From Sphingomonas sp. JC676 (GTDB taxonomy: Bacteria; Pseudomonadota; Alphaproteobacteria; Sphingomonadales; Sphingomonadaceae): a DNA stretch of 64,000 bases. A model generated the notes under the pieces. The model saw only the letters and a list, made by a program, of their open reading frames with translations. It made no database searches and was not told the origin of the DNA. The stretch lies in NCBI RefSeq assembly GCF_014489075.1, contig NZ_JACTGR010000001.1, forward strand, positions 1,116,001-1,180,000, written 5' to 3'. Positions 1-64,000 of the stretch are shown piece by piece (positions within the stretch are counted from its first letter, which is position 1; each line of letters opens with the position of its first letter). Made by a program: the position numbers and the translations under genes.

Positions 1-245
1 AGATCCGACCGGCGCAGCAGGAAATGGTCGCGCAGGTCGAACTTGCCGTCGCCGATGCGCTGGTGGACGACGACGTCCCAGGCGGGCGCGCCGTCGGCGG
101 TGGTGGCACTGATCTTCTGGAAGGTCGCGCCCATCACCGCATCGCCGCGCATGATCGCGTAGCAGGTGGTAGAAGGCTTGAGCACCGACCCGTCGACGAC
201 GGGCACGGCCGCTTGGGCGAAGGCGAGCAGGGCGAGGATCGGCAT
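1..245 (-). CDS. hypothetical exported protein, N-terminal part
   Basis: The reverse strand reads an open frame from an ATG at 245 off the left window edge, so only the first 81 residues are visible. It begins MPILALLAFAQAAVP, which looks like a short signal peptide, followed by a region with KPSTTCYAIM and ending near DHFLLRRSD. I do not recognise a family. It diverges from the outer-membrane-like gene that starts at 338, with about 90 bases between them for two promoters. The coding call rests on clean alphaproteobacterial codon use and the signal-like start. Confidence 0.6.
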   Translation of the reverse strand, partial: MPILALLAFAQAAVPVVDGSVLKPSTTCYAIMRGDAVMGATFQKISATTADGAPAWDVVVHQRIGDGKFDLRDHFLLRRSD

Positions 246-337
246 GGCGCTTTTCCTATCGCCGCTTGCGGCGCCGCGCCATAGTGTTTTACGTGCACAA
301 TACGGCGGAAGGCCAGCCGCACGGACGGGACGGGCGC

Positions 338-1141
338 ATGTCGAGATTTCTGATTGGGCTGACCCTGGCGACACTGACAGGTATCGGCACCGCGCAAGCG
401 CAGGAGCTTCGCCCCTTCTGCGCGGACCGGCCGGGCCTCGATACGCCGGCATGCACCGTCGATGCGGGTCATGCGATCGTCGAGCTGGGTGGCCTCGACT
501 GGACGCGCGCGCAGGACAGCGCCACGCGCTCGGACACATGGACGGCGGGCGATCTTCTGGTCCGCGTCGGCGTTACCGACAGCATGGAGATCCAGGCCGG
601 CTGGACCGCCTTCGGCGCGGAGCGCACCCGGGATCGTGTGACCGGAGCGACCATGCGGAGCAGCGGCGTGGGTGATGTCACTTTGGCCGTCCGGCAGAAT
701 GTCTCGCACCCCGACGGGTCCGGATTTGCTGCCGCGCTGATGCCGTTCGCGACGCTGCCGGTCGGCGGCGAGACGATCGGCGCTGGAGATTGGGGGGCTG
801 GCATGATCCTGCCCTTGAGCTACAGCCTGAATGATGTCTTCGGCATCAGCCTGACCCCCGAGATCGATGCCGCCGTCGATAGCGACCGACGCGGGCGCCA
901 CCTTGCTTATGGCAGCGCGATAGGGCTGAGCGCGGCGATCAGCTCCAAATTGAGCGGCGCGCTCGAATTCCAGGCGGTACGCGACAGGGATCCGGACGGA
1001 CACAGCACCGAGGAGTTGGCGAGCCTGTCATTCGCATGGCAGCCGAAAAAGGGATTGCAGTTCGACACCGGCGCGGTCGCCGGGTTGAATGCCGCCAGCC
1101 CCGATGTCGAACTCTATGTGGGCGTGGCGCGACGGTTCTGA
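338..1141 (+). CDS. MetA-pathway-type outer membrane transporter-like protein
   Basis: A 267-residue protein beginning MSRFLIGLTLATLTGIGTAQAQ, a clear Sec signal peptide cleaved after AQA. The mature part alternates short polar/hydrophobic strands (VELGGLDWTR, DLLVRVGVTDSMEIQAGW, VGDVTLAVRQN) and ends in an aromatic residue (VGVARRF), as outer-membrane beta-barrels do. The pattern fits the transporter family named after the MetA pathway of phenol degradation; that name is family knowledge and the substrate is unknown. The start at 338 is preferred over an upstream in-frame start because it opens the signal peptide. Confidence 0.65.
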   Translation: MSRFLIGLTLATLTGIGTAQAQELRPFCADRPGLDTPACTVDAGHAIVELGGLDWTRAQDSATRSDTWTAGDLLVRVGVTDSMEIQAGWTAFGAERTRDRVTGATMRSSGVGDVTLAVRQNVSHPDGSGFAAALMPFATLPVGGETIGAGDWGAGMILPLSYSLNDVFGISLTPEIDAAVDSDRRGRHLAYGSAIGLSAAISSKLSGALEFQAVRDRDPDGHSTEELASLSFAWQPKKGLQFDTGAVAGLNAASPDVELYVGVARRF

Positions 1142-1149
1142 GTTCCGTC

Positions 1150-2043
1150 TCAGCGCTTGATGAAATCGACAAAGGCGCGCAGCGGCGCCGGCAGATGCCG
1201 CCGCCCGGGATAGTAAAGGAACGGCCCCGAGAATTCCTGCCACCATGGCTCGAGGATCGGCTCCAACGCGCCGCTGTCGATGTGCGGACGCAGCCAGCCC
1301 TCGAAGAGATGGATTACGCCGAGGCCGCCGATCGCGGCGCTTACCGCCAGGTCCACCGCCGCGCCGGACTCGACGATCAACGGCCCCATGGGATCGATCC
1401 GTACGATCTCGCTTTCCCGTTCGAACTCCCAGATTGGCATCGACCCGCTCGAAAAGCGCCCACGCAGGCAGGCATGGTCGAGCAGGTCACGCGGATGCTG
1501 TGGGCGGCCGTGCGCGTCGAGATAGGCGGGCGCAGCGGCGGTGGCGAAGCGCTGCACGCGCGGGCCGATCGGCACCGCTATCATGTCCTGTTCGAGGCGT
1601 TCGTCATAGCGGATGCCGGCGTCGCATCCCGCCGCCAGCACATCGACGAACCCATCCTCCACCGTCACTTCCAGCCGGATTTCGGGATAGGCCTTCAGGA
1701 ACGGCGTGACGATCGACGGGAGTACCAGATTCGACACGCTGGCGGGCACGTTGAGCCGCAGCGTTCCCGCGGGACGGTCGCGAAAGGCGTTGACGATGTC
1801 GAGCGCGGCCTCGACTTCGCCCAGCGCAGGCACGAGCCGCTCGAACAGCCGTGTGCCCGCCTCGGTCGGCGCAACGCTGCGGGTGGTGCGATTGAGCAGC
1901 CGCACGCCCAGCTTCGTCTCGAGCCGACGGACCGCCTCGCTGATGCCCGAGGCAGAGCCGCCGCCGGCACGCGCAGCGTCACGGAAGCCGCCCGCGCGGA
2001 CCACCGAAACGAATGCCGATAGATCATCGAGTTCGGTCGCCAT
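1150..2043 (-). CDS. LysR-family transcriptional regulator
   Basis: A 297-residue protein starting MATELDDLSAFVSVVRAGGF. The N-terminal winged helix-turn-helix is clear (FRDAARAGGGSASGISEAVRRLETKLGVRLLNRTTR), followed by the two-lobed LysR co-inducer domain (PAGTLRLNVPASV, GCDAGIRYDERL). Another in-frame start lies 15 bases upstream. It is divergent from the aldo/keto reductase at 2140 with only 96 bases between, the classic arrangement in which a LysR regulator controls its neighbour. The effector is unknown. Confidence 0.88.
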   Translation of the reverse strand: MATELDDLSAFVSVVRAGGFRDAARAGGGSASGISEAVRRLETKLGVRLLNRTTRSVAPTEAGTRLFERLVPALGEVEAALDIVNAFRDRPAGTLRLNVPASVSNLVLPSIVTPFLKAYPEIRLEVTVEDGFVDVLAAGCDAGIRYDERLEQDMIAVPIGPRVQRFATAAAPAYLDAHGRPQHPRDLLDHACLRGRFSSGSMPIWEFERESEIVRIDPMGPLIVESGAAVDLAVSAAIGGLGVIHLFEGWLRPHIDSGALEPILEPWWQEFSGPFLYYPGRRHLPAPLRAFVDFIKR

Positions 2044-2139
2044 TGTCCGTATTTCCACACAACCTGTGCCGATTGCTACGACTTATCGTTCTCGATGGCG
2101 ACCTCCATCTTGCGGACAGCATTCCCAAGGAGACCCGTC

Positions 2140-3012
2140 ATGACCGATATCACTGCCGCCGGCATCTTCCCGCTGGGCGATCGCACCGTGCACCGCCTGG
2201 GCTATGGCGCGATGCAGCTGGCCGGACCCGGCGTGTTCGGCCCGCCCAGGGATCGCGATGCCGCGCTTGCCGTGCTGCGCGAGGCCGTGGCCAGCGGCGT
2301 CGACCATATCGACACCAGCGACTTCTACGGCCCGCACATCACCAACCAGCTGATCCGCGAGGCGCTGGCCCCGTATCCCGACAAGCTCACCATCGTGACC
2401 AAGGTCGGCGCGGTGCGCGGCGCCGACGCGTCATGGATCCCGGCGATGTCCCCGGCCGAACTCACCCAGGGCGTGCACGACAATCTGCGCAATCTCGGCG
2501 TCGAGACACTCGATGTCGTCAACCTGCGGGTCGTCGGCACGACGCATGGCACCAGCGAAGGCTCGATTGCGGAGCAGTTCGAGGCGCTGGCCGCGCTGCA
2601 GCGCCAGGGACTGATCCGCCATCTGGGACTCAGCAACGTCACGCCGAAGCAATTGGAAGAGGCGCTGCGGATCGCTCCGGTGGTCTGCGTGCAAAACCAG
2701 TATAACCTGGCCCACCGCGAGGACGATGCGTTTATCGACGCGCTGGCGGCCAAGGGCATCGCCTATGTACCCTTCTTCCCGCTCGGCGGCTTCTCGCCGC
2801 TCCAGTCCTCGACTTTGTCGGACGTCGCGGCAAAGCTCGGCGCGACGCCGATGCAGGTGGCGCTGGCCTGGCTGCTCCATCGCTCGCCGAACATCCTGTT
2901 GATCCCGGGTACCTCGTCGGTGGGCCATCTGCGCGAGAATCTGGCGGTGGCGGCGCTGAAGCTCCCGGACGAGAGGCTGGCCGAGCTCGACACTATCGGC
3001 GGCGACGGCTGA
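2140..3012 (+). CDS. aldo/keto reductase
   Basis: A 290-residue NADPH-dependent oxidoreductase of the aldo/keto reductase superfamily. Visible family features are the first strand with LGYGAMQLAGPG, the catalytic-region DHIDTSDFYGPHITNQLI (Asp and Tyr of the tetrad), the lysine strand TIVTKVG, the LGLSNVT segment and the C-terminal cofactor loop LLIPGTSSVGHLRENL. The start at 2140 has an AAGGAG ribosome site about ten bases upstream. It probably reduces aldehydes or ketones in the cytoplasm. The divergent LysR gene is the likely regulator (inference). Confidence 0.9.
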   Translation: MTDITAAGIFPLGDRTVHRLGYGAMQLAGPGVFGPPRDRDAALAVLREAVASGVDHIDTSDFYGPHITNQLIREALAPYPDKLTIVTKVGAVRGADASWIPAMSPAELTQGVHDNLRNLGVETLDVVNLRVVGTTHGTSEGSIAEQFEALAALQRQGLIRHLGLSNVTPKQLEEALRIAPVVCVQNQYNLAHREDDAFIDALAAKGIAYVPFFPLGGFSPLQSSTLSDVAAKLGATPMQVALAWLLHRSPNILLIPGTSSVGHLRENLAVAALKLPDERLAELDTIGGDG

Positions 3013-3057
3013 TCCTGGAAGCGGCGGGGTCGCTGCTGGTGCTTGATACCAACAAAC

Positions 3058-3507
3058 TCAGCTGACCGCGCCGTGCTTCGCCGCCCAATAATCGAACGCC
3101 TCGGCCTGCAACCGCTTCACCAGCGCGGCAGCGTCGGGCCCGGTCCACGCGCCCTTATAGCCGTAAGCCTCGGCCGTGCCGTTCCACCACCCCTGCCCCG
3201 GCAGCCGGTCGCTCTCGCGGACCACCAGCACCGCAAGCCCCGGTTCGCCGGCGGCCGCGCCCGCCGCGTCGATCGCATCGAGCGTGCGGCAATATGCTCG
3301 CATCTTCGGGCGGCTGAAACGCAGGCCCAGCCCGGCGAGTGCATCGGAGTAACTGAGCGCCCGGCGTTCGCGGGCGGCGGCGATCAGCATCGCACGCACC
3401 CGCGCTACATCGGCGATTGCCCCGGGGCCGGCTTCGTCCGGCACCAGACCCTCGGCGACCAGCCATTGGTCGAGCGTATCGCCGAAGCCGGGCGCCTTGC
3501 GAGCCAT
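3058..3507 (-). CDS. conserved hypothetical protein downstream of ettA
   Basis: A 149-residue soluble protein starting MARKAPGFGDTLDQWLVAEGLVP. It has a charged helical first half (ADVARVRAMLIAAARERRALSYSDALAGLG) and a strand-rich middle (GEPGLAVLVVRESDRLPGQGWW). No signal peptide or membrane segment is visible and I do not recognise the family. It starts 25 bases after the ettA stop on the same strand, so the two are probably co-transcribed. Its stop faces the aldo/keto reductase end. Confidence 0.65.
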   Translation of the reverse strand: MARKAPGFGDTLDQWLVAEGLVPDEAGPGAIADVARVRAMLIAAARERRALSYSDALAGLGLRFSRPKMRAYCRTLDAIDAAGAAAGEPGLAVLVVRESDRLPGQGWWNGTAEAYGYKGAWTGPDAAALVKRLQAEAFDYWAAKHGAVS

Positions 3508-3532
3508 CAGAAGGCAGGCGCCCGGTTCGTCA

Positions 3533-5212
<1,680 letters not shown>

Positions 5213-5365
5213 GTAGCGGTCTCCGATCGGTATTTTGAATGCGGGAAGTTTGGCCGCGCATGTAGCGACGCGCCGGGCGATTGGCAACGCGACCGTTGCT
5301 AGACACAATATGGAAACCGTCATCCCGATTGGCAAATGTTTCGGGGGTGGCTAGCACCTGCAGCC

Positions 5366-6748
5366 ATGAACAAGCGCATGCTGCTCGCGGCCGTTGCCGT
5401 CCTCGCCCTTCCCCTCCCCTCCCTGGCCCAGACCGCGCCCGACGTCGCCAAGCTCCGCGATGCGGCGCTGCAGGACGACACGGCCGCCTGGGACATTGTC
5501 GAGGGGCTCACCACCGAAGTCGGCCAGCGCCTGGCGGCGACCGATGCGGAAGCGCGGGCACGCGCCTGGGCGGTGAAGAAGCTGACCGCGCTCGGCTTCC
5601 AGAACGTGCATATCGAGACCTACAAGATGCCGCTCTGGGTGCGCGGTGCCGAGACCGCCGAAGTGGTCGGCCCGTCGGCGCAGAAGCTGACGATCGCCGC
5701 GCTGGGCAATTCGGGCACCACCGGGCCCGCCGGGGTCGATGCCGAAGTCGCCTATTTCCCCACGCTGGCCGACCTGCAGGCGGCGCCCGCGGGCAGCCTG
5801 AAGGGCAAGATCGCGTTCGTCAGCCACGCGATGACCGCCACGCAGGACGGTTCGCAATATGGCTATTACGGCGGCGTTCGCCGTTCGGCGCCGAACCTTG
5901 CGGCAAGCAAGGGCGCGGTGGCGATCCTGATCCGCTCGATCGGCACCGACTATCACCGCAATCCGCATACCGGCGTGACCAACTGGGCCGATGGCGTGAA
6001 GCCGATCGCAGCCGCGGCGCTCTCCCTTCCCGATGCCGAGCAGCTCGAACGGCTGCTCAAGCGCGGCCCTGTGCGGCTCAAGCTGCTGGTGACGCCGCAG
6101 TTCAAGGGCCAGGCGGAGTCGGGCAACGTCATCGCCGATGTGCCGGGCAGCGATCCGAGCGCAGGCATCGTGCTGATTGGCGGTCATCTGGACAGCTGGG
6201 ACCTGGGCACCGGCGCGATCGACGACGGCGCAGGCGTGGCGATCACGACCGCCGCGGCGATGCGCGTGCGCGCCGCCGGGCAGCCCAGGCGGACGATCCG
6301 CGTTGTCTGGTTCGGCGCGGAGGAGCCAGGCGGCTTCGGCGGCGAGGCCTATGCCAAGGCGCACGCCAACGAGCGCCACGTGCTCGCGATGGAATCCGAT
6401 TTCGGTGCTGACCGCGTCTGGAAGTTCGAGACCAGCCTGCCCGACGCGGCCAAGCCCATCGCCGACCGGCTGGCGGCAGCCCTCGCTCCGCTGGGCATTT
6501 CGCGCGGGCGCGGCGCGGCGCATGGCGGCACCGATGTGGGCCCGGTGATCCAGACCGGCGTGGGCGGAGTCGATTTGTCGCAATCGGGGCTGCGCTATTT
6601 CGATTATCACCACACGCCCGACGACACGCTCGACAAAATCGATCCAGCGCAATTGCGTCAAAATGTGGCAGCCTGGGCGACAATGCTCGCGATCGTCGCC
6701 AATGCGCCCGAAGATATCGGCCCGGTGCCGGCGCATCAGGGCGAGTGA
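5366..6748 (+). CDS. exported M28-family metallopeptidase
   Basis: A 460-residue protein with a signal peptide (MNKRMLLAAVAVLALPLPSLAQ). The middle resembles a PA insert domain. The C-terminal half is the di-zinc M28 exopeptidase core: GGHLDSWDLGTGAIDDGAG supplies His and Asp ligands, FGAEEPGGFGG the catalytic and bridging Glu, ESDFGAD an Asp, and YHHTPDDTLD the last His. Family members remove N-terminal residues from peptides in the periplasm. It is divergent from ettA. The start at 5366 is chosen because it opens the signal peptide. Confidence 0.88.
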   Translation: MNKRMLLAAVAVLALPLPSLAQTAPDVAKLRDAALQDDTAAWDIVEGLTTEVGQRLAATDAEARARAWAVKKLTALGFQNVHIETYKMPLWVRGAETAEVVGPSAQKLTIAALGNSGTTGPAGVDAEVAYFPTLADLQAAPAGSLKGKIAFVSHAMTATQDGSQYGYYGGVRRSAPNLAASKGAVAILIRSIGTDYHRNPHTGVTNWADGVKPIAAAALSLPDAEQLERLLKRGPVRLKLLVTPQFKGQAESGNVIADVPGSDPSAGIVLIGGHLDSWDLGTGAIDDGAGVAITTAAAMRVRAAGQPRRTIRVVWFGAEEPGGFGGEAYAKAHANERHVLAMESDFGADRVWKFETSLPDAAKPIADRLAAALAPLGISRGRGAAHGGTDVGPVIQTGVGGVDLSQSGLRYFDYHHTPDDTLDKIDPAQLRQNVAAWATMLAIVANAPEDIGPVPAHQGE

Positions 6749-6955
6749 TCTCAATATCTTGGCGGCGATTGGAACCAAATCGTTGCTGAGGGATTTGGCG
6801 GCGGTCGGATGGCAACATCCGGGCAGAAAAAAGGCGATAGTTTTGCGATGCGGTGAATTTGCGATTGACGCAACCGCAACGACCGTTATTTCAACGGCTT
6901 CGCGATGGCATTCGGGCCGGATGCGAAACGTTTGAGTTCCACTAGGAGCACCAAT

Positions 6956-7189
6956 ATGAAGAAGATCCTCATCGTTGCTGCTGCTGCCGGCCTGATGTCG
7001 CTTGCGGCTTGCGAGGGCGGCACCACCAACACGGCAGCTGAGAACGCCGAAGCGTCGCACGAAGCGAACGCGTCGATGTACGAGGAAGCCGCTGACAACA
7101 CCACCAACGCCGTTGCCGAGAACGTCCTCGACAACGCTGCCGCGGTGGAAGAGAACGCTGCCGACGCTGCGCAGGCCAACAAGAACTGA
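6956..7189 (+). CDS. small lipoprotein, Ala/Asn/Glu-rich
   Basis: A 77-residue protein beginning MKKILIVAAAAGLMSLAACEGG. The lipobox LAAC predicts lipidation of Cys and anchoring to a membrane. The mature part is short, acidic and rich in Ala, Asn and Glu (AAENAEASHEANASMYEEAADNTTNAVAENV), probably helical. Small lipoproteins like this are common in sphingomonads; function is unknown. An AGGAG site precedes the start and a strong terminator follows, so it looks like a monocistronic, well-expressed gene. Confidence 0.75.
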   Translation: MKKILIVAAAAGLMSLAACEGGTTNTAAENAEASHEANASMYEEAADNTTNAVAENVLDNAAAVEENAADAAQANKN

Positions 7190-7231
7190 TTTGGCCACCA
7201 GCCGCCTGACGGCTGGAAGCTGAGGATAGGA

Positions 7232-7258
7232 AGGGCGTCCCTCACGGGGCGCCCTTTT
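7232..7258 (+). terminator. Rho-independent terminator after the small lipoprotein gene
   Basis: GGGCGTCCC pairs with GGGGCGCCC across a three- to four-base loop, with one GU pair, and the stem runs into TTTTCC. It lies 42 bases after the lipoprotein stop and 34 before dctA, so it separates the two. Confidence 0.8.
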
Positions 7259-7291
7259 CCTTTGGGGCGCCAACGGGTAGGCCAGCGGGGG

Positions 7292-8704
<1,413 letters not shown>

Positions 8705-8996
8705 ACGCCGGGCGTGCTAGCGATTGAATCGCGTATGGACAAGCTTTGCCGCATCTGCCGACGATTCGCCTCCGATCGAAATTCCCGACCAGCATCGAAT
8801 ACGAACGATGTCGCGGCACCTGATTCCGCATCGGATGCCGATGCGCGCCGCCCCATTTCGATACATTAACGATCGCGCGGGAAATCGCCTGGCGATTTTC
8901 TATGGTTAACGGATGTTTTTCATGTTCGAGCCCGTTGCGGCGGGCAATGCCTTGCGTCAGTCACGGAATTGTTCAGTTCAGCAGGATGCAAGCCAT

Positions 8997-9656
8997 ATGA
9001 AGATGTTCCTTCTCGCCGCCGTCGCGGCGTGCGCCATTGCCGCCCCCGCCAGCGCGGACAATTATGTCCAGACCGCTACGGTCACGAGCAGCGCGCCCAA
9101 GGTGGCGACGGTGAACTTCGACAAGTTCGATTCGACGCTCGGCACGCTCAACAGCGTCACGCTGATGTTCTCGTCGGTTCTCGATGCGTCCGGTACGCTT
9201 ACGAACAACTCGATCGTCCTGCCGCGCAACTATCTGCTCTCGACGGGCGCGATCGCGGGTCTGACCGGCAACGGCTTCAACTTCATGCAGGGCCTCGGTA
9301 TCGGGCTCGATCTGGTGCATGTGCCGCGTCACAACTCGGTAGGCCTGAGCTATGACGCGACCAATAGCGACAGCGAGACGCTGACGTCGAACCTGAGCGC
9401 GTTCGTCGGTTCGGATCCGCTCGCCTTCACCTTCGTCTCGACCAGCCTGTTCGGCATGCTCGGCATCAACGGCACGCTCGACATGGATACCCAGATCGGC
9501 GGCTGGGCCAAGATCACCTATGACTATACGCCGAATGCCGCCGGTGCAGTGCCGGAACCCGCTAGCTGGGCGATGATGATGCTCGGCATCGGCGCGGTCG
9601 GCGGCGCGATGCGCCGGCGCCGCTCGGCGGTGACGACGACCGTCCGCTACGCCTGA
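8997..9656 (+). CDS. PEP-CTERM sorted exported protein
   Basis: A 219-residue protein with a signal peptide (MKMFLLAAVAACAIAAPASA) and a C-terminal PEP-CTERM sorting tail: VPEPASWAMMMLGIGAVGGAMRRRR, that is PEP motif, hydrophobic helix and basic end. Exosortase-type systems cut such proteins at the cell surface. The central part is beta-rich (TLNSVTLMFSSVLDASGTL, GGWAKITYDYTP), like the choice-of-anchor domains often found with this tail. The 290 bases upstream hold no gene. The start at 8997 opens the signal peptide. Function is unknown, perhaps surface or exopolysaccharide related. Confidence 0.82.
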   Translation: MKMFLLAAVAACAIAAPASADNYVQTATVTSSAPKVATVNFDKFDSTLGTLNSVTLMFSSVLDASGTLTNNSIVLPRNYLLSTGAIAGLTGNGFNFMQGLGIGLDLVHVPRHNSVGLSYDATNSDSETLTSNLSAFVGSDPLAFTFVSTSLFGMLGINGTLDMDTQIGGWAKITYDYTPNAAGAVPEPASWAMMMLGIGAVGGAMRRRRSAVTTTVRYA

Positions 9657-9681
9657 ACGCGGCAAGCATCGAACGAACGAA

Positions 9682-9708
9682 GGGGCGGTCCGCGGGCCGC
9701 CCCTTTTT
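9682..9708 (+). terminator. Rho-independent terminator after the PEP-CTERM gene
   Basis: GGGGCGGTCC pairs with GGGCCGCCCC around a two-base loop region, followed by a run of five T. It lies 26 bases after the stop codon of the PEP-CTERM gene. Confidence 0.85.
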
Positions 9709-9737
9709 CGTTGCCCGCTCGATGGATGAAAAGGCGC

Positions 9738-9813
9738 TGGTGGGCCCGGCAGGACTCGAACCCGCAACCTAGCCGTTATGAGCGGCCAGCTCTAACCGTT
9801 GAGCTACAGGCCC
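9738..9813 (-). tRNA. tRNA with CAT anticodon, probably tRNA-Ile2 (or elongator Met)
   Basis: The reverse strand gives acceptor GGGCCTG/CGGGCCC, D arm GCTC-AACGGTTA-GAGC, anticodon arm GGCCG-CTCATAA-CGGCT, T arm with GGTTCGAGTCC and an encoded CCA, 76 nt in all. The anticodon CAT can be elongator Met or the lysidine-modified Ile2 that reads AUA. The short D loop is more like bacterial Ile2, so Ile2 is favoured, but this is judgement from memory. Its 5' end overlaps the end of the neighbouring deacetylase gene. Confidence 0.9.
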
Positions 9814-10880
9814 CCAGCATTCTCGGCACTAGCGGAAGGTTGGGCCGCGCCGCAAGCCGCGTCGGCGGCGGCGATTATCTCGCCCAGCGAAGCCGGTGCG
9901 ACGTCCAGCCTGGCCAGAAGCCTGAACATCCGATCCCACCAGTGATGGAATGCCGCCAGATCGGCCTGGTCGCGCACATAGGGCGTGTGCCCGGGCTCGA
10001 CCGAAGGCGAGTGGAAGCTGAAGTTGAGCAGCTGCACCCCCTCGCCCACCGCCACGCGGACCGCTTCCAGCGCCTCCTTGATCGGCATGTCTTCGGGGGT
10101 GAGCGCTACGCGCGAGAGCAGGCCGAGCCTGGATGCGATGCCGCGGCCGTGCGGGAACCGTCCGAGGCGGCGATAGAGGCTGACACCGGCAGCCCTGGCC
10201 ATGCCGGTGAAAACGGTCGTGAGCGGGAGTTCGAGCATCGACCCGTCCGGCCCCGTCCGGAAGGCATGGTTGCCGATCCGCGAGAAATCGGGACCGCCCT
10301 CGCCCGAATAGTCATAGGCCACGCGCATCGAGCTGTCGGCGCGGTAGCCGAGATCGGCGAGCAGTCCGAGCGTGTTGGGACCGATCCCGTAGCGGCCGGC
10401 GCGATAGACGATCGGGCGCGCGCCGAAGTTCGCGGCGATCGTATCGGTCAGCAACGCGAGCTTCGCACGTTCAAGCTCGGGCGAAAGATTTCCGGAAAAG
10501 CTGTTGAGATCGCCGACTTCTTCCTCGAACGGTGGATTGACCCAGGGATGGAGCTGGGTGCCCACCGCCGAACGGCCATCCTCGATCAGGCGCCGCAGGA
10601 TCTCGGCCGCCTTGGGCGTCGATGCGACCGGATAGTCGACAAGATAGGTGAGCGGAACGCCGTGATCCGCAAAGCGCGCATGCGCGGCCGGCATCGCAGC
10701 GATGGCCTGTGTGCCACCCGCCTCGCGGTCGAATGGCGCGGCCCAGTCGAATTCTTCTTCGGTATCGACAAATACAGCGAAACGCGTGCCAAAGACTTGG
10801 GGCCAGGCGAGCAGCGCATCGGGCGCCGGTGCCGGCGCGCGATACCCCTGCCCCTGGTCTTGCGGGGGTGTGCGCCCCAC
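9804..10880 (-). CDS. polysaccharide deacetylase family protein
   Basis: A 358-residue protein. TRFAVFVDTEEEFDW carries the metal/catalytic Asp pair typical of NodB-like deacetylases, VGTQLHPWVNPPFEE the His motif, and a late NFSFHSPSVEPGHTPYV the final His. The fold acts on N- or O-acetylated glycans. The GTG start at 10880 lies two bases after the stop of the histidine-kinase gene, so translation is probably coupled and the pair forms an operon. The last ten bases overlap the tRNA 5' end, so the mRNA must run into the tRNA on the same strand. Confidence 0.82.
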   Translation of the reverse strand: MGRTPPQDQGQGYRAPAPAPDALLAWPQVFGTRFAVFVDTEEEFDWAAPFDREAGGTQAIAAMPAAHARFADHGVPLTYLVDYPVASTPKAAEILRRLIEDGRSAVGTQLHPWVNPPFEEEVGDLNSFSGNLSPELERAKLALLTDTIAANFGARPIVYRAGRYGIGPNTLGLLADLGYRADSSMRVAYDYSGEGGPDFSRIGNHAFRTGPDGSMLELPLTTVFTGMARAAGVSLYRRLGRFPHGRGIASRLGLLSRVALTPEDMPIKEALEAVRVAVGEGVQLLNFSFHSPSVEPGHTPYVRDQADLAAFHHWWDRMFRLLARLDVAPASLGEIIAAADAACGAAQPSASAENAGGL

Positions 10881-10882
10881 GA

Positions 10883-12760
10883 TCAGCTCAGATGCGCCTG
10901 TCCCACCTGGCCGTTTACGGATGCCGGGAGCCGCAAAGTCAAGCTCTCGGGTGCGATTACCAGTGAACCGCCGAGTTCGCGGGCGAGATTGCGCGCGAGG
11001 CGGAGCGCGAAGCCGGTGCCGAGCAAGGTCGCATCCTCGCGCTCGTCGTCGATGCCGAGCACCGAATCGCCGGGATAATCGGCCAGCGCAGCCGGGCGAT
11101 CGATCGTGATCGCGACCTTGGCGTCATTCTCGAGCGCGAGCTGGACGCCGATCCGCTCGCCCGCGCCGCTCGCCGAGACCAGAGTCGCCAGCAGCCGCGC
11201 GAGCAGCCGTTCGACCGCGCGGCGATCGCCATCGACGATCAGATCGTCGACCGGCAGCGAGATGATCGAGCCACGCAGCTCGGCGAGCTGGGAGAGATCG
11301 TCGGCGATGCCCGAGATCAGCGGGCGCAGATGGACCTGGCTGGGGACCAACGCGAGCGCGGCGCTGTCGATCCGCGCGGCGAGATCGAGATCGTCGATCG
11401 CACCGAGCAGCTCGCGGGCCTGGCTGCGGATGACATGGGCGCGATCGCGATAGGGATCGGCGACGGGACCCAGCATCTGGGTCTCGATCATCTCGGCAAA
11501 ACCGGCGATCGCATTGGTCGGCGTGCGCAGCTCATGGACGAGCTGGCGCAGCGAATCGGCGGGCATCGGCCCGGGCGCCCGGACCGGCTCGGCGCGTTCG
11601 TCGACGCGCGGGCGCCGGGCGGTGCCGCGATAGCCGGTAAAGCGCCCATTAGCTGGATCAAACACGGGGACCGCGGAGATCAGCCAGTCGCCGCTCGCCT
11701 CCGAGTCGCCGTCGATCGTCATCCGCGCCGTGCTGAAGCTGGCGCGGCGGCGGAAAGCGCCCGACGCGATGCCGTCGACGCTGCTGCCGTCCCCCGTGCC
11801 CTGGAAATCGAGCGAAAGGCCGACGATCGGCGCGCGGCTGACGCCGGCAACCCAGCGAATGATGCCCTTCGCGTCGGTCTCGAAGCGGAAATCCTCGGCG
11901 CGGAGGGGCGCGCGGAACGGGCGCGGCCCGGTTTCCTCGCGATCGCGCCAGAAAGCGTCGATCCGTGCCACCACTTCGGCGATCTCGAACGGGCCCTCGG
12001 CATCGCCGGAGACGTTGCCGCTAGTCGCCGCATCGAGTTCTGGCAGATCTAGCGCCTCCCCAGGCGCGTAGACCCCCGTCAAATCGCCCTGATCCATGCT
12101 CGGAAGCTGCGCCGATTGTTCGGGTTGCGCAATGATTTCGGTGGGCGCCGGGGCATCGACTGTCCCGCTTTGGACCGGACCGGTCGCAATTTCGTCCTGG
12201 CCGGTCTTGGCGGGCGCCTGGCCGCCGCCGACGAGTGCGATGAAGGAATAATCCTCGGCCGTTTCGGACGTTGCGGCCGTAAGGTCCACCCCGACAACGA
12301 TATGTGCCGATGGATCGCTCTCATCGGAAAGCACGAAATCGATCGGCCCGAAGCTTTCGAGCGCACGCTTGACGACCGGACCGAGATCCCGGCGGTTTCG
12401 GAGCACGGCACGCGCGGCGGGCGCCAGTTCGGGCAGCAGCTGCACCCATTCGGCCGAAGCCAGCCGGGCGGTGCGCAGCACGGGCAATCCGATCGCGATA
12501 TCGTCGAGTGCGAACAGGCGCACCAGCGGCGCCGGCGGATTGGCGAATTCGAGCGCGCGGGCACTGGCGGCGCGGATCTGCGCGGGAACCTGGGCACGAA
12601 TCGCGCGCAGCGTCGCCATCGCCCTGGCATCGGCGGCCACACGGCGACGGCCGATCAGGTCGACAAGCTGCCGCCACGCCGAATGCGCCCCGTAGGGCGT
12701 ATTCAGATCGGCAGCGAGCACCGTCTCCAGGGTATCGTCGAAACGCAATGCTTGGCCCAC
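10883..12760 (-). CDS. PAS-type sensor histidine kinase
   Basis: About 625 residues. The C-terminal half holds a PAS-like sensor part (FRFETDAKGIIRWVAGVSRAPIVG) and a HisKA dimerisation box LVHELRTPTNAIAGFAEMI with the phospho-acceptor His. The ATPase part is divergent, with GTGFALRLARNLARELGGSL as the G2-like box. No membrane segment is obvious, so it is probably cytoplasmic. No response regulator is adjacent. The start is uncertain: GTG at 12760 (VGQALRFDDTLETVL) is preferred because the conserved-looking sequence begins there; the frame also has an ATG at 12817 and a TTG at 12856. Confidence 0.8.
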   Translation of the reverse strand: MGQALRFDDTLETVLAADLNTPYGAHSAWRQLVDLIGRRRVAADARAMATLRAIRAQVPAQIRAASARALEFANPPAPLVRLFALDDIAIGLPVLRTARLASAEWVQLLPELAPAARAVLRNRRDLGPVVKRALESFGPIDFVLSDESDPSAHIVVGVDLTAATSETAEDYSFIALVGGGQAPAKTGQDEIATGPVQSGTVDAPAPTEIIAQPEQSAQLPSMDQGDLTGVYAPGEALDLPELDAATSGNVSGDAEGPFEIAEVVARIDAFWRDREETGPRPFRAPLRAEDFRFETDAKGIIRWVAGVSRAPIVGLSLDFQGTGDGSSVDGIASGAFRRRASFSTARMTIDGDSEASGDWLISAVPVFDPANGRFTGYRGTARRPRVDERAEPVRAPGPMPADSLRQLVHELRTPTNAIAGFAEMIETQMLGPVADPYRDRAHVIRSQARELLGAIDDLDLAARIDSAALALVPSQVHLRPLISGIADDLSQLAELRGSIISLPVDDLIVDGDRRAVERLLARLLATLVSASGAGERIGVQLALENDAKVAITIDRPAALADYPGDSVLGIDDEREDATLLGTGFALRLARNLARELGGSLVIAPESLTLRLPASVNGQVGQAHLS

Positions 12761-12930
12761 CGTTCGCCGGCCCCATGAAGAGGACCGTAACGATTCATTA
12801 ACCGCCGCTACGGGCATCAGAAACAGCCCATTTCGGCACGTCGCAATGTGGGACAATTGCGTTGCAGCGTAATATAATTATGCTAGCGGGCATTCTCAGG
12901 AACGAATCCAAGGCAGGAGCGAGGATCATA

Positions 12931-13398
12931 ATGCGATTCGACGATATCGACGTGCGAATCCTCGGTTTGCTGCAAGATAATGGCCGGATGACCAATGTCG
13001 AACTCGCGGAACGCGTGGGGTTGACGGCGCCGCCATGTCTCCGCCGGGTTCGGGCGCTGGAGCAGGAAGGCGCGATCAGCGGCTATCACGCGTCCCTGGA
13101 TCCGGTGGCATTGGGGTATAACCTCACCGTCTTCGCGATGGTCAGCCTCAAGAGCCAGGCCGATATTGACCTGCGCGCCTTCGAGCAACTCGTCTCCGAG
13201 ATCCCCGAAGTGCGCGAATGCCATATGCTGAACGGCGAGATCGACTTCATCCTGAAGATCGTCGCACCCGATCTGCAGAGCTTCCAGACGATCCTGACCA
13301 CCAAGCTCACCACCGCGCCCAATGTCGAGCATGTGAAGACGTCGCTGACGATCCGCACGTCAAAGGCGCTGCCGGGCGTTCCTGTCCCCGAAATGTGA
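12931..13398 (+). CDS. Lrp/AsnC-family transcriptional regulator
   Basis: A 155-residue protein. The first 60 residues form the AsnC-type helix-turn-helix (DIDVRILGLLQDNGRMTNVELAERVGLTAPPCLRRVRALEQEGAISGYHA). The rest is the RAM/Lrp effector domain (FAMVSLKSQADIDLRAFEQLV, ECHMLNGEIDFILKIVAPD). Such proteins form octamers that sense amino acids. ATG at 12931 is chosen for the GGAG/GAGG site just upstream. The near-consensus TATAAT at 12872-12877 could be its promoter. No amino-acid gene is adjacent, so the target is not obvious. Confidence 0.9.
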   Translation: MRFDDIDVRILGLLQDNGRMTNVELAERVGLTAPPCLRRVRALEQEGAISGYHASLDPVALGYNLTVFAMVSLKSQADIDLRAFEQLVSEIPEVRECHMLNGEIDFILKIVAPDLQSFQTILTTKLTTAPNVEHVKTSLTIRTSKALPGVPVPEM

Positions 13399-13401
13399 AA
13401 A

Positions 13402-13425
13402 GGGGCGGCACGAGGCCGCCCCTTT
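13402..13425. terminator. bidirectional-looking terminator between convergent genes
   Basis: GGGGCGGC pairs with GCCGCCCC around a short ACGAG loop. The stem is flanked by AAAA on the left and TTT on the right, so it can end both the Lrp gene and the convergent TPR gene. Confidence 0.75.
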
Positions 13426-13445
13426 CCGGTTTCGCGTTGCGCGGC

Positions 13446-14732
13446 TCAGGCGAGCGGCGGCAGATTCAGCGCGGTCGTCCAAAGCAGCGCGATATCCGCG
13501 GCGCCGGGTGCCTTGACCAGGCCGAACGCGGTGCGCGCCTCGTCCTTGCGGCCGAGATAGTAGAGCGTCTCGCCGCGATGCAGGTTCACTTCGTCGGCGT
13601 TCACGCCGCCCTTCTGGATCGCGAGGTCGTAGAGCTCGAGTGCCTTGGCGTAGTTGGCCGACGCGAAATAGGCATCGGCAGTCTGCGAAGCCGTGCTGCC
13701 GTCCTTGGCAGTGGCTGCCTGCTTCGCGAGCGTGTCGAGCGAGCCTTCCGCCTTCACGCGGGCCTGTGCCGCGGTATAGAGCCGGTCGAGATCGGCATTG
13801 CCTGCCGGAGCCTTGCCGGTGGAGCGCCCTTCGGTGACCACCGCCACGGCTTCCCAGGGAAGGCCGGCCTGCGCGACCAGGGTCGTATATTCGAGATAGT
13901 CGTTGAGATCCGCAAGCGCCTTGGTACCGCGCATCAGGCGGTACAGGTCGATCCTCTGCGTGCCGTTGAAGCGCGTGCCCGCGCGATCAGCACCCTCGCG
14001 GAAGATCAGGATGCCCCAGCGCCAGTTCTGCACGGTCGGATAATCGGTCAGCAGGCGCGAGAGCCACTCGGCGGTAGCGGCACGATCCCCGGTCGCATAG
14101 ACGCGCGGGATCGCAAAGCGGTACCACGCCTCGGGCGCCTTGCTGCCGGCCGCCTTGTTGGCGTTGATCGCCCGGCTCACCTCAGCCACCGCTTCCGCCG
14201 GCTTGTTCGTCGCCGCATAGGCGTTGGCGAGCAGGATCTCGATGTCGGGCTGCTTCGAGCCGACCTCACGCGCCTTCAGGAGCAGCGGAATCGCCTCGGC
14301 ATATTTCTTCTGTGAAGCAGCCTGCTGACCGAGCAGGAAGTTGTACTGGCCTTGGTAGACCGCCATGTCCGTCGGCGGAGTCTTCGGGTTGACGACGAGA
14401 ATCGTCAGTGCCTTGAGCTGGCCCGCCTCGTTGTTGCGCGTCGCATCCATGCGGAAGCGCAGCCACGCCGCGAAATAGCGTTCGTCGTCATTCTTGGCGA
14501 CGGTTTCCGCGGCAACGATATTCGGCTCGGCGGTTGCCCAGTCCTTCGCCTCGACCGCGGTTTGCGCCAGGGCTGCAGGCTTGCGGAACTCCTCGCTGAT
14601 GTTGAGCGCGTTCTTGTCCGCCTTCTTGTCAGCCTTCTTGTCGGCCTTCTGCGCTGCGGCTGGCACCGCACCCAAGGCAGTGGTGCCCAGCGTCAGCACA
14701 GTGGCCAGCGCAAGCTTGGATACGAACGTCAT
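13446..14732 (-). CDS. exported TPR-repeat protein
   Basis: A 428-residue protein with a signal peptide (MTFVSKLALATVLTLGTTALGAVPAAAQ) followed by a Lys-rich repeat (KADKKADKKADKN). The rest is helical and repetitive, with TPR-like units such as ASQKKYAEAIPLLLKAREVGSKQPDIEILLANAYAATNK and FASANYAKALELYDLAIQKG. TPR proteins bind partner proteins; this one probably works in the periplasm. The start at 14732 opens the signal peptide and has GAGGAG upstream. No partner gene is adjacent. Confidence 0.75.
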   Translation of the reverse strand: MTFVSKLALATVLTLGTTALGAVPAAAQKADKKADKKADKNALNISEEFRKPAALAQTAVEAKDWATAEPNIVAAETVAKNDDERYFAAWLRFRMDATRNNEAGQLKALTILVVNPKTPPTDMAVYQGQYNFLLGQQAASQKKYAEAIPLLLKAREVGSKQPDIEILLANAYAATNKPAEAVAEVSRAINANKAAGSKAPEAWYRFAIPRVYATGDRAATAEWLSRLLTDYPTVQNWRWGILIFREGADRAGTRFNGTQRIDLYRLMRGTKALADLNDYLEYTTLVAQAGLPWEAVAVVTEGRSTGKAPAGNADLDRLYTAAQARVKAEGSLDTLAKQAATAKDGSTASQTADAYFASANYAKALELYDLAIQKGGVNADEVNLHRGETLYYLGRKDEARTAFGLVKAPGAADIALLWTTALNLPPLA

Positions 14733-14937
14733 GTAGAACTCTCCTCGTGGGGGAACGGGCAGAAGGGGTCCCGGCTCCTCTAATTGCGTGCCCCGCGCCA
14801 TTCAAGCGCACCAGTGATGCCGTTGCCAATCGATAGATGAACGCGGATTGAATGCAGGCGATCCATCGCGATCGATCCTTGCTGGCATTTGTCCGCGATT
14901 GCCGATTAGGGTCCGGAACCGGATTGGGGAGGAAATA

Positions 14938-15537
14938 GTGCTGATCATGCTCGCCTTGTTGGCGCAAACCGCCTCGCTCGATACCGATCCATCAAAGGCG
15001 GCGCTGACCTGCGCGATGTCGGTCGCGATCGCCGACGCCTCCGCGAGTCCAATGCGAATCACCTCGCAGGTGAGCCATTTCGTGATGCAGGCGGCCAAGG
15101 CCGATCCCGGCACCAAAGCGTTCCTTGATCGCGTGGGCGAACTCACCGACCAGGCCACCGCCGGCAGCCAGACTCCCGATTTCGCCAAGGCGATGATGCC
15201 GGAATGCGATCGGCGATTCCCGCTGGCAAGGCGCATCGGCACCGTCAAACTCCCCAGCGACCCGTTCGACCGAGACGTGATGTGCTTCGGCGTGCTGGCG
15301 CTGCTCAAGGGCGCGGCAAGCCAACTCGAGGAGGACAGCGGCGACGCCGGACCGCTCGACAAGATCGAGACCGCGCTCGCCCCGGTTTCGGACCGGCTGA
15401 CCGATGAAGCGCTCAAAGCACATGGAATCGCGTCGGACACCGGATTCGCCGTGGCGATGGGCAACCAACTCAAGGCATCGCTTGCGCTGGGCAATGCCGA
15501 GAGCGTGGCGCGCGCATGCGGCGCAGCGCCCTTTTGA
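14938..15537 (+). CDS. hypothetical protein
   Basis: A 199-residue protein starting from GTG at 14938, chosen for the GGGGAGGAAA site directly upstream. The first residues (VLIMLALLAQTASL) are a weak signal-like stretch. The rest is mostly helical with three scattered cysteines (LTCAMSV, MPECDRRF, MCFGVLALL, ARACGAAP). I do not recognise a family. It sits alone between the TPR gene (divergent) and gyrA. Confidence 0.6.
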   Translation: MLIMLALLAQTASLDTDPSKAALTCAMSVAIADASASPMRITSQVSHFVMQAAKADPGTKAFLDRVGELTDQATAGSQTPDFAKAMMPECDRRFPLARRIGTVKLPSDPFDRDVMCFGVLALLKGAASQLEEDSGDAGPLDKIETALAPVSDRLTDEALKAHGIASDTGFAVAMGNQLKASLALGNAESVARACGAAPF

Positions 15538-15552
15538 GAGACCTTAGACCCT

Positions 15553-15574
15553 CGCGCGCGTACGCGTACGCGCG
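15553..15574. repeat. alternating CG/TA palindrome upstream of gyrA
   Basis: A 22-base strictly alternating pyrimidine-purine tract contains a perfect 20-base palindrome at 15555-15574 built as CGCGCG, TACGCGTA, CGCGCG. It sits 75 bases before the gyrA start. Such tracts can extrude cruciforms or flip to Z-DNA under negative supercoiling. Whether it has a role here is inference. Confidence 0.7.
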
Positions 15575-15649
15575 GGCGCGCGGGGTTGGCAGAAAGCCTC
15601 TGCCCCGCTAGAGCCTTCTTAACGTCACAAAACCCGAAAGCATCATAAC

Positions 15650-18412
15650 TTGACCGACGAGACTGTCCTCGCCGACCCCTCTGACATTACTCCGATCTCG
15701 ATCGTCGACGAGATGAAGACCTCGTACCTCGATTACGCGATGAGCGTGATCGTGGCGCGTGCGCTGCCCGACGTTCGCGACGGCCTGAAGCCGGTCCATC
15801 GCCGCATTCTCTATGCCGCGCAGGAAGGCGGCTATGTCGCCGGACGCGCCTATCGCAAATCGGCCCGCCTCGTCGGTGACGTGATGGGTAAATACCATCC
15901 GCACGGCGACAGCTCGATCTATGACGCGATGGCGCGCATGGCCCAGGATTGGGCGATGCGGGTGCCGCTGATCGATGGCCAGGGGAACTTCGGTTCCATG
16001 GATCCCGATCCGCCCGCGGCGATGCGCTACACCGAGGCGCGGCTCGCCCGTGTCGCCTCGGCGCTGCTCGACGATATCGACAAGGACACGGTCGACTTCC
16101 AGGACAATTATGACGGCTCCGAAAGCGAGCCGACGGTCCTCCCTGCCCGCTTCCCCAACCTGCTGGTCAACGGCGCCGGCGGCATCGCGGTCGGCATGGC
16201 GACCAACATTCCGCCGCACAATCTGGGCGAGGTCATCAACGCCTGCCTGGCCTATATCGACAATGGCGCGGTCACGCTCGAGGAGCTGATGGAGATCGTG
16301 CCCGGTCCGGATTTCCCGACGGGCGCGACGATCCTGGGCCGCAGCGGCTGCCGATCGGCATATCAGACCGGCCGCGGCTCGATCATGGTCCGCTCGCGCT
16401 ACATTACCGAGCAGCGCGGCGAGCGCCGCTCGATCGTGCTGACCGAGATCCCCTACCAGCAGGGCAAGAACGCGCTGGTCGAGAAGATCGCCGAAGCCGC
16501 GAAGGAAAAGCGGATCGAGGGGATCAGCGACATCCGCGACGAATCGTCGCGCGAGGGCGTCCGCATCGTCATCGACCTGAAGCGCGACGCGACTCCGGAA
16601 GTCGTGCTCAACCAGCTCTGGCGCAACACGCCGGCGCAATCGAGCTTCCCGGCCAATATCCTCGCGATTCGTGGCGGGCGGCCCGAACTGCTCAACCTGC
16701 GGGACATCATCGAGGCGTTCGTCCGCTTCCGCGAGGAGGTGATCACCCGGCGCTCGAAGTTCGAACTCGCCAAGGCGCGCGACCGTGCGCACATCTTGCT
16801 CGGCCTGGTGATCGCGGTCACCAACCTGGATGAAGTCGTCAAGATCATCCGCGGCTCGTCCAGCCCGACCGCGGCGCGCGAAGCACTGCTGATGCGCGAA
16901 TGGCCGATCGCCGAGATCGCGTCCTATATCCGGCTGGTCGAAGCGGTCGAAGTGGAAGTGACCGGCGACGTCTATCGCATGAGCGACGTCCAGGTCCGTG
17001 CGATCCTCGACCTGCGCCTGCACCGCCTTACCGCGCTCGGCCGCGACGAGATCGGCGACGAGCTCGCCAAGCTCGCCGAATCGATCGCCGAACTGCTCGA
17101 GATTCTCGGCAACCGCGCCAAGCTGTACGAAGTGCTGCGCGGCGAGCTGGTACTGGTCCGCGATACCTATACGACTCCGCGTCGCACCGAGATCGCCGCC
17201 GCCGCCGACGGGATCGAGGACGAGGACCTGATCGAGCGCGAGGACATGGTCGTCACCGTGACCATGGAAGGCTATATCAAGCGCACGCCTCTCGAGACTT
17301 TCAGGGCCCAGCGCCGCGGCGGCAAGGGCCGTGCCGGCATGGCGACCAAGGACGAGGACGTCGTCACGCACCTGTTCGTGACGAGCACGCATACGCCGGT
17401 CCTATTCTTCTCGACCGCGGGCAAGGTCTATCGGATGAAGGTGTGGCGCCTGCCCGAGGGCGGGCCGGCGACGCGCGGTCGTCCGATGATCAACCTGTTG
17501 CCGCTGGCGACGGGCGAGACGATCTCGACCGTGCTCCCCCTGCCGGAGGACGAGACCGAATGGGGCGCGCTCCACGTCATGTTCGCCACCGCCAAGGGCA
17601 GCGTCCGCCGCAACTCGATGGACGCGTTCACCAACGTCCCCTCGAACGGCAAGATCGCGATGAAGTTCGAAGGCGAGGATGCCGACGACCGGCTGATCGG
17701 CGTGGCTTTGCTCGACGAGAGCGACGACGTGCTGCTCGCGACGCGCGGCGGCCGGGCGATCCGCTTCGCGTCCACCGATGTCCGCGAGTTCCAGAGCCGC
17801 AATTCGACCGGCGTGCGCGGCATCTCGCTCAACGGCGACGACGAAGTGATCTCGCTGTCGGTGCTGCGCGGTTTTGCCGCGACCACGGAGGAGCGCGAGG
17901 ATTATCTGCGCGCCGCGCCGTGGAAGGAGCGGCGCGAGGGGCAGCCTGAGCCTGAACAGAAGCTCGACGATGCGCGCATGGCCGAATTCGCCGGGGCCGA
18001 GGAGTTCATCCTCACCGTCTGCGCCAATGGTTATGGCAAGCGCTCGTCGGCATATGAATATCGCCGCACCAATCGCGGTGGCCAGGGCATCACCAATATC
18101 GACAACCTCAAGCGCAATGGCCCCGTCGTCGCGAGCTTCCCGGCGCATAATGGCGAGCAGCTGATGCTCGTCACCGACCAGGCCAAGCTGATCCGCATGA
18201 ACGTGGGCGACACCCGCGTGATCGGTCGCGGCTCGGCGGGCGTGAAGCTGTTCGACGTCGCCGACGACGAGCATGTCGTCTCGGCGGCACGGATCGAAGA
18301 GACCGAAGACGAGGCCGAAGTGAACCTGGCGGACGGCCCGACCGTTGATGCGCCTACGCCCGATGCCGATACCAATGAGGATCTGGCGGAGGGGCCGGAG
18401 GACGGCCAGTGA
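15650..18412 (+). CDS. gyrA: DNA gyrase subunit A
   Basis: A 920-residue type IIA topoisomerase subunit that with GyrB introduces negative supercoils. The catalytic Tyr is Y127 in [10 protein letters not shown]. The quinolone pocket reads [10 protein letters not shown] with Ser88 and Asp92 (E. coli 83 and 87), so no common resistance change is present. The C-terminal half has the beta-pinwheel with the GyrA box QRRGGKG, which distinguishes it from ParC. An acidic tail ends the protein. The start is TTG at 15650 with no strong ribosome site. The next gene overlaps the stop by four bases. Confidence 0.95.
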
Positions 18413-18762
18413 GCGACACCCCGAACACCGCCTTTAAGGTGCTCACCGCCGATCAGATGACGGCGCTGGAAACTGACGGCGTGTTCGCGGGCGCGCCCAT
18501 CGATCTGGCGGACGGCTATATCCACCTCTCGACCGCTGATCAGCTGGGCGAGACGCTCGACAGGCATTTCGCCGGCCAGAAGAATCTCTGGTTGGCGGCG
18601 GTCGATCTCGAGGTGCTGGGCGATGCGGTGAAATGGGAGCCGTCGCGCGGCGGCCAGCTCTTCCCGCACATCTATGGCGCGCTGCCGCTCGACGCGGTGC
18701 TTGCCTATAGCGAGCTGCACTACGAGCCCGACGGCGCCTTGCGACTGCCCGTCACCGGTTGA
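18409..18762 (+). CDS. DUF952 family protein
   Basis: A 117-residue cytoplasmic protein starting at a GTG that overlaps the gyrA stop (GTGA), so it is probably translationally coupled. The motifs DGYIHLSTADQLGETLDRHFAGQ, LWLAAVDLEVLGDAVKWEPSRGGQLFPHIYGALPLDAV are those of DUF952, a small family with an ADP-ribosyltransferase-like fold; biochemical role is unknown. Its link with gyrA is positional only. Confidence 0.85.
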   Translation: MSDTPNTAFKVLTADQMTALETDGVFAGAPIDLADGYIHLSTADQLGETLDRHFAGQKNLWLAAVDLEVLGDAVKWEPSRGGQLFPHIYGALPLDAVLAYSELHYEPDGALRLPVTG

Positions 18763-18806
18763 ATCCGCACTTGCCAGCGGCTTCTGGCTGGACGAAAGGC
18801 TGCGCG

Positions 18807-19226
18807 ATGATCGGGACTGCCAGCATGCGAAACGGAGGATGGCGGCGCGTTGCGCTGCTCCTCGTCGCGTGCGCATTGCTGTTCCGGATCGCGGTTCCAG
18901 CCGGCTGGATGCCGCAGGCGCATGCGCAGGCACGGGGCGTCACGCTTGCCTGGTGCAGCGGGATGGGCGATGCGGCGCCGGCCGAAGCCAAGGCGCTGAT
19001 CGCCAACGCCATCGGCGCGAAGGAAACGCCCAAGCACAAGCCCTCGTCCGATCAGCCCTGCGCCTTTGCGGCAGCCGCGCATCCGATAGCCCACGCCGAT
19101 CCCGCCCCGCTGCTCGCCCCCTTGGCGCGCGAGGCGGTGGTGACACACCCTGCCCTGCTTCCTTTCCCCGGCCGCGGCCTCGTTGCCCCGCCTCCCTTCG
19201 CCACAGGACCACCGCTCCACGCCTGA
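18807..19226 (+). CDS. DUF2946-type small exported protein
   Basis: A 139-residue protein (MIGTASMRNGGWRRVALLLVACALLFRIAVPAGWMPQ) with one N-terminal hydrophobic segment and a Cys-containing mature part (LAWCSGMG, SSDQPCAF, His-rich HPIAHADP). This layout fits DUF2946, a family often found beside copper or other metal TonB receptors. The start at 18807 has AAAGG about six bases upstream; ATG at 18825 is an alternative. The TonB receptor starts 33 bases after the stop, suggesting one transcription unit. Confidence 0.65.
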   Translation: MIGTASMRNGGWRRVALLLVACALLFRIAVPAGWMPQAHAQARGVTLAWCSGMGDAAPAEAKALIANAIGAKETPKHKPSSDQPCAFAAAAHPIAHADPAPLLAPLAREAVVTHPALLPFPGRGLVAPPPFATGPPLHA

Positions 19227-19259
19227 ACCGGAATCTTCCCGTTTTCAGTCGGAGCACCC

Positions 19260-21566
19260 ATGTCTTTGCCATTGCCACGCCGCAGGTTTCTGCCGCGCGT
19301 TTCGCTTCTCGCACTCGCCACCCTGCTGGCGCTTCCCGCTTACGCCGCGCCCAATGAGGACGAGGATCAGGACGGCAGCCGCAAGCCGGCGATCGTCGTC
19401 ACCGGCGAGCGCAGCCGCGCGACGATCGAGAATTCCCCCTCCACCAGCGCGCGGATCGATGCCGAGCGGATCGATACGACGACCAACGCGGTCAATGTCG
19501 AGGACACGATCAAATATCTGCCGAGCCTGGTCGTGCGGAAGCGCCATATCGGCGACACCCAGGCACCGCTCGCGACGCGCACCTCGGGGCTCGGGTCGAG
19601 CGCGCGCAGCCTGATCTATGCCGACGGGGCGCTGCTCTCGTCGCTGATCGGCAACAACAATACCAGTGCGAGCCCGCGCTGGGGCCTGGTGGCGCCCGAG
19701 GAGATCGAGCGGATCGACATCCTCTACGGACCCTTCTCGGCGGCCTATGCCGGCAACTCGATCGGCGCAGTGGTCAACATCACGACACGACTGCCCGACA
19801 AGCTGGAGGGCACGCTGAGCGCACTGACCAACCTCCAGGATTACGACCAATACGGCACCAAGGCGCTGTACCCGACCTACCAGTTCGCTGGAACGCTGGG
19901 CGACCGCTTCGGGCCGCTCTCATTGTTTGCCGCCGCGACGCATACCGCAAGCAAGGGCCAGCCGCTGAGCTTCGTCACCACCAATCGCCCGGCGGCGACC
20001 GGCGCCGGCGGCAGTCTCACCGACGGCGGCTATGACGCGCTGAACCGCACCGGCACGCCGATCCGGGTTCTGGGCGCGTCGGGGATCGAGACGCAGCATC
20101 AGGATGTGCTCAAACTCAAGGCCGCGCTCGATGTGACCGGCGAGATCCGCGTCACCTATGTCGGCGGGCTTTTCCTCGATGATACCAACGCCGTGGCGGA
20201 GACCTATCTCTCGAACAGCGCCGGGCCGGTCTATTCGGGTTCGCTCAACATCGGCGGCTATCCCTACAACATCGCCGCGAGCGCCTTTTCGGGTGGCGTC
20301 TACACCAGGGACTCGCGGCATTGGTCGCACACGCTTTCGGCGCGCGGCGATACGAATGGGTTGGACTGGGAAGTCATCGGATCGCTCTACGATTTCGACC
20401 GCGACGTGCAGCGCACGCCGAGCGGCGCCCTGCCCGCTGCCAATGCCGGCGGCGCCGGGCAGATCGTCCGGCTCGACGGTACGGGCTGGCGCACGCTCGA
20501 TGCCAAGGCGAACTGGCGGACCGGCACCCAATCGATCAGCGCCGGCGGCCATTGGGATCGCTTCACTTTGTCGAGCAACCGCTACACCACCACCGACTGG
20601 ATCCAGGGTGCCGAAGCGCAGCTGAACCTGGTGTCGCGCGGCAAGACCGAAACCTTCGCGCTCTGGGCGCAGGACGCGATCGATGTGGGGCCGGTCACGC
20701 TCACTTTGGGCGGGCGCTATGAATGGTGGCGGTCGTTTGACGGGTATAATTATTCGCTGAGCCCGGCGCTGGCGGTGACCCAGCCCGAGCGCCACGCGCA
20801 GGGCTTCTCGCCCAAGGCGACGGTCGCGTGGACGCCCGCCGAGAATTGGTCGGTGCGGCTCTCCGCGGGCAAGGCCTATCGCTTTCCGACGGTCGGGGAG
20901 CTCTATCAGGCGGTGACCACCGGCCCGACGATGAGCGTACCCGATCCGACGCTCCGGCCCGAACAGGCGGTGTCCGAGGAGCTGGCGATAGAGCATGCCG
21001 ATCGCCACGGCTCAGTGCGGCTGTCGCTGTTCAACGAAAGCGTCGAGGATGCGCTGATCTCGCAGTCCGCCCCGCTCGTGCCGGGATCGGCGACGCTCTA
21101 CAATTATGTCCAGAATGTCGGGCGCACCCGCGCACGGGGCTTGGAATTCGCGCTCGATCGCCGCGACGTGGTGCCGCGTTTCGATCTCGCGGGCAGTGTG
21201 ACCTACACCGATGCCGAAACGCGCGAGGACGCGGCTTTCCCCGCAGCGGTGGGCAAGATGCTGCCGAGCGTCCCCCGCTGGAAAGCCAGCGCGGTGGCGA
21301 CCTGGCGGCCGGACGACGCCGTCTCGCTTACCGCGGCAGCGCGCTATGCCAGCCGGAACTGGGGCAGCCTCGACAATAGCGACGTGGTCGGGAACACTTG
21401 GCAAGGCTTCTACAAATACCTCGTGATCGACGCGCGCGCGCACTTTCGCGTGAACGAGCATTACAGCTTCGCCGTCGGTGTCGATAACCTCACCAACGAC
21501 AAATACTTCCTGTTCCACCCCTTCCCGCAGCGATCGGTGACGGCGGAAATGACGATGCGACTGTGA
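19260..21566 (+). CDS. TonB-dependent outer membrane receptor
   Basis: A 768-residue receptor with a signal peptide (PRVSLLALATLLALPAYA), a TonB-box-like segment (KPAIVVTGERSRA), a plug domain (VEDTIKYLPSLVVRKRHIG, EEIERIDILYGPFSAAYAGNSIGAVVNITTR) and a long 22-stranded barrel ending in a typical aromatic/Leu end (RSVTAEMTMRL). It takes up a ligand with TonB-ExbBD energy. The DUF2946 neighbour hints at a metal complex, perhaps copper, but nothing in the protein fixes the ligand. GGAG precedes the ATG. Confidence 0.9.
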   Translation: MSLPLPRRRFLPRVSLLALATLLALPAYAAPNEDEDQDGSRKPAIVVTGERSRATIENSPSTSARIDAERIDTTTNAVNVEDTIKYLPSLVVRKRHIGDTQAPLATRTSGLGSSARSLIYADGALLSSLIGNNNTSASPRWGLVAPEEIERIDILYGPFSAAYAGNSIGAVVNITTRLPDKLEGTLSALTNLQDYDQYGTKALYPTYQFAGTLGDRFGPLSLFAAATHTASKGQPLSFVTTNRPAATGAGGSLTDGGYDALNRTGTPIRVLGASGIETQHQDVLKLKAALDVTGEIRVTYVGGLFLDDTNAVAETYLSNSAGPVYSGSLNIGGYPYNIAASAFSGGVYTRDSRHWSHTLSARGDTNGLDWEVIGSLYDFDRDVQRTPSGALPAANAGGAGQIVRLDGTGWRTLDAKANWRTGTQSISAGGHWDRFTLSSNRYTTTDWIQGAEAQLNLVSRGKTETFALWAQDAIDVGPVTLTLGGRYEWWRSFDGYNYSLSPALAVTQPERHAQGFSPKATVAWTPAENWSVRLSAGKAYRFPTVGELYQAVTTGPTMSVPDPTLRPEQAVSEELAIEHADRHGSVRLSLFNESVEDALISQSAPLVPGSATLYNYVQNVGRTRARGLEFALDRRDVVPRFDLAGSVTYTDAETREDAAFPAAVGKMLPSVPRWKASAVATWRPDDAVSLTAAARYASRNWGSLDNSDVVGNTWQGFYKYLVIDARAHFRVNEHYSFAVGVDNLTNDKYFLFHPFPQRSVTAEMTMRL

Positions 21567-21579
21567 GCGCTTGACGGCC

Positions 21580-21607
21580 AAGGCGGGTGCCCTTAAGTGC
21601 CCGCCTT
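21580..21607 (+). terminator. possible terminator hairpin after the TonB receptor
   Basis: AAGGCGGG pairs perfectly with CCCGCCTT around a 12-base loop, 14 bases after the receptor stop. No T run follows, so it is only a candidate; it also sits right before tRNA-Glu. Confidence 0.35.
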
Positions 21608-21618
21608 CCACCGCGCTT

Positions 21619-21693
21619 GGCCCCTTCGTCTAGCGGTTAGGACGTCGCCCTCTCACGGCGAAAACACGAGTTCGATTCTCGTAGGGGTCACCA
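21619..21693 (+). tRNA. tRNA-Glu(CTC), island integration site
   Basis: Complete cloverleaf: acceptor GGCCCCT, D arm with TCTAGCGGTTAGGA, anticodon arm TCGCC-CTCTCAC-GGCGA with anticodon CTC, T arm with GAGTTCGATTCTC, and encoded CCA. The last 14 bases are repeated at 42771-42784, showing that the tRNA 3' end served as attB and was regenerated by the element. Confidence 0.95.
21680..21693 (+). repeat. attL core direct repeat
   Basis: CGTAGGGGTCACCA forms the 3' end of tRNA-Glu and recurs exactly at 42771-42784. The integrase gene begins 164 bases further right. This is the left attachment site of the island. Confidence 0.88.
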
Positions 21694-21806
21694 AAATGCC
21701 TTCCCAAGGCATCCCAGAATGTGCCGTAAATGGCTGTTTTCTGCGGATTTTTGTGGTACAAGCTTCCCAATCGGATCGGCAGAATACCACTCCATACCAG
21801 CAATCT

Positions 21807-21823
21807 GATGGTATTTCTGATGG
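21807..21823 (+). repeat. left arm-type motif, candidate integrase site
   Basis: GATGGTATTTCTGATGG matches the motif at 42689-42705 in 15 of 17 bases. Inverted partial copies (ATACCACTCCATACCAG) lie just to the left. Such TGGTAT-type repeats near both ends of P4-like islands are usually integrase arm sites; this is inference from position and similarity. Confidence 0.5.
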
Positions 21824-21856
21824 CAGCTCGCTGATCGCTCGGATGGAGGTACCATC

Positions 21857-23077
21857 ATGGCGTTGTCGGCTGTGGCGATCAAAGCCGCAGAGAATCGGGA
21901 CACGGCATACAAGCTGAGCGACCGAGACGGGCTATACCTGCTCGTGACGCCGACCGGCGGTCGCTACTGGCGCATGAATTACCGCTATCTCGGCAAGCAG
22001 AAGACGCTGGCGTTCGGCGTCTGGCCGGACACCGGCCTCGCCGACGCGCGAGCCGAGTGCGACGCAGCGCGCAAAGTGCTCGCTCGCGGCGAAGACCCGG
22101 CTGAACGCATGAAGCTCGACCGGATCGCTGCCACGGTCGCGGCCTCGAACAGTTTCAAGGCCGTGGCCGACGAATGGCTGCTAAAGGTCGAGAAGGAAGG
22201 CCGCTCGGCAGTCACGATGAAAAAGCTGCGCTGGCTGCTCACCTTCATCAATGCCTCAATCGGCAAGCGCCCCGTCGCCTCGATCTCGGCACAAGAGCTG
22301 CTGCTGATGTTGCGCAAGATGGAGGGCAAAGGCCGCTACGAGACCGCAAAGCGGCTCCGCAGCACCAGTTCGCAGATCTTCCGGTACGCCATCGCCACGG
22401 CGCGTGCTGATCGTGATGTCGCATCCGACCTGCGCGGCGCCCTGATCGTTCCCAAGCCCGTCCACCGCGCGGCCGTTACGACCGCTACGGAGGCCGGCGA
22501 GCTGCTTCGCACTATCGAAGCGTTCGAGGGGAGTTCAGAGGTACACGCTGCCCTGAGGCTGCTTCCGCACGTATTTGTTCGCCCTGGAGAACTTCGCTTC
22601 GCTGAATGGGCCGATTTCGATCTCGAGAAGGCTGTCTGGACGATACCGCCTCACAAGACGAAAATGCGGCGCGCTCACAGCGTGCCGCTTTCGACCCAGG
22701 CTCTCGCGATCGTCCGCTCCATCGAGCACGATGCAGAGTACAGCCAATACTTGTTCCCGTCACGGACCTCGGTTGACCGACCGATGTCGGAGAACACCAT
22801 CAACGCGGCGCTACGCCGCCTCGGCTACTCGCAGGACAAGATGACCGGCCATGGCTTCCGCGCAATGGCTGCAACCCTGCTTAACGAGATGGGCTTGTGG
22901 CACGCTGACGCGATCGAGCGCCAATTGGCGCACTGCGACGCTAATGCCGTCCGGCGCGCCTATACCCGCGGCGAATATTGGGATGAGCGGGTTCGCATGA
23001 TGCAACACTGGTCGGATCATCTCGACTTCCTGCGAGATGGGGCAAAGGTGCTCACAGGCAACTTCGCTCAAGTCTAA
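21857..23077 (+). CDS. P4-type tyrosine integrase (DUF4102 N-terminus)
   Basis: A 406-residue site-specific recombinase. The N-terminal DUF4102 arm-binding domain reads KLSDRDGLYLLVTPTGGRYWRMNYRYLGKQKTLAFGVWPD. A SAM-like core-binding domain follows (FKAVADEWLLKVEKEGRS). The catalytic domain shows Arg242 (RPGEL), Lys near 267-269, HGFR with His332 and Arg335, His359 (LAHCD) and the nucleophile Tyr369 (RRAYTR). It sits 164 bases inside attL and points into the island, as in P4-family islands using tRNA 3' ends. It should catalyse integration and, with an excisionase, excision. Confidence 0.95.
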   Translation: MALSAVAIKAAENRDTAYKLSDRDGLYLLVTPTGGRYWRMNYRYLGKQKTLAFGVWPDTGLADARAECDAARKVLARGEDPAERMKLDRIAATVAASNSFKAVADEWLLKVEKEGRSAVTMKKLRWLLTFINASIGKRPVASISAQELLLMLRKMEGKGRYETAKRLRSTSSQIFRYAIATARADRDVASDLRGALIVPKPVHRAAVTTATEAGELLRTIEAFEGSSEVHAALRLLPHVFVRPGELRFAEWADFDLEKAVWTIPPHKTKMRRAHSVPLSTQALAIVRSIEHDAEYSQYLFPSRTSVDRPMSENTINAALRRLGYSQDKMTGHGFRAMAATLLNEMGLWHADAIERQLAHCDANAVRRAYTRGEYWDERVRMMQHWSDHLDFLRDGAKVLTGNFAQV

Positions 23078-23209
23078 CGGGCGCGCTCTGGCCCTGACAA
23101 TGTTAGGAGTGCGAGGCGACAGCACAGTTATCCATAAAGCAATTTGAATGCGCTGACTTGTTGTCAGACCGATGCAATCTGATACTTTGTTGGTCTGGGG
23201 GCGAGCACC

Positions 23210-23791
23210 ATGAAAGAGAAAGTGGCTGTCACAGGCATGGGCGTGTTGGATTTCATCGCCTCGCTGGTTGACTCACTCGCGTGGCCTCTTGCTGCAGTCA
23301 TAATTGCGCTGGTCTTTCACAAGCAGATCGGTTCGCTTGTTGCGAAAGTCAAAACCTTAAAGTGGGGCGAGGCCGCAGTCGATTTCACCGAGAAGTTGGA
23401 CAAGGTCGAAACCGAGGCCGAGGCGCTCGCCCATGCGACGGATGGCCAGGACACGCCCGCTGTAGCAGCAGCACCGAGCGGACGATTTCACGAGTTGCTC
23501 GCAATTTCGCCGAACGCTGCGATCCTCGATACCTGGTCCGAGGTAGAGAACGAGATCAGGAAGCTAGGAAAGCATCACGGTTTAGTCGATAGCCCCGCGC
23601 GTCCAAGTAGGATAGGCGACCAGCTTGTTCAGAGTGGCGTTTTGCCAGTCGGCATCCACAAGATGCTGGCGGAAATGCGCTCCATGCGAAACCAGGCGGC
23701 ACATGGTGCACAGACTACGCCTGAGGATGCGTTGCGGTTCTATCAGCTGTCGCAACGAACGCTGGCATTCATCGAAGGATCGAATTTCTAA
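23210..23791 (+). CDS. membrane-anchored protein with HEPN-like C-terminus
   Basis: A 193-residue protein. Residues 13-36 (LDFIASLVDSLAWPLAAVIIALVF) form one membrane segment, followed by an acidic linker (EKLDKVETEAEALAHATD). The C-terminal part is helical with MRSMRNQAAHGAQTTPEDA; R160-N161-x3-H165 fits the Arg-x4-6-His signature of HEPN/DUF4145-like domains, many of which are RNases in defence systems. It is next to the integrase, in the slot where islands often carry defence genes. HEPN identity is my reading of one short motif; function is not proven. Confidence 0.6.
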   Translation: MKEKVAVTGMGVLDFIASLVDSLAWPLAAVIIALVFHKQIGSLVAKVKTLKWGEAAVDFTEKLDKVETEAEALAHATDGQDTPAVAAAPSGRFHELLAISPNAAILDTWSEVENEIRKLGKHHGLVDSPARPSRIGDQLVQSGVLPVGIHKMLAEMRSMRNQAAHGAQTTPEDALRFYQLSQRTLAFIEGSNF

Positions 23792-23904
23792 ATTCGATAG
23801 CCGGTGCCCTAGCCGCCGCTCGTAACTTGCGATTTGACCCGGGTATCCCATGAGGCGTTGAGGCTACTGTACAGGTGTCCGCCCGAGGCCTTCACGTTGT
23901 GCGG

Positions 23905-25095
23905 CTATCCAGCCGAAGCCGACCCCGCGCCGGACGCGGTCGACCGCGCGTCCCAGGTTGCGACTAGGAAGGTCGCCATCGAGCCAGAGAGGTTGACCGC
24001 CAACTCGGCATGACGCGCGGCGGGCTTGGCGCGCTTGCGACCGCCACCATGCGCGTCGCCGAGCTTGTTGCGCAGCGCGCCTAGCGATTCCACCACCGAC
24101 TGGCAGCTGCCGAGGATCTGCTTGAACACCTGCTCACTATGATCGTCTGGGGCGAGCTTAAGCGCCTTGGCGAGCTTGCGGTAAAGTGCGGGAAGGTCGT
24201 CCTGATCCGACGCCGACTCGCCGAGTTCGTCGAGCAGCCAGCGGCAGACATCCTCAAGCAAGGTGCGCGCGAGCGTAATGGCCCCCGCCGGATCGTGCGC
24301 GCGTCGATCCAGCGCGGCGCTCCAGCGGCCATGAATTAGGTCGGGATCGAAGCGTTGGAGCGCCGAGGAGATCGCCGCATCGGCGGGCGAGCCAACAGCG
24401 TGCGCGGCGATCGTGAAGACAGCGCTGCCCGAAATGCTGCCCGTGCGGGCGAGGCGGTAGCCGTCATGCTGGAGATGCGCATTGATCCGCTCGACCCGGG
24501 CCTTCTGTATACCGTCGTCGATCGCGGTCGGATGAACGCTGGCCTCGAGGAAGCGAAACAGCAGAGCGCGCGACGCCGTCATCAGCCCAAGCCGCTCGAG
24601 CAGCTCGCGATTGGTCCAGTCGTCGTTGCGACGCATGTGCTGGAAGATGTCGTCCTTCAGCGAGCGAAAGCCAATGTCGTCGAAGCTGACATTATTCTGG
24701 TTGCCGGGCATCGCGGCGATCGGCCAGATCGTCTCGAGAAACTCGATCTCGTCATATTCGGTGCAAAGCGACTCGCTGTCGAACTCTGCGAGCAGCCGTC
24801 GGCGCGTTAGCTCTGTGATCGCGGGCGTGCCCGCCTCGGACGCCTTCGCGACCAGCTCGGCCAGGCCAAAGTCGTTCTCCTCCTCAAGCAATAGCTTCGC
24901 AATCGCGACGAGGCGGTCGCCCGCTACCGACGCCATCCGTGCGCTGGCGTAGCGGAACTTGCTGCGCATCGCCTCCGATTCGTCGCCCGGCTCCAGCCCG
25001 AGGCGCGCGCAGAGCGCGGGGACGTTGTACGCTTTCTCGCGCGCAATCACGTCGGCAAGACTGTTTCGAAGCTCGTTGAGCAGACCTCGGTTCAT
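23905..25095 (-). CDS. abortive infection protein, AbiJ-NTD3 plus Abi_C type
   Basis: A 396-residue soluble protein. The middle matches the AbiJ N-terminal domain 3 pattern (ITELTRRRLLAEFDSESL, FLETIWPIAAMPG, HMRRNDDWTNRELLERLGL, LFRFLEASVHP). The C-terminal third matches Abi_C (AITLARTLLEDVCRWLLDELGES, LPALYRKLAKALKLAPDDHSEQVFKQILGSCQSVVESLGALRNKLGDAHG). RNKLGDAH is a HEPN-type Arg-x-His motif, suggesting an RNase that shuts down the infected cell. It is transcribed alone, opposite to its neighbours. Confidence 0.78.
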   Translation of the reverse strand: MNRGLLNELRNSLADVIAREKAYNVPALCARLGLEPGDESEAMRSKFRYASARMASVAGDRLVAIAKLLLEEENDFGLAELVAKASEAGTPAITELTRRRLLAEFDSESLCTEYDEIEFLETIWPIAAMPGNQNNVSFDDIGFRSLKDDIFQHMRRNDDWTNRELLERLGLMTASRALLFRFLEASVHPTAIDDGIQKARVERINAHLQHDGYRLARTGSISGSAVFTIAAHAVGSPADAAISSALQRFDPDLIHGRWSAALDRRAHDPAGAITLARTLLEDVCRWLLDELGESASDQDDLPALYRKLAKALKLAPDDHSEQVFKQILGSCQSVVESLGALRNKLGDAHGGGRKRAKPAARHAELAVNLSGSMATFLVATWDARSTASGAGSASAG

Positions 25096-25309
25096 GATGA
25101 AACACTAGGGGTGGCACGCGCGGCCGCCAACCGCTTCCCACGAAAAAGAACAAAAACAGAAAAACCCGGCCCTTTCTGCTCATCGGCCGTGCCCGGACCG
25201 ACTACTTCGCATGCCCCTCACGCGCGAGTTTCGTATACCACGCACGATATTGCAGTCTCATGCGTGAAACGTTAACCGTGTGCTACGATTTGACTTGTGA
25301 GGGGTTCAG

Positions 25310-25975
25310 GTGGCATTTCGAGCGGATGAAGCGGCCGAGGTCGGCCTGGAGCGAGTCAAACGGTATCTCGTACCGCGCGGCCTGACGGCAGACCAAAGGC
25401 AACAGGCAGAGCATGCTTTGGCGGAAATCGTCGCCACATGTGGGCCGGCGGTGGGAGGCTACCCAAGTTGGCATCCCCTCGTCGCAAAATCCCTAAAAGC
25501 GAGCGATCAGGTCACTACCCCCAGCGAACGCTGCGGATACCGCGGCCTCGATCACACGGTTTATTTCGCTCATGGCTTCGTCACCTGTCCGTACGGGGAC
25601 GGTGAAGAAGTGATGCGCTCGGCGAACGACATTATCGGGCCCAAGGACATTTACGTGACCGCCGAGGCGATTGACGCACCCTTCTATTCGACCGGAACGA
25701 CGCCGATCCTCGTAAAGTGCGAGTGGATGGCCGACCTCGAGGAGGGTTTCACCATACCGAAATCTCTCGCCGTGCCGCTTATGTTGGAGAAGGAAGTGCC
25801 GGCTTGGCGGTGGTCTGAGGTTGGGGAAACGTGGGAGAATATGCGCTCGTACCTTTTGGGTTCGCCTCATGGCTCGCGATCGTCGCTGTTCGTCACCCAA
25901 GACACCGCGTTGGCCATGAAGAAGATCTACGAGGCGATGGTCAATTCGGGCATGTATGGGCCGATTTACCGCTGA
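25310..25975 (+). CDS. hypothetical protein upstream of the SIR2/Argonaute pair
   Basis: A 221-residue soluble protein from a GTG at 25310 with GAGGGG seven bases upstream. It begins AFRADEAAEVGLERVKRYLVPRGLTADQRQQAEHALAEIV (helical) and continues with mixed strands (ILVKCEWMADLEEGF, ALAMKKIYEAMVNSGM). It has no signal peptide, membrane segment or enzyme motif I recognise. It lies between the abortive-infection gene and the SIR2-APAZ gene, on the strand of the latter, 143 bases ahead of the preferred start, so it may be an orphan defence or accessory gene. Confidence 0.6.
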   Translation: MAFRADEAAEVGLERVKRYLVPRGLTADQRQQAEHALAEIVATCGPAVGGYPSWHPLVAKSLKASDQVTTPSERCGYRGLDHTVYFAHGFVTCPYGDGEEVMRSANDIIGPKDIYVTAEAIDAPFYSTGTTPILVKCEWMADLEEGFTIPKSLAVPLMLEKEVPAWRWSEVGETWENMRSYLLGSPHGSRSSLFVTQDTALAMKKIYEAMVNSGMYGPIYR

Positions 25976-26118
25976 TCTCGCCTGCCATACTAATCATGGA
26001 TTTTAAGGCCGCAGAGGAGCGCAATTCGCTCGATATACTTTGATTGAATCTGGAAGTCCTGGAGTATCCTGTAATCCGAGCATCGTCGAAGGAGAGCCCC
26101 ATCAGTTCCGTCCGAACC

Positions 26119-27987
26119 ATGTCCGCCGCTCAGTTTGCGACAGCCTTCGCCCTACGACCAAATCTGGTGGCATGGTTTCTCGGCGCCGGCGCGTCGGCCG
26201 CATCCGGGATTCCCACCGGCTATGCTATGATCCGCGACTTCAAGGCCCAAATCTTCTGCCGTGAGACGAACCTTTCCAAGCGGGAAATCGATACCGCGGA
26301 CTCCATCTGGATCGAGCGGATCGATGATTTCTTTCGCCGAACCTCGCTGCTTCCGCCGGACGGAGATCCCACGGAATATGCCGCCGCCTTTGAGGCGGTC
26401 TATCCCGAGCCCCGCCACCGTCGACAATATATCGCGGATGCGATCGCAAAGGGCACGCCATGCTTCGGGCACAAGGTGCTTGCGAGCCTGATGGCTGCGG
26501 GCAATGTCGACTGCGTTTTCACGACCAATTTCGACCCGCTTGCAGAAGATGCCGCGCTTGCCGCGAACGCAATCCTGCCCGCCGCCGATCAGAAACGGCC
26601 CACGGTGGCGGCGATCGATTCCGCCGATCGCGCCATGCGTTGCCTCGATGAATCCGACTGGCCGTTAATTGCAAAGCTCCATGGGGATTATCAGTCGATC
26701 GCGATTAAGAATACCGGATCGGAGCTGGAGCAGCAGGATGCCCGTATGCGGCACGTGCTGGTCGAGGCCGGCAAGCGGTTCGGAATGCTGGTCGTAGGTT
26801 ATAGCGGGCGCGATGCCTCGATCCTAGAGGCGCTGAATGACGTCCTAGCTGCGCCATCTCCGTTCCCGAACGGACTCTACTGGGTTGCCGCATCAGCGAG
26901 CCGCCTGCTTCCCGCCGTCGCCGAATTCCTGGATCGCGCGAAGGCGGCTGGAGTCGATGTTTCGGTTGTCGAATGCACGACGTTCGACGAGCTGGTCGCC
27001 GAGATTATAAAGACAACGGATCTGCCGCGGGCGCTCTACGAAAACGTGATGGCTGGGCGACCTACGCCACGCCTCGTACCCGTTCAAATTCTGAATGCCA
27101 AAGCCCGGGCATTTCCGGTGCTGCGCTATTCGGCGATACTGCTCCAATCGATGCCGACAGCGGCGAGGCGCATCAGGCTGAACCAATCGACCACGTCGGC
27201 AGAAGTGCGCGAGATCTTCAAGGCGAAGGGCTATCGAGCGACGGCAGCCGCGCTGGGGCGGGAGCTGGCGGTGTTCGGGCGGGACCAAGAAATCCTGGAC
27301 GCCTTGGCTCCGCTCGGCCCATCGCTCGCTGGAACGATCGATCTCGACCCGGCCGCCGACAGCTGGGCCATGGGCTTGCTCTATGATACGCTCGTGCGGT
27401 CTCTGGCCCGACAGCGCCCGCTCATTCCGCGCTACAGGCGTTCAGGTCATTCGCTCGTCGTCGCCGCACCGCGCGAAGGCGATGATCCTGAGCGAACGCG
27501 GCGCCAGCAACAGACCCTCTCTCGGATGCGTGAAGCTTATGGGACCAATCTCTTCGGCGCGGTGCCCAACCTTGGCTTCCCCTTTCAGGAGGGTGTCCAC
27601 ATCAAGCTCGAACAGGTCGACGGGAGATGGTGGTGCGGCTTCGAGCCCTACACCTTCGTCCAGCTACCGCGACACGAGCCCCCCCGACCACAAGGCGCCG
27701 AGGATTTGGTCGCCGACCAGGCCCCAGCTGAAATGGGTATGCAGGCCGAGCGCCGAGGTGATCCCGCCGGTGATTGGCGGCGCGAACGCTGGGCTCCGCG
27801 TTATAACAAAAATTGGGCGAGCATTATTGGAGCCTGGGCCCAGCTTCTAACCGAAGCTGGAGGCTCCACTCGGAGCGCCTTCGGTCTTGAGGAGGGCGCC
27901 GGTCTCGATGCCGTGTTCAAGGTGTCGCCCGTCACAGGGTATAGCCGCCCGTCGCATCACCATGCCTACTTCGACAGGAGCAAATGA
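26119..27987 (+). CDS. SIR2-APAZ protein of a short-Argonaute (SPARSA-type) system
   Basis: A 622-residue protein. The N-terminal SIR2 NADase domain shows the NAD loop FLGAGASAASGIPTG (about 20-34), TTNFD with Asn137, KLHGD with His188 and GYSGRD (227-232). The C-terminal half lacks other enzyme motifs and, from position and partner, is the APAZ domain that pairs with a short Argonaute. In such systems guide-directed recognition of invader nucleic acid triggers NAD+ depletion and cell death. The Argonaute gene overlaps its stop (ATGA). The start is uncertain: ATG 26119 opens the SIR2 domain, but the best ribosome site (AAGGAG, 26089-26094) fits an ATC at 26101, and the frame is open to a TTG at 26044. 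Confidence 0.88.
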   Translation: MSAAQFATAFALRPNLVAWFLGAGASAASGIPTGYAMIRDFKAQIFCRETNLSKREIDTADSIWIERIDDFFRRTSLLPPDGDPTEYAAAFEAVYPEPRHRRQYIADAIAKGTPCFGHKVLASLMAAGNVDCVFTTNFDPLAEDAALAANAILPAADQKRPTVAAIDSADRAMRCLDESDWPLIAKLHGDYQSIAIKNTGSELEQQDARMRHVLVEAGKRFGMLVVGYSGRDASILEALNDVLAAPSPFPNGLYWVAASASRLLPAVAEFLDRAKAAGVDVSVVECTTFDELVAEIIKTTDLPRALYENVMAGRPTPRLVPVQILNAKARAFPVLRYSAILLQSMPTAARRIRLNQSTTSAEVREIFKAKGYRATAAALGRELAVFGRDQEILDALAPLGPSLAGTIDLDPAADSWAMGLLYDTLVRSLARQRPLIPRYRRSGHSLVVAAPREGDDPERTRRQQQTLSRMREAYGTNLFGAVPNLGFPFQEGVHIKLEQVDGRWWCGFEPYTFVQLPRHEPPRPQGAEDLVADQAPAEMGMQAERRGDPAGDWRRERWAPRYNKNWASIIGAWAQLLTEAGGSTRSAFGLEEGAGLDAVFKVSPVTGYSRPSHHHAYFDRSK

Positions 27988-29435
27988 TGGCGAACCCAGC
28001 CCTTAGCGAGCTGCCGCCATTCACGCTCCTGGACGAGCCGGACCTGTCCTTTTCGCCATCCGACGCGACCCAAGTCGATGTGCACCCGCTACGGGGGCTG
28101 GTGAATTACGGTCCATATTCGATGGGCTCCTTCAGCGGCTATACCTCTCGTGTGCGCATCGCAACGGTCGGCCCGGAGAGTGCCTTCCATCGTCGCGGTG
28201 ACCTGATGAAGCTGTTGCGCAACGTGCATAGGCCTTCCGACCGATCGGAATATGTGCCGGAATATCCTGGTTTCGAGCGCCTGTTCCGCGTGGCACTCGA
28301 GGCCGCGCCCGCGAGTGCGCACATCAAGTGGCCGGACCGCCTCGACCAACTACCGGGCGATGGCGACGCGCAGCACCGCCTCTACCTTGCCATGGATGCC
28401 GCGCTTCGGCGCCTCGACGCAGTGCGCAATGAATTCGATGTCGTGCTCGTCCATTTTCCCGACAACTGGGACACCGCGACACGCGGAAAATTCTTCGACG
28501 CGCATGACGTGCTGAAGGCCCTGGGCGCCAAGTATAACATTCCAACCCAGGTCCTGAACGACCGCGTCTTCACCTTCAGCTACAAGGCGTCGCTTGCGTG
28601 GCGTCTCTCGACCGCATTGTATGTGAAGGCTGCAGGCACGCCATGGAAGCTGGCGCCGCTGAAGGGCGTGCCGACCGATACCGCCTATATCGGGTTGGCC
28701 TATGCCCTGCGCGGCGATCAGCAAGACGCGCATTATGTAACTTGCTGTTCGCAGGTTTTCGACATGGACGGCGGAGGTATGCAGTTCGTCGCGTTCGAGG
28801 CGCGGGACCCGGTGGCCGATGTCGCCGAAGCCCGCAGGAACCCCTTTCTCAGCCGCGACGACATGCGCGCGGTGCTCGCCCGCAGCCTGGAACTCTATCA
28901 AGGGCGCAACGGTGGCAACCTGCCGAAGCGCATGGTCATTCACAAGACGACGGCTTTTAAGGAGGGCGAAATAGAGGGCGCATTCGACGCGCTTGCCGGC
29001 GTTCCGGAAATAGAGTGCGTCGAGGTGAGTTCGGCGTCGTGCTGGCGGGGGGTCTGGCTCATAAAGTCAGGCGTGGAAAAACCGCCGTCGCGGCCGTCGG
29101 GCTTCCCCGTCCCGCGCGGCACGATGGTTGTCCGCACAGGCAATTCTGCCCTGGTGTGGGTGGCGGGCAATGCTCCCGAGGTCTCGACCAAGGGCGATTA
29201 CTATCAGGGTAAAAAGAGCATCCCGAGGCCGCTGCAGCTGATCCGCCACGCCGGTAGCGGGCCGCTCGAGCTGACAGCCCATGAGGCGTTGGCGCTCACT
29301 AAAATGGATTGGAACAACGACGCGCTTTACGACCCCGTGCCGGTCAGCATCCGCTATTCGCAAAAACTAGCTCGCACGATTGCGAACGTCCCGGATCTGC
29401 CTCGAAACGTCTATCCGTATCGCCTCTTCATGTAG
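27984..29435 (+). CDS. short prokaryotic Argonaute (MID-PIWI)
   Basis: A 483-residue short Argonaute with MID and PIWI but no N or PAZ domain. The MID guide-pocket region reads YNIPTQVLNDRVFTFSYKASLAWRLSTALYVKAAGTPWKL. The PIWI part begins DTAYIGLAYALRG, where the first catalytic Asp of the DEDX tetrad is replaced (YIGLAY), and RMVIHKTTAF has Thr where the second Asp would be, so it should bind but not cut targets. That is standard for short Argonautes, which signal to a partner effector, here the SIR2-APAZ protein encoded just upstream with a four-base overlap and AGGAG before the ATG. Confidence 0.9.
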   Translation: MMANPALSELPPFTLLDEPDLSFSPSDATQVDVHPLRGLVNYGPYSMGSFSGYTSRVRIATVGPESAFHRRGDLMKLLRNVHRPSDRSEYVPEYPGFERLFRVALEAAPASAHIKWPDRLDQLPGDGDAQHRLYLAMDAALRRLDAVRNEFDVVLVHFPDNWDTATRGKFFDAHDVLKALGAKYNIPTQVLNDRVFTFSYKASLAWRLSTALYVKAAGTPWKLAPLKGVPTDTAYIGLAYALRGDQQDAHYVTCCSQVFDMDGGGMQFVAFEARDPVADVAEARRNPFLSRDDMRAVLARSLELYQGRNGGNLPKRMVIHKTTAFKEGEIEGAFDALAGVPEIECVEVSSASCWRGVWLIKSGVEKPPSRPSGFPVPRGTMVVRTGNSALVWVAGNAPEVSTKGDYYQGKKSIPRPLQLIRHAGSGPLELTAHEALALTKMDWNNDALYDPVPVSIRYSQKLARTIANVPDLPRNVYPYRLFM

Positions 29436-29548
29436 CTGCTCCAGCGCACTCACTTGGCTGCTAGGCTGTGGATCGGCGTCGCCGCTACCGCCGGCCGGAT
29501 CGGAATTTCCGGTTGCCATCCGCCGCATCGAGATTAAGTCTCCGATTA

Positions 29549-29673
29549 GGCTCGCGGACAGATTTTTTGTCGCGCTTCGCGACACGTGAAAAGAATGTGC
29601 GGGAGAATTGCTCCTGCGGTCCATTCGGGCAATCCCTATGGGTCTTTCGACTGCGAAGGAGTGTCCGCGAGCC
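29549..29673 (+). ncRNA. retron msr-msd RNA, Ec67-like
   Basis: A perfect 12-base inverted repeat, GGCTCGCGGACA at 29549-29560 (a1) and its complement at 29662-29673 (a2), encloses 101 bases. G29561 right after a1 is the candidate branching guanosine. Inside are msr hairpins TGTCGCG-CTT-CGCGACA (29568-29584) and GCGGGAG-AATTG-CTCCTGC (29599-29617), then msd stems 29618-29644 (with inner GGG-CAAT-CCC) and CTTTCG-ACTG-CGAAGG (29644-29659). The start ACAGATTT and the end GCGAAGGAGTGYC resemble what I remember of retron Ec67. The RT gene starts 22 bases after a2, the usual retron layout. msDNA would begin near TCCTTCGCAG. Confidence 0.88.
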
Positions 29674-29695
29674 AACGGACCTACGGGCGGGGATT

Positions 29696-30952
29696 GTGAA
29701 ACGGATCGACGAACTCAAGCTGGCGACGTCGCTTTCCGATGTCGCGCTGCTGCTGGGATTTCAACCGAAACCCTTCGCATGGGTAATCTATAAGCAACCA
29801 GCCAAATACAGCGTTTTCGAGATTCCGAAATCGCGTGGCGGGATGCGGGTTATCAAGGCGCCCGAACCGAAACTGAAAGCCGTGCAAGCCCGACTTGCCG
29901 AGTTGCTTCAGGACTGCATCGCCGACATCAACGAAGCGCGATCTCAGACCGAGAAGCTTTCTCACGGCTTTCGCCGGGGGCATTCGATTATCACCAATGC
30001 CTATCAGCATCGCAGCCGCCGCTTCGTCTTCAACGTCGATCTCGCCGATTTCTTCGGGACCATCAACTTCGGTCGCGTGCGCGGCTTCTTAATGACGAAC
30101 AAGCACTTCGCACTGCATGAACGGGCCGCTACCGTGCTCGCGCATATCGTGTGCGACGACAACAGCTTGCCACAAGGCGCACCAACCTCACCCGTCGTGT
30201 CCAACCTTATCGCCCATATCCTCGACGTGCGCCTTGCCAAGCTTTCGCGCCGATTTGGGCTCTACTACACGCGCTACGCTGATGACCTGACGTTCTCGAC
30301 CAACAGCCGCACATTCGCGCCTGAGATAGCGATCAATGATGGCGCGGGCGGTTGGGCTGCGGGGCCCGCATTGATTAAAGCGATCCAGCGTTCCGGGTTC
30401 GCACTCAACCCAAAAAAGACTAGGATGCAACTGCGCCAGTCCCGTCAGGATGTGACCGGTCTGGTGGTGAACGAGAAGGTCAACATCCGCTCCGAATATT
30501 ATCGCGACGCGCGAGCCAAGTGCGATCGCCTCTTCAAGACAGGGAAATACCAGACGAAGCACCTCCTGCGGAAAGAGGACGGCACGTTCGCCATCGAGGA
30601 GTTGGATGGTACCCTTGACCAGCTCGAAGGTACGCTCAGTTTCATCGATAGCGTTAAGCGCCACAAGCAGACGATTGGTCGCGATCACAAGCGTTCTGGT
30701 GCCGAACGGCTGTACAGAAGCTTCCTTCTGTACCACCATTTCTATGCGTCGCAGATGCCGGTCATTCTTTGCGAAGGGAAGACGGACAATATCTACGTCC
30801 GATGTGCGGTTCAGGCCTTCGTCGCCGACTATGCAAAGTGGCCGTGGAGAAGGAAAATGGGGTTGAACTCAAGGTACGGCTGTTCAACTATTCAGACCAC
30901 ACAAAGCGCCTGCTCGGTATCGCTGGCGGATCAGGTCACTTTAATGGCCTGA
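29696..30952 (+). CDS. retron reverse transcriptase with start of a TOPRIM domain
   Basis: A 418-residue frame from GTG at 29696 (GGGG six bases upstream). Retron RT motifs are clear: VDLADFF with Asp115, SLPQGAPTSPVVSNLI, YTRYADDLTF with YADD at 194-197, and the retron-typical VTG at 253-255. The RT copies the msd part of the RNA encoded just upstream. After a helical linker a TOPRIM domain begins (PVILCEGKTDNIYVRCAV, catalytic Glu360) but this frame leaves it after about YAK380 and runs 38 unrelated residues to a stop. The domain continues in the -1 frame, so the intact product would be a ~568-aa RT-TOPRIM fusion, near Ec67 RT in size. Confidence 0.85.
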   Translation: MKRIDELKLATSLSDVALLLGFQPKPFAWVIYKQPAKYSVFEIPKSRGGMRVIKAPEPKLKAVQARLAELLQDCIADINEARSQTEKLSHGFRRGHSIITNAYQHRSRRFVFNVDLADFFGTINFGRVRGFLMTNKHFALHERAATVLAHIVCDDNSLPQGAPTSPVVSNLIAHILDVRLAKLSRRFGLYYTRYADDLTFSTNSRTFAPEIAINDGAGGWAAGPALIKAIQRSGFALNPKKTRMQLRQSRQDVTGLVVNEKVNIRSEYYRDARAKCDRLFKTGKYQTKHLLRKEDGTFAIEELDGTLDQLEGTLSFIDSVKRHKQTIGRDHKRSGAERLYRSFLLYHHFYASQMPVILCEGKTDNIYVRCAVQAFVADYAKWPWRRKMGLNSRYGCSTIQTTQSACSVSLADQVTLMA

Positions 30953-31401
30953 TCAACGATTACCGCAAGAATCTGAAGTCGTTTTCCGCTCCCCACGCCG
31001 AACGTTTCCCCGTGATCCTTCTGATTGATAACGATAGCGGCGCGAAGGGCATCTACGAATGTGTGAAGTCAACCACCAAGAAGGCCTGCGATGGTAAGCA
31101 ACCTTTCTACTACCTAGGTGAGAACCTCTATCTCGTGCCAACGCCATTGGGCGCTGCGGATGCGCCAACGATGATCGAGGATTTTCTTCCTTCGAAATGG
31201 CGGGACGAGCAACTCGGCGGTAAGTCTCTGAACTTTGGAAAAAACATCGACATCACAAAAGAATACGGAAAGGCGCTCTTCGCTGAGCATGTGATCAAAA
31301 AGAACCGCAAAGACGTGGACTTCACCGCGATGCGTTCAATTCTCGACAGAATTGTCGGCGTGATCGATGACTACGCAGCGATGATGGCGGCAGATCTATA
31401 G
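30835..31401 (+). pseudogene. TOPRIM C-terminal part of the retron RT, in the -1 frame
   Basis: From about 30835 the -1 frame reads KVAVEKENGVELKVRLFNYSDHTKRLLGIAGGSGHFN and then VILLIDNDSGAKGIYECV, where the DxD at 31027-31035 is the metal-binding half of a TOPRIM domain. It ends at 31401. It continues the domain whose Glu motif lies at the end of the preceding frame. No good independent start or ribosome site is present (the frame opens at a TTG at 30769). Either one base was lost near 30833-30840, the sequence has an error, or the ribosome shifts -1 at GCA-AAG. It is marked as a broken piece because the default reading does not produce it. Confidence 0.7.
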
Positions 31402-31516
31402 GCGGACACTTTGTCATGGGCAAAACGCTCGGCTTAATTGAGCGAACGGCAGCAATTAGGATTACCTGCGGCTGACGGAGCGCGGGAACTGGTGCGCGAA
31501 GCGGACCGCAACAGCG

Positions 31517-34414
31517 TCAACGGCCAAGTCCCCGGCCACGTCCGAAATCGATGCCATGATTGAAGGCAAGCTCAGCCCCCAACCTACGCCCGGTATCGAT
31601 CGAAATGCCCAGCTCGACCTTCCGCGCGGCGAGTAGGGATTCCAGCTGCGGATCCCGTTCCAGGCTCTTTGCCAGCCCCGCCATCTCGTTCTGGGCTGAT
31701 TTCCGGCCCGCGATGTCGCCGGTCACATAGGCACGATCCGCCATGCTGCTGAGCTTGTGCCAGCGCTCCACGAAGCGATCAGCGCGACGCGCTGGATCGG
31801 TGCGAATCTCAGCTTCAAGCTGCATCGCCCGCATCGCGCGAGTGAAGTTGCCGCCGGCGGCTTCGCTCGCGAGCGGCGGGTCCTTCTTGTAGGCGGCTTC
31901 GAGGTCGTGCGAGGCGTGCTCACGTAGCGCGTTAAGGTCTTTGCGGGCCTCGCGGATTTCCTGCGCCTGACCAGGATCGGCAGCGTCCCCCTTGTAGAAG
32001 CTATCGAAGATGCTGACCACCGCGCGGGCGTGCCGCTGGACGATATTCCTGCGCGCCTGGCGTGCTTCGTCCTCGGGTGATCTCGCCGGTTCAACCGGGC
32101 GCTCGACCGGCAGGCGCAGTCCGTCGAACATGCCGCGCACCTTCTCCGGTACCTGGCGGACCAACTCGGCGACGCGCTCCCGGAAAGTGATGCCGCGGCG
32201 CTCGGCAAACTTGCGGTCTGGCTCTCGGGCATAGTCGCTCGCCATGTCCTTAGCGCGGTCGCGCGATAGCGTGCGGACGAGCCTGCCCTGATCCGCGAAG
32301 TCGTCCTGCCCGTAATGGAGATCGACGCTGTCGCGATGCCGGGACAGAGCGACATAGGCGGAATGGCTGTCCATGCCCGGCGTCGCCAGCACATGCGTGC
32401 GGTCAACCGTCATGCCCTGCGCCTTGTGGATGGTGGCGGCGTAGCCGTGGTCGATCTGCCCGTAATCCTTGATATCGAACGCGACCGACCGGCCATCGTC
32501 GAGCTGCACCGCCATGCGCACCGCACTTGTGCTCTCCACGGTCCCGAGCGTTCCGTTCTTCACGCCGAGGCTGCGCTCGTTCTTCAGGAACATGACGCGG
32601 TCCCCGGACGCAAAGTCGCGCGCGCCGCGCTCGGTAGCGATGGTGACATCCTCGCCAAGCGCCCCGCCGGGACGCAGCCGATCGCGGGCGGCGCCATTGA
32701 GCGCCTGCACCTCGTCGCGCGTGTGCGTGAGGATGATGCGCGAGGCGGCCGAATCGCCAATGCGGCCGCGGTCCCAGCGATCGATCAGCGCATCGCGAGC
32801 CTCGTCCCGCGTCGCGGCGGCATGCACGGCATCGTGCTCGTGATAGACTTGGATCGCCTCACCGGTCCGGCCGGTCGCGAGTTGGCGCGTGGCATCGCGC
32901 TGCCAGTCTTCATGCTGGCGGCGAACCTCGGTAATCTCGACGCTGCCATGCCGTTCGGCAACCGAGCGGAACGCGGCGCCCGCCTCGATCGCCTGGAGCT
33001 GCTCGGGATCGCCCACTATCACGAGCTTCGCGCCGCGCTTCTCGGCCTCTGAGATGACCCGTTCCATCTGGCGCGAGCCGATCATCCCGGCCTCGTCGAT
33101 CACCAGCACACGGTTCGATGTGAGCAGGTCGCGACCCTGTTCCCATTGATGCTCGATCGACGCGATGGTGCGCGATGCGATCCCCGATCCGCTTTCGAGA
33201 TTCTCGGCGGCGATGCCGGACAAGGCGAGCCCCTGAACCTCGTAGCCGGCCCGACTCCACGCATCGCGCGCAACGCTCAGCATGGCTGATTTGCCGGTGC
33301 CGGCGTAGCCCGTGACTATCGCGAGATCGCGTGGTCCGGTTATGTGGTCGAGAGCGGCCTTCTGCTCCCCCCCGAGAATAAGGCCGTTACTCCCGGCGGC
33401 ATCGATGGCTCTGTCTATCGCTGCTGCTGGGAGACTATGATCCGAGCGATCCGCGAGCCGGAGAGCAGCGCGCTCAAGCCGCTGCTCGGTTTCGATCATC
33501 TCGCGGCTGGTGAAGCGGTCTTCGCCGCGCCCGCCCTTGCCCAGCGCCACTAGGTCCGGCGATGCGCGGACCGCGCCCATCGCCTGATCAAACTGCTCCT
33601 TGCCTTCGCTGTGCCGGTGGACGAACCGCGCAAGATCTCGCGTGGTGAATGTCGCCTGCTGCTGGGTGATCGCGTCGAGCGCAATGCGCGGCTCGGCGAT
33701 GATCTTCTCGCCATTGGCGCGAGCGATTTCGAAATGCTCAATGAGCCGCTCGGACTCCAGCCCCTGGGCAGCCATGCGCAACGCCGCCGGGCCGATCTTG
33801 TGCTGCGGCTCCAGGTCAATGCCCTGTGCCTCAAGCGAGCGGTGATCGATCCGCGCATCGATGTCGAGTTCGGCAAGCCGCTGATTGGCGTGTTCCGCCC
33901 AGCGCTCGCGCCATTTCTCCAGCAAATCTGTGCGGTTCCAGTCGCGGACCTTCCCGCCGAACCCGTCCTCGCCAACCTCCCGCATCGTCAGCATTACATG
34001 CGCGTGCGGCTTGGGCTGACCGTCGGCGCCGATATCCCAATGCACATTGAGATCGACGATCATGCCGCGATCGACGAACTCGTCGCGGACAAAGTCGCGG
34101 GCCAGCTCGACGCCCTGCTCCTCGGTCATCTCGCGCGGAATCGCGAACTCGATCTCGCGTGCCAGCTGCGCGTCCTTGCGCAGCTCGGCTACCTCCACCT
34201 CGTTCCAGAGCCGCTCGCGGTCGGAGAGATGCTCGGGCGCGCCGTCGGGCAGCATCACTTCGGAATGAACGACGCCCGCCTTGTTCGAGAAGTCGTGGTG
34301 CCGGTCGAGCCGCTGATCGTGCAGCCGCGACGCCGAGCGATACGCTGCCGACGCCAGCGCGCTCGAACCGGCTGCGCGCGAGATGACCTTTGCCGAGAAA
34401 TGGTAGATCGCCAT
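31517..34414 (-). CDS. traA: TraA-type relaxase/helicase (MOBQ, Ti-like)
   Basis: A 965-residue conjugative relaxase. The N-terminal MobA/MobL domain has MAIYHFSAKVISRAAGSSALASAAYRS with Tyr25 as probable nucleophile and the metal triad motif PKPHAHVMLTMR. The middle is a RecD/TraI-like helicase with Walker A GYAGTGKSAM, Walker B VLVIDEAGMIGS, and later GYAATIHKAQGMT and YVALSRHRDSVDLH. The tail is helical and charged. It nicks oriT, stays bound to the 5' end and unwinds the strand for transfer. It diverges from traC with oriT in between. ATG at 34414 opens the conserved domain. Confidence 0.92.
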   Translation of the reverse strand: MAIYHFSAKVISRAAGSSALASAAYRSASRLHDQRLDRHHDFSNKAGVVHSEVMLPDGAPEHLSDRERLWNEVEVAELRKDAQLAREIEFAIPREMTEEQGVELARDFVRDEFVDRGMIVDLNVHWDIGADGQPKPHAHVMLTMREVGEDGFGGKVRDWNRTDLLEKWRERWAEHANQRLAELDIDARIDHRSLEAQGIDLEPQHKIGPAALRMAAQGLESERLIEHFEIARANGEKIIAEPRIALDAITQQQATFTTRDLARFVHRHSEGKEQFDQAMGAVRASPDLVALGKGGRGEDRFTSREMIETEQRLERAALRLADRSDHSLPAAAIDRAIDAAGSNGLILGGEQKAALDHITGPRDLAIVTGYAGTGKSAMLSVARDAWSRAGYEVQGLALSGIAAENLESGSGIASRTIASIEHQWEQGRDLLTSNRVLVIDEAGMIGSRQMERVISEAEKRGAKLVIVGDPEQLQAIEAGAAFRSVAERHGSVEITEVRRQHEDWQRDATRQLATGRTGEAIQVYHEHDAVHAAATRDEARDALIDRWDRGRIGDSAASRIILTHTRDEVQALNGAARDRLRPGGALGEDVTIATERGARDFASGDRVMFLKNERSLGVKNGTLGTVESTSAVRMAVQLDDGRSVAFDIKDYGQIDHGYAATIHKAQGMTVDRTHVLATPGMDSHSAYVALSRHRDSVDLHYGQDDFADQGRLVRTLSRDRAKDMASDYAREPDRKFAERRGITFRERVAELVRQVPEKVRGMFDGLRLPVERPVEPARSPEDEARQARRNIVQRHARAVVSIFDSFYKGDAADPGQAQEIREARKDLNALREHASHDLEAAYKKDPPLASEAAGGNFTRAMRAMQLEAEIRTDPARRADRFVERWHKLSSMADRAYVTGDIAGRKSAQNEMAGLAKSLERDPQLESLLAARKVELGISIDTGRRLGAELAFNHGIDFGRGRGLGR

Positions 34415-34443
34415 GACGGCAATCCATCTACATCCAAAAGAGC

Positions 34444-34471
34444 ACGTCGGCACGACGTATAAGCGCGCCCT
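34444..34471 (+). other. oriT with RSF1010/Ti-type nick region
   Basis: A perfect inverted repeat ACGTCG-GCA-CGACGT (34444-34458) is followed directly by TATAAGCGCGCCCT. From memory, RSF1010 and Ti oriTs share an inverted repeat followed by TAAGTGCG/CCCT or TAATTGCGCCCT, with the nick between G and C; here that is 34467/34468 on the + strand. It lies 30 bases before the divergent traA start, between traA and traC, as in Ti plasmids. Confidence 0.75.
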
Positions 34472-34585
34472 CGAAAGATTTCATCTATCTCGGGACCGGG
34501 CAATCCCAAGACATTTCAGGGCATTGAGCCTGATCGATAGACCCGATAACTGACTCCACTTCGATGCTCAATCGAGGGACGAGTG

Positions 34586-34912
34586 ATGCGAAAACCCCGC
34601 GACTTTGATTCGGAAATGAAGGCGCTCAACGAGCGGGCGAAACTTCTGAAAGAACGCAAGCTGCACCAGCTTGGCGAACTGGTGATTGCTGCGGGCGCCG
34701 ATGTGCTCGCGGTCGATGTGCTGGCCGGTGCAATGTTGGCGGCGGCCGAAACCAAAGACGCGGCGACTGTGGAGGTCTGGCGCAAGCGCGGCGCAGCCTT
34801 CTTTCAATCAGCAAGCCGGAGCGCCGTGCGCCGCAATCGCGGCGACGTGCGCCGCGCTCCGGCGGGCGATGGCAGCGCGCAACCGCCTTTTGGCGGCACG
34901 AGCACGAATTGA
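34586..34912 (+). CDS. traC: TraC-like conjugal transfer accessory protein
   Basis: A 108-residue charged helical protein (MRKPRDFDSEMKALNERAKLLKERKLHQLGELVIAAGADVLAVDVLAGAMLAAAE) that fits the small TraC proteins encoded next to oriT in Ti-type systems, which help the relaxase at oriT. It is the first gene to the right of oriT. ATG at 34586 is preceded by GAGGGA; a GTG sits one codon earlier. The C-terminal 30 residues are basic and low-complexity. The next gene overlaps its end. Confidence 0.7.
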   Translation: MRKPRDFDSEMKALNERAKLLKERKLHQLGELVIAAGADVLAVDVLAGAMLAAAETKDAATVEVWRKRGAAFFQSASRSAVRRNRGDVRRAPAGDGSAQPPFGGTSTN

Positions 34913-35135
34913 CACACGGGCATGGCAGGTGAAGCGCCGCGAACGGACTCGATACCTCATCGAACTCGGCGGTCTGGTCGCCAAAGCCGGACTGGTCGAA
35001 CTCACTGACGATGATCGCGCCGTAATGTTGGGCCTACTGGCTGACGCTGCGGCCAAGCTGCGCAGCGGAGAGCGCACCCAGTATCTAGCGCTGTGGCGGC
35101 GGCGCGGCCGGCGCGCGTTCGACGACGAAATCTAG
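34869..35135 (+). CDS. traD: TraD-like conjugal transfer protein
   Basis: An 88-residue protein in another frame, overlapping traC by 44 bases. The core KRRERTRYLIELGGLVAKAGLVELTDDDRAVMLGLLADAAAKL is the pattern of the small Ti-type TraD proteins (RKARTRERIQLGGLVVKAGL in relatives, from memory). Its exact role in transfer is unclear. ATG at 34869 is one choice; a GTG at about 34929 just before KRRERT is the other. There is no TraG coupling protein behind it, unlike in complete Ti systems. Confidence 0.65.
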   Translation: MAARNRLLAARARIDTRAWQVKRRERTRYLIELGGLVAKAGLVELTDDDRAVMLGLLADAAAKLRSGERTQYLALWRRRGRRAFDDEI

Positions 35136-35223
35136 CCGAATATGAGGCGGCAAATTACTCCCCGATAGCGGACGACCAATGGATTAAGTTGCGTAGGACC
35201 GCTTTGCTGGGCAGTTATGGATG

Positions 35224-35865
35224 ATGAGCGGAACAGCCTCATATCCAGCGGAGAATCGCGTCCGGGAGGCGCTGGAGGCAGTGTACCGCACATTCGACTT
35301 ACCGCCTCCCCGAGCGATCGGAGGTTGCCCATGCTGCATATCGACACGCGGCACCGATGTTCTGCTTACCACCCCGTTGCGACAGCTTTCCGGTCAGGCG
35401 CTCTGGCGTTACGTGTCTGGCGCCTTCCTGACGATTGGCGACGAGCAGGATTTTCGTTATCTGCTGCCTCGCATTCTCGACATATCGGTGTCTGATCCGG
35501 GCAACTCCAACGATCCCGAGATTGTGCTGGGCAAGCTCCCGCTTGCGCACTGGCGATCGTGGGCTCCGACTGAGCAGAGCGTGATTGAAGTGTTCGTTGA
35601 CGCTTGGTTCGAGTGGGCGCTCGCAAGTGACGTGGCCGAGGTGGAAGAAGGCTGGGTCGGAACGGACGCGGAGAGCGTGCTGTGTGGCGCAGCGCGAGCG
35701 AAGATGCCGCTGCATCACTGGCTCCTGCGCTTATTAGAGCCGGACGCTGCGCCAGTCCTGACCGATATGAAACACCGCTTCCCGACTGAGATGTCCGGTT
35801 TTTGGGAGTTCGCGCCGGCCGGCTTGGTAGAGCTCTCAACGATTCTGGCACAAGGGCGAGCGTAG
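35224..35865 (+). CDS. hypothetical protein
   Basis: A 213-residue soluble protein, starting at the second of two consecutive ATGs (35221/35224). It contains PCCISTRGTDVLLTTPLRQLSGQALWRYVSGAFLTIGDEQDFRYLLPRILDIS and a C-terminal tryptophan-rich part (AHWRSWAPTEQSVIEVFVDAWFEWAL). I do not recognise the family. It starts 88 bases after traD and is the first of three small genes that look like stand-alone immunity proteins; that grouping is inference. Confidence 0.6.
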   Translation: MSGTASYPAENRVREALEAVYRTFDLPPPRAIGGCPCCISTRGTDVLLTTPLRQLSGQALWRYVSGAFLTIGDEQDFRYLLPRILDISVSDPGNSNDPEIVLGKLPLAHWRSWAPTEQSVIEVFVDAWFEWALASDVAEVEEGWVGTDAESVLCGAARAKMPLHHWLLRLLEPDAAPVLTDMKHRFPTEMSGFWEFAPAGLVELSTILAQGRA

Positions 35866-35978
35866 ATCCGCTTTCCACCCACTCCTCGCCGTTCGCCTGG
35901 CCGATAGTGGGCACTGCAAGCGGAGGTTCTGCTTACGACCCGGTAGCGGACATCGTAGTGGGTGGTTATGCTGCGATA

Positions 35979-36443
35979 GTGGAGAATGAGGCACCAGCAA
36001 CTTTCGAGGGACCAACGGGTTCGCTGCGCATTGGCGTAGAACGCTACCAATTTCCGGAAATCACAGGCGACGATTGGGATTCCAATTGGCTAATCATCAA
36101 TGGCGATGCCGTCCTTGATGGCAAGTCGTGGACCTTTCGTGACGCCTGCTTGACCACCTTCGAAATGGAGCGCCTCGCTGATTGGCTCGACCAAGTGTCT
36201 TCCGGCAAGGTCGAAAACGCATTTTGCGGCTTTACTGAACCGAACCTCGATTTTGAGCGAGTGTCGGACGTAGCTGTTCGTATCGCATTTTCACTTGAGG
36301 CTCTGCCACCGTGGAGCAAGCGCGATAGTGATTTCGGGGAAATTGGATTCAACGTCCCGATCGATAATCGGGTTGGTGCTGCCGCGAACAGCCTACGTGC
36401 GCTTCTAACACGCTACCCGGTCCGAGCGCGCGACGGCGGCTGA
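35979..36443 (+). CDS. WapI-family immunity-like protein
   Basis: About 154 residues. The core is LRIGVERYQFPEITGDDWDSNWLIINGDAV, SWTFRDACLTTFEMERLADWLDQVSSGK and FCGFTEPNLDFERVSD, which matches the pattern of the WapI-type immunity family (DxWDxNWL, LTxxExxxLxxWL, FTEPxLxF) that neutralises contact-dependent toxins. No toxin gene is adjacent, so it is an orphan immunity or has another role. The start is uncertain: GTG at 35979 lies just before the conserved part and the frame is open to 35802, overlapping the previous gene. Confidence 0.6.
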   Translation: MENEAPATFEGPTGSLRIGVERYQFPEITGDDWDSNWLIINGDAVLDGKSWTFRDACLTTFEMERLADWLDQVSSGKVENAFCGFTEPNLDFERVSDVAVRIAFSLEALPPWSKRDSDFGEIGFNVPIDNRVGAAANSLRALLTRYPVRARDGG

Positions 36444-36487
36444 CCACTCACTGACGGACGTTCGCGCGCTGATCCCGCGTCCTAGAA

Positions 36488-36501
36488 GCGCCGGTCCGCA
36501 A
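36488..36501 (+). repeat. 14-base repeat, first copy
   Basis: GCGCCGGTCCGCAA occurs here, after the WapI-like gene, and again at 36957-36970 after the next gene. The two copies flank the 36571 gene. The surrounding bases also hold the island's TAGCGGAC-type motif. Confidence 0.6.
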
Positions 36502-36570
36502 CTGACCCACTTGCGGACATTTAGAGGGCAATGCACGTTCGCCGAAAGTTGACGAAGGAACACGTAGGGT

Positions 36571-36936
36571 ATGCTTGCGAAGGACGATGACGAGCATCCC
36601 GTGCCGCCCGAGCTGCATGCCACATTTCACAAAATCGCCGATGCCTTCGCGGCGGGAGATTACCTCCTGCGTAATCACGCCATTGGTGGCGTGAGCGCAG
36701 TCGCTCCTTCAACGGCAGAGTCGATTGCCACTAGCATCTCGGCATACGGCGACTGCTTGGCACCCTTGAACCCGTCCACATGGGATCACGCAGTTTATCG
36801 CTGGATGGGTGGCTATTGGCAGTTGTTGATCGACCTGACGACGCAGAGCGAGGAAGTGAGCGACCTGACGCTTCATGCCAAGCTCCACGACGCAGAACCA
36901 CCGACACTAGAAATCGAGTCTGTTCATGTCCCCTGA
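36571..36936 (+). CDS. small hypothetical protein, possibly DUF7668-like
   Basis: A 121-residue protein starting MLAKDDDEHPVPPELHATFHKIADAFAAGDYLLRNH, with GAAGG upstream of the ATG. The pattern PVPPELHxxxHKIADAFAAGDY reminds me of DUF7668, a small family near immunity genes, but this is weak. It is acidic and soluble with a conserved-looking WDHAVYRWMGGYWQLLIDLTT. It is flanked by two copies of a 14-base repeat, so it may be an exchangeable cassette. Confidence 0.6.
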   Translation: MLAKDDDEHPVPPELHATFHKIADAFAAGDYLLRNHAIGGVSAVAPSTAESIATSISAYGDCLAPLNPSTWDHAVYRWMGGYWQLLIDLTTQSEEVSDLTLHAKLHDAEPPTLEIESVHVP

Positions 36937-36956
36937 CAAACTATCGCGCCCGAAGG

Positions 36957-36970
36957 GCGCCGGTCCGCAA
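36957..36970 (+). repeat. 14-base repeat, second copy
   Basis: GCGCCGGTCCGCAA, identical to 36488-36501. It lies 20 bases after the stop of the 36571 gene. Confidence 0.6.
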
Positions 36971-37042
36971 TCCACCGAATATACGACGTAGTTACTGACT
37001 CACGCGCCGCACGACGGGCACACCGCCCCCCAATCAACCGGA

Positions 37043-37438
37043 TCATCGCAGAGTGTGTTCGAACGCCCATGCGATCCAGTCAATCGCGCTGCGTCTTCCC
37101 GGCCTTTTTTGCGGCGAAAGCCAAGGCGCCAGCCGCCGATCACCTTCCCTCGCGCGCGCTGTCGCCCAGGCATCACGCCACGGCAGCAACGCGCGTCGGA
37201 TGCGCCCGATGAAGGTCGGCCGCACCCGCATATGCCGATCGAGACCGAGCAGCGCATCAGCGACACGAACCTGCACTTCATCAACGCTGATCCCGCACCG
37301 CCAACCAATTTCGGCGTATGGAAAACTGTCGCGACTGGCGAGCAGGAACACTGTCCGCGTCAGCAGCGGAAGCGTTTCGAGCGCTTCGACGTAGTTACGT
37401 TGCTCGTCGTCCGTCAGCCTTGGCTTATCGTCAGGCAT
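37043..37438 (-). CDS. sigma-70 region 4-like DNA-binding protein
   Basis: A 131-residue protein. Residues 12-60 (NYVEALETLPLLTRTVFLLASRDSFPYAEIGWRCGISVDEVQVRVADALLGL) look like sigma region 4: the helix LPLLTRTVFLLASRD, then a helix-turn-helix. No region 2 is present, so it cannot be a full sigma factor by itself. The C-terminus is basic with WLSPQKRPGRRSAIDWIAWAFEHTLR. ATG at 37438 overlaps the upstream gene's stop by eight bases, so the two are coupled. Confidence 0.65.
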   Translation of the reverse strand: MPDDKPRLTDDEQRNYVEALETLPLLTRTVFLLASRDSFPYAEIGWRCGISVDEVQVRVADALLGLDRHMRVRPTFIGRIRRALLPWRDAWATARAREGDRRLAPWLSPQKRPGRRSAIDWIAWAFEHTLR

Positions 37439-38027
37439 GCCGAGCGTTCCACCCACGCGGGCGGGAATGGCCGGTCACATGATGCACATGATCGAGCAAC
37501 ACGCGGGTTAGGCTCCGAGTTTGCTCCGGCATGAAGGGCAGGTCTTCGACCTGTTCGGGTCGCTGCGGGATGCGCCACTTGCTATACGGAGAGAGGATCG
37601 CTGCCAGCAGGTCGAACTCGGCTGACTGGAAGCCGAAGCCGCTTGCATTGGCGTAGGCGAGCGACCTCGCGACATTGAGGCCGACATGGCGGGCGCACCA
37701 TTGATCGGTAAACCCGACATCGAACAGATGCGAACTCAACCCTAACTGAAGGACGATGCCGGTCTGGTAAAGCCTATCGTGCTGATCCCCGACGGTCCCC
37801 TTCTCTATTCCCAAAAAGAAGCTCTCGGCGTTGTGATAGCGAAACCGGCTGTCGCGGCGCCCGGCACGAGTCCGTCCAAGCACGACAGGTTCGTCGTGAT
37901 AAGGCAAAGCCGCAATGGCCGCATCCCAAGGCGACGCGGCCATGCTTCCCGGCAACGTCGCGATCGGCGCGACCGAGAGCACCTTAAGCAGCGAGCGCCG
38001 CGATGTGGCGTAACCGATATCGGCCAT
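37431..38027 (-). CDS. Tat-signal hypothetical protein
   Basis: A 198-residue protein starting MADIGYATSRRSLLKVLSVAPIATLPGSMAAS; SRRSLLK followed by a hydrophobic stretch is a twin-arginine export signal. The mature part (YHDEPVVLGRTRAGRRDSRF, LAYANASGFGFQSAEFDLLAAILSPYSKW) has no motif I know. ATG at 38027 is chosen because GGAG lies six bases upstream; an ATG at 38033 is too close to it. The gene overlaps the following sigma-like gene, and its upstream region has three copies of an ACCGATATCGG motif. Confidence 0.65.
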   Translation of the reverse strand: MADIGYATSRRSLLKVLSVAPIATLPGSMAASPWDAAIAALPYHDEPVVLGRTRAGRRDSRFRYHNAESFFLGIEKGTVGDQHDRLYQTGIVLQLGLSSHLFDVGFTDQWCARHVGLNVARSLAYANASGFGFQSAEFDLLAAILSPYSKWRIPQRPEQVEDLPFMPEQTRSLTRVLLDHVHHVTGHSRPRGWNARHA

Positions 38028-38163
38028 ATGCATCTCCGCTTTCTCATCCGTCGCGATTCGGAGCTGCACCCGCCAAGAGGCAGGTCGACTTTCGCGCCAG
38101 CATTAACCGATATCGGTTATGAGGCAGATGATCGTTCAAGGTCAATAACCGATATCGGTTATT
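38011..38163. promoter_or_regulatory. cluster of TAACCGATATCGGTTA palindromes
   Basis: Perfect palindromes lie at 38104-38119 (16 bases) and 38144-38163 (20 bases, AATAACCGAT and its mirror), centres 42 bases apart, that is four helical turns. A partial copy, TAACCGATATCGG, is at 38011-38023 at the start of the Tat-signal gene. They fill the divergent region between that gene and the small ribbon-helix-helix gene, so they are likely operators, plausibly for that regulator. Confidence 0.7.
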
Positions 38164-38207
38164 CGGGTTTCGATTGCGCGCCCTTCTTCGTCGGATAGGG
38201 ATCGCGT

Positions 38208-38369
38208 ATGGGACGGCCGCCACTCGGAGTGAAATCGACGGTAGTTCGCCTGCCGCAAGGTTTGGGCGAGCGGATCGATGCGCTGGTCGGAAAACAGAAA
38301 CGGGCATCCTTCATCCGTGAAGCGGTCGAAAAAGAGGTCGCTCGGCTGGAGAAAATCCGCGCCGGATAA
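38208..38369 (+). CDS. 53-aa ribbon-helix-helix (CopG/Arc-type) regulator
   Basis: A short gene, ATG 38208 to TAA 38369, with AGGG eight bases upstream. The protein starts MGRPPLGVKSTVVRLPQGLGERID and continues ALVGKQKRASFIREAVEKEVARLEKIRAG. The strand STVVRLP followed by helices with a G-x-R/K turn and FIREAVEKE is the ribbon-helix-helix fold of small dimeric repressors such as CopG and antitoxins. It faces the palindromes upstream, which it may bind to control itself and the Tat/sigma-like pair. No toxin gene follows. Confidence 0.75.
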   Translation: MGRPPLGVKSTVVRLPQGLGERIDALVGKQKRASFIREAVEKEVARLEKIRAG

Positions 38370-38974
38370 GTTAGCCTCGATCCCCGAGGTCATTTGCGGA
38401 TAGCGAGGCCCACCCCAACCCAGTTCGAGTGCCGGAGGCAAAACGCCGCGACGCGGTAGCGGCGCGTCCGCAGCAACACCGCGCCAGCGGTGCCGCTCCG
38501 CAGGAGCCCACAAATGCCGCTCTCTCGAAGCCGGATGGCCGGCGCGGCGGCGTGCGCGCGCAACCGTGCGCCAGCCGCCGCCGCGTCCTCCGACCGGATC
38601 GAGCGCGCCACGCGGAAAACAAGAGCGCTGCGGACCCTGGCGGCTTCGCAGAAGCCGGCCAGAGCACGCGCATCCGATATCGCGTTCTCTGCCCGGCAGC
38701 GCCGGGGCCTACGTCATGCGATCGTCACCCGAATGGGCCGAGTCGCGCAGCGACTCGGGGCCGCGATTCGCGGCCTAAAGCGCGGTCACGCGAAGCGTGG
38801 GACGCCGTGGGACAACACCGTGAAAATCGGGCTCCTACTCAATCCTACCCTAGACACGCCAAGTACCGCCCAGGCCCCTACAGGCACCAGAGAGGCCCTT
38901 TTCTCGCCGATGAAATTCTGTCCAACTTACCCCGGGGAGCACCACGCTGACGCACAGGATCTAAGGTGATGCCA
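38370..38974. other. gene-poor stretch
   Basis: About 600 bases between the ribbon-helix-helix gene and the AlpA-like gene. Open frames exist on both strands, but their products are Arg/Pro/Ala-rich and low-complexity as expected from GC-rich non-coding DNA, and none has a convincing ribosome site. A decayed gene cannot be excluded. Confidence 0.5.
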
Positions 38975-39187
38975 ATGCAAACCGACCACGACCGTATCCT
39001 CCGGATCAAGACGGTACTCGAAAGGACCGGCCTCAGCCGCTCGACGATGTACCGCAAGATGCAAAACGGCACGTTCCCCAAGAATGTCCAGATCAGCGAA
39101 CGCTGCGCCGGCTGGCGTGAGTCAGCGGTCAGCGCCTGGCTTCACAACCCGATGTTCTACAGCGCCGATGACCAACCGCCAGGGTGA
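38975..39187 (+). CDS. AlpA-family regulator / putative excisionase
   Basis: A 70-residue protein (MQTDHDRILRIKTVLERTGLSRSTMYRKMQNGTFPKNVQISERCAGWRESAVSAWL). This is the AlpA-type MerR-like helix-turn-helix: R-I-K-x-V-L-E-x-T-G-L-S-R-S-T-x-Y, a G-x-F-P wing, and W-R-E-S. Such proteins control integrase genes and act as excision factors for P4-like elements. ATG at 38975 is chosen because AAGG lies eight bases upstream; two in-frame starts lie within nine bases. Confidence 0.88.
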   Translation: MQTDHDRILRIKTVLERTGLSRSTMYRKMQNGTFPKNVQISERCAGWRESAVSAWLHNPMFYSADDQPPG

Positions 39188-39544
39188 CCGGTTCGCGCCC
39201 CAATTGCAGCCAATAAGCACTACACAGTAACTCCCCTAAAGCGGCCGCAGGTTCGGCTGGATTGCGCCTGATGCAGCTGACCTCCCGCTGGACCATTGAT
39301 TGCTGCGAGCAGTTGGCATACAGGCGACCGCACTGTTTCTCGAACCTAGGAAAGGAGTGAGCACATGCGAACCGCAACCGCACCCGTCATCACTCCCTAT
39401 TTCCGAGTTCAGGAACATATCACATGGGCAAGTCCCTTGCGGGTGACTGCGGTCGCCTGACCCTTTTTCGCGGCCGTTGGGCCGCGCCAATTTCCAATAT
39501 TGTTCGTCTGACGACTGGCGCTTCCACTTTGAGGGAGGTTCGCC
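39188..39544. other. intergenic region before the RNA-repair operon
   Basis: 357 bases with no convincing gene. It holds one copy of CGCCCCAATTGCAG (39196-39209, repeated at 41802-41815) and a hairpin CGCGGCC-GTTG-GGCCGCG at 39469-39486 just after a T run. The hairpin sits 58 bases before the operon start and could affect its expression. Confidence 0.5.
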
Positions 39545-40048
39545 ATGCGCGCTGACATGTTCAAGATCATTGTCGAGCGTCCCCGCTGGGGCGCTGGGCA
39601 TGCGCCTCCCGTAAAACTCAAGAAGGACAAGAACGACTTCAAGCAAATCGGCCTCAAGCGGCACGCGAAGGAGCAAGCCGCGTACACGAAATCGCTCAAC
39701 GAGAATCTCGCGCCGCTCGTCCGCTTCATCCAGCGGCGGGTGGGGCGGCGCTGGGACGATGTGTTCAGCGAAATCTGCGAGCATCTCGACACTGGCAGCA
39801 CCGTGAAGATGCATGTCCGCCAGCATCTGCGCGATTTCGTGCTGTTCGGGGTCTCGCGCGGACGGCACGGCGAATTGCTCCGCGAGGGGCACATTCTGCG
39901 TCCCGACCGCCGCAATTGCCGTGGCCGTGAATTCTATGTCGATCCCCGTGACGGGGTGTTGAAGGACCGCGTGTGGTTCTGGCGCGATCAGGGCGAGATC
40001 GTCGCGCCGGGCAAACGGCACCTCGGATGGAAGGATGCTGCACGATGA
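39545..40048 (+). CDS. hypothetical protein coupled to rtcB-prfH
   Basis: A 167-residue basic protein, MRADMFKIIVERPRWGAGHAPPVKLKKDKNDFKQIGLKRH at the start, with a strong GAGGGAGG site before the ATG. The middle RRVGRRWDDVFSEICEHLDTGSTVKMHVRQHLRDFV looks conserved. It is small, Lys/Arg-rich and His-rich, which would suit RNA or ribosome binding. No enzyme motif is recognised. It overlaps rtcB by four bases, so it belongs to the same RNA-repair operon; I recall similar proteins next to rtcB-prfH elsewhere but no known function. Confidence 0.75.
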   Translation: MRADMFKIIVERPRWGAGHAPPVKLKKDKNDFKQIGLKRHAKEQAAYTKSLNENLAPLVRFIQRRVGRRWDDVFSEICEHLDTGSTVKMHVRQHLRDFVLFGVSRGRHGELLREGHILRPDRRNCRGREFYVDPRDGVLKDRVWFWRDQGEIVAPGKRHLGWKDAAR

Positions 40049-41115
40049 CCGGCGCAACCATCCACATCGTCGCCTCGCCCGAGAGCTGGATCGAGCAGGC
40101 GGCCGTGGACCAGCTCCACCAGACGGCGCGGCTCGAAGGCATCGACCGCATCGTCGGCCTGCCAGACCTCCACGCCGGCCGCGGCATCGCGGTGGGCGCG
40201 GCATTCTGGTCGCCCAGCCATGTCTATCCGCACCTTGTCGGCAGCGACATCGGCTGCGGGATGGGCTTGTGGCGCGTGGCCATACCGCTGCGCAAGTTCC
40301 GGCTGGACGCGGCCGAGCGCAAGCTGCGGGGCTTGGAGGAGCCTTGGCTGGGCGATCATGCCGCGCGCCTGGCCGAGGCCGGACTATCTCCCGACCTAGT
40401 CGGTGAAGCGCTCGGCACGATCGGCGGTGGCAACCATTTCGCCGAACTGCTTCGGGTCGAGACGCTGCACGGGGATACGGAAGTCGATCCAGCGGCGCTC
40501 TACCTGATGGTGCACAGCGGTTCGCGCGGGCTGGGCCACGCAATCCTCGAGCGGCATCTGGCCCGGCACAATGTCTTGGGTCTGATCGCCGGCGAGGAAG
40601 CGTGCTCCCGCTATCTGGCCGCGCATGACGATGCGATGGCCTGGGCCGTGCTCAACCGCGAACTGATCGCCGAGCGCTTCCTCGATCGGCTCGGCACCAC
40701 TGGCGAACGGATGCTCGACATTTGCCACAACAGCGTCACGCCGCATCGCGGCGGCTGGCTGCACCGCAAGGGCGCGGCACCGGCGGACAACGGGCTGGTG
40801 GTGGTTCCCGGATCGCGCGGAGAGATGACCTATCTCGTCCGTCCCCGGCTGGAGCGGGCGGACGAGGCGCTGCATTCGCTGGCCCACGGCGCTGGCCGCA
40901 AATGGAGCCGCAGCGAGGCTAAGGACAAGCTTGTCCGACGCTTTAGCATCGCCGATCTGGAGCGCACCAAGCTCGGGAGTCGCGTGATCTGCGAGGAGGC
41001 GCCACAGGCGTACAAGGATATCCACCAAGTCGTGCGCGATCTTGAGCAGGCGGGGCTGATCGACCTGATCGCCACCCTACGCCCGCTCCTTACCTATAAG
41101 ACGAGGCGCGCATGA
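40045..41115 (+). CDS. rtcB: RNA-splicing ligase RtcB
   Basis: A 356-residue RNA ligase that joins 2',3'-cyclic-phosphate (or 3'-phosphate) and 5'-OH ends using GTP and Mn2+. Conserved metal and nucleotide residues are visible: LPDLHAGRGIAVGAA, GSDIGCGM (Mn-binding Cys), GTIGGGNHFAEL (Asn-His), HSGSRGLGH, ICHNSVTPH, and the guanylated His in LAHGAGRKWSRSEA. It is shorter than the tRNA-type RtcB (about 400), typical of the copy encoded with prfH. It overlaps its neighbours by four bases on both sides. Confidence 0.95.
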   Translation: MTGATIHIVASPESWIEQAAVDQLHQTARLEGIDRIVGLPDLHAGRGIAVGAAFWSPSHVYPHLVGSDIGCGMGLWRVAIPLRKFRLDAAERKLRGLEEPWLGDHAARLAEAGLSPDLVGEALGTIGGGNHFAELLRVETLHGDTEVDPAALYLMVHSGSRGLGHAILERHLARHNVLGLIAGEEACSRYLAAHDDAMAWAVLNRELIAERFLDRLGTTGERMLDICHNSVTPHRGGWLHRKGAAPADNGLVVVPGSRGEMTYLVRPRLERADEALHSLAHGAGRKWSRSEAKDKLVRRFSIADLERTKLGSRVICEEAPQAYKDIHQVVRDLEQAGLIDLIATLRPLLTYKTRRA

Positions 41116-41729
41116 CCGAAATCATTCTGCATCTGTCCTCTGGGCAGGGACCGCGGGAATGCGAATGGGTGGTTACCGAATTGGCACATGCCCTTTGCCG
41201 CGAAGGTACGGCGGCGGGGCTGGCATGTGATCTGGTCGAGCCAATAACCGGGCCCGTCGCATCGGCGCTGCTGCGTCTATCGGGGGCGGAGGCCGAAGGG
41301 TTCGCCTCGGCTTGTATCGGCACGGTTCGTTGGGTCGGCACCAGTCCGTTCCGACCGCTGCACAAGCGCCACAACTGGTTTGTCGGGGTGCAACGCATTT
41401 CGGCGGATGCGGAGACGCCTGAGCTGCGCGACGAAGACATTCGCTATCAGACGCTCCGCGCCTCGGGACCGGGCGGACAGCATGTCAACAAGACCGACAG
41501 CGCCGTCCGCGCGACCCATCTGCCCACCGGTCTCGCGACGCTATCGCAGGATCAACGTTCGCAACTCGCCAACAAGAAAATCGCACGGCTGAAGCTGGCG
41601 ATGCTGCTCGACGATCGGCGCCGCGCGGACGAGGCCGGAGGCAAGCGGGCACTGTGGGACCAGAACCGCGAAATCGAACGTGGCAACGCGGTGCGGACGT
41701 ACGAGGGACAGCGGTTCCGGCGTCGCTAG
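41112..41729 (+). CDS. prfH: peptide chain release factor homolog PrfH
   Basis: A 205-residue class I release-factor-like protein. The peptidyl-hydrolysis motif is ASGPGGQHVNKTDSAVRATHLPTG, with GGQ at about residue 124. It lacks the codon-recognition domain of RF1/RF2. PrfH proteins encoded with RtcB are reported to release peptides from ribosomes whose 16S RNA was cut in the decoding centre so that RtcB can reseal the RNA. The four-base overlap with rtcB supports joint function. Confidence 0.93.
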   Translation: MTEIILHLSSGQGPRECEWVVTELAHALCREGTAAGLACDLVEPITGPVASALLRLSGAEAEGFASACIGTVRWVGTSPFRPLHKRHNWFVGVQRISADAETPELRDEDIRYQTLRASGPGGQHVNKTDSAVRATHLPTGLATLSQDQRSQLANKKIARLKLAMLLDDRRRADEAGGKRALWDQNREIERGNAVRTYEGQRFRRR

Positions 41730-41866
41730 CGGACGACAGGTTGTACTTAGGCGAACGGCAGCTTGCGCGGCATCAATGCCCCGAAGCTGCCGTCCCGCTC
41801 ACGCCCCAATTGCAGACATTCCGGCAAACAGACTATCGTGCCGCGAATGGTCGAACGGAGCCAATA

Positions 41867-42103
41867 ATGGGCAAGAGACAAAAAAAGAAGCTCAGGGCGG
41901 CAACGAACCCTTCTTCCAAGGGGTTCAGTCTGGACAGGGGCCGCGATTATTTCGTGATTGCTCTCGTCGTTCTCCCAATCATGGTGGGGGTGTCCGCAGC
42001 CGCTGGTGCCTCAGTTTCGCTTCCCGGTGCGCTCGCCTTCGTAATTTGCTTTTCGGTTTTAGCTGGGGTCATAGGGTCGTTCACTGACAACGTCGGGTTC
42101 TAA
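41867..42103 (+). CDS. small membrane protein
   Basis: A 78-residue protein beginning MGKRQKKKLRAATNPSSKGFSLDRGRDYF, very basic, then two hydrophobic segments (VIALVVLPIMVGVSAAAGASV and LPGALAFVICFSVLAGVIG). GGAG lies seven bases before the ATG. Two membrane helices with a cytoplasmic basic N-terminus are predicted. Function unknown; it follows prfH by 137 bases and may be separate from that operon. Confidence 0.65.
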   Translation: MGKRQKKKLRAATNPSSKGFSLDRGRDYFVIALVVLPIMVGVSAAAGASVSLPGALAFVICFSVLAGVIGSFTDNVGF

Positions 42104-42222
42104 AACTTGCATTGGCGGATGGCGGCCTTCCACTGAAAATCAGCCGTCGCGGCGCCTTTGCCGCCCGCCTGATAGCGGTCAGGCGGGTAACGACCCAATA
42201 GCGGACAGCGCAACTAGCGTGC

Positions 42223-42606
42223 ATGGTGCGGACCATGCTCGGCTGGTTACGCAAAAAGTTCGCGAGTCCCTCGCCCCTCACGTTGTGGAGTGTCAGGTTC
42301 CTTGATGGCGATATCGTTACCAGCGATGGTCATGGAACCGAACGAAAGATGCCCCTTCATGAGCTACGGCGGGTTGTAGTTGCCACCGACGATAGCGGCC
42401 CTTGGGGGGCAGACGTCGTATTCCTGCTGTATTCGGACAAAGCTGACCCTGCTGGCATGTTTCCGCTTGAGGCGGCCGGACGGGACAACTTCATCGAGTG
42501 GATGAGTGCGCAGTCAGGCTTTCAAGATCGCGAATTGGCCAAGGCAATGGGATCGACGCAGGTCGCGAGGTTCGAGGTCTTGGCTGTCGAGCCGAATGGC
42601 AGCTAA
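42223..42606 (+). CDS. conserved small hypothetical protein
   Basis: A 127-residue soluble protein (WSVRFLDGDIVTSDGHGTERKMPLHELRRVVVATDDSGPWGADVVFLLYSD, MFPLEAAGRDNFIEWMSAQSGF, AMGSTQVARFEVLAVEP). The order of strands and the GPWGADVxFLL segment look like a small widespread family of unknown function, perhaps immunity-type. ATG at 42223 is used; a second ATG at 42235 is possible. It is the last gene of the island, 165 bases before attR. Confidence 0.65.
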   Translation: MVRTMLGWLRKKFASPSPLTLWSVRFLDGDIVTSDGHGTERKMPLHELRRVVVATDDSGPWGADVVFLLYSDKADPAGMFPLEAAGRDNFIEWMSAQSGFQDRELAKAMGSTQVARFEVLAVEPNGS

Positions 42607-42688
42607 GCACCCAACCTCGGTCACTGTCCAGCACGGTTGCGACCGCCGGCCCATCATCTCAATCGGACGCAATAAATCTCATAAGAGC

Positions 42689-42705
42689 GATGGTATTTGC
42701 GATGG
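42689..42705 (+). repeat. right arm-type motif, candidate integrase site
   Basis: GATGGTATTTGCGATGG, 15 of 17 identical to 21807-21823 near the left end, in the same orientation. It lies 65 bases inside attR. A second TGGTAT follows directly. Confidence 0.5.
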
Positions 42706-42770
42706 TATCTGGATTCGACCTAGCAACAATATCATGTGTTTTCTGATACTTGTATAGATTTCCGGGCTAC

Positions 42771-42784
42771 CGTAGGGGTCACCA
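42771..42784 (+). repeat. attR core direct repeat
   Basis: CGTAGGGGTCACCA, identical to the tRNA-Glu 3' end at 21680-21693 but not preceded by a tRNA here. It marks the right end of the island. Confidence 0.88.
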
Positions 42785-42829
42785 GCGAAATCAGGCCCCG
42801 GCGAGCGGCCTGTTGTGGTGTCGCGAATT

Positions 42830-44248
42830 TCATAGTCGAAAGATGGCCTTGATACGCTCGAACAACTTCCCGCTCGTATCAAGCGGATGCGCGATGCGGG
42901 CAGCCTCGTCGCGATCGAGGCGCGCAAGTCCACGCTGAACCGATCGCCCCAGCATCTCGGCCAGACCAGGAGTCTCGGCGATCAACTTCTCCAGCGCCGC
43001 GCCCGGCAGTTCCAGAACTTCGCTGTCCGCCACCGCCGTCGCCGTTACACGTCGCGGTTCGCCCGTCAGGACGCTGACCTCCCCCAGATATTCGCCGGGG
43101 CCGACCCGACCGATCGACTCGGATTGATCCTCGAACCGATTTCGCGAGATTTCGAGGACGCCCGCCTTCACGATGAAGAACGACAAACCACTGCTACCCT
43201 GCTCGAACAGTTGCTCCCCTGCCCCGACCCTGCGGCTAGCCAGGCTGACGGCAAGATTTTCGATCTGCGTTGCATCCAGACCCTCGAACAGGGCGAGCTC
43301 GCGCAACAACGACGCATGCGAAAGCGGCTCGCCCGTCACCGCTCCGGCATGGTGCAGCAAACGATGTGCTTGCCGCAGCAATTGACTCTTCGTCGCCGCG
43401 AGGCCCTTCGTGCCCGGCGCCACAAAACCAATCGTATAGGTGCAGCTGCGCAGCCCGAGGCGAGTCAGATAGACCCACGGAGCGGGGTCCGACAGGATGC
43501 CGGGACAGAGAAGAAGTGCCTGTCGCATGAGCTCGATCAGCCTGTCCGGCGGGAATGGCGATGCAACGGTGATTTCCACCGAGGCCGTGCGTCGCTCGGT
43601 GGGCACGCTCCGGTTGATGATCTGCGCCTTGGCTGCGACGCTGTTGGGAATCGTCGCAAGATCATTGTCGTCCGTTTGAATGCGAATGGCGCGCCAATTC
43701 ATCTGGACGACGACGCCCTCGATATGATCGCCAAGCGAGACGCGATCTCCCACATGGAAGGGCTGTTCAACGCCGACGGCTATACCCGAAAACACATCGG
43801 CGAGAGTATTCTGGAGAGCGAGACCCAGCACGATGGCGATGACGCCCGAAGTCGCGAGAAGGCCGTTTACCGGGAGATCCAGAACCGAGTTCAGGACGAT
43901 CAGAACCACCGTGAGGTAGATTGCGGCGGCCAGCAGGTCGGAGAATAGCCGCGCTTGCCGCGCGCGGCTGTCCCGCGCCTTGAGCAGGGCGAGCGCGGTA
44001 ACGACCACCCGCGCACCGATCAACCACCACAGGACAGCGAGCGCACGCAGCCAGGCGGCCTCGTTGCCGGAAGGTAACTCTGCTGTCCGTGGTAGCGGAG
44101 AAATACCCTGCCACAGAAGCTCGGCGCCGACTGCGACAAGCAGCAGGATCTCCACCGCCAGCCTGACCGGCGCCGAGCGCGAACGCACGATCAGGAGGCT
44201 CGCACTCGTTGCTGCCAGGAGCGGCAGGGTGACCACATAAAAGTTCAT
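42830..44248 (-). CDS. MscS-type channel with cyclic-nucleotide-binding domain
   Basis: A 472-residue inner-membrane protein. Four hydrophobic segments come first (VVTLPLLAATSASLLIV, EILLLVAVGAELLW, ALAVLWWLIGARVVVTALALL, LLAAAIYLTVVLIVLNSVL). Then the pore helix and MscS core (LLATSGVIAIVLGLALQNTLADVFSGIAVGVEQPFHVGDRV). The C-terminus is a cNMP-binding domain (ELALFEGLDATQIENLAVSL, GEQLFEQGSSGLSFFIVKAGVLEI, RVGPGEYLGEVSVLTGEPRRVTA). This is the bCNG channel architecture, possibly gated by cAMP. It lies just outside attR. Confidence 0.9.
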   Translation of the reverse strand: MNFYVVTLPLLAATSASLLIVRSRSAPVRLAVEILLLVAVGAELLWQGISPLPRTAELPSGNEAAWLRALAVLWWLIGARVVVTALALLKARDSRARQARLFSDLLAAAIYLTVVLIVLNSVLDLPVNGLLATSGVIAIVLGLALQNTLADVFSGIAVGVEQPFHVGDRVSLGDHIEGVVVQMNWRAIRIQTDDNDLATIPNSVAAKAQIINRSVPTERRTASVEITVASPFPPDRLIELMRQALLLCPGILSDPAPWVYLTRLGLRSCTYTIGFVAPGTKGLAATKSQLLRQAHRLLHHAGAVTGEPLSHASLLRELALFEGLDATQIENLAVSLASRRVGAGEQLFEQGSSGLSFFIVKAGVLEISRNRFEDQSESIGRVGPGEYLGEVSVLTGEPRRVTATAVADSEVLELPGAALEKLIAETPGLAEMLGRSVQRGLARLDRDEAARIAHPLDTSGKLFERIKAIFRL

Positions 44249-44720
44249 GGCATTTTCCACCGGTCATGTCGGGCTGGCAAAGCTGCATCGGGTTTGGATA
44301 CGCCGTCATCCCAAGACCGAATTTCTCCCGCTCGATCCCCTTGTGAGATTGATTGCCTTGGGATTGGTCCGACACGCAATCACCAGGCAGCCGCTCGAAT
44401 AATACCAAAGGAGAGGATTGGCCAATGACGACTGGCCGGACGAGGAAAGGGGAACGCTGGCACCCTTTGACATCAGCCTGCTCCTAAACCGACACAGGAT
44501 GGGAAGATCGGCAGCAGCTAGGCCGCCCCGGACACGAATTGATTGCAGGGACGTGCGACGACTTGGCGCAAACTGACCAGAGTGTGCGACGCTTGCCGCT
44601 AGCCGGACGCCTGCCGTCCCCCCCACTTCCGTGAGCGTTGGGGATACGGACCTCTCAGGCACGGAGAAACATCACGTCCTGCACTTGAACCAATCCCCCG
44701 CTCAAGCGCACTAACGGGTC
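44249..44720. other. intergenic region between the MscS channel and the sigma operon
   Basis: 472 bases with no supported gene. A 15-codon ATG frame at 44424 with AAAGGAG upstream is too short to call. It must hold the promoters of two divergent units. I see no clear repeat or terminator. Confidence 0.5.
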
Positions 44721-45341
44721 ATGCGGGGTGGACAAGGCACGTTGGAAGGACGGCGCACGACGGAAGATGAAGCAAGGGTGGCTGCCCGCGGCGGCCACGA
44801 TGAGGAACTGCAACTTATCGCCCGGGTGGCCGAGCGCGATCTGGAGGCGTTCGAGCAACTCTATCGCATCTATCATCGCCGCTTGTCGCGCTTCCTGTTC
44901 AATCTCCTGCGCCGGCCGTCGGTGATCGAGGAGGTGCTGAACGACACGATGATGGTGGTATGGGAGGGCGCCGGGAGCTTTAACGGAGCGAGCAAGCTTT
45001 CGACCTGGATCTTCACGATTGCCTATCGAAAGGCGGCCAAGGCGCTGCGCCGGCAAGATGAACCGATGGAGGACGACCGCAGCGAGAATATCGCTTCGCT
45101 GGAGGCCGGCCCCGACGAGGAATTGGCGCAGGAACGTCGCCAGGCGCTGCTCGCCGAAGCAGTGGCGACGCTGTCTCCGGACCACCGTGCCGTGGTCGAT
45201 CTGACCTATTACCACGAGATGGGATATCGTGAGATCGCGGGGATCATGGATTGTCCGGTGGATACGGTGAAGACTCGCATGTTTCATGCGCGGCGCCATC
45301 TTCGGCGCAAGCTGGGCGGTGGCCTGGCGGATTGGATATAG
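44721..45341 (+). CDS. ECF-type RNA polymerase sigma factor
   Basis: A 206-residue sigma factor. Region 2 reads DLEAFEQLYRIYHRRLSRFLFNLLRRPSVIEEVLNDTMMVVWEGAGSFNGASKLSTWIFTIAYRKAAKAL; region 4 reads ALLAEAVATLSPDHRAVVDLTYYHEMGYREIAGIMDCPVDTVKTRMFHARRHLRRKL. It is followed after 11 bases by a zinc-finger anti-sigma gene. The N-terminal 20 residues are unlike the family, so a later start is possible. Its regulon may include its own operon (protease and porin-like genes). Confidence 0.9.
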   Translation: MRGGQGTLEGRRTTEDEARVAARGGHDEELQLIARVAERDLEAFEQLYRIYHRRLSRFLFNLLRRPSVIEEVLNDTMMVVWEGAGSFNGASKLSTWIFTIAYRKAAKALRRQDEPMEDDRSENIASLEAGPDEELAQERRQALLAEAVATLSPDHRAVVDLTYYHEMGYREIAGIMDCPVDTVKTRMFHARRHLRRKLGGGLADWI

Positions 45342-45352
45342 GATCGATCGCT

Positions 45353-45997
45353 GTGAGCAATGTCATCAAACTCCATGGCGATCCGCACGAGCAGACGCAG
45401 ACGCTGCTTCCCTGGTACGTCAACGGTACGCTCGACACGGCCGAGGCGGCGATGGTCGAGGCGCATCTGGTCGAGTGTGCGGAATGCCGGGGCGAACTGC
45501 AATTCGAGAGCGTGATGGGTCGACAGGTCGGAGGACTTTCGATGGACGTCGAACAAGGATGGGCTGCGATGCGGCGACGCCTGGAAGCGGCCGTGGAGGA
45601 AGCCCCGATGCCGACGACGGCACGCGTCATTCCCTTCCTGCGCCGTCCTGTCGCCATGGGCTGGGCGATCGCCGGGCAGGCGGCCGCCGCGGCGCTCGTG
45701 CTCGTCGCGTTCGGTTCGCTTCGGGACGCGCCAAGCGTGGCCGAGTATCATGCCCTCGGCTCGGCCGGCGCCGCGCAGACCGGCAACCTGGTCGTTCTCT
45801 TCCGCCCCGAAACCGCCGAACGCGATATCCGCACGCTGCTGGACGGCGCACAGGCCCGCGTAGTGGAAGGGCCGCTAACGACCGGCGCATGGGTGTTGCG
45901 GGTCGACGGAGCGCGGCGCGACGCTGCGGTGGCACAGCTCCGCGCCTCACCGCGCATCGCCCTTGCCGAGCCGCTGGACGGCAATAGCAAGCCGTGA
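45353..45997 (+). CDS. zinc-finger anti-sigma factor
   Basis: A 214-residue protein from GTG at 45353. The N-terminus has the ZAS motif H-x3-C-x2-C (AHLVECAECRGEL), which clamps ECF sigma factors. A single membrane segment follows (MGWAIAGQAAAAALVLVAFGSL), then a periplasmic part of about 90 residues (GNLVVLFRPETAERDIRTLLDGAQARVVEGP). It would hold the sigma factor at the membrane until a signal arrives. Its stop overlaps the S8 protease start by four bases. Confidence 0.88.
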   Translation: MSNVIKLHGDPHEQTQTLLPWYVNGTLDTAEAAMVEAHLVECAECRGELQFESVMGRQVGGLSMDVEQGWAAMRRRLEAAVEEAPMPTTARVIPFLRRPVAMGWAIAGQAAAAALVLVAFGSLRDAPSVAEYHALGSAGAAQTGNLVVLFRPETAERDIRTLLDGAQARVVEGPLTTGAWVLRVDGARRDAAVAQLRASPRIALAEPLDGNSKP

Positions 45998-47259
45998 AAC
46001 GCCTTATCGCCCTGCTCGGAATTATCCTCGCACTATGTGCTCCGGCAGCCTTACCGACGCTGGGTAGCGCTCGTGCGCAAGAAGCGGAAATTCAGCAGCA
46101 GGCGACGAACCGGCAAATTCTTGTCATGCTGCGGCTGCCGGCGCCCCATTTCCGCCCGAACAAAAGCTATTCCGGTGCCTATGGCGACAAGGCTTCGGCA
46201 AGCGCGCGGCGCCGCATCGCAGAGGCGATCGCGCGCCGCAACGGCCTGGCGATCGACGACAGCTGGCCGATGCCGCTGCTCGGTGTCGATTGTTTCGTGA
46301 TGCGCGTGCCGGAAAGCGGCACCGTCGATGCCATGGTGACACGCCTTACCGGCGATCCGCGGATACTCTGGGCCCAACCGATGCAACTCTATCGTGCACT
46401 GGGTAGCACGCAGACTCAAGGCGATCCGCTCTATCCCGTGCAACCCGCCGCCGGTGCCTGGCGGCTCGCCGACCTCCACCGCGTTGCGACCGGGCGCGGA
46501 ATCACCGTCGCGGTGATCGACAGCGAGGTCGAGACGAAGCATCCCGATCTGATCGGCCAGTTCGCAGCGAACCGCGATTTCGTCGTCGGCCATCCGGACA
46601 CCGCCGAGCAGCATGGCACGGGCGTCGCCGGCGTAATCGGTGCGAAGTCCGATAATGGGGTGGGCATTGCCGGGGTGGCGCCGGGCGCGCGAATGCTCGC
46701 GCTCCGGGCCTGCTGGCAAACCGGACCATCGGCACCGCCGCGGACGGTCTGCGACACGTTGAGCTTGGCGAAGGCTCTGCATTTCGCGATCGATAGCGAC
46801 GCCCAGGTGATCAATCTCAGCCTGAGCGGTCCATTCGACCCGTTGCTCGCGCGGTTGGTCTCGATCGCATTGTCGCGCCACGTTTCTGTCGTAGCAGCTT
46901 ATGATCCAAGCCTGCCCAAGGGAGGATTTCCCGCTTCCGAGGCAGGCGTGGTGGCGGTTGCAGATCAGGCTTTGCCGTCGCGGCCCGTCACAGTGTACGG
47001 TGCCCCGGGCCGCGACGTGCCGACAACACAGCCCGGGGGCAAATGGTATTTCGTGAACGGCAGTTCCTACGCGGTCGCCCATGTGAGCGGGTTGCTCGCT
47101 TTGACCCGCGAAGAGCGCAGGACAGCTTCCCCTCGCGTCGCGACGACGCTCGGTGCGCGAGGGGCGATTGATGCCTGCGCGACCCTTTTACCGATATCGG
47201 CGACCTGCAATTGCAGTTGCGCTATCCAGCGCGCCGTCGCCGGAGCCAAGCCCCGTTAG
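45994..47259 (+). CDS. exported S8-family serine protease
   Basis: A 421-residue subtilase from GTG at 45994 (overlapping the anti-sigma stop). A signal peptide (LIALLGIILALCAPAALPTLGSARA) and a propeptide-like segment precede the catalytic domain: Asp in VAVIDSEVETKHPDL, His in AEQHGTGVAGVIGA, Ser in FVNGSSYAVAHVSGLLAL. The Ser motif is GSSYAVAH rather than the usual GTSMAAPH. The C-terminus is Cys-rich (ISATCNCSCAIQ). Being in the sigma/anti-sigma operon, it may act in the same stress pathway. Confidence 0.88.
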   Translation: MKRLIALLGIILALCAPAALPTLGSARAQEAEIQQQATNRQILVMLRLPAPHFRPNKSYSGAYGDKASASARRRIAEAIARRNGLAIDDSWPMPLLGVDCFVMRVPESGTVDAMVTRLTGDPRILWAQPMQLYRALGSTQTQGDPLYPVQPAAGAWRLADLHRVATGRGITVAVIDSEVETKHPDLIGQFAANRDFVVGHPDTAEQHGTGVAGVIGAKSDNGVGIAGVAPGARMLALRACWQTGPSAPPRTVCDTLSLAKALHFAIDSDAQVINLSLSGPFDPLLARLVSIALSRHVSVVAAYDPSLPKGGFPASEAGVVAVADQALPSRPVTVYGAPGRDVPTTQPGGKWYFVNGSSYAVAHVSGLLALTREERRTASPRVATTLGARGAIDACATLLPISATCNCSCAIQRAVAGAKPR

Positions 47260-47971
47260 GCAATTCCTCCGCGTTCTTTGTCATGTCGCGCTACCAATCG
47301 CGATCGTCGGCACAAGCCAGATCGCGCCAGCGGAAGCCCAGATACTCGGCAGCATCAGCGTAGAAAGCGACGCGCGGTTCAGGGGATATTCGCTAGGCAG
47401 CGGAGATCCTGCGGCGACGCTCGACCTTGGTTACGATCATGAATCGGGCCTTTATCTGAATGGTTCGGCGACCGTCGGCGTCGATCAGTCCGATCCGGCT
47501 CTGCTCACTTATCAGCTCAACGCAGGATATGCGGCACGGATCAGCCCAACCGTGTCGATCGACGCCGGTGCGGTCCGGAGCTGGTATACGCGCCATTCCA
47601 GTGGCGCCGGCGACACACACTATACCGAGCTCTATCTCGGCGTGACGGCACACGGGATATCCTCGCACGTCTATTATTCGCCCGACTATCTTCGGCCCGG
47701 GATCGAGACGCTCTACGCCGAGGTCGAAAGCACGATCAATCTTGCGCCCGAATGGCGGCTCACCGGTCATGCGGGCCTCCTGACCCACCTCAGCGATCCA
47801 CCCCGCTATGCGCGCCGCGAACATTACGACTGGCGCGCCACGCTGGGTCGCGATCTCGGCAAGCTCGAGCTGCATGCCAGCCTCTCCGGAGCCGGGCCGG
47901 GGAGCGATTACTATTCCGGCCGCCGCCACAGCGCCACGGCCGTGACATTCGGAGCCTCGCTTCCCTTCTGA
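47171..47971 (+). CDS. TorF-like putative porin
   Basis: A 266-residue protein in another frame, overlapping the end of the protease by 89 bases. After a long N-terminus with a hydrophobic export segment (VLCHVALPIAIVGTSQIAPAEAQ) come GSISVESDARFRGYSLGSGDPAATLDLGYDHESGLYLNGSATVG, the pattern of the TorF/Gcw_chp porin family, and a barrel ending in FGASLPF. ATG at 47171 is the only good start; the following Val codon before the export segment is GTT. It is probably in the sigma-factor operon. Confidence 0.75.
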   Translation: MPARPFYRYRRPAIAVALSSAPSPEPSPVRQFLRVLCHVALPIAIVGTSQIAPAEAQILGSISVESDARFRGYSLGSGDPAATLDLGYDHESGLYLNGSATVGVDQSDPALLTYQLNAGYAARISPTVSIDAGAVRSWYTRHSSGAGDTHYTELYLGVTAHGISSHVYYSPDYLRPGIETLYAEVESTINLAPEWRLTGHAGLLTHLSDPPRYARREHYDWRATLGRDLGKLELHASLSGAGPGSDYYSGRRHSATAVTFGASLPF

Positions 47972-48007
47972 TCGCCAGCTTTTGGACCGATGGCCCGGGC
48001 GCTCGAT

Positions 48008-48844
48008 CTAGAGCCCAGCCCGCGCCAGCAGCGCACGCGCCTGCTGCAGATGCGGCCGATCGACCATCTTGCCGTCGAGCTTGAGAGCGCCCGTGCCGGG
48101 ATTGGCGGCAAACGCCTGCACCACGGCGCGAGCATGCGCGATCTGCACCTCGTCCGGAGTGAAGCCGGCATTGATCGTGGCGACCTGCGCCGGATGGATC
48201 GCCATCATGCCGGTGAACCCGTCGCGCTGCCCGCGTGCGACATAGGCGGCGAGACCTTCGGTGTCAGCGATATCGGGATAGACCGTCTCTATCGCCGCAA
48301 CCCCCGCCGCATGTGCGCCGAAAAGGGTGAGCGCGCGGACCATCTCATAGGGTGCGGTGTAGCTGCCGTCGGCATTGCGCGAGGAGGCCGCACCGATCGC
48401 GGCGGGCAGATCCTCCGCCCCCCAGGTCACGCCCGCGAGATGTGCGGCCGCTTCAGCATAGGTGCCGAGCTGGAATATCGCCGCCGGCGTCTCGCTGGCG
48501 ATCGGCAGTATCACCGGGCAATCCGGTCCGGCCAACTCGACGAGCCGGCGGACCGAGGCTGCGCCTTCAGCCTTGGGCAGCACAAGCCCGTCGGGCCGTG
48601 CGCTCAAAACCGCGTCCAGATCGGCGCGGGCATGTTCGCTGTCGAGCGGATTGATGCGAACAAAGCACGGCACCTGCCGGTCGCCCGAAAGCCATGCCGC
48701 GATCGCCGCACGCGCATCGGGCTTCTTCTCGGCAGCCACCGAATCCTCGAGATCGAGGATCAGCGCGTCGGCGCCGCTCGCTACGGCCTTGGCGAAACGC
48801 TCCGGTCGGTCGCCGGGGACGAAGAGCAGGGATCTCAGCTTCAC
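48008..48844 (-). CDS. HpcH/HpaI aldolase/citrate lyase family protein
   Basis: A 278-residue CitE-like lyase. Family signs are KLRSLLFVPGDRPERFAKAVASGADALILDLEDSVA, PCFVRINPLDSEHARADL, GLVLPKAEGAASVRRL, PIASETPAAIF and TWGAEDLPAAIGA. It probably cleaves or forms a short acyl-CoA ester such as malyl- or citramalyl-CoA. GTG at 48844 is chosen for GGAG seven bases upstream. It diverges from a thiolase gene, consistent with acyl-CoA metabolism. Confidence 0.88.
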   Translation of the reverse strand: MKLRSLLFVPGDRPERFAKAVASGADALILDLEDSVAAEKKPDARAAIAAWLSGDRQVPCFVRINPLDSEHARADLDAVLSARPDGLVLPKAEGAASVRRLVELAGPDCPVILPIASETPAAIFQLGTYAEAAAHLAGVTWGAEDLPAAIGAASSRNADGSYTAPYEMVRALTLFGAHAAGVAAIETVYPDIADTEGLAAYVARGQRDGFTGMMAIHPAQVATINAGFTPDEVQIAHARAVVQAFAANPGTGALKLDGKMVDRPHLQQARALLARAGL

Positions 48845-48975
48845 GACTGACTCCGAGACGAGACGATCCTGCCGCCATCGCATCGCCGGGCATTGCTGGC
48901 AACCGAGCATGTGGCACACTTGCAGAGCGCGCTGGTGCCGATCATGACCGGCACCATGAAAACGGGAGAGTGACA

Positions 48976-50187
48976 GTGCGCGAAGTGGTGATCTGCGAGC
49001 CTCTGCGGACCCCGGTGGGTCGCTTCGGCGGAGTCTTCAAATCGCTCCACGCACACGAGTTGGGTGCGTCGGTGATCCGCGGCCTGCTCGCGAAGACCCG
49101 CCTTCCGGTCGATCAGGTCGACGATGTGCTGTTCGCGCAATGCTACCCCTCGATGGACGCACCCGCGCTGGGCCGCGTCATCGGGCTCGATGCCGGGCTG
49201 CCCGTCGAGGCCGGGGGCTTGCAGATCGACCGGCGATGCGGATCGGGACTGCAGGCGCTGATCTATGGCGTGATGCAGGTGGCGACCGGCGGGTCCGACC
49301 TCGTCCTTGCCGGCGGCGCCGAATCGATGAGCAATGCGCCCTTCTATTCCACCAAGATGCGCTGGGGGGCGCCACCCGCGGGCATGAACTTCGACGACGC
49401 GCTGACGCGCGGCCGCGTGACCGCAGGCGGCTGCAACTTCCCGGTCCCAGGCGGGATGATCGAGACCGCCGAGAATCTGCGCCGCGACTATGCCGTGCCG
49501 CGCGAGGAGCAGGATGCATTCGCCGCGGAGTCCCACCGCCGCGCGGTCGCCGCCCAGGACGCCGGCATCTTCGCCGAGGAAATCGTGCCAATCGACGTGA
49601 GGTCGAAACGGGCGACGGTGACGATCGACTCCGACGAGCATCCGCGCCGCGGGGTCACGGCGGAAGCACTTGCGTCGCTCAAGCCGCTCGTTGCCAATGA
49701 TCCAGGATCCACCGTCACCGCGGGCAATGCCAGTGGGCAGAATGACGGCGCCTCGGTTGCGATCGTCACCACCGTCGAGAAGGCGGCCAAGCTGGGCCTT
49801 AAGCCGTTCGCGCGGTTGGTGAGTTGGGCCATCGCAGGCGTACCGCCACGGACTATGGGCATCGGCCCGGTTCCTTCGGTCGCGAAAGCGCTCGATCGCG
49901 CCGGCCTCCGTCTCGGCGACATCGACCTGATCGAGCTCAACGAGGCGTTCGCCGCGCAGGTGCTCGCCTGCACACGTGAATGGAAATTTACCGCATCCGA
50001 TTTCGAGCGAATGAACGTGCACGGTTCAGGCATTTCGCTGGGTCACCCGGTAGGCGCCACCGGCGGGCGCATCCTCGCGACGTTGCTGCGCGAGATGGAC
50101 CGACGCGGCGCGCAATATGGGCTGGAGACGATGTGCATCGGCGGCGGCCAGGGGCTCGCCGCGGTGTTCGAGCGACACGGGGCGTAA
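48976..50187 (+). CDS. acetyl-CoA C-acetyltransferase (thiolase)
   Basis: A 403-residue thiolase. The acylated Cys is in QIDRRCGSGLQALIYG, the Asn-His segment in IELNEAFAAQVLA and HGSGISLGHPVGATGGRI, and the second Cys in ETMCIGGGQGLAAVF. It either condenses two acetyl-CoA or cleaves a beta-ketoacyl-CoA. GTG at 48976 follows GGGAGAG. The first 25 codons match thiolase N-termini (REVVICEPLRTPVGRFGG). Partner on the other strand is the CitE-like lyase. Confidence 0.92.
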   Translation: MREVVICEPLRTPVGRFGGVFKSLHAHELGASVIRGLLAKTRLPVDQVDDVLFAQCYPSMDAPALGRVIGLDAGLPVEAGGLQIDRRCGSGLQALIYGVMQVATGGSDLVLAGGAESMSNAPFYSTKMRWGAPPAGMNFDDALTRGRVTAGGCNFPVPGGMIETAENLRRDYAVPREEQDAFAAESHRRAVAAQDAGIFAEEIVPIDVRSKRATVTIDSDEHPRRGVTAEALASLKPLVANDPGSTVTAGNASGQNDGASVAIVTTVEKAAKLGLKPFARLVSWAIAGVPPRTMGIGPVPSVAKALDRAGLRLGDIDLIELNEAFAAQVLACTREWKFTASDFERMNVHGSGISLGHPVGATGGRILATLLREMDRRGAQYGLETMCIGGGQGLAAVFERHGA

Positions 50188-50249
50188 GGCGCGGCTTCGC
50201 ATTTAGCTGTTGCCGGTTGGTTCGTCCCTGTGTCAGCACGCGCGCAGCG

Positions 50250-51341
50250 ATGACATCCATGTCCAAGACGCCCAGGAACGGCAGCGCAGGACGGCCCATG
50301 GCCAAGGCGCCGACGATCGACGATGTTGCCGCCCTGGCAGGTGTCGGGCGCGCGACGGTTTCGCGCGCGCTCAACGATCAGGCCAATGTCAGCGCCAAGA
50401 TGCGCGCGCGTGTGATGGCGGCGGTCGAGACGCTCGACTATCGCGTGAACCCCCAGGCGCGCAGCCTGGCGAGCAGGAGCAGCAATGCGCTGGCGCTGAT
50501 CAATTGCGCCGCGCTCGATGCCGAGCCCAATTCCTATTATTTCGCCGCGCTCGAGTTGGGCGGGCTTCGCGCAGCGGCGATCGCCGGCTTCGAACTCTCG
50601 ACGTTCAACATCGACGTCAACGACCCGCGCCGCACCGAAAAGGTGATCGAGCTGTTCGAATCCGGCCGCAGCGCGGGCCTGATCCTGGCCCCTCCTTTGT
50701 CCGACGATGTGCGGCTCGCCGCTAGGCTGATCGAGCATGGTTGTCCGGCAATCTGCGTCTCCCCCAGTGCGGAGATGCGCGCCATTCTCCCCGGCGTCGG
50801 CTTCGACGAGGAAGCTGCGGGGCGAGAAATCGCGCAGCATGTCGTCTCGCACGGTCATCGCCGCTTCGGCTATCTGCTCGGGATCGAGGGACATCTTTCC
50901 GCGGAGAAGCGCTTCGCCGGATTCCTGCAGGCGCTGGACGATGCGGGTCTCGGATCCGATGCGGTCGTCACGCTGCGCGGAGACTTCAGCTTCCGCTCGG
51001 GCGTCGAGCTTGCCCAGCAATTGTTCGATGCGAAACCAGGTCCAACCGCGATTGTTTGCGCGAACGACGATATGGCGGTGGGCGCGATGTTCACCGCGCA
51101 CCGAATGAACCTTGCCATCCCGGGCGATGTATCGATCGTCGGCTTCGACGATGCGCCGATCTCCGGGCACATCTGGCCGCCGCTAACCACCGTGCATCAG
51201 CCGATCCGCCGCATTGCCGCGCGGGCAGTGGAGCGGCTTGTCGAGACGTTGCTGCGCGGGCCCACGGGCGAGACGACACGATTCGACGAGATCGATTACC
51301 ACTTGGTGTTGCGCGAATCGGTCTCGCCGCCAAGCGCCTGA
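50250..51341 (+). CDS. LacI-family transcriptional regulator
   Basis: A 363-residue repressor. The helix-turn-helix is PTIDDVAALAGVGRATVSRALNDQANVSAKMRARVMAAVETLDYRVNPQARSLAS, including the hinge helix; the rest is a periplasmic-binding-protein-like sugar domain (IVCANDDMAVGAMFTA, DVSIVGFDDAPISGHIWPPLTTVHQPIRRIA). Starts at 50250, 50259 or 50298 are possible. A perfect LacI-type operator sits 67 bases after its stop in front of a TonB receptor, the likely target. Confidence 0.93.
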   Translation: MTSMSKTPRNGSAGRPMAKAPTIDDVAALAGVGRATVSRALNDQANVSAKMRARVMAAVETLDYRVNPQARSLASRSSNALALINCAALDAEPNSYYFAALELGGLRAAAIAGFELSTFNIDVNDPRRTEKVIELFESGRSAGLILAPPLSDDVRLAARLIEHGCPAICVSPSAEMRAILPGVGFDEEAAGREIAQHVVSHGHRRFGYLLGIEGHLSAEKRFAGFLQALDDAGLGSDAVVTLRGDFSFRSGVELAQQLFDAKPGPTAIVCANDDMAVGAMFTAHRMNLAIPGDVSIVGFDDAPISGHIWPPLTTVHQPIRRIAARAVERLVETLLRGPTGETTRFDEIDYHLVLRESVSPPSA

Positions 51342-51375
51342 AGCGGCGCGAATTCCTGCTGATTGGCGAAATCGT

Positions 51376-51421
51376 TTGACAATCCAGCGCCATGCCCCGT
51401 AGCAAATTGGAAGCGCTTCCA
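51376..51421 (+). promoter_or_regulatory. promoter with LacI-type operator before the TonB receptor
   Basis: TTGACA at 51376-51381 is followed after 18 bases by TAGCAA, a plausible -35/-10 pair. TGGAAGCGCTTCCA at 51408-51421 is a perfect 14-base palindrome with the central CG step typical of LacI/GalR operators, lying at the start-site region so a bound repressor would block transcription. The regulator gene is directly upstream and the receptor ATG is at 51495. Confidence 0.8.
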
Positions 51422-51494
51422 GTCTAAACGAGGGCGCCAATAACAACGCAGAACGCTCTCCTATGAAGGACGGCGCGATAAATGGGGAGGAATT

Positions 51495-54365
51495 ATGGGT
51501 CAGTTTGGCCAGCCGCGTCGCATGCGCGGAATCAAAACGACATTCGGTTTGACGGCTTCGGCGCTGGCATTGGTGACAGCGTTGCCAGGGGTGGCGTTCG
51601 CGCAGGAAGCGGCCGCGCAGGACGGCCAGGCCGCGCCTGAGGCGAGCCAGGATGACATCGTCGTAACCGGCATTCGCGCCGGTCTTCAGAACTCGATCAA
51701 CATCAAGCGCGACGAAACCTCGATCGTCGAGGCGATTTCTGCCGAGGATATCGGCAAGCTGCCCGACGTCTCGATCGCGGAATCGATCGCGCGCCTCCCC
51801 GGCCTCGCCGCGCAGCGCGTCAACGGCCGTGCGCAGGTCATCTCGATCCGCGGCCTCGCGCCCGACTTCACCACCACGCTGCTCAACGGTCGCGCCCAGG
51901 CGAGTTCGGGCGACAACCGCGCCGTCGAGTTCGACCAATATCCGTCGGAGCTCCTGTCGAGCGTCGTCATCTACAAGACACCCGATGCCGAGATCTCAGG
52001 CATGGGCCTTTCGGGCACCGCCGATCTCCGTACCGTGCGTCCCCTCACCTTCGGCAAGCGCGCGATCGCGCTCAACGTGCGCGGCGAGCTGACCGAAGGC
52101 GACAAGCTCAACAGCGATGTACGGCGTTGGGGCGGCCGTGCCAGCATCAGCTATATCGACCAGTTCGCCAACGGCACGCTCGGCATCGCGCTAGGCTATG
52201 CGCACCTCGATTCACCGTCGAAGAACATGCACTACAAGGCCTATGGCTATGAATCGTTCGGCGGGGTCAGCCCGACGACGGTGCAGCCGGCTTCCGCAGC
52301 GGATGCGCTGTTGCTGAACGGCCAGGAAGTGTTCGCGACGTCGCGCCTCAATCGCCGCGACGCCGGGATCGCCATCCTGGAATGGAAGCCGAGCGACATG
52401 GTCCATTCGACGCTCGACATCTATTATTCCAAATTCCATCAGGAAGAGACCACACGTGGCGCGCAGTGGTTCTCAAACGGCTGGGCTGACGGCGCGACCT
52501 TCACCGGCGTGACGACCGAAGACCGAGGCGGAACCAAATTCGCGACCGGCGGCGTGCTGCACGGCGGCGTGCCGATCATCCGCAACGACTTCAACAAGCG
52601 TGACGACGAGATCTTCTCGATCGGATGGAACAACGAATTCAAGATGGGCGATCGCAGCCATCTGATCGCCGATCTTTCCTATTCGAAGAACAAGCGCAAG
52701 GAGCAGATCCTCGAGACCTATGCCGGCTATGGCATGGGTGTGGGCGGCGTCACCCCGGCGACGCCGGACGTGGGCCGGACCTTCGACACGATCAGCTTCG
52801 AGATCCCCGACGACGGCTACCCCACCTATGGTGAAGGGCTGAACTATGCCGACGCGGCGCATGTCTCGCTCGGCGATCGCGCGCCCTGGGGCGGCTGGGG
52901 CCATGACGGCGCCATCCGCTTCCCGGACGTCGAGGAAAGCATCTATGCGATCGACCTCAAGGCCGATCACGAATTCGACGGCTTCCTGACCAAGCTCACC
53001 GCCGGCTTCAATTTCACGCACCGCGAGAAGAACAAGCGGGTCGACGATTTCGATCTGTTCCTGAAGAACGGCCGCCAGCAGGTGCTGGTCGACCAGGCCG
53101 ACCTCGTCGCGCCGACGTCGCTCGGCTATACGGGCTTCGGCAATGTGCTGAGCATCGATCTCGAAAAGGCGCTCGACAAATATTGGAACCGCGCACCCAT
53201 CCTCGACGCCAATTATTTCGACAAAAATTGGGACATCGAGGAAGAGCTGCTGACGGGCTTCGTCAAGGCTGACTTCAAGCTCGGGCCGGTGCGCGGCAAC
53301 CTTGGCGTGCAGGTCGTCCAGCAGAAGCAGGAATCGACCGGCGTGGTGATCAACGGGCTCGAGCCCGGCCAGCCGATCGTGCCGAAGCTCCGGACCGACG
53401 GTGCGGACTATACCGACGTCCTGCCCAGCCTGAACCTGATCTGGGAACTTGGCGGCGGCCACCGCCTCCGCTTCGCGGCATCGAAGACTATGGCGCGCCC
53501 GCGCATGGACGAGATGCGCGCGAACGTGACGCCGGGCTTCAACGCCCTGGTCTGCAGCAACGGTCCCGGATGCGCGCCGGGGCAGACCGTCAATCCCTGG
53601 TCGGCATCGGGCGGCAATCCGAACCTCAAGCCGTGGCGTGCGGATGCACTCGATGCGGCCTATGAATGGTACGTCAACCGCACGACCTACATCTCGATCG
53701 CGGGCTTCTACAAGAAGCTGCACACCTATATCTATCAGCGCTCCGACCTCTTCGATTTCTCGGGCATCCCGCTGCCGAGCACCGCGAGTTCGATCCCGGC
53801 AGGCGTGATCATAAGCCCGATCGGGCAGATCACGCTGCCCGCGAACGGCAATGGTGGAACGATCAAGGGCCTCGAATTCAGCGGCGCCTTCGATTTCGGG
53901 ACGCTGATCAAGCCGCTCGAGGGGCTGGGCGTGATCGGCAGCCTGTCGCTCACCGAGTCCGACCTCAATCCCGCCGACAATGGACAGGAAGTCCGCATCC
54001 CGGGCCTGTCCGGGACGGTCTACAATATCACGGGTTATTACGAGAATGGCGGCTTCCAGGCACGCGCCAGCTATCGATACCGTTCGGCCTTCAAGGGCGA
54101 GGTGGTGCAGCTCTTCGCGACGCGCGGCCAAACCGAGATCCTGGCGGACAGGCAGGTCGACGCACAGATCGGCTACACCTTCGAGAAGGGGTCGCTCAAC
54201 GGGTTCGGCGTGCTGTTCCAGGTCAACAACCTGACTGACTCGCCCTATCGGACCCGCCTCGGCCTCGACGACGGTGGCACGCACACCGCCGATGGCCAGA
54301 GCTTGCCCGAGACTTACGAGAAATACGGCCGCCAGTTCCTGCTGGGGTTCAACTACCGCTTCTAG
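51495..54365 (+). CDS. TonB-dependent receptor, carbohydrate-uptake type
   Basis: A 956-residue receptor. It has a long signal peptide (TTFGLTASALALVTALPGVAFAQ), a TonB box (DDIVVTGIRAGLQNSINIKRDETSIVEAISAEDIGKLPDVSIAESIARLPGLAAQRVNGRAQVISIRG), a plug and a barrel ending FLLGFNYRF. The SIVEAISAEDIGKLPDVSIAESI segment is typical of the proteobacterial receptors near glycosidase genes. It imports an oligosaccharide. A LacI operator controls the promoter and a very strong terminator follows the gene. Confidence 0.93.
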   Translation: MGQFGQPRRMRGIKTTFGLTASALALVTALPGVAFAQEAAAQDGQAAPEASQDDIVVTGIRAGLQNSINIKRDETSIVEAISAEDIGKLPDVSIAESIARLPGLAAQRVNGRAQVISIRGLAPDFTTTLLNGRAQASSGDNRAVEFDQYPSELLSSVVIYKTPDAEISGMGLSGTADLRTVRPLTFGKRAIALNVRGELTEGDKLNSDVRRWGGRASISYIDQFANGTLGIALGYAHLDSPSKNMHYKAYGYESFGGVSPTTVQPASAADALLLNGQEVFATSRLNRRDAGIAILEWKPSDMVHSTLDIYYSKFHQEETTRGAQWFSNGWADGATFTGVTTEDRGGTKFATGGVLHGGVPIIRNDFNKRDDEIFSIGWNNEFKMGDRSHLIADLSYSKNKRKEQILETYAGYGMGVGGVTPATPDVGRTFDTISFEIPDDGYPTYGEGLNYADAAHVSLGDRAPWGGWGHDGAIRFPDVEESIYAIDLKADHEFDGFLTKLTAGFNFTHREKNKRVDDFDLFLKNGRQQVLVDQADLVAPTSLGYTGFGNVLSIDLEKALDKYWNRAPILDANYFDKNWDIEEELLTGFVKADFKLGPVRGNLGVQVVQQKQESTGVVINGLEPGQPIVPKLRTDGADYTDVLPSLNLIWELGGGHRLRFAASKTMARPRMDEMRANVTPGFNALVCSNGPGCAPGQTVNPWSASGGNPNLKPWRADALDAAYEWYVNRTTYISIAGFYKKLHTYIYQRSDLFDFSGIPLPSTASSIPAGVIISPIGQITLPANGNGGTIKGLEFSGAFDFGTLIKPLEGLGVIGSLSLTESDLNPADNGQEVRIPGLSGTVYNITGYYENGGFQARASYRYRSAFKGEVVQLFATRGQTEILADRQVDAQIGYTFEKGSLNGFGVLFQVNNLTDSPYRTRLGLDDGGTHTADGQSLPETYEKYGRQFLLGFNYRF

Positions 54366-54396
54366 CCTCCTCCGGATCACCCTCCGGAACCCTGAT

Positions 54397-54436
54397 GGGG
54401 AGGTGTGAGGATCACCTCATGCCTCCCCAATTTTTT
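54397..54436 (+). terminator. strong Rho-independent terminator after the receptor gene
   Basis: A 14-pair stem, GGGGAGGTGTGAGG with CCTCATGCCTCCCC (two GU pairs), loop ATCA, then AATTTTTT. It lies 31 bases after the receptor stop and 41 before the GH3 start, so it may set the ratio of receptor to enzyme mRNA. Confidence 0.88.
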
Positions 54437-54476
54437 GATCGTGCCGGCCGCCGGCCGAGTCAGGCGAGTTTGACCG

Positions 54477-56429
<1,953 letters not shown>

Positions 56430-56443
56430 GCGCGGGGAGAGGC

Positions 56444-57940
56444 ATGCAACAGCTCAAGCGAATCCTGATCGTCGGCGGCGGGTCGGCCGGGTGGATGACC
56501 GCCGCCCTGCTCTCGCGATTGTTCGAGGGGCTCTACGAGGTCCAGCTGATCGAATCCGAAGAGATCGGGACGATCGGCGTCGGCGAGGCGACGATCCCGG
56601 CGATCAAGAAATATAACGAGCTGCTGGGGCTCGACGAGAACGAGTTCATGCAGCGCACCCAGGGTAGCTTCAAGCTCGGCATCCAGTTCGTCGATTGGTG
56701 GCGGCAGGGCGAAAGCTATATCCACGGCTTTGGCGTGATCGGACAGGATCTGGGCTGGCTGCGCTGCCACCAATATTGGTTGAAGATGCGGGCGAAGGGC
56801 CGTGCTTCGGACTTCGCCAATTTCTCGATCAACACCGCCGCCGCGCTCAAGAACAAATTCATGCGCGCCGATCCCAAGCTGGCGGAATCGCCGATCGGCC
56901 ATATCGCCCACGCCTTCCATTTCGACGCCGGGCTCTATGCCAAGTTTCTGCGCGGCTATGCCGAGGCGCGCGGCGTCCAGCGACGCGAGGGCAAGGTCGC
57001 CGATGTCACGCTGCGCGGCGAGGATGGCTTCGTCGAATCGGTGACGATGGACGATGGCGAGGTCATCGCCGCCGACCTGTTCATCGATTGCTCGGGGTTC
57101 CGCGGCCTGATCATCGAGCAGGCGATGAAGACCGGCTACGAGACCTGGACGCACTGGCTGCCGTGCGACCGGGCGATGGCAGTCCCGTGCGCGCGTATCG
57201 AACCGTTCACGCCCTATACCCGCTCGACTGCGCGACCGGCGGGCTGGCAATGGCGCATCCCGCTCCAGCACCGCACCGGCAACGGCCATGTCTATTCGAG
57301 CGCTCATATGGACGATGCCGAAGCCGAGGCGCTTCTGCTCGCCAATCTCGACGGCGCGCAGATGGCCGAGCCCAACCGGATCCGCTTCGTCACAGGCAAA
57401 CGGAAGAAGATCTGGAACAAGAACTGCGTCGCGATCGGGCTCGCTTCGGGGTTTCTCGAACCGCTCGAATCCACCAGCCTTCACCTCATCCAGTCGGCGA
57501 TCATCCGGATGGTGCGATTGCTGCCCGATAGCGGGTTCGATCCCGCGACGATCACCGAATTCAATCGTCAGACCGACTTCGAATATGAGCGGATCCGCGA
57601 CTTCATCATCCTCCACTATAAGGCGACCGAGCGCGACGACACGCCCTTCTGGCGCTATTGCCGCGACATGGAGGTGCCGGACACGCTCCAGCGCAAGATC
57701 GACCTGTTCGCCGCCAATGGCCGGGTTTTCCGCGAGGACGACGAACTCTTCACCGAGGAGAGCTGGATCCAGGTCTTCCTGGGCCAGGGCATCATCCCGC
57801 GCGGCTATGATCCGCTGGCCGACATCAAGAGCGACGCGCAGGTCGCGCAGTTCCTCGGCAATATCGAGAACGTCATTGGCAAGTGCGTCGACGTGATGCC
57901 GGCGCACGCCGATTTCGTCGCCAAGACGTGCCCGGCCTAG
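56444..57940 (+). CDS. flavin-dependent tryptophan halogenase family protein
   Basis: A 498-residue FAD enzyme. The dinucleotide motif is ILIVGGGSAGWMTAALL; the catalytic-Lys region is GVGEATIPAIKKYNELLGLDENEFM; the halogenase signature WxWxIP is WQWRIP (GWQWRIPLQHRTGNGHVYSS). These motifs suggest a halogenase of the group found beside TonB receptors in sphingomonads and xanthomonads, some of which brominate small indoles. ATG at 56444 is preceded by GGGGAGAGG. The natural substrate is unknown. Confidence 0.88.
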   Translation: MQQLKRILIVGGGSAGWMTAALLSRLFEGLYEVQLIESEEIGTIGVGEATIPAIKKYNELLGLDENEFMQRTQGSFKLGIQFVDWWRQGESYIHGFGVIGQDLGWLRCHQYWLKMRAKGRASDFANFSINTAAALKNKFMRADPKLAESPIGHIAHAFHFDAGLYAKFLRGYAEARGVQRREGKVADVTLRGEDGFVESVTMDDGEVIAADLFIDCSGFRGLIIEQAMKTGYETWTHWLPCDRAMAVPCARIEPFTPYTRSTARPAGWQWRIPLQHRTGNGHVYSSAHMDDAEAEALLLANLDGAQMAEPNRIRFVTGKRKKIWNKNCVAIGLASGFLEPLESTSLHLIQSAIIRMVRLLPDSGFDPATITEFNRQTDFEYERIRDFIILHYKATERDDTPFWRYCRDMEVPDTLQRKIDLFAANGRVFREDDELFTEESWIQVFLGQGIIPRGYDPLADIKSDAQVAQFLGNIENVIGKCVDVMPAHADFVAKTCPA

Positions 57941-58923
57941 CCGCCCTGAAGCTTGGCGAGCAGCGCCTTGCGCATCTGCGCGACGTCCTGCAGCGATGTC
58001 GCGCCCAATATGCCGCGCGCTTCCGTGGGCAGATGTTCGCCGGGATCGCCATTGGCGAGGAAGACATAGTGATCGAACATCGCCTGCCAGGCCCGGCGCT
58101 GATCTGGCGGCAGCAGGCGCAGGCTCATCATCCCGAACATCATCGCATCCCAGGGCGATCCGATCCCGGCGGGCGCCGCATCCCACCAATAGTTCACCAG
58201 CATGCTGAACGGCGAAAGCGCCTCGACATGGTGATACCATTGATAGGGAATGTAGAGCGCGTCCCCGGCCTCGAGCTCGGCGGATTGCGCGGCTTCGAGC
58301 GCGTCGGCGAAGCGCGGATAGCGAGCGAGATCGGGCGCGGTCAGGTGCGCCATGCTCACCTGCACGCCCGCCGGCGTGGGGTTGAAAGGCCCCATGTAGA
58401 GATTGCCGACCTGTTCGGGCGGGAACAGGGTGAACCGGCGCCGGCCCGCCGCGACGACGGCGATGTTCTCCGACGGATCGTGATGGATCGCCACCTTGGC
58501 GGCATTGCCGATCCACAGCCGTGGCAGGATCGCGGACGGCAGTATCGCCAGCCGGTTCGCTTCCGCGAAGCCGGGCACATGATCGGTCGCGCTCAATCCC
58601 TGCAACGCGAGTGCATCGGGGCGGTCTTTTCCCGCCTCCCCCGCCAGCGCATCGAGAAAATCGCCGAGCGGCGCCTGTTGCGTTGTGAAATTACGGGTGC
58701 CGATCTCAGTACCATAATGGAGCCGCCCTTCCACGTCCGCGGGCGCGCGCATGAACGGCACGGGGTTGGCCGTCGCCATCCCACGCAGATAGGCTGCGGG
58801 ATCCGCCGCGCGGACGATCGGCCAATCGGAGGCGATGCCCTTGAGCACCGCGGGTTCGGCGGCCGCGCGGATTTCCTGAAAGCCGGCGGGCGTGACATCG
58901 TGCCAGGTTCGAATGGGGGTCAT
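57937..58923 (-). CDS. cupin-like / JmjC-domain protein
   Basis: A 328-residue protein. The Fe(II) facial triad is visible as HxD in AIHHDPSENIAVV and a later His in YIPYQWYHHVEALSP, within a JmjC-type cupin (RRFTLFPPEQVGNLYMGPFNPT). It is likely an oxygenase or hydroxylase using 2-oxoglutarate. It is on the opposite strand and its end overlaps the halogenase end by four bases. Such proteins often accompany this halogenase in receptor loci. Confidence 0.85.
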   Translation of the reverse strand: MTPIRTWHDVTPAGFQEIRAAAEPAVLKGIASDWPIVRAADPAAYLRGMATANPVPFMRAPADVEGRLHYGTEIGTRNFTTQQAPLGDFLDALAGEAGKDRPDALALQGLSATDHVPGFAEANRLAILPSAILPRLWIGNAAKVAIHHDPSENIAVVAAGRRRFTLFPPEQVGNLYMGPFNPTPAGVQVSMAHLTAPDLARYPRFADALEAAQSAELEAGDALYIPYQWYHHVEALSPFSMLVNYWWDAAPAGIGSPWDAMMFGMMSLRLLPPDQRRAWQAMFDHYVFLANGDPGEHLPTEARGILGATSLQDVAQMRKALLAKLQGG

Positions 58924-58941
58924 GGTCGCAGGAGCGTATCA

Positions 58942-59631
58942 GTGCAGCCGAGAAACGAGCAACCACAGATCCGCGTCGACCGCGTCGGCGCCGAGCAGGT
59001 GCCGGTGGTGGTGGTCGAGCATTTTTCGCCGGACCCCGATCGTTTGATCGCCGAGGCCGAGACGCTCGACTTCAGCGTGATGGGCGAATTCTATCCGGGC
59101 ATTCGTGCCCTGGTGACCCCTGCCTATTTCGAAGGGCTGAATGCGGTGCTGGGGCCGGTGATGCGCGAAGTCTTCGGCGCGCAGGAGCGGATCGGGTTCA
59201 ACCGTGCGCTCTATTCGCTGGCGATCACGCCGCCCGCCGAGCTCACGCTCGCCCAGCGCATCCCGCATATCGACACGGTCGAGGAAGGCCGGATCGCGAT
59301 CCTCCATTACCTGTCGCGCGCACCACATGGCGGCACTGCCTTCTATCGGCATCGCTCGACCGGGTTCGAGACGATCGACGCCGCACGGCACCGCCCGTAT
59401 CTAAACGCGTTGCGCGCCGACTTCGGCGCTGAGGGCGAGCCCCTCCCCGCTTATATCCAGGGTGACACCACGATCTTCGAACAAACCGCGCGGTACGATG
59501 CAGTGTTCAACCGCGCGCTCATCTATCCGAGCAACCTGCTACACTGCGCGATCCTGCCTGATCCCGCCGCCCTGGCGCGCGACGTCCATAAGGGGCGCCT
59601 GACCGTGGCGAGCTTCCTGACGATATGCTGA
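58942..59631 (+). CDS. DUF6445 family protein
   Basis: A 229-residue protein from GTG at 58942 (AGGAG eight bases upstream). RIPHIDTVEEGRIAILHYLSRAPHGGTAFYRHRSTGFETID, with HxD and a later YPSNLLHCAI, resembles a 2-oxoglutarate/Fe oxygenase fold. The composition and neighbourhood match DUF6445, which recurs in halogenase/receptor clusters. Function is unknown. Confidence 0.8.
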   Translation: MQPRNEQPQIRVDRVGAEQVPVVVVEHFSPDPDRLIAEAETLDFSVMGEFYPGIRALVTPAYFEGLNAVLGPVMREVFGAQERIGFNRALYSLAITPPAELTLAQRIPHIDTVEEGRIAILHYLSRAPHGGTAFYRHRSTGFETIDAARHRPYLNALRADFGAEGEPLPAYIQGDTTIFEQTARYDAVFNRALIYPSNLLHCAILPDPAALARDVHKGRLTVASFLTIC

Positions 59632-59642
59632 GGAGAGAGAAG

Positions 59643-61064
59643 ATGCGGATCCTGGCCGGCCTGTGCGTACTCGCGCTTCCCGCCTGCGCGCCGATGGGAC
59701 GCCCCGCCGCGACGCCGGCCGCTCCGATGGTCGAAGCTTGGCTCACACTGCCCGACCAGTCGCAGCTTCTGGCGCAGCAGCCTTCGCTTGCGCTCGAACC
59801 CGGCAGCGGCGGCCCGACGGCTATCAAGGTCAACCCCGCGCAGCGCTATCAGGAGATGGTCGGTTATGGCGCGGCGATCACTGACGCATCGGCCTATCTC
59901 CTCCAGCGCAGGATGAGCGCAGCGCAGCGCGAGGCGCTGCTTGCCGAATTGTTCGGCCCCAAAGGCATCGGCCTGTCGTTCACGCGCGTCACCATCGGCG
60001 CGTCCGACTTCTCACGCAGCCATTACAGCTATGACGACCGGCCCAAAGGCGAGACCGATCCGGGGCTGGCGCATTTCTCGATCGCCCCGGCTAAAATGGA
60101 AGTGCTGCCCACGGTCCGCGCCGCGCGTGCAGTCAATCCGAAACTCGCGCTGATGGTCTCGCCCTGGAGCCCGCCGGGCTGGATGAAGACCACCGACTCG
60201 CTCATCACCGGCACCTTGCGCGACGACGCCTACCTGCCCTTCGCCACCTATCTGCGCCGAACTGTTCAGGACTTCGCCGCAGAAGTCGGCCCGGTCGACT
60301 ATCTCAGCATCCAGAACGAACCCGATTTCGAGCCGGACAGCTATCCGGGCATGCGCCTCAGCGCCGCGCAGCGCGCCCGGGCGATCGCATTGCTTGGGCC
60401 CGAGCTCGCCAAGGCTGGTCTGGTGACGCGAATCCTCGACTGGGACCATAATTGGGATCTGCCCGAACAGCCGCTGTGGGTTCTCGCCGATGCGCAAGCG
60501 GCCAGTCATGTCGCCGGCGTCGCCTGGCATTGCTACAAGGGCGACATCGCCGCGCAGAGCCAGGTGCGCGACCGGTATCCCGACAAGGACGTGTTCTTCA
60601 CCGAATGCTCGGGCGGCGAATGGTCCAAGGCCTGGCCCGACAGCTGGGCCTGGACGGTGCGCACCTTGGTGATCGGCGCGCCACGCCATTGGGCACGTGG
60701 CGTGCTCCTCTGGAACCTCGCGCTCGACGAGAAATTCGGCCCGCATCTCGGCGGCTGCGACAATTGCCGCGGCGTCGTCACCATCGACAACGCCAACGGC
60801 GCGGTGTCGCGCAACCCCGAATATTATGCGCTCGGCCATGCCAGCAAGTTTGTCGTGCCCGGCGCCCGGCGGATCGCGTCCGACAGCAAGGCCGATGGCG
60901 TCGAGACCGTCGCCTTCCGCAATCCGGACGGCACGCGAGTGCTGCTCGCGTTCAACGCGGGCGGGCAGCCAGCGGACATGGCGGTCGAATCCGAGGGGCG
61001 CCATTTCGACTACACCCTCCCCGCCAACGCCGCCGTGACGTTCCGCTGGCCCGAGGTGCGATGA
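59643..61064 (+). CDS. GH30-family glycoside hydrolase, lipoprotein
   Basis: A 473-residue enzyme. Lipobox LALPAC near the N-terminus anchors it. The catalytic TIM barrel shows MVGYGAAITDASAYLL, RVTIGASDFSRSHYSYDD, LMVSPWSPPGWMKT, acid/base Glu in YLSIQNEPDFE and nucleophile Glu in VFFTECSGGEW. GH30 members act on beta-glucosyl or beta-1,6-glucan linkages. ATG at 59643 has GAGGAG upstream. It overlaps the following MFS gene by four bases (ATGA). Confidence 0.93.
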   Translation: MRILAGLCVLALPACAPMGRPAATPAAPMVEAWLTLPDQSQLLAQQPSLALEPGSGGPTAIKVNPAQRYQEMVGYGAAITDASAYLLQRRMSAAQREALLAELFGPKGIGLSFTRVTIGASDFSRSHYSYDDRPKGETDPGLAHFSIAPAKMEVLPTVRAARAVNPKLALMVSPWSPPGWMKTTDSLITGTLRDDAYLPFATYLRRTVQDFAAEVGPVDYLSIQNEPDFEPDSYPGMRLSAAQRARAIALLGPELAKAGLVTRILDWDHNWDLPEQPLWVLADAQAASHVAGVAWHCYKGDIAAQSQVRDRYPDKDVFFTECSGGEWSKAWPDSWAWTVRTLVIGAPRHWARGVLLWNLALDEKFGPHLGGCDNCRGVVTIDNANGAVSRNPEYYALGHASKFVVPGARRIASDSKADGVETVAFRNPDGTRVLLAFNAGGQPADMAVESEGRHFDYTLPANAAVTFRWPEVR

Positions 61065-62287
61065 CCGCGCGCCCAGCACGCAGCGATGCGGCATTCGTGC
61101 CGGTCACCGCGCTATTCTTCGCCTGGGGCTTCATCTGCGCGAACAACGATCCGCTGATCGCGGCGATGCGCGCGATCTTCGGCCTGAGCTATACCGAGGC
61201 GCTGTTCACGCAGATCGTCTCGTTCATCGCCTTCGCGACAATGTCGCTCCCCGCCGCGGCGCTGTTGGCCCGGATCGGGGCGCTGCGCACGATCCTCGTG
61301 GGGTTCGCGACGATGATCGCCGGTTGCCTGCTGATCCAGCTCACTACCTTGGTGCCGCAGTTCGGGATGGTGCTGGCCGGGCTGTTCGTGCTCGTGACCG
61401 GGATCGTCGCGCTGCAGGTCGCCACCAACCCGCTCGCCGCGGCGCTGGGGCCAAACGAGCACAGCCATTATCGTCTGACCCTCGCGCACTCGTTCAATTC
61501 GCTCGGCATGGTGTGCGGCGTGCATTTCGGCGCGCGGGTGATCCTTGGGCAGGAAGGCCTGCGCACGGGCGCCAGCCAGGCGGCGGGGATCGCCGCAGTC
61601 ACCCACGCCTTTCAGATCATCGCGATGCTCGTGCTGGTCTTGCTGCTGCTGGTCTTGCTCGTCCGGCACAGGCTGACCGACGCGCGCATCCCCGATGCCG
61701 GTGGCGGTCGTATAGGTGACGCGCTGCGCTCACCCTGGGCGATGGCCGGCGCGGGGGCGATCGCGCTCTATGTCGGCGCCGAAGTGTCGATCGGCAGCCT
61801 GTTGATCCTTCATCTCGCCTCGCCGGGCACGCTGGGCCTGCCACTGGCCGATGCCGGAGCCTATGTCGCCAATCTCTATTGGGGCGGCGCTTTGGTCGGG
61901 CGCTTTGCCGGGAGCTGGGCGCTGCGCTTCGTGCCCGCCACTCGGCTTTTGTTGCTAGCCGCCGCAAGCGCAGGGACACTTTGTGCCGCAGCGCTCGTCC
62001 TGCCCGGGCCGGCCGGCGCCTGGTGTCTGTTGGCGGTGGGCCTGTTCAACTCCGTGATGTTTCCGACGATCTTTACGCTCACTCTGGAACGGTCCGACGC
62101 GCCGCCGGCGACGGTCTCAGGCCTGTTGTGCCTCGCCATCGGCGCCGGCGCGGTGGTGCCTCTGCTCGCCGGCCAGGTTGCCGACCATATCGGGCTGGCC
62201 TGGGCATTCGTCGTGCCGATGTTTGGCTATGCAGCCATCCTGGCCTTCGCGGCGGCGCTTTTCCGGCGCCGGATCGTCACAGGATGA
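61061..62287 (+). CDS. MFS sugar permease (FucP/GluP-like)
   Basis: A 408-residue inner-membrane permease with about 12 hydrophobic segments. FFAWGFICANNDPLIAAMRAIFGLSYTEALFTQIVSFIAFATMSLPAA and ALQVATNPLAAALGPNEHSHYRLTLAHSFNSLGMVCG are the glucose/galactose/fucose-H+ symporter signatures. It would bring the monosaccharide released by the GH3/GH30 enzymes into the cytoplasm. Its start overlaps the GH30 stop by four bases. Confidence 0.9.
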   Translation: MTARPARSDAAFVPVTALFFAWGFICANNDPLIAAMRAIFGLSYTEALFTQIVSFIAFATMSLPAAALLARIGALRTILVGFATMIAGCLLIQLTTLVPQFGMVLAGLFVLVTGIVALQVATNPLAAALGPNEHSHYRLTLAHSFNSLGMVCGVHFGARVILGQEGLRTGASQAAGIAAVTHAFQIIAMLVLVLLLLVLLVRHRLTDARIPDAGGGRIGDALRSPWAMAGAGAIALYVGAEVSIGSLLILHLASPGTLGLPLADAGAYVANLYWGGALVGRFAGSWALRFVPATRLLLLAAASAGTLCAAALVLPGPAGAWCLLAVGLFNSVMFPTIFTLTLERSDAPPATVSGLLCLAIGAGAVVPLLAGQVADHIGLAWAFVVPMFGYAAILAFAAALFRRRIVTG

Positions 62288-63539
62288 CCATCGCCACCGC
62301 GGCCGCCGCCATCACCGTGGTGGCTGCCCAGCCGAACAGCAGCAGTGGCACCGGTGCGGTGAACTCGCCCATGATCGCCTTGCGCGAGACGACCACCATC
62401 ATCACCGCCATGATCGGCACCGCGACAACGCCGTTGATCACCGCGCTCCAGAACAATGCCTTGATCGGATCAATCGGCGACCAGTCGATCGCGATTCCCA
62501 GCAGCATCGCCGTGCCGATCACCGCATAGAAGGCGGGCGCGTCGGTCGGCTTCTTCTCCAGCCCGATCCGCCATCCCTGCGCCTCGCCGGTGGCATAGGC
62601 GGCGGAACCGGCAAGCACGGGAACCGCCAGCAGTCCGGTTCCGACAATGCCGAGCGCGAAGAGCAGGAAGGCGAATTGCCCAGCCACCGGTTTCAGCGCT
62701 TCGGCGGCATCTGCCGCGGTGGCGATATCGGTCTTGCCCGCGGCATTCAGCGTCGCGGCGGTGCCGATCATGATCGTCAGCGCGACGATGTTCGAAACCG
62801 CCATCCCGACAAAGGTGTCGATGCGAATACGGCCCAGCTCGCGGGGCGCCTGTTCGGGCGCCTCTTCCAGGGCATGTTCCTCATCATGGCCGTCGATCTC
62901 CTCCACTTCCTGGCTGCTCTGCCAGAAGAAGAGATAGGGGCTGATCGTGGTGCCGAAGATCGCGACGATCGTGGTGACGGCCCCCGCCCCCGCGATTGTC
63001 GGCACGACCATGCCCTTTGTGGCGGCCGCCCAGTCGACATGTACCAGCAGCACCAGCGCGACATAAGCGAGCAGCACCAAAGTCAGCCATTTGAGGATCG
63101 AGGCGTAGCGGTGATACGGAAGGAAAAGCTGCAGGAGCAGCGATCCCACCGCGAAGACAATGGTGAAGATGTGTCCGCCGCCGCCCGCCACGAGTTCGGC
63201 CGCGTCGCCCATCGCCGCGAGGTCCGCGCCGATATTGATCGTGTTTGCGACGAACAGCAGCATGACGAGCGAGCTCAGGATCCACCGCGGCAGGATCTGG
63301 CGCATGTTCGCCGCGAGCCCGCGCCCCGTCACCCGCCCGATCCGCGCGCTCACCAATTGCACCGCGGTCATCAGCGGATAGGTGAGGATCATCGTCCACA
63401 GCAGCTGGAAGCCGAACTGGGCCCCTGCCTGGGAATAGGTGGCGATGCCGCTGGGATCGTCGTCGGCGGCGCCGGTGATCAGCCCGGGGCCGAGTTGCTT
63501 GGTGAGCGAGGGCCTATGACCAGTGCGTTCGGTGTCCAT
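62277..63539 (-). CDS. Nramp-family divalent metal transporter
   Basis: A 420-residue membrane protein with about 11 hydrophobic segments. The first shows LGPGLITGAADDDPSGIATYSQAGAQFGFQLLW, an Nramp-like unwound metal site with DPSG in place of the classical DPGN, and the sixth GTTISPYLFFWQSSQEVEE. These changes suggest one of the Nramp-related clades whose metal (Mg2+, Mn2+ or other) is not predictable here. Its end overlaps the MFS gene end by 11 bases. Confidence 0.88.
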   Translation of the reverse strand: MDTERTGHRPSLTKQLGPGLITGAADDDPSGIATYSQAGAQFGFQLLWTMILTYPLMTAVQLVSARIGRVTGRGLAANMRQILPRWILSSLVMLLFVANTINIGADLAAMGDAAELVAGGGGHIFTIVFAVGSLLLQLFLPYHRYASILKWLTLVLLAYVALVLLVHVDWAAATKGMVVPTIAGAGAVTTIVAIFGTTISPYLFFWQSSQEVEEIDGHDEEHALEEAPEQAPRELGRIRIDTFVGMAVSNIVALTIMIGTAATLNAAGKTDIATAADAAEALKPVAGQFAFLLFALGIVGTGLLAVPVLAGSAAYATGEAQGWRIGLEKKPTDAPAFYAVIGTAMLLGIAIDWSPIDPIKALFWSAVINGVVAVPIMAVMMVVVSRKAIMGEFTAPVPLLLFGWAATTVMAAAAVAMVIL

Positions 63540-63647
63540 CGTCGCTCCTGATTGCCCAGCAATTCAATATTCGCGTTGACCCATGTTAGCCCGAGGAACT
63601 TTGGTTGCCACTCATGCTTTAGCGGAGGGCAATCAGGGAGAATTTCC

Positions 63648-64000
63648 ATGGCCGAACAAAGCTATACCGACGCGATTGCCCTGTTGAAGGCGGATCATCG
63701 CAAAGTCGAGGATTTGTTCGAGCAGTTCGAGGGGGCGCGCAGTTCGGCATCGAAACAGAAGATCGCCAACCAGATCTGCACAGAGCTCAAGATCCACACG
63801 ATGATCGAGGAAGAAATCTTCTACCCGGCGTTTCGCGGCCTGATCGAGGACGATCTCATGGACGAGGCCTATGTCGAGCATGACGGCGCCAAGGTGCTAA
63901 TCAACGACATCGTCGCGGGGCAGCCCGAGGATGATTTCTACGATGCCAAGGTCACAGTGCTCTCCGAAGAGATCAAGCACCACGTCCATGAGGAGGAAAT
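63648..64000 (+). CDS. hemerythrin HHE-domain protein, N-terminal part
   Basis: The first 117 residues are visible before the window ends. LLKADHRKVEDLFEQFEGA, ELKIHTMIEEEIFYPAF, YVEHDGAKVL and IKHHVHEEE supply the His/Glu ligands of the non-haem di-iron hemerythrin fold. Such proteins bind O2 or NO or help in metal and stress sensing. GGGAG lies eight bases before the ATG. The C-terminus is outside the window. Confidence 0.9.
   Translation, partial: MAEQSYTDAIALLKADHRKVEDLFEQFEGARSSASKQKIANQICTELKIHTMIEEEIFYPAFRGLIEDDLMDEAYVEHDGAKVLINDIVAGQPEDDFYDAKVTVLSEEIKHHVHEEE

Follow-up and report, generated by a model that had tools for sequence, protein, structure and literature searches.

A type I-C (Ec67/Eco2-like) retron RNA with defined limits, followed by a frameshifted RT-Toprim gene, in Sphingomonas sp. 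JC676

The window analysed here, a stretch of 64,000 nucleotides from Sphingomonas sp. JC676, contains a retron inside what is presumed to be a tRNA-Glu mobile island (21619-42784). A tRNA-Glu gene (21619-21693) is followed by an integrase gene (21857-23077), and a 14-base copy of the tRNA-Glu 3′ end is found at 42771-42784. Within these limits a MobA/MobL relaxase gene lies after the retron, and TraD is encoded as well. Upstream of the retron are genes for a SIR2-type protein (26044-27987) and a short Argonaute (27984-29435), recognised by PADLOC as Aga_SIR2-PNTD1-PNTD2 and pAgo_I. We take this pair, which ends 113 bases before the first repeat arm (a1) of the retron RNA, to be SPARSA-like. 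To look for a link between this pair and the retron, loci L001-L032 were searched by tblastn; the Argonaute was matched in L016 alone, which is the window's own copy, and SIR2 gave no match; many of these loci hold 1.5-4 kb of upstream sequence, so that both searches are partial tests. Among papers on retrons with SPARSA or Sphingomonas, judged by their titles and the first lines of their abstracts, none concerns this locus. The same presumed island carries an AbiJ-like abortive-infection protein (Pfam AbiJ_NTD3, Abi_C) on the reverse strand at 23905-25095, and an RtcB RNA ligase gene (39973-41115) paired with an RF-1-domain gene (41112-41729), presumably PrfH-like.

A second genome of the genus, G1125 (locus L072), shares the tRNA and has an integrase and a relaxase related to those of the window, with 81% identity over the stretch 18724-23060 for the former and 71% for the latter. 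In place of the AbiJ gene, the SIR2/Argonaute pair and the retron of the window it has different sequence, about 2.7 kb long, and the RNA model described below finds no match in this genome. A search of 60 further genomes of the genus for an empty island site gave no good match to the right-hand flank (best 71% over 377 bases).

All parts of the retron lie on the forward strand. The RNA is bounded by two arms, a1 (GGCTCGCGGACA, 29549-29560) and a2 (29662-29673), which are perfect complements over 12 bp. A G directly follows a1 (G29561), and the reverse transcriptase (RT) ORF starts with a GTG at 29696, 22 bases past a2. All three features had been read from the sequence in a first-pass annotation, and they are exact. 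A scan of 29380-29720 yielded no sigma-70-type promoter-like site. Folding of the 125-nt RNA yields −61.5 kcal/mol, compared to a mean of −41.77 for shuffled sequences (z −5.03, with none of 200 shuffles reaching this value). Folded on their own, the predicted msr and the predicted msd DNA are unremarkable relative to their shuffles (z −1.01 with 34 of 200 as low, and z −1.46 with 17 of 200, respectively), so the fold signal comes mainly from the pairing of a1 with a2.

Covariation was then examined in an alignment of 24 loci, which leaves aside L015 (its upstream part repeats that of L014), L016, L018 and L027-L032; L084 and L085 likewise play no part in the analysis. An automatic scan for a1/a2 placed 21 of 26 sequences; motifs served to position L004, L007, L009 and L012, L009 being moved by one base before alignment, and L018 was left unplaced. 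In L018 the locus ends within the RNA (16.2 bits, E 0.091), which was found complete when genome G164 was searched. Over a1/a2 (12 pairs) and the first hairpin (29568-29584, 7 bp with a 3-nt loop), 96.9% of cells are paired, against 26.9 to 44.7% in a control where the partners were slid out of register. Changes on both sides were observed in 17 of these 19 pairs (11 of 12 in a1/a2, and 6 of 7 in the hairpin, of which 97.0% of cells are paired), and none of 500 shuffles reached any of five measures. With no structure supplied, RNAalifold recovered from the same 24 loci both a1/a2 and the first hairpin, along with two short pairs close to a2. The compensatory pairing and the a1/a2 repeat, which the first-pass annotation had left to be looked for in homologues, are both present there.

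That annotation had also described two msr hairpins, of which the second probably belongs elsewhere. The second (29599-29617), seen in the fold of the 125 nt, has 56.7% of cells paired in register; 6 of 500 shuffles are as high, its covariation score is reached by 3 of 500, its number of changed pairs by 223 and its pair types by 201. It is therefore weakly kept, and since Retron-Eco2 has one msr hairpin according to PMC12405507, this second hairpin most likely lies inside the msd.

In that paper Retron-Eco2 (Ec67) has a single msr stem-loop, branches at rG15 and carries an msd of 67 bases, and we used this plan, transferred through L021 in the alignment, to place the parts of the window's RNA. 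G29561 is the predicted branching G, counterpart of rG15; the position holds a G in 23 of the 24 aligned loci and an A in L009. The msr would extend over 29561-29596, with a 3′ edge uncertain by 1-2 nt, judging from the register with L021 and the Eco2 numbering rG15-rU51. By homology to the Eco2 msd, the msd template would cover 29597-29660 (about 64 nt, compared to 67 in Eco2), and it is bordered on the a2 side by a GAGT that is invariant (24 of 24 loci). DNA synthesis would start opposite A29660 and end at 29596-29598, giving an msDNA of about 63-65 nt. This predicted start fits the family, and agrees with the earlier suggestion of a DNA starting near TCCTTCGCAG. In L009 (5002-5138), a cyanobacterial msr-msd, the branching G is replaced by an A and the other signature parts are kept; this A, from a MAG, could be a sequence error.

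The first-pass annotation had proposed a search with a type I-C covariance model as a check. To avoid circularity, we realigned 20 loci, leaving out the window together with the three relatives closest to it, and built such a model from them. It matched the window at 29548-29674 with 96.2 bits (E 1.2e-19), as its sole match up to E 10, and this was also the single match in the genome (150 of 164 candidates scored). The limits of the RNA, said earlier to be exactly definable, are therefore recovered to within one base on each side. Rfam 15 gives no match here, neither at gathering score nor at E 10, and this lack of any matching Rfam family would be in keeping with chance hairpins and no retron RNA at all, an idea made scarcely credible by the covariation over 24 loci together with the match of an independent model.

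The model was next applied to other genomes. Sixteen of them have an RT match; three (G131, G184 and G287, that is loci L017, L020 and L019) had fed the model, leaving 13 to be tested. The RNA was found in 9 of these 13 (7 of 7 plus 2 of 6), with the start of the RT match a short way downstream of it in 8 of them. In the ninth, G164 (L018, L080), the RT match lies about 1.4 kb downstream of the RNA and its first 40 residues are absent. The spacing of msr-msd and RT in G164 would suit a retron divided by an insertion, and its RNA score equals that of G1174 (83.9 bits). Four genomes were missed by the model: the match in G593 is 31% identical, G1043 and G1082 match the RT half only, and in G854 only 95 bases of the available sequence lie beyond the match, so that the upstream part may fall outside it. 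Under stricter filters, 3 of 61 genomes of the genus contain the RNA, namely the window's own, G1173 (by its coordinates identical to L002) and G1174. Among viral contigs, 10 stretches matched peptide patterns, none encoding a relative, and the 6 stretches that matched a 16-base pattern (L027-L032) had neither an RT match nor an RNA-model match.

The gene downstream of the RNA belongs to the family of Ec67-type retrons, which are known as anti-phage systems of bacteria. The RT ORF (29696-30952, 418 aa) scores 536.7 bits against NCBIfam NF038237, the retron Ec67 fusion family (cut-off 450), and 539.3 bits against RT-Toprim_I-C, its best PADLOC profile, from which the name type I-C is taken. Among proteins of solved structure its best relative is that of Retron Ec67, chain 9lm3 (E 5.9e-87), and the catalytic YADD motif is present at 30275-30286. 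NCBIfam, PADLOC, the covariation and the covariance model thus agree with the earlier assignment to the Ec67 type. A homologue search scored 7998 candidates, of which 7948 passed; in the best 120 of these 7948, 114 match both the RT and the Toprim halves and 6 the RT half only, including the window's own protein, P0001. At E 1e-60, an RT match is found in 5 of 397 genomes of the window's family, its own counted. E. coli plasmid relatives among the matches listed (H12 and H22, Ec67-like or unannotated) are 40-42% identical. Much closer are Sphingomonas hankookensis (L001), S. azotifigens (L002) and Acetobacter oeni (L003), with RTs 76-82% identical to the window's and nearly identical msr-msd sequences. 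The occurrence of an Ec67-like retron in a sphingomonad, previously considered worth attention, is hence unsurprising, as two named Sphingomonas species carry near-identical RNAs.

Unlike the RT-Toprim genes of L001, L002 and L003, each in one open frame, that of the window is interrupted, a point absent from the first-pass annotation. At 30838/30839 the assembly has one base fewer than these three relatives, and the protein match splits there into two frames. Residues 1-381 of the RT ORF are homologous to the family and are followed by a 37-residue out-of-frame tail. The remaining Toprim domain (30838-31401) is encoded in the −1 frame of the RT ORF, within an ORF at 30769-31401, where it scores 162.1 bits against PADLOC RT-Toprim_I-C and matches positions 380-572 of the NF038237 profile. 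The first Toprim motif, EGKTD (30773-30787), with the counterparts of Eco2 E374 and D378, is in the RT frame, and the DND motif (31027-31035), with the counterpart of D460/D462, is in the other. Neither ORF therefore contains a whole Toprim site. Alanine at E374, D378, D460 and D462 abolishes Eco2 defence, as reported in PMC12405507. The window's locus is like Retron-Eco2 in RT family, a1/a2, G after a1, single msr hairpin and the two Toprim motifs; it is unlike it in that the fused gene is frameshifted between these motifs. With an RT of the family bearing YADD and the full RNA signature upstream, and a Toprim sequence that is present and frameshifted rather than in one open frame, we file the locus as a broken member of type I-C by descent, and not as a complete system.

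There is no sign of decay in the Toprim half: pN/pS is 0.200 between the window and L001 and 0.149 between the window and L002, compared to 0.222 between L001 and L002. As this half still looks constrained, the break is either recent or a sequence error. In the latter case the retron would be an ordinary working type I-C system, and the Toprim half is indeed stop-free to its normal end; moreover, the broken protein has no second copy among the 120 homologues listed. We nevertheless consider a sequencing or assembly error unlikely, because the gap lies outside any long homopolymer, the genome is given as 100% complete with the window on a 1.5 Mb contig, and the neighbouring SIR2, Argonaute, AbiJ, integrase and relaxase genes are all open.

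A real break could still be bypassed if ribosomes slipped there, producing a little full-length RT-Toprim, in which case the deletion would tune the effector down. The break does fall at an A-AAG in the RT frame, a tetramer able to support weak −1 slipping, and both frames are open over 30769-30952. This reading is nonetheless very improbable, since no slippery X XXY YYZ heptamer is found in the zero frame over 30650-30945, the three relatives are in frame, and L010 is broken at another site. The search for a programmed frameshift thus gave it no support.

Frame changes or stops were found in 5 of 37 other loci (the window's two copies excluded), namely L010, L015, L022, L037 and L038. They lie at differing places, the site in L010 being unlike the window's. 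L010 and L015 come from MAGs, L037 and L038 from genomes of 3 and 50 contigs, and L022 from a complete plasmid record; some of these breaks could thus be sequence errors, several being from MAGs or multi-contig genomes. Two further type I-C genes, P0073 and P0097, end soon after the first Toprim motif. Counting the five loci and these two genes, effector loss is perhaps frequent among type I-C genes. A search for standalone Toprim proteins gave 8 matches, and we do not claim a separate family of them, as 7 of the 8 come from contigs no longer than 2,040 bases.

Our preferred reading, to which we give a probability of about 0.75, is that the locus consists of a type I-C msr-msd followed by a frameshifted RT-Toprim gene, so that the strain likely still makes branched msDNA and would lack a working Toprim effector. 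On the Eco2 plan, a1 would pair with a2, and the RT, docked on the one msr hairpin, would prime DNA from the 2′-OH of G29561 opposite A29660 and copy the msd back to about 29597, yielding about 64 nt. As proposed for Retron-Eco2, the fused Toprim RNase of intact relatives would be held inactive by the msDNA-RT complex for as long as no phage product attacks the msDNA. Phage deletion mutants are described in PMC11555353 as infecting bacteria with retron-Eco2 more weakly. In the window, the system as sequenced is probably without an effector, the RT-Toprim gene being frameshifted. A bolder version, which we put forward as a tentative possibility, is that of a naturally disarmed retron, where RNA and RT have been kept and msDNA is still made after the toxic half was cut off; such an antitoxin-like remnant could act by titrating the triggers that phages supply, or it could protect its host against another retron of this type that is still intact.

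We conclude that the retron RNA of the window is ordinary for its family and exactly delimited, and that its effector is probably disarmed. The locus supplies a type I-C donor RNA of alphaproteobacterial origin whose limits have been tested, and the analysis a covariance model for the type I-C RNA class, for which Rfam 15 had no match in the window even at E 10. If the break is real, the locus would allow a natural experiment on whether msDNA can be made by an RT half that lacks the effector.
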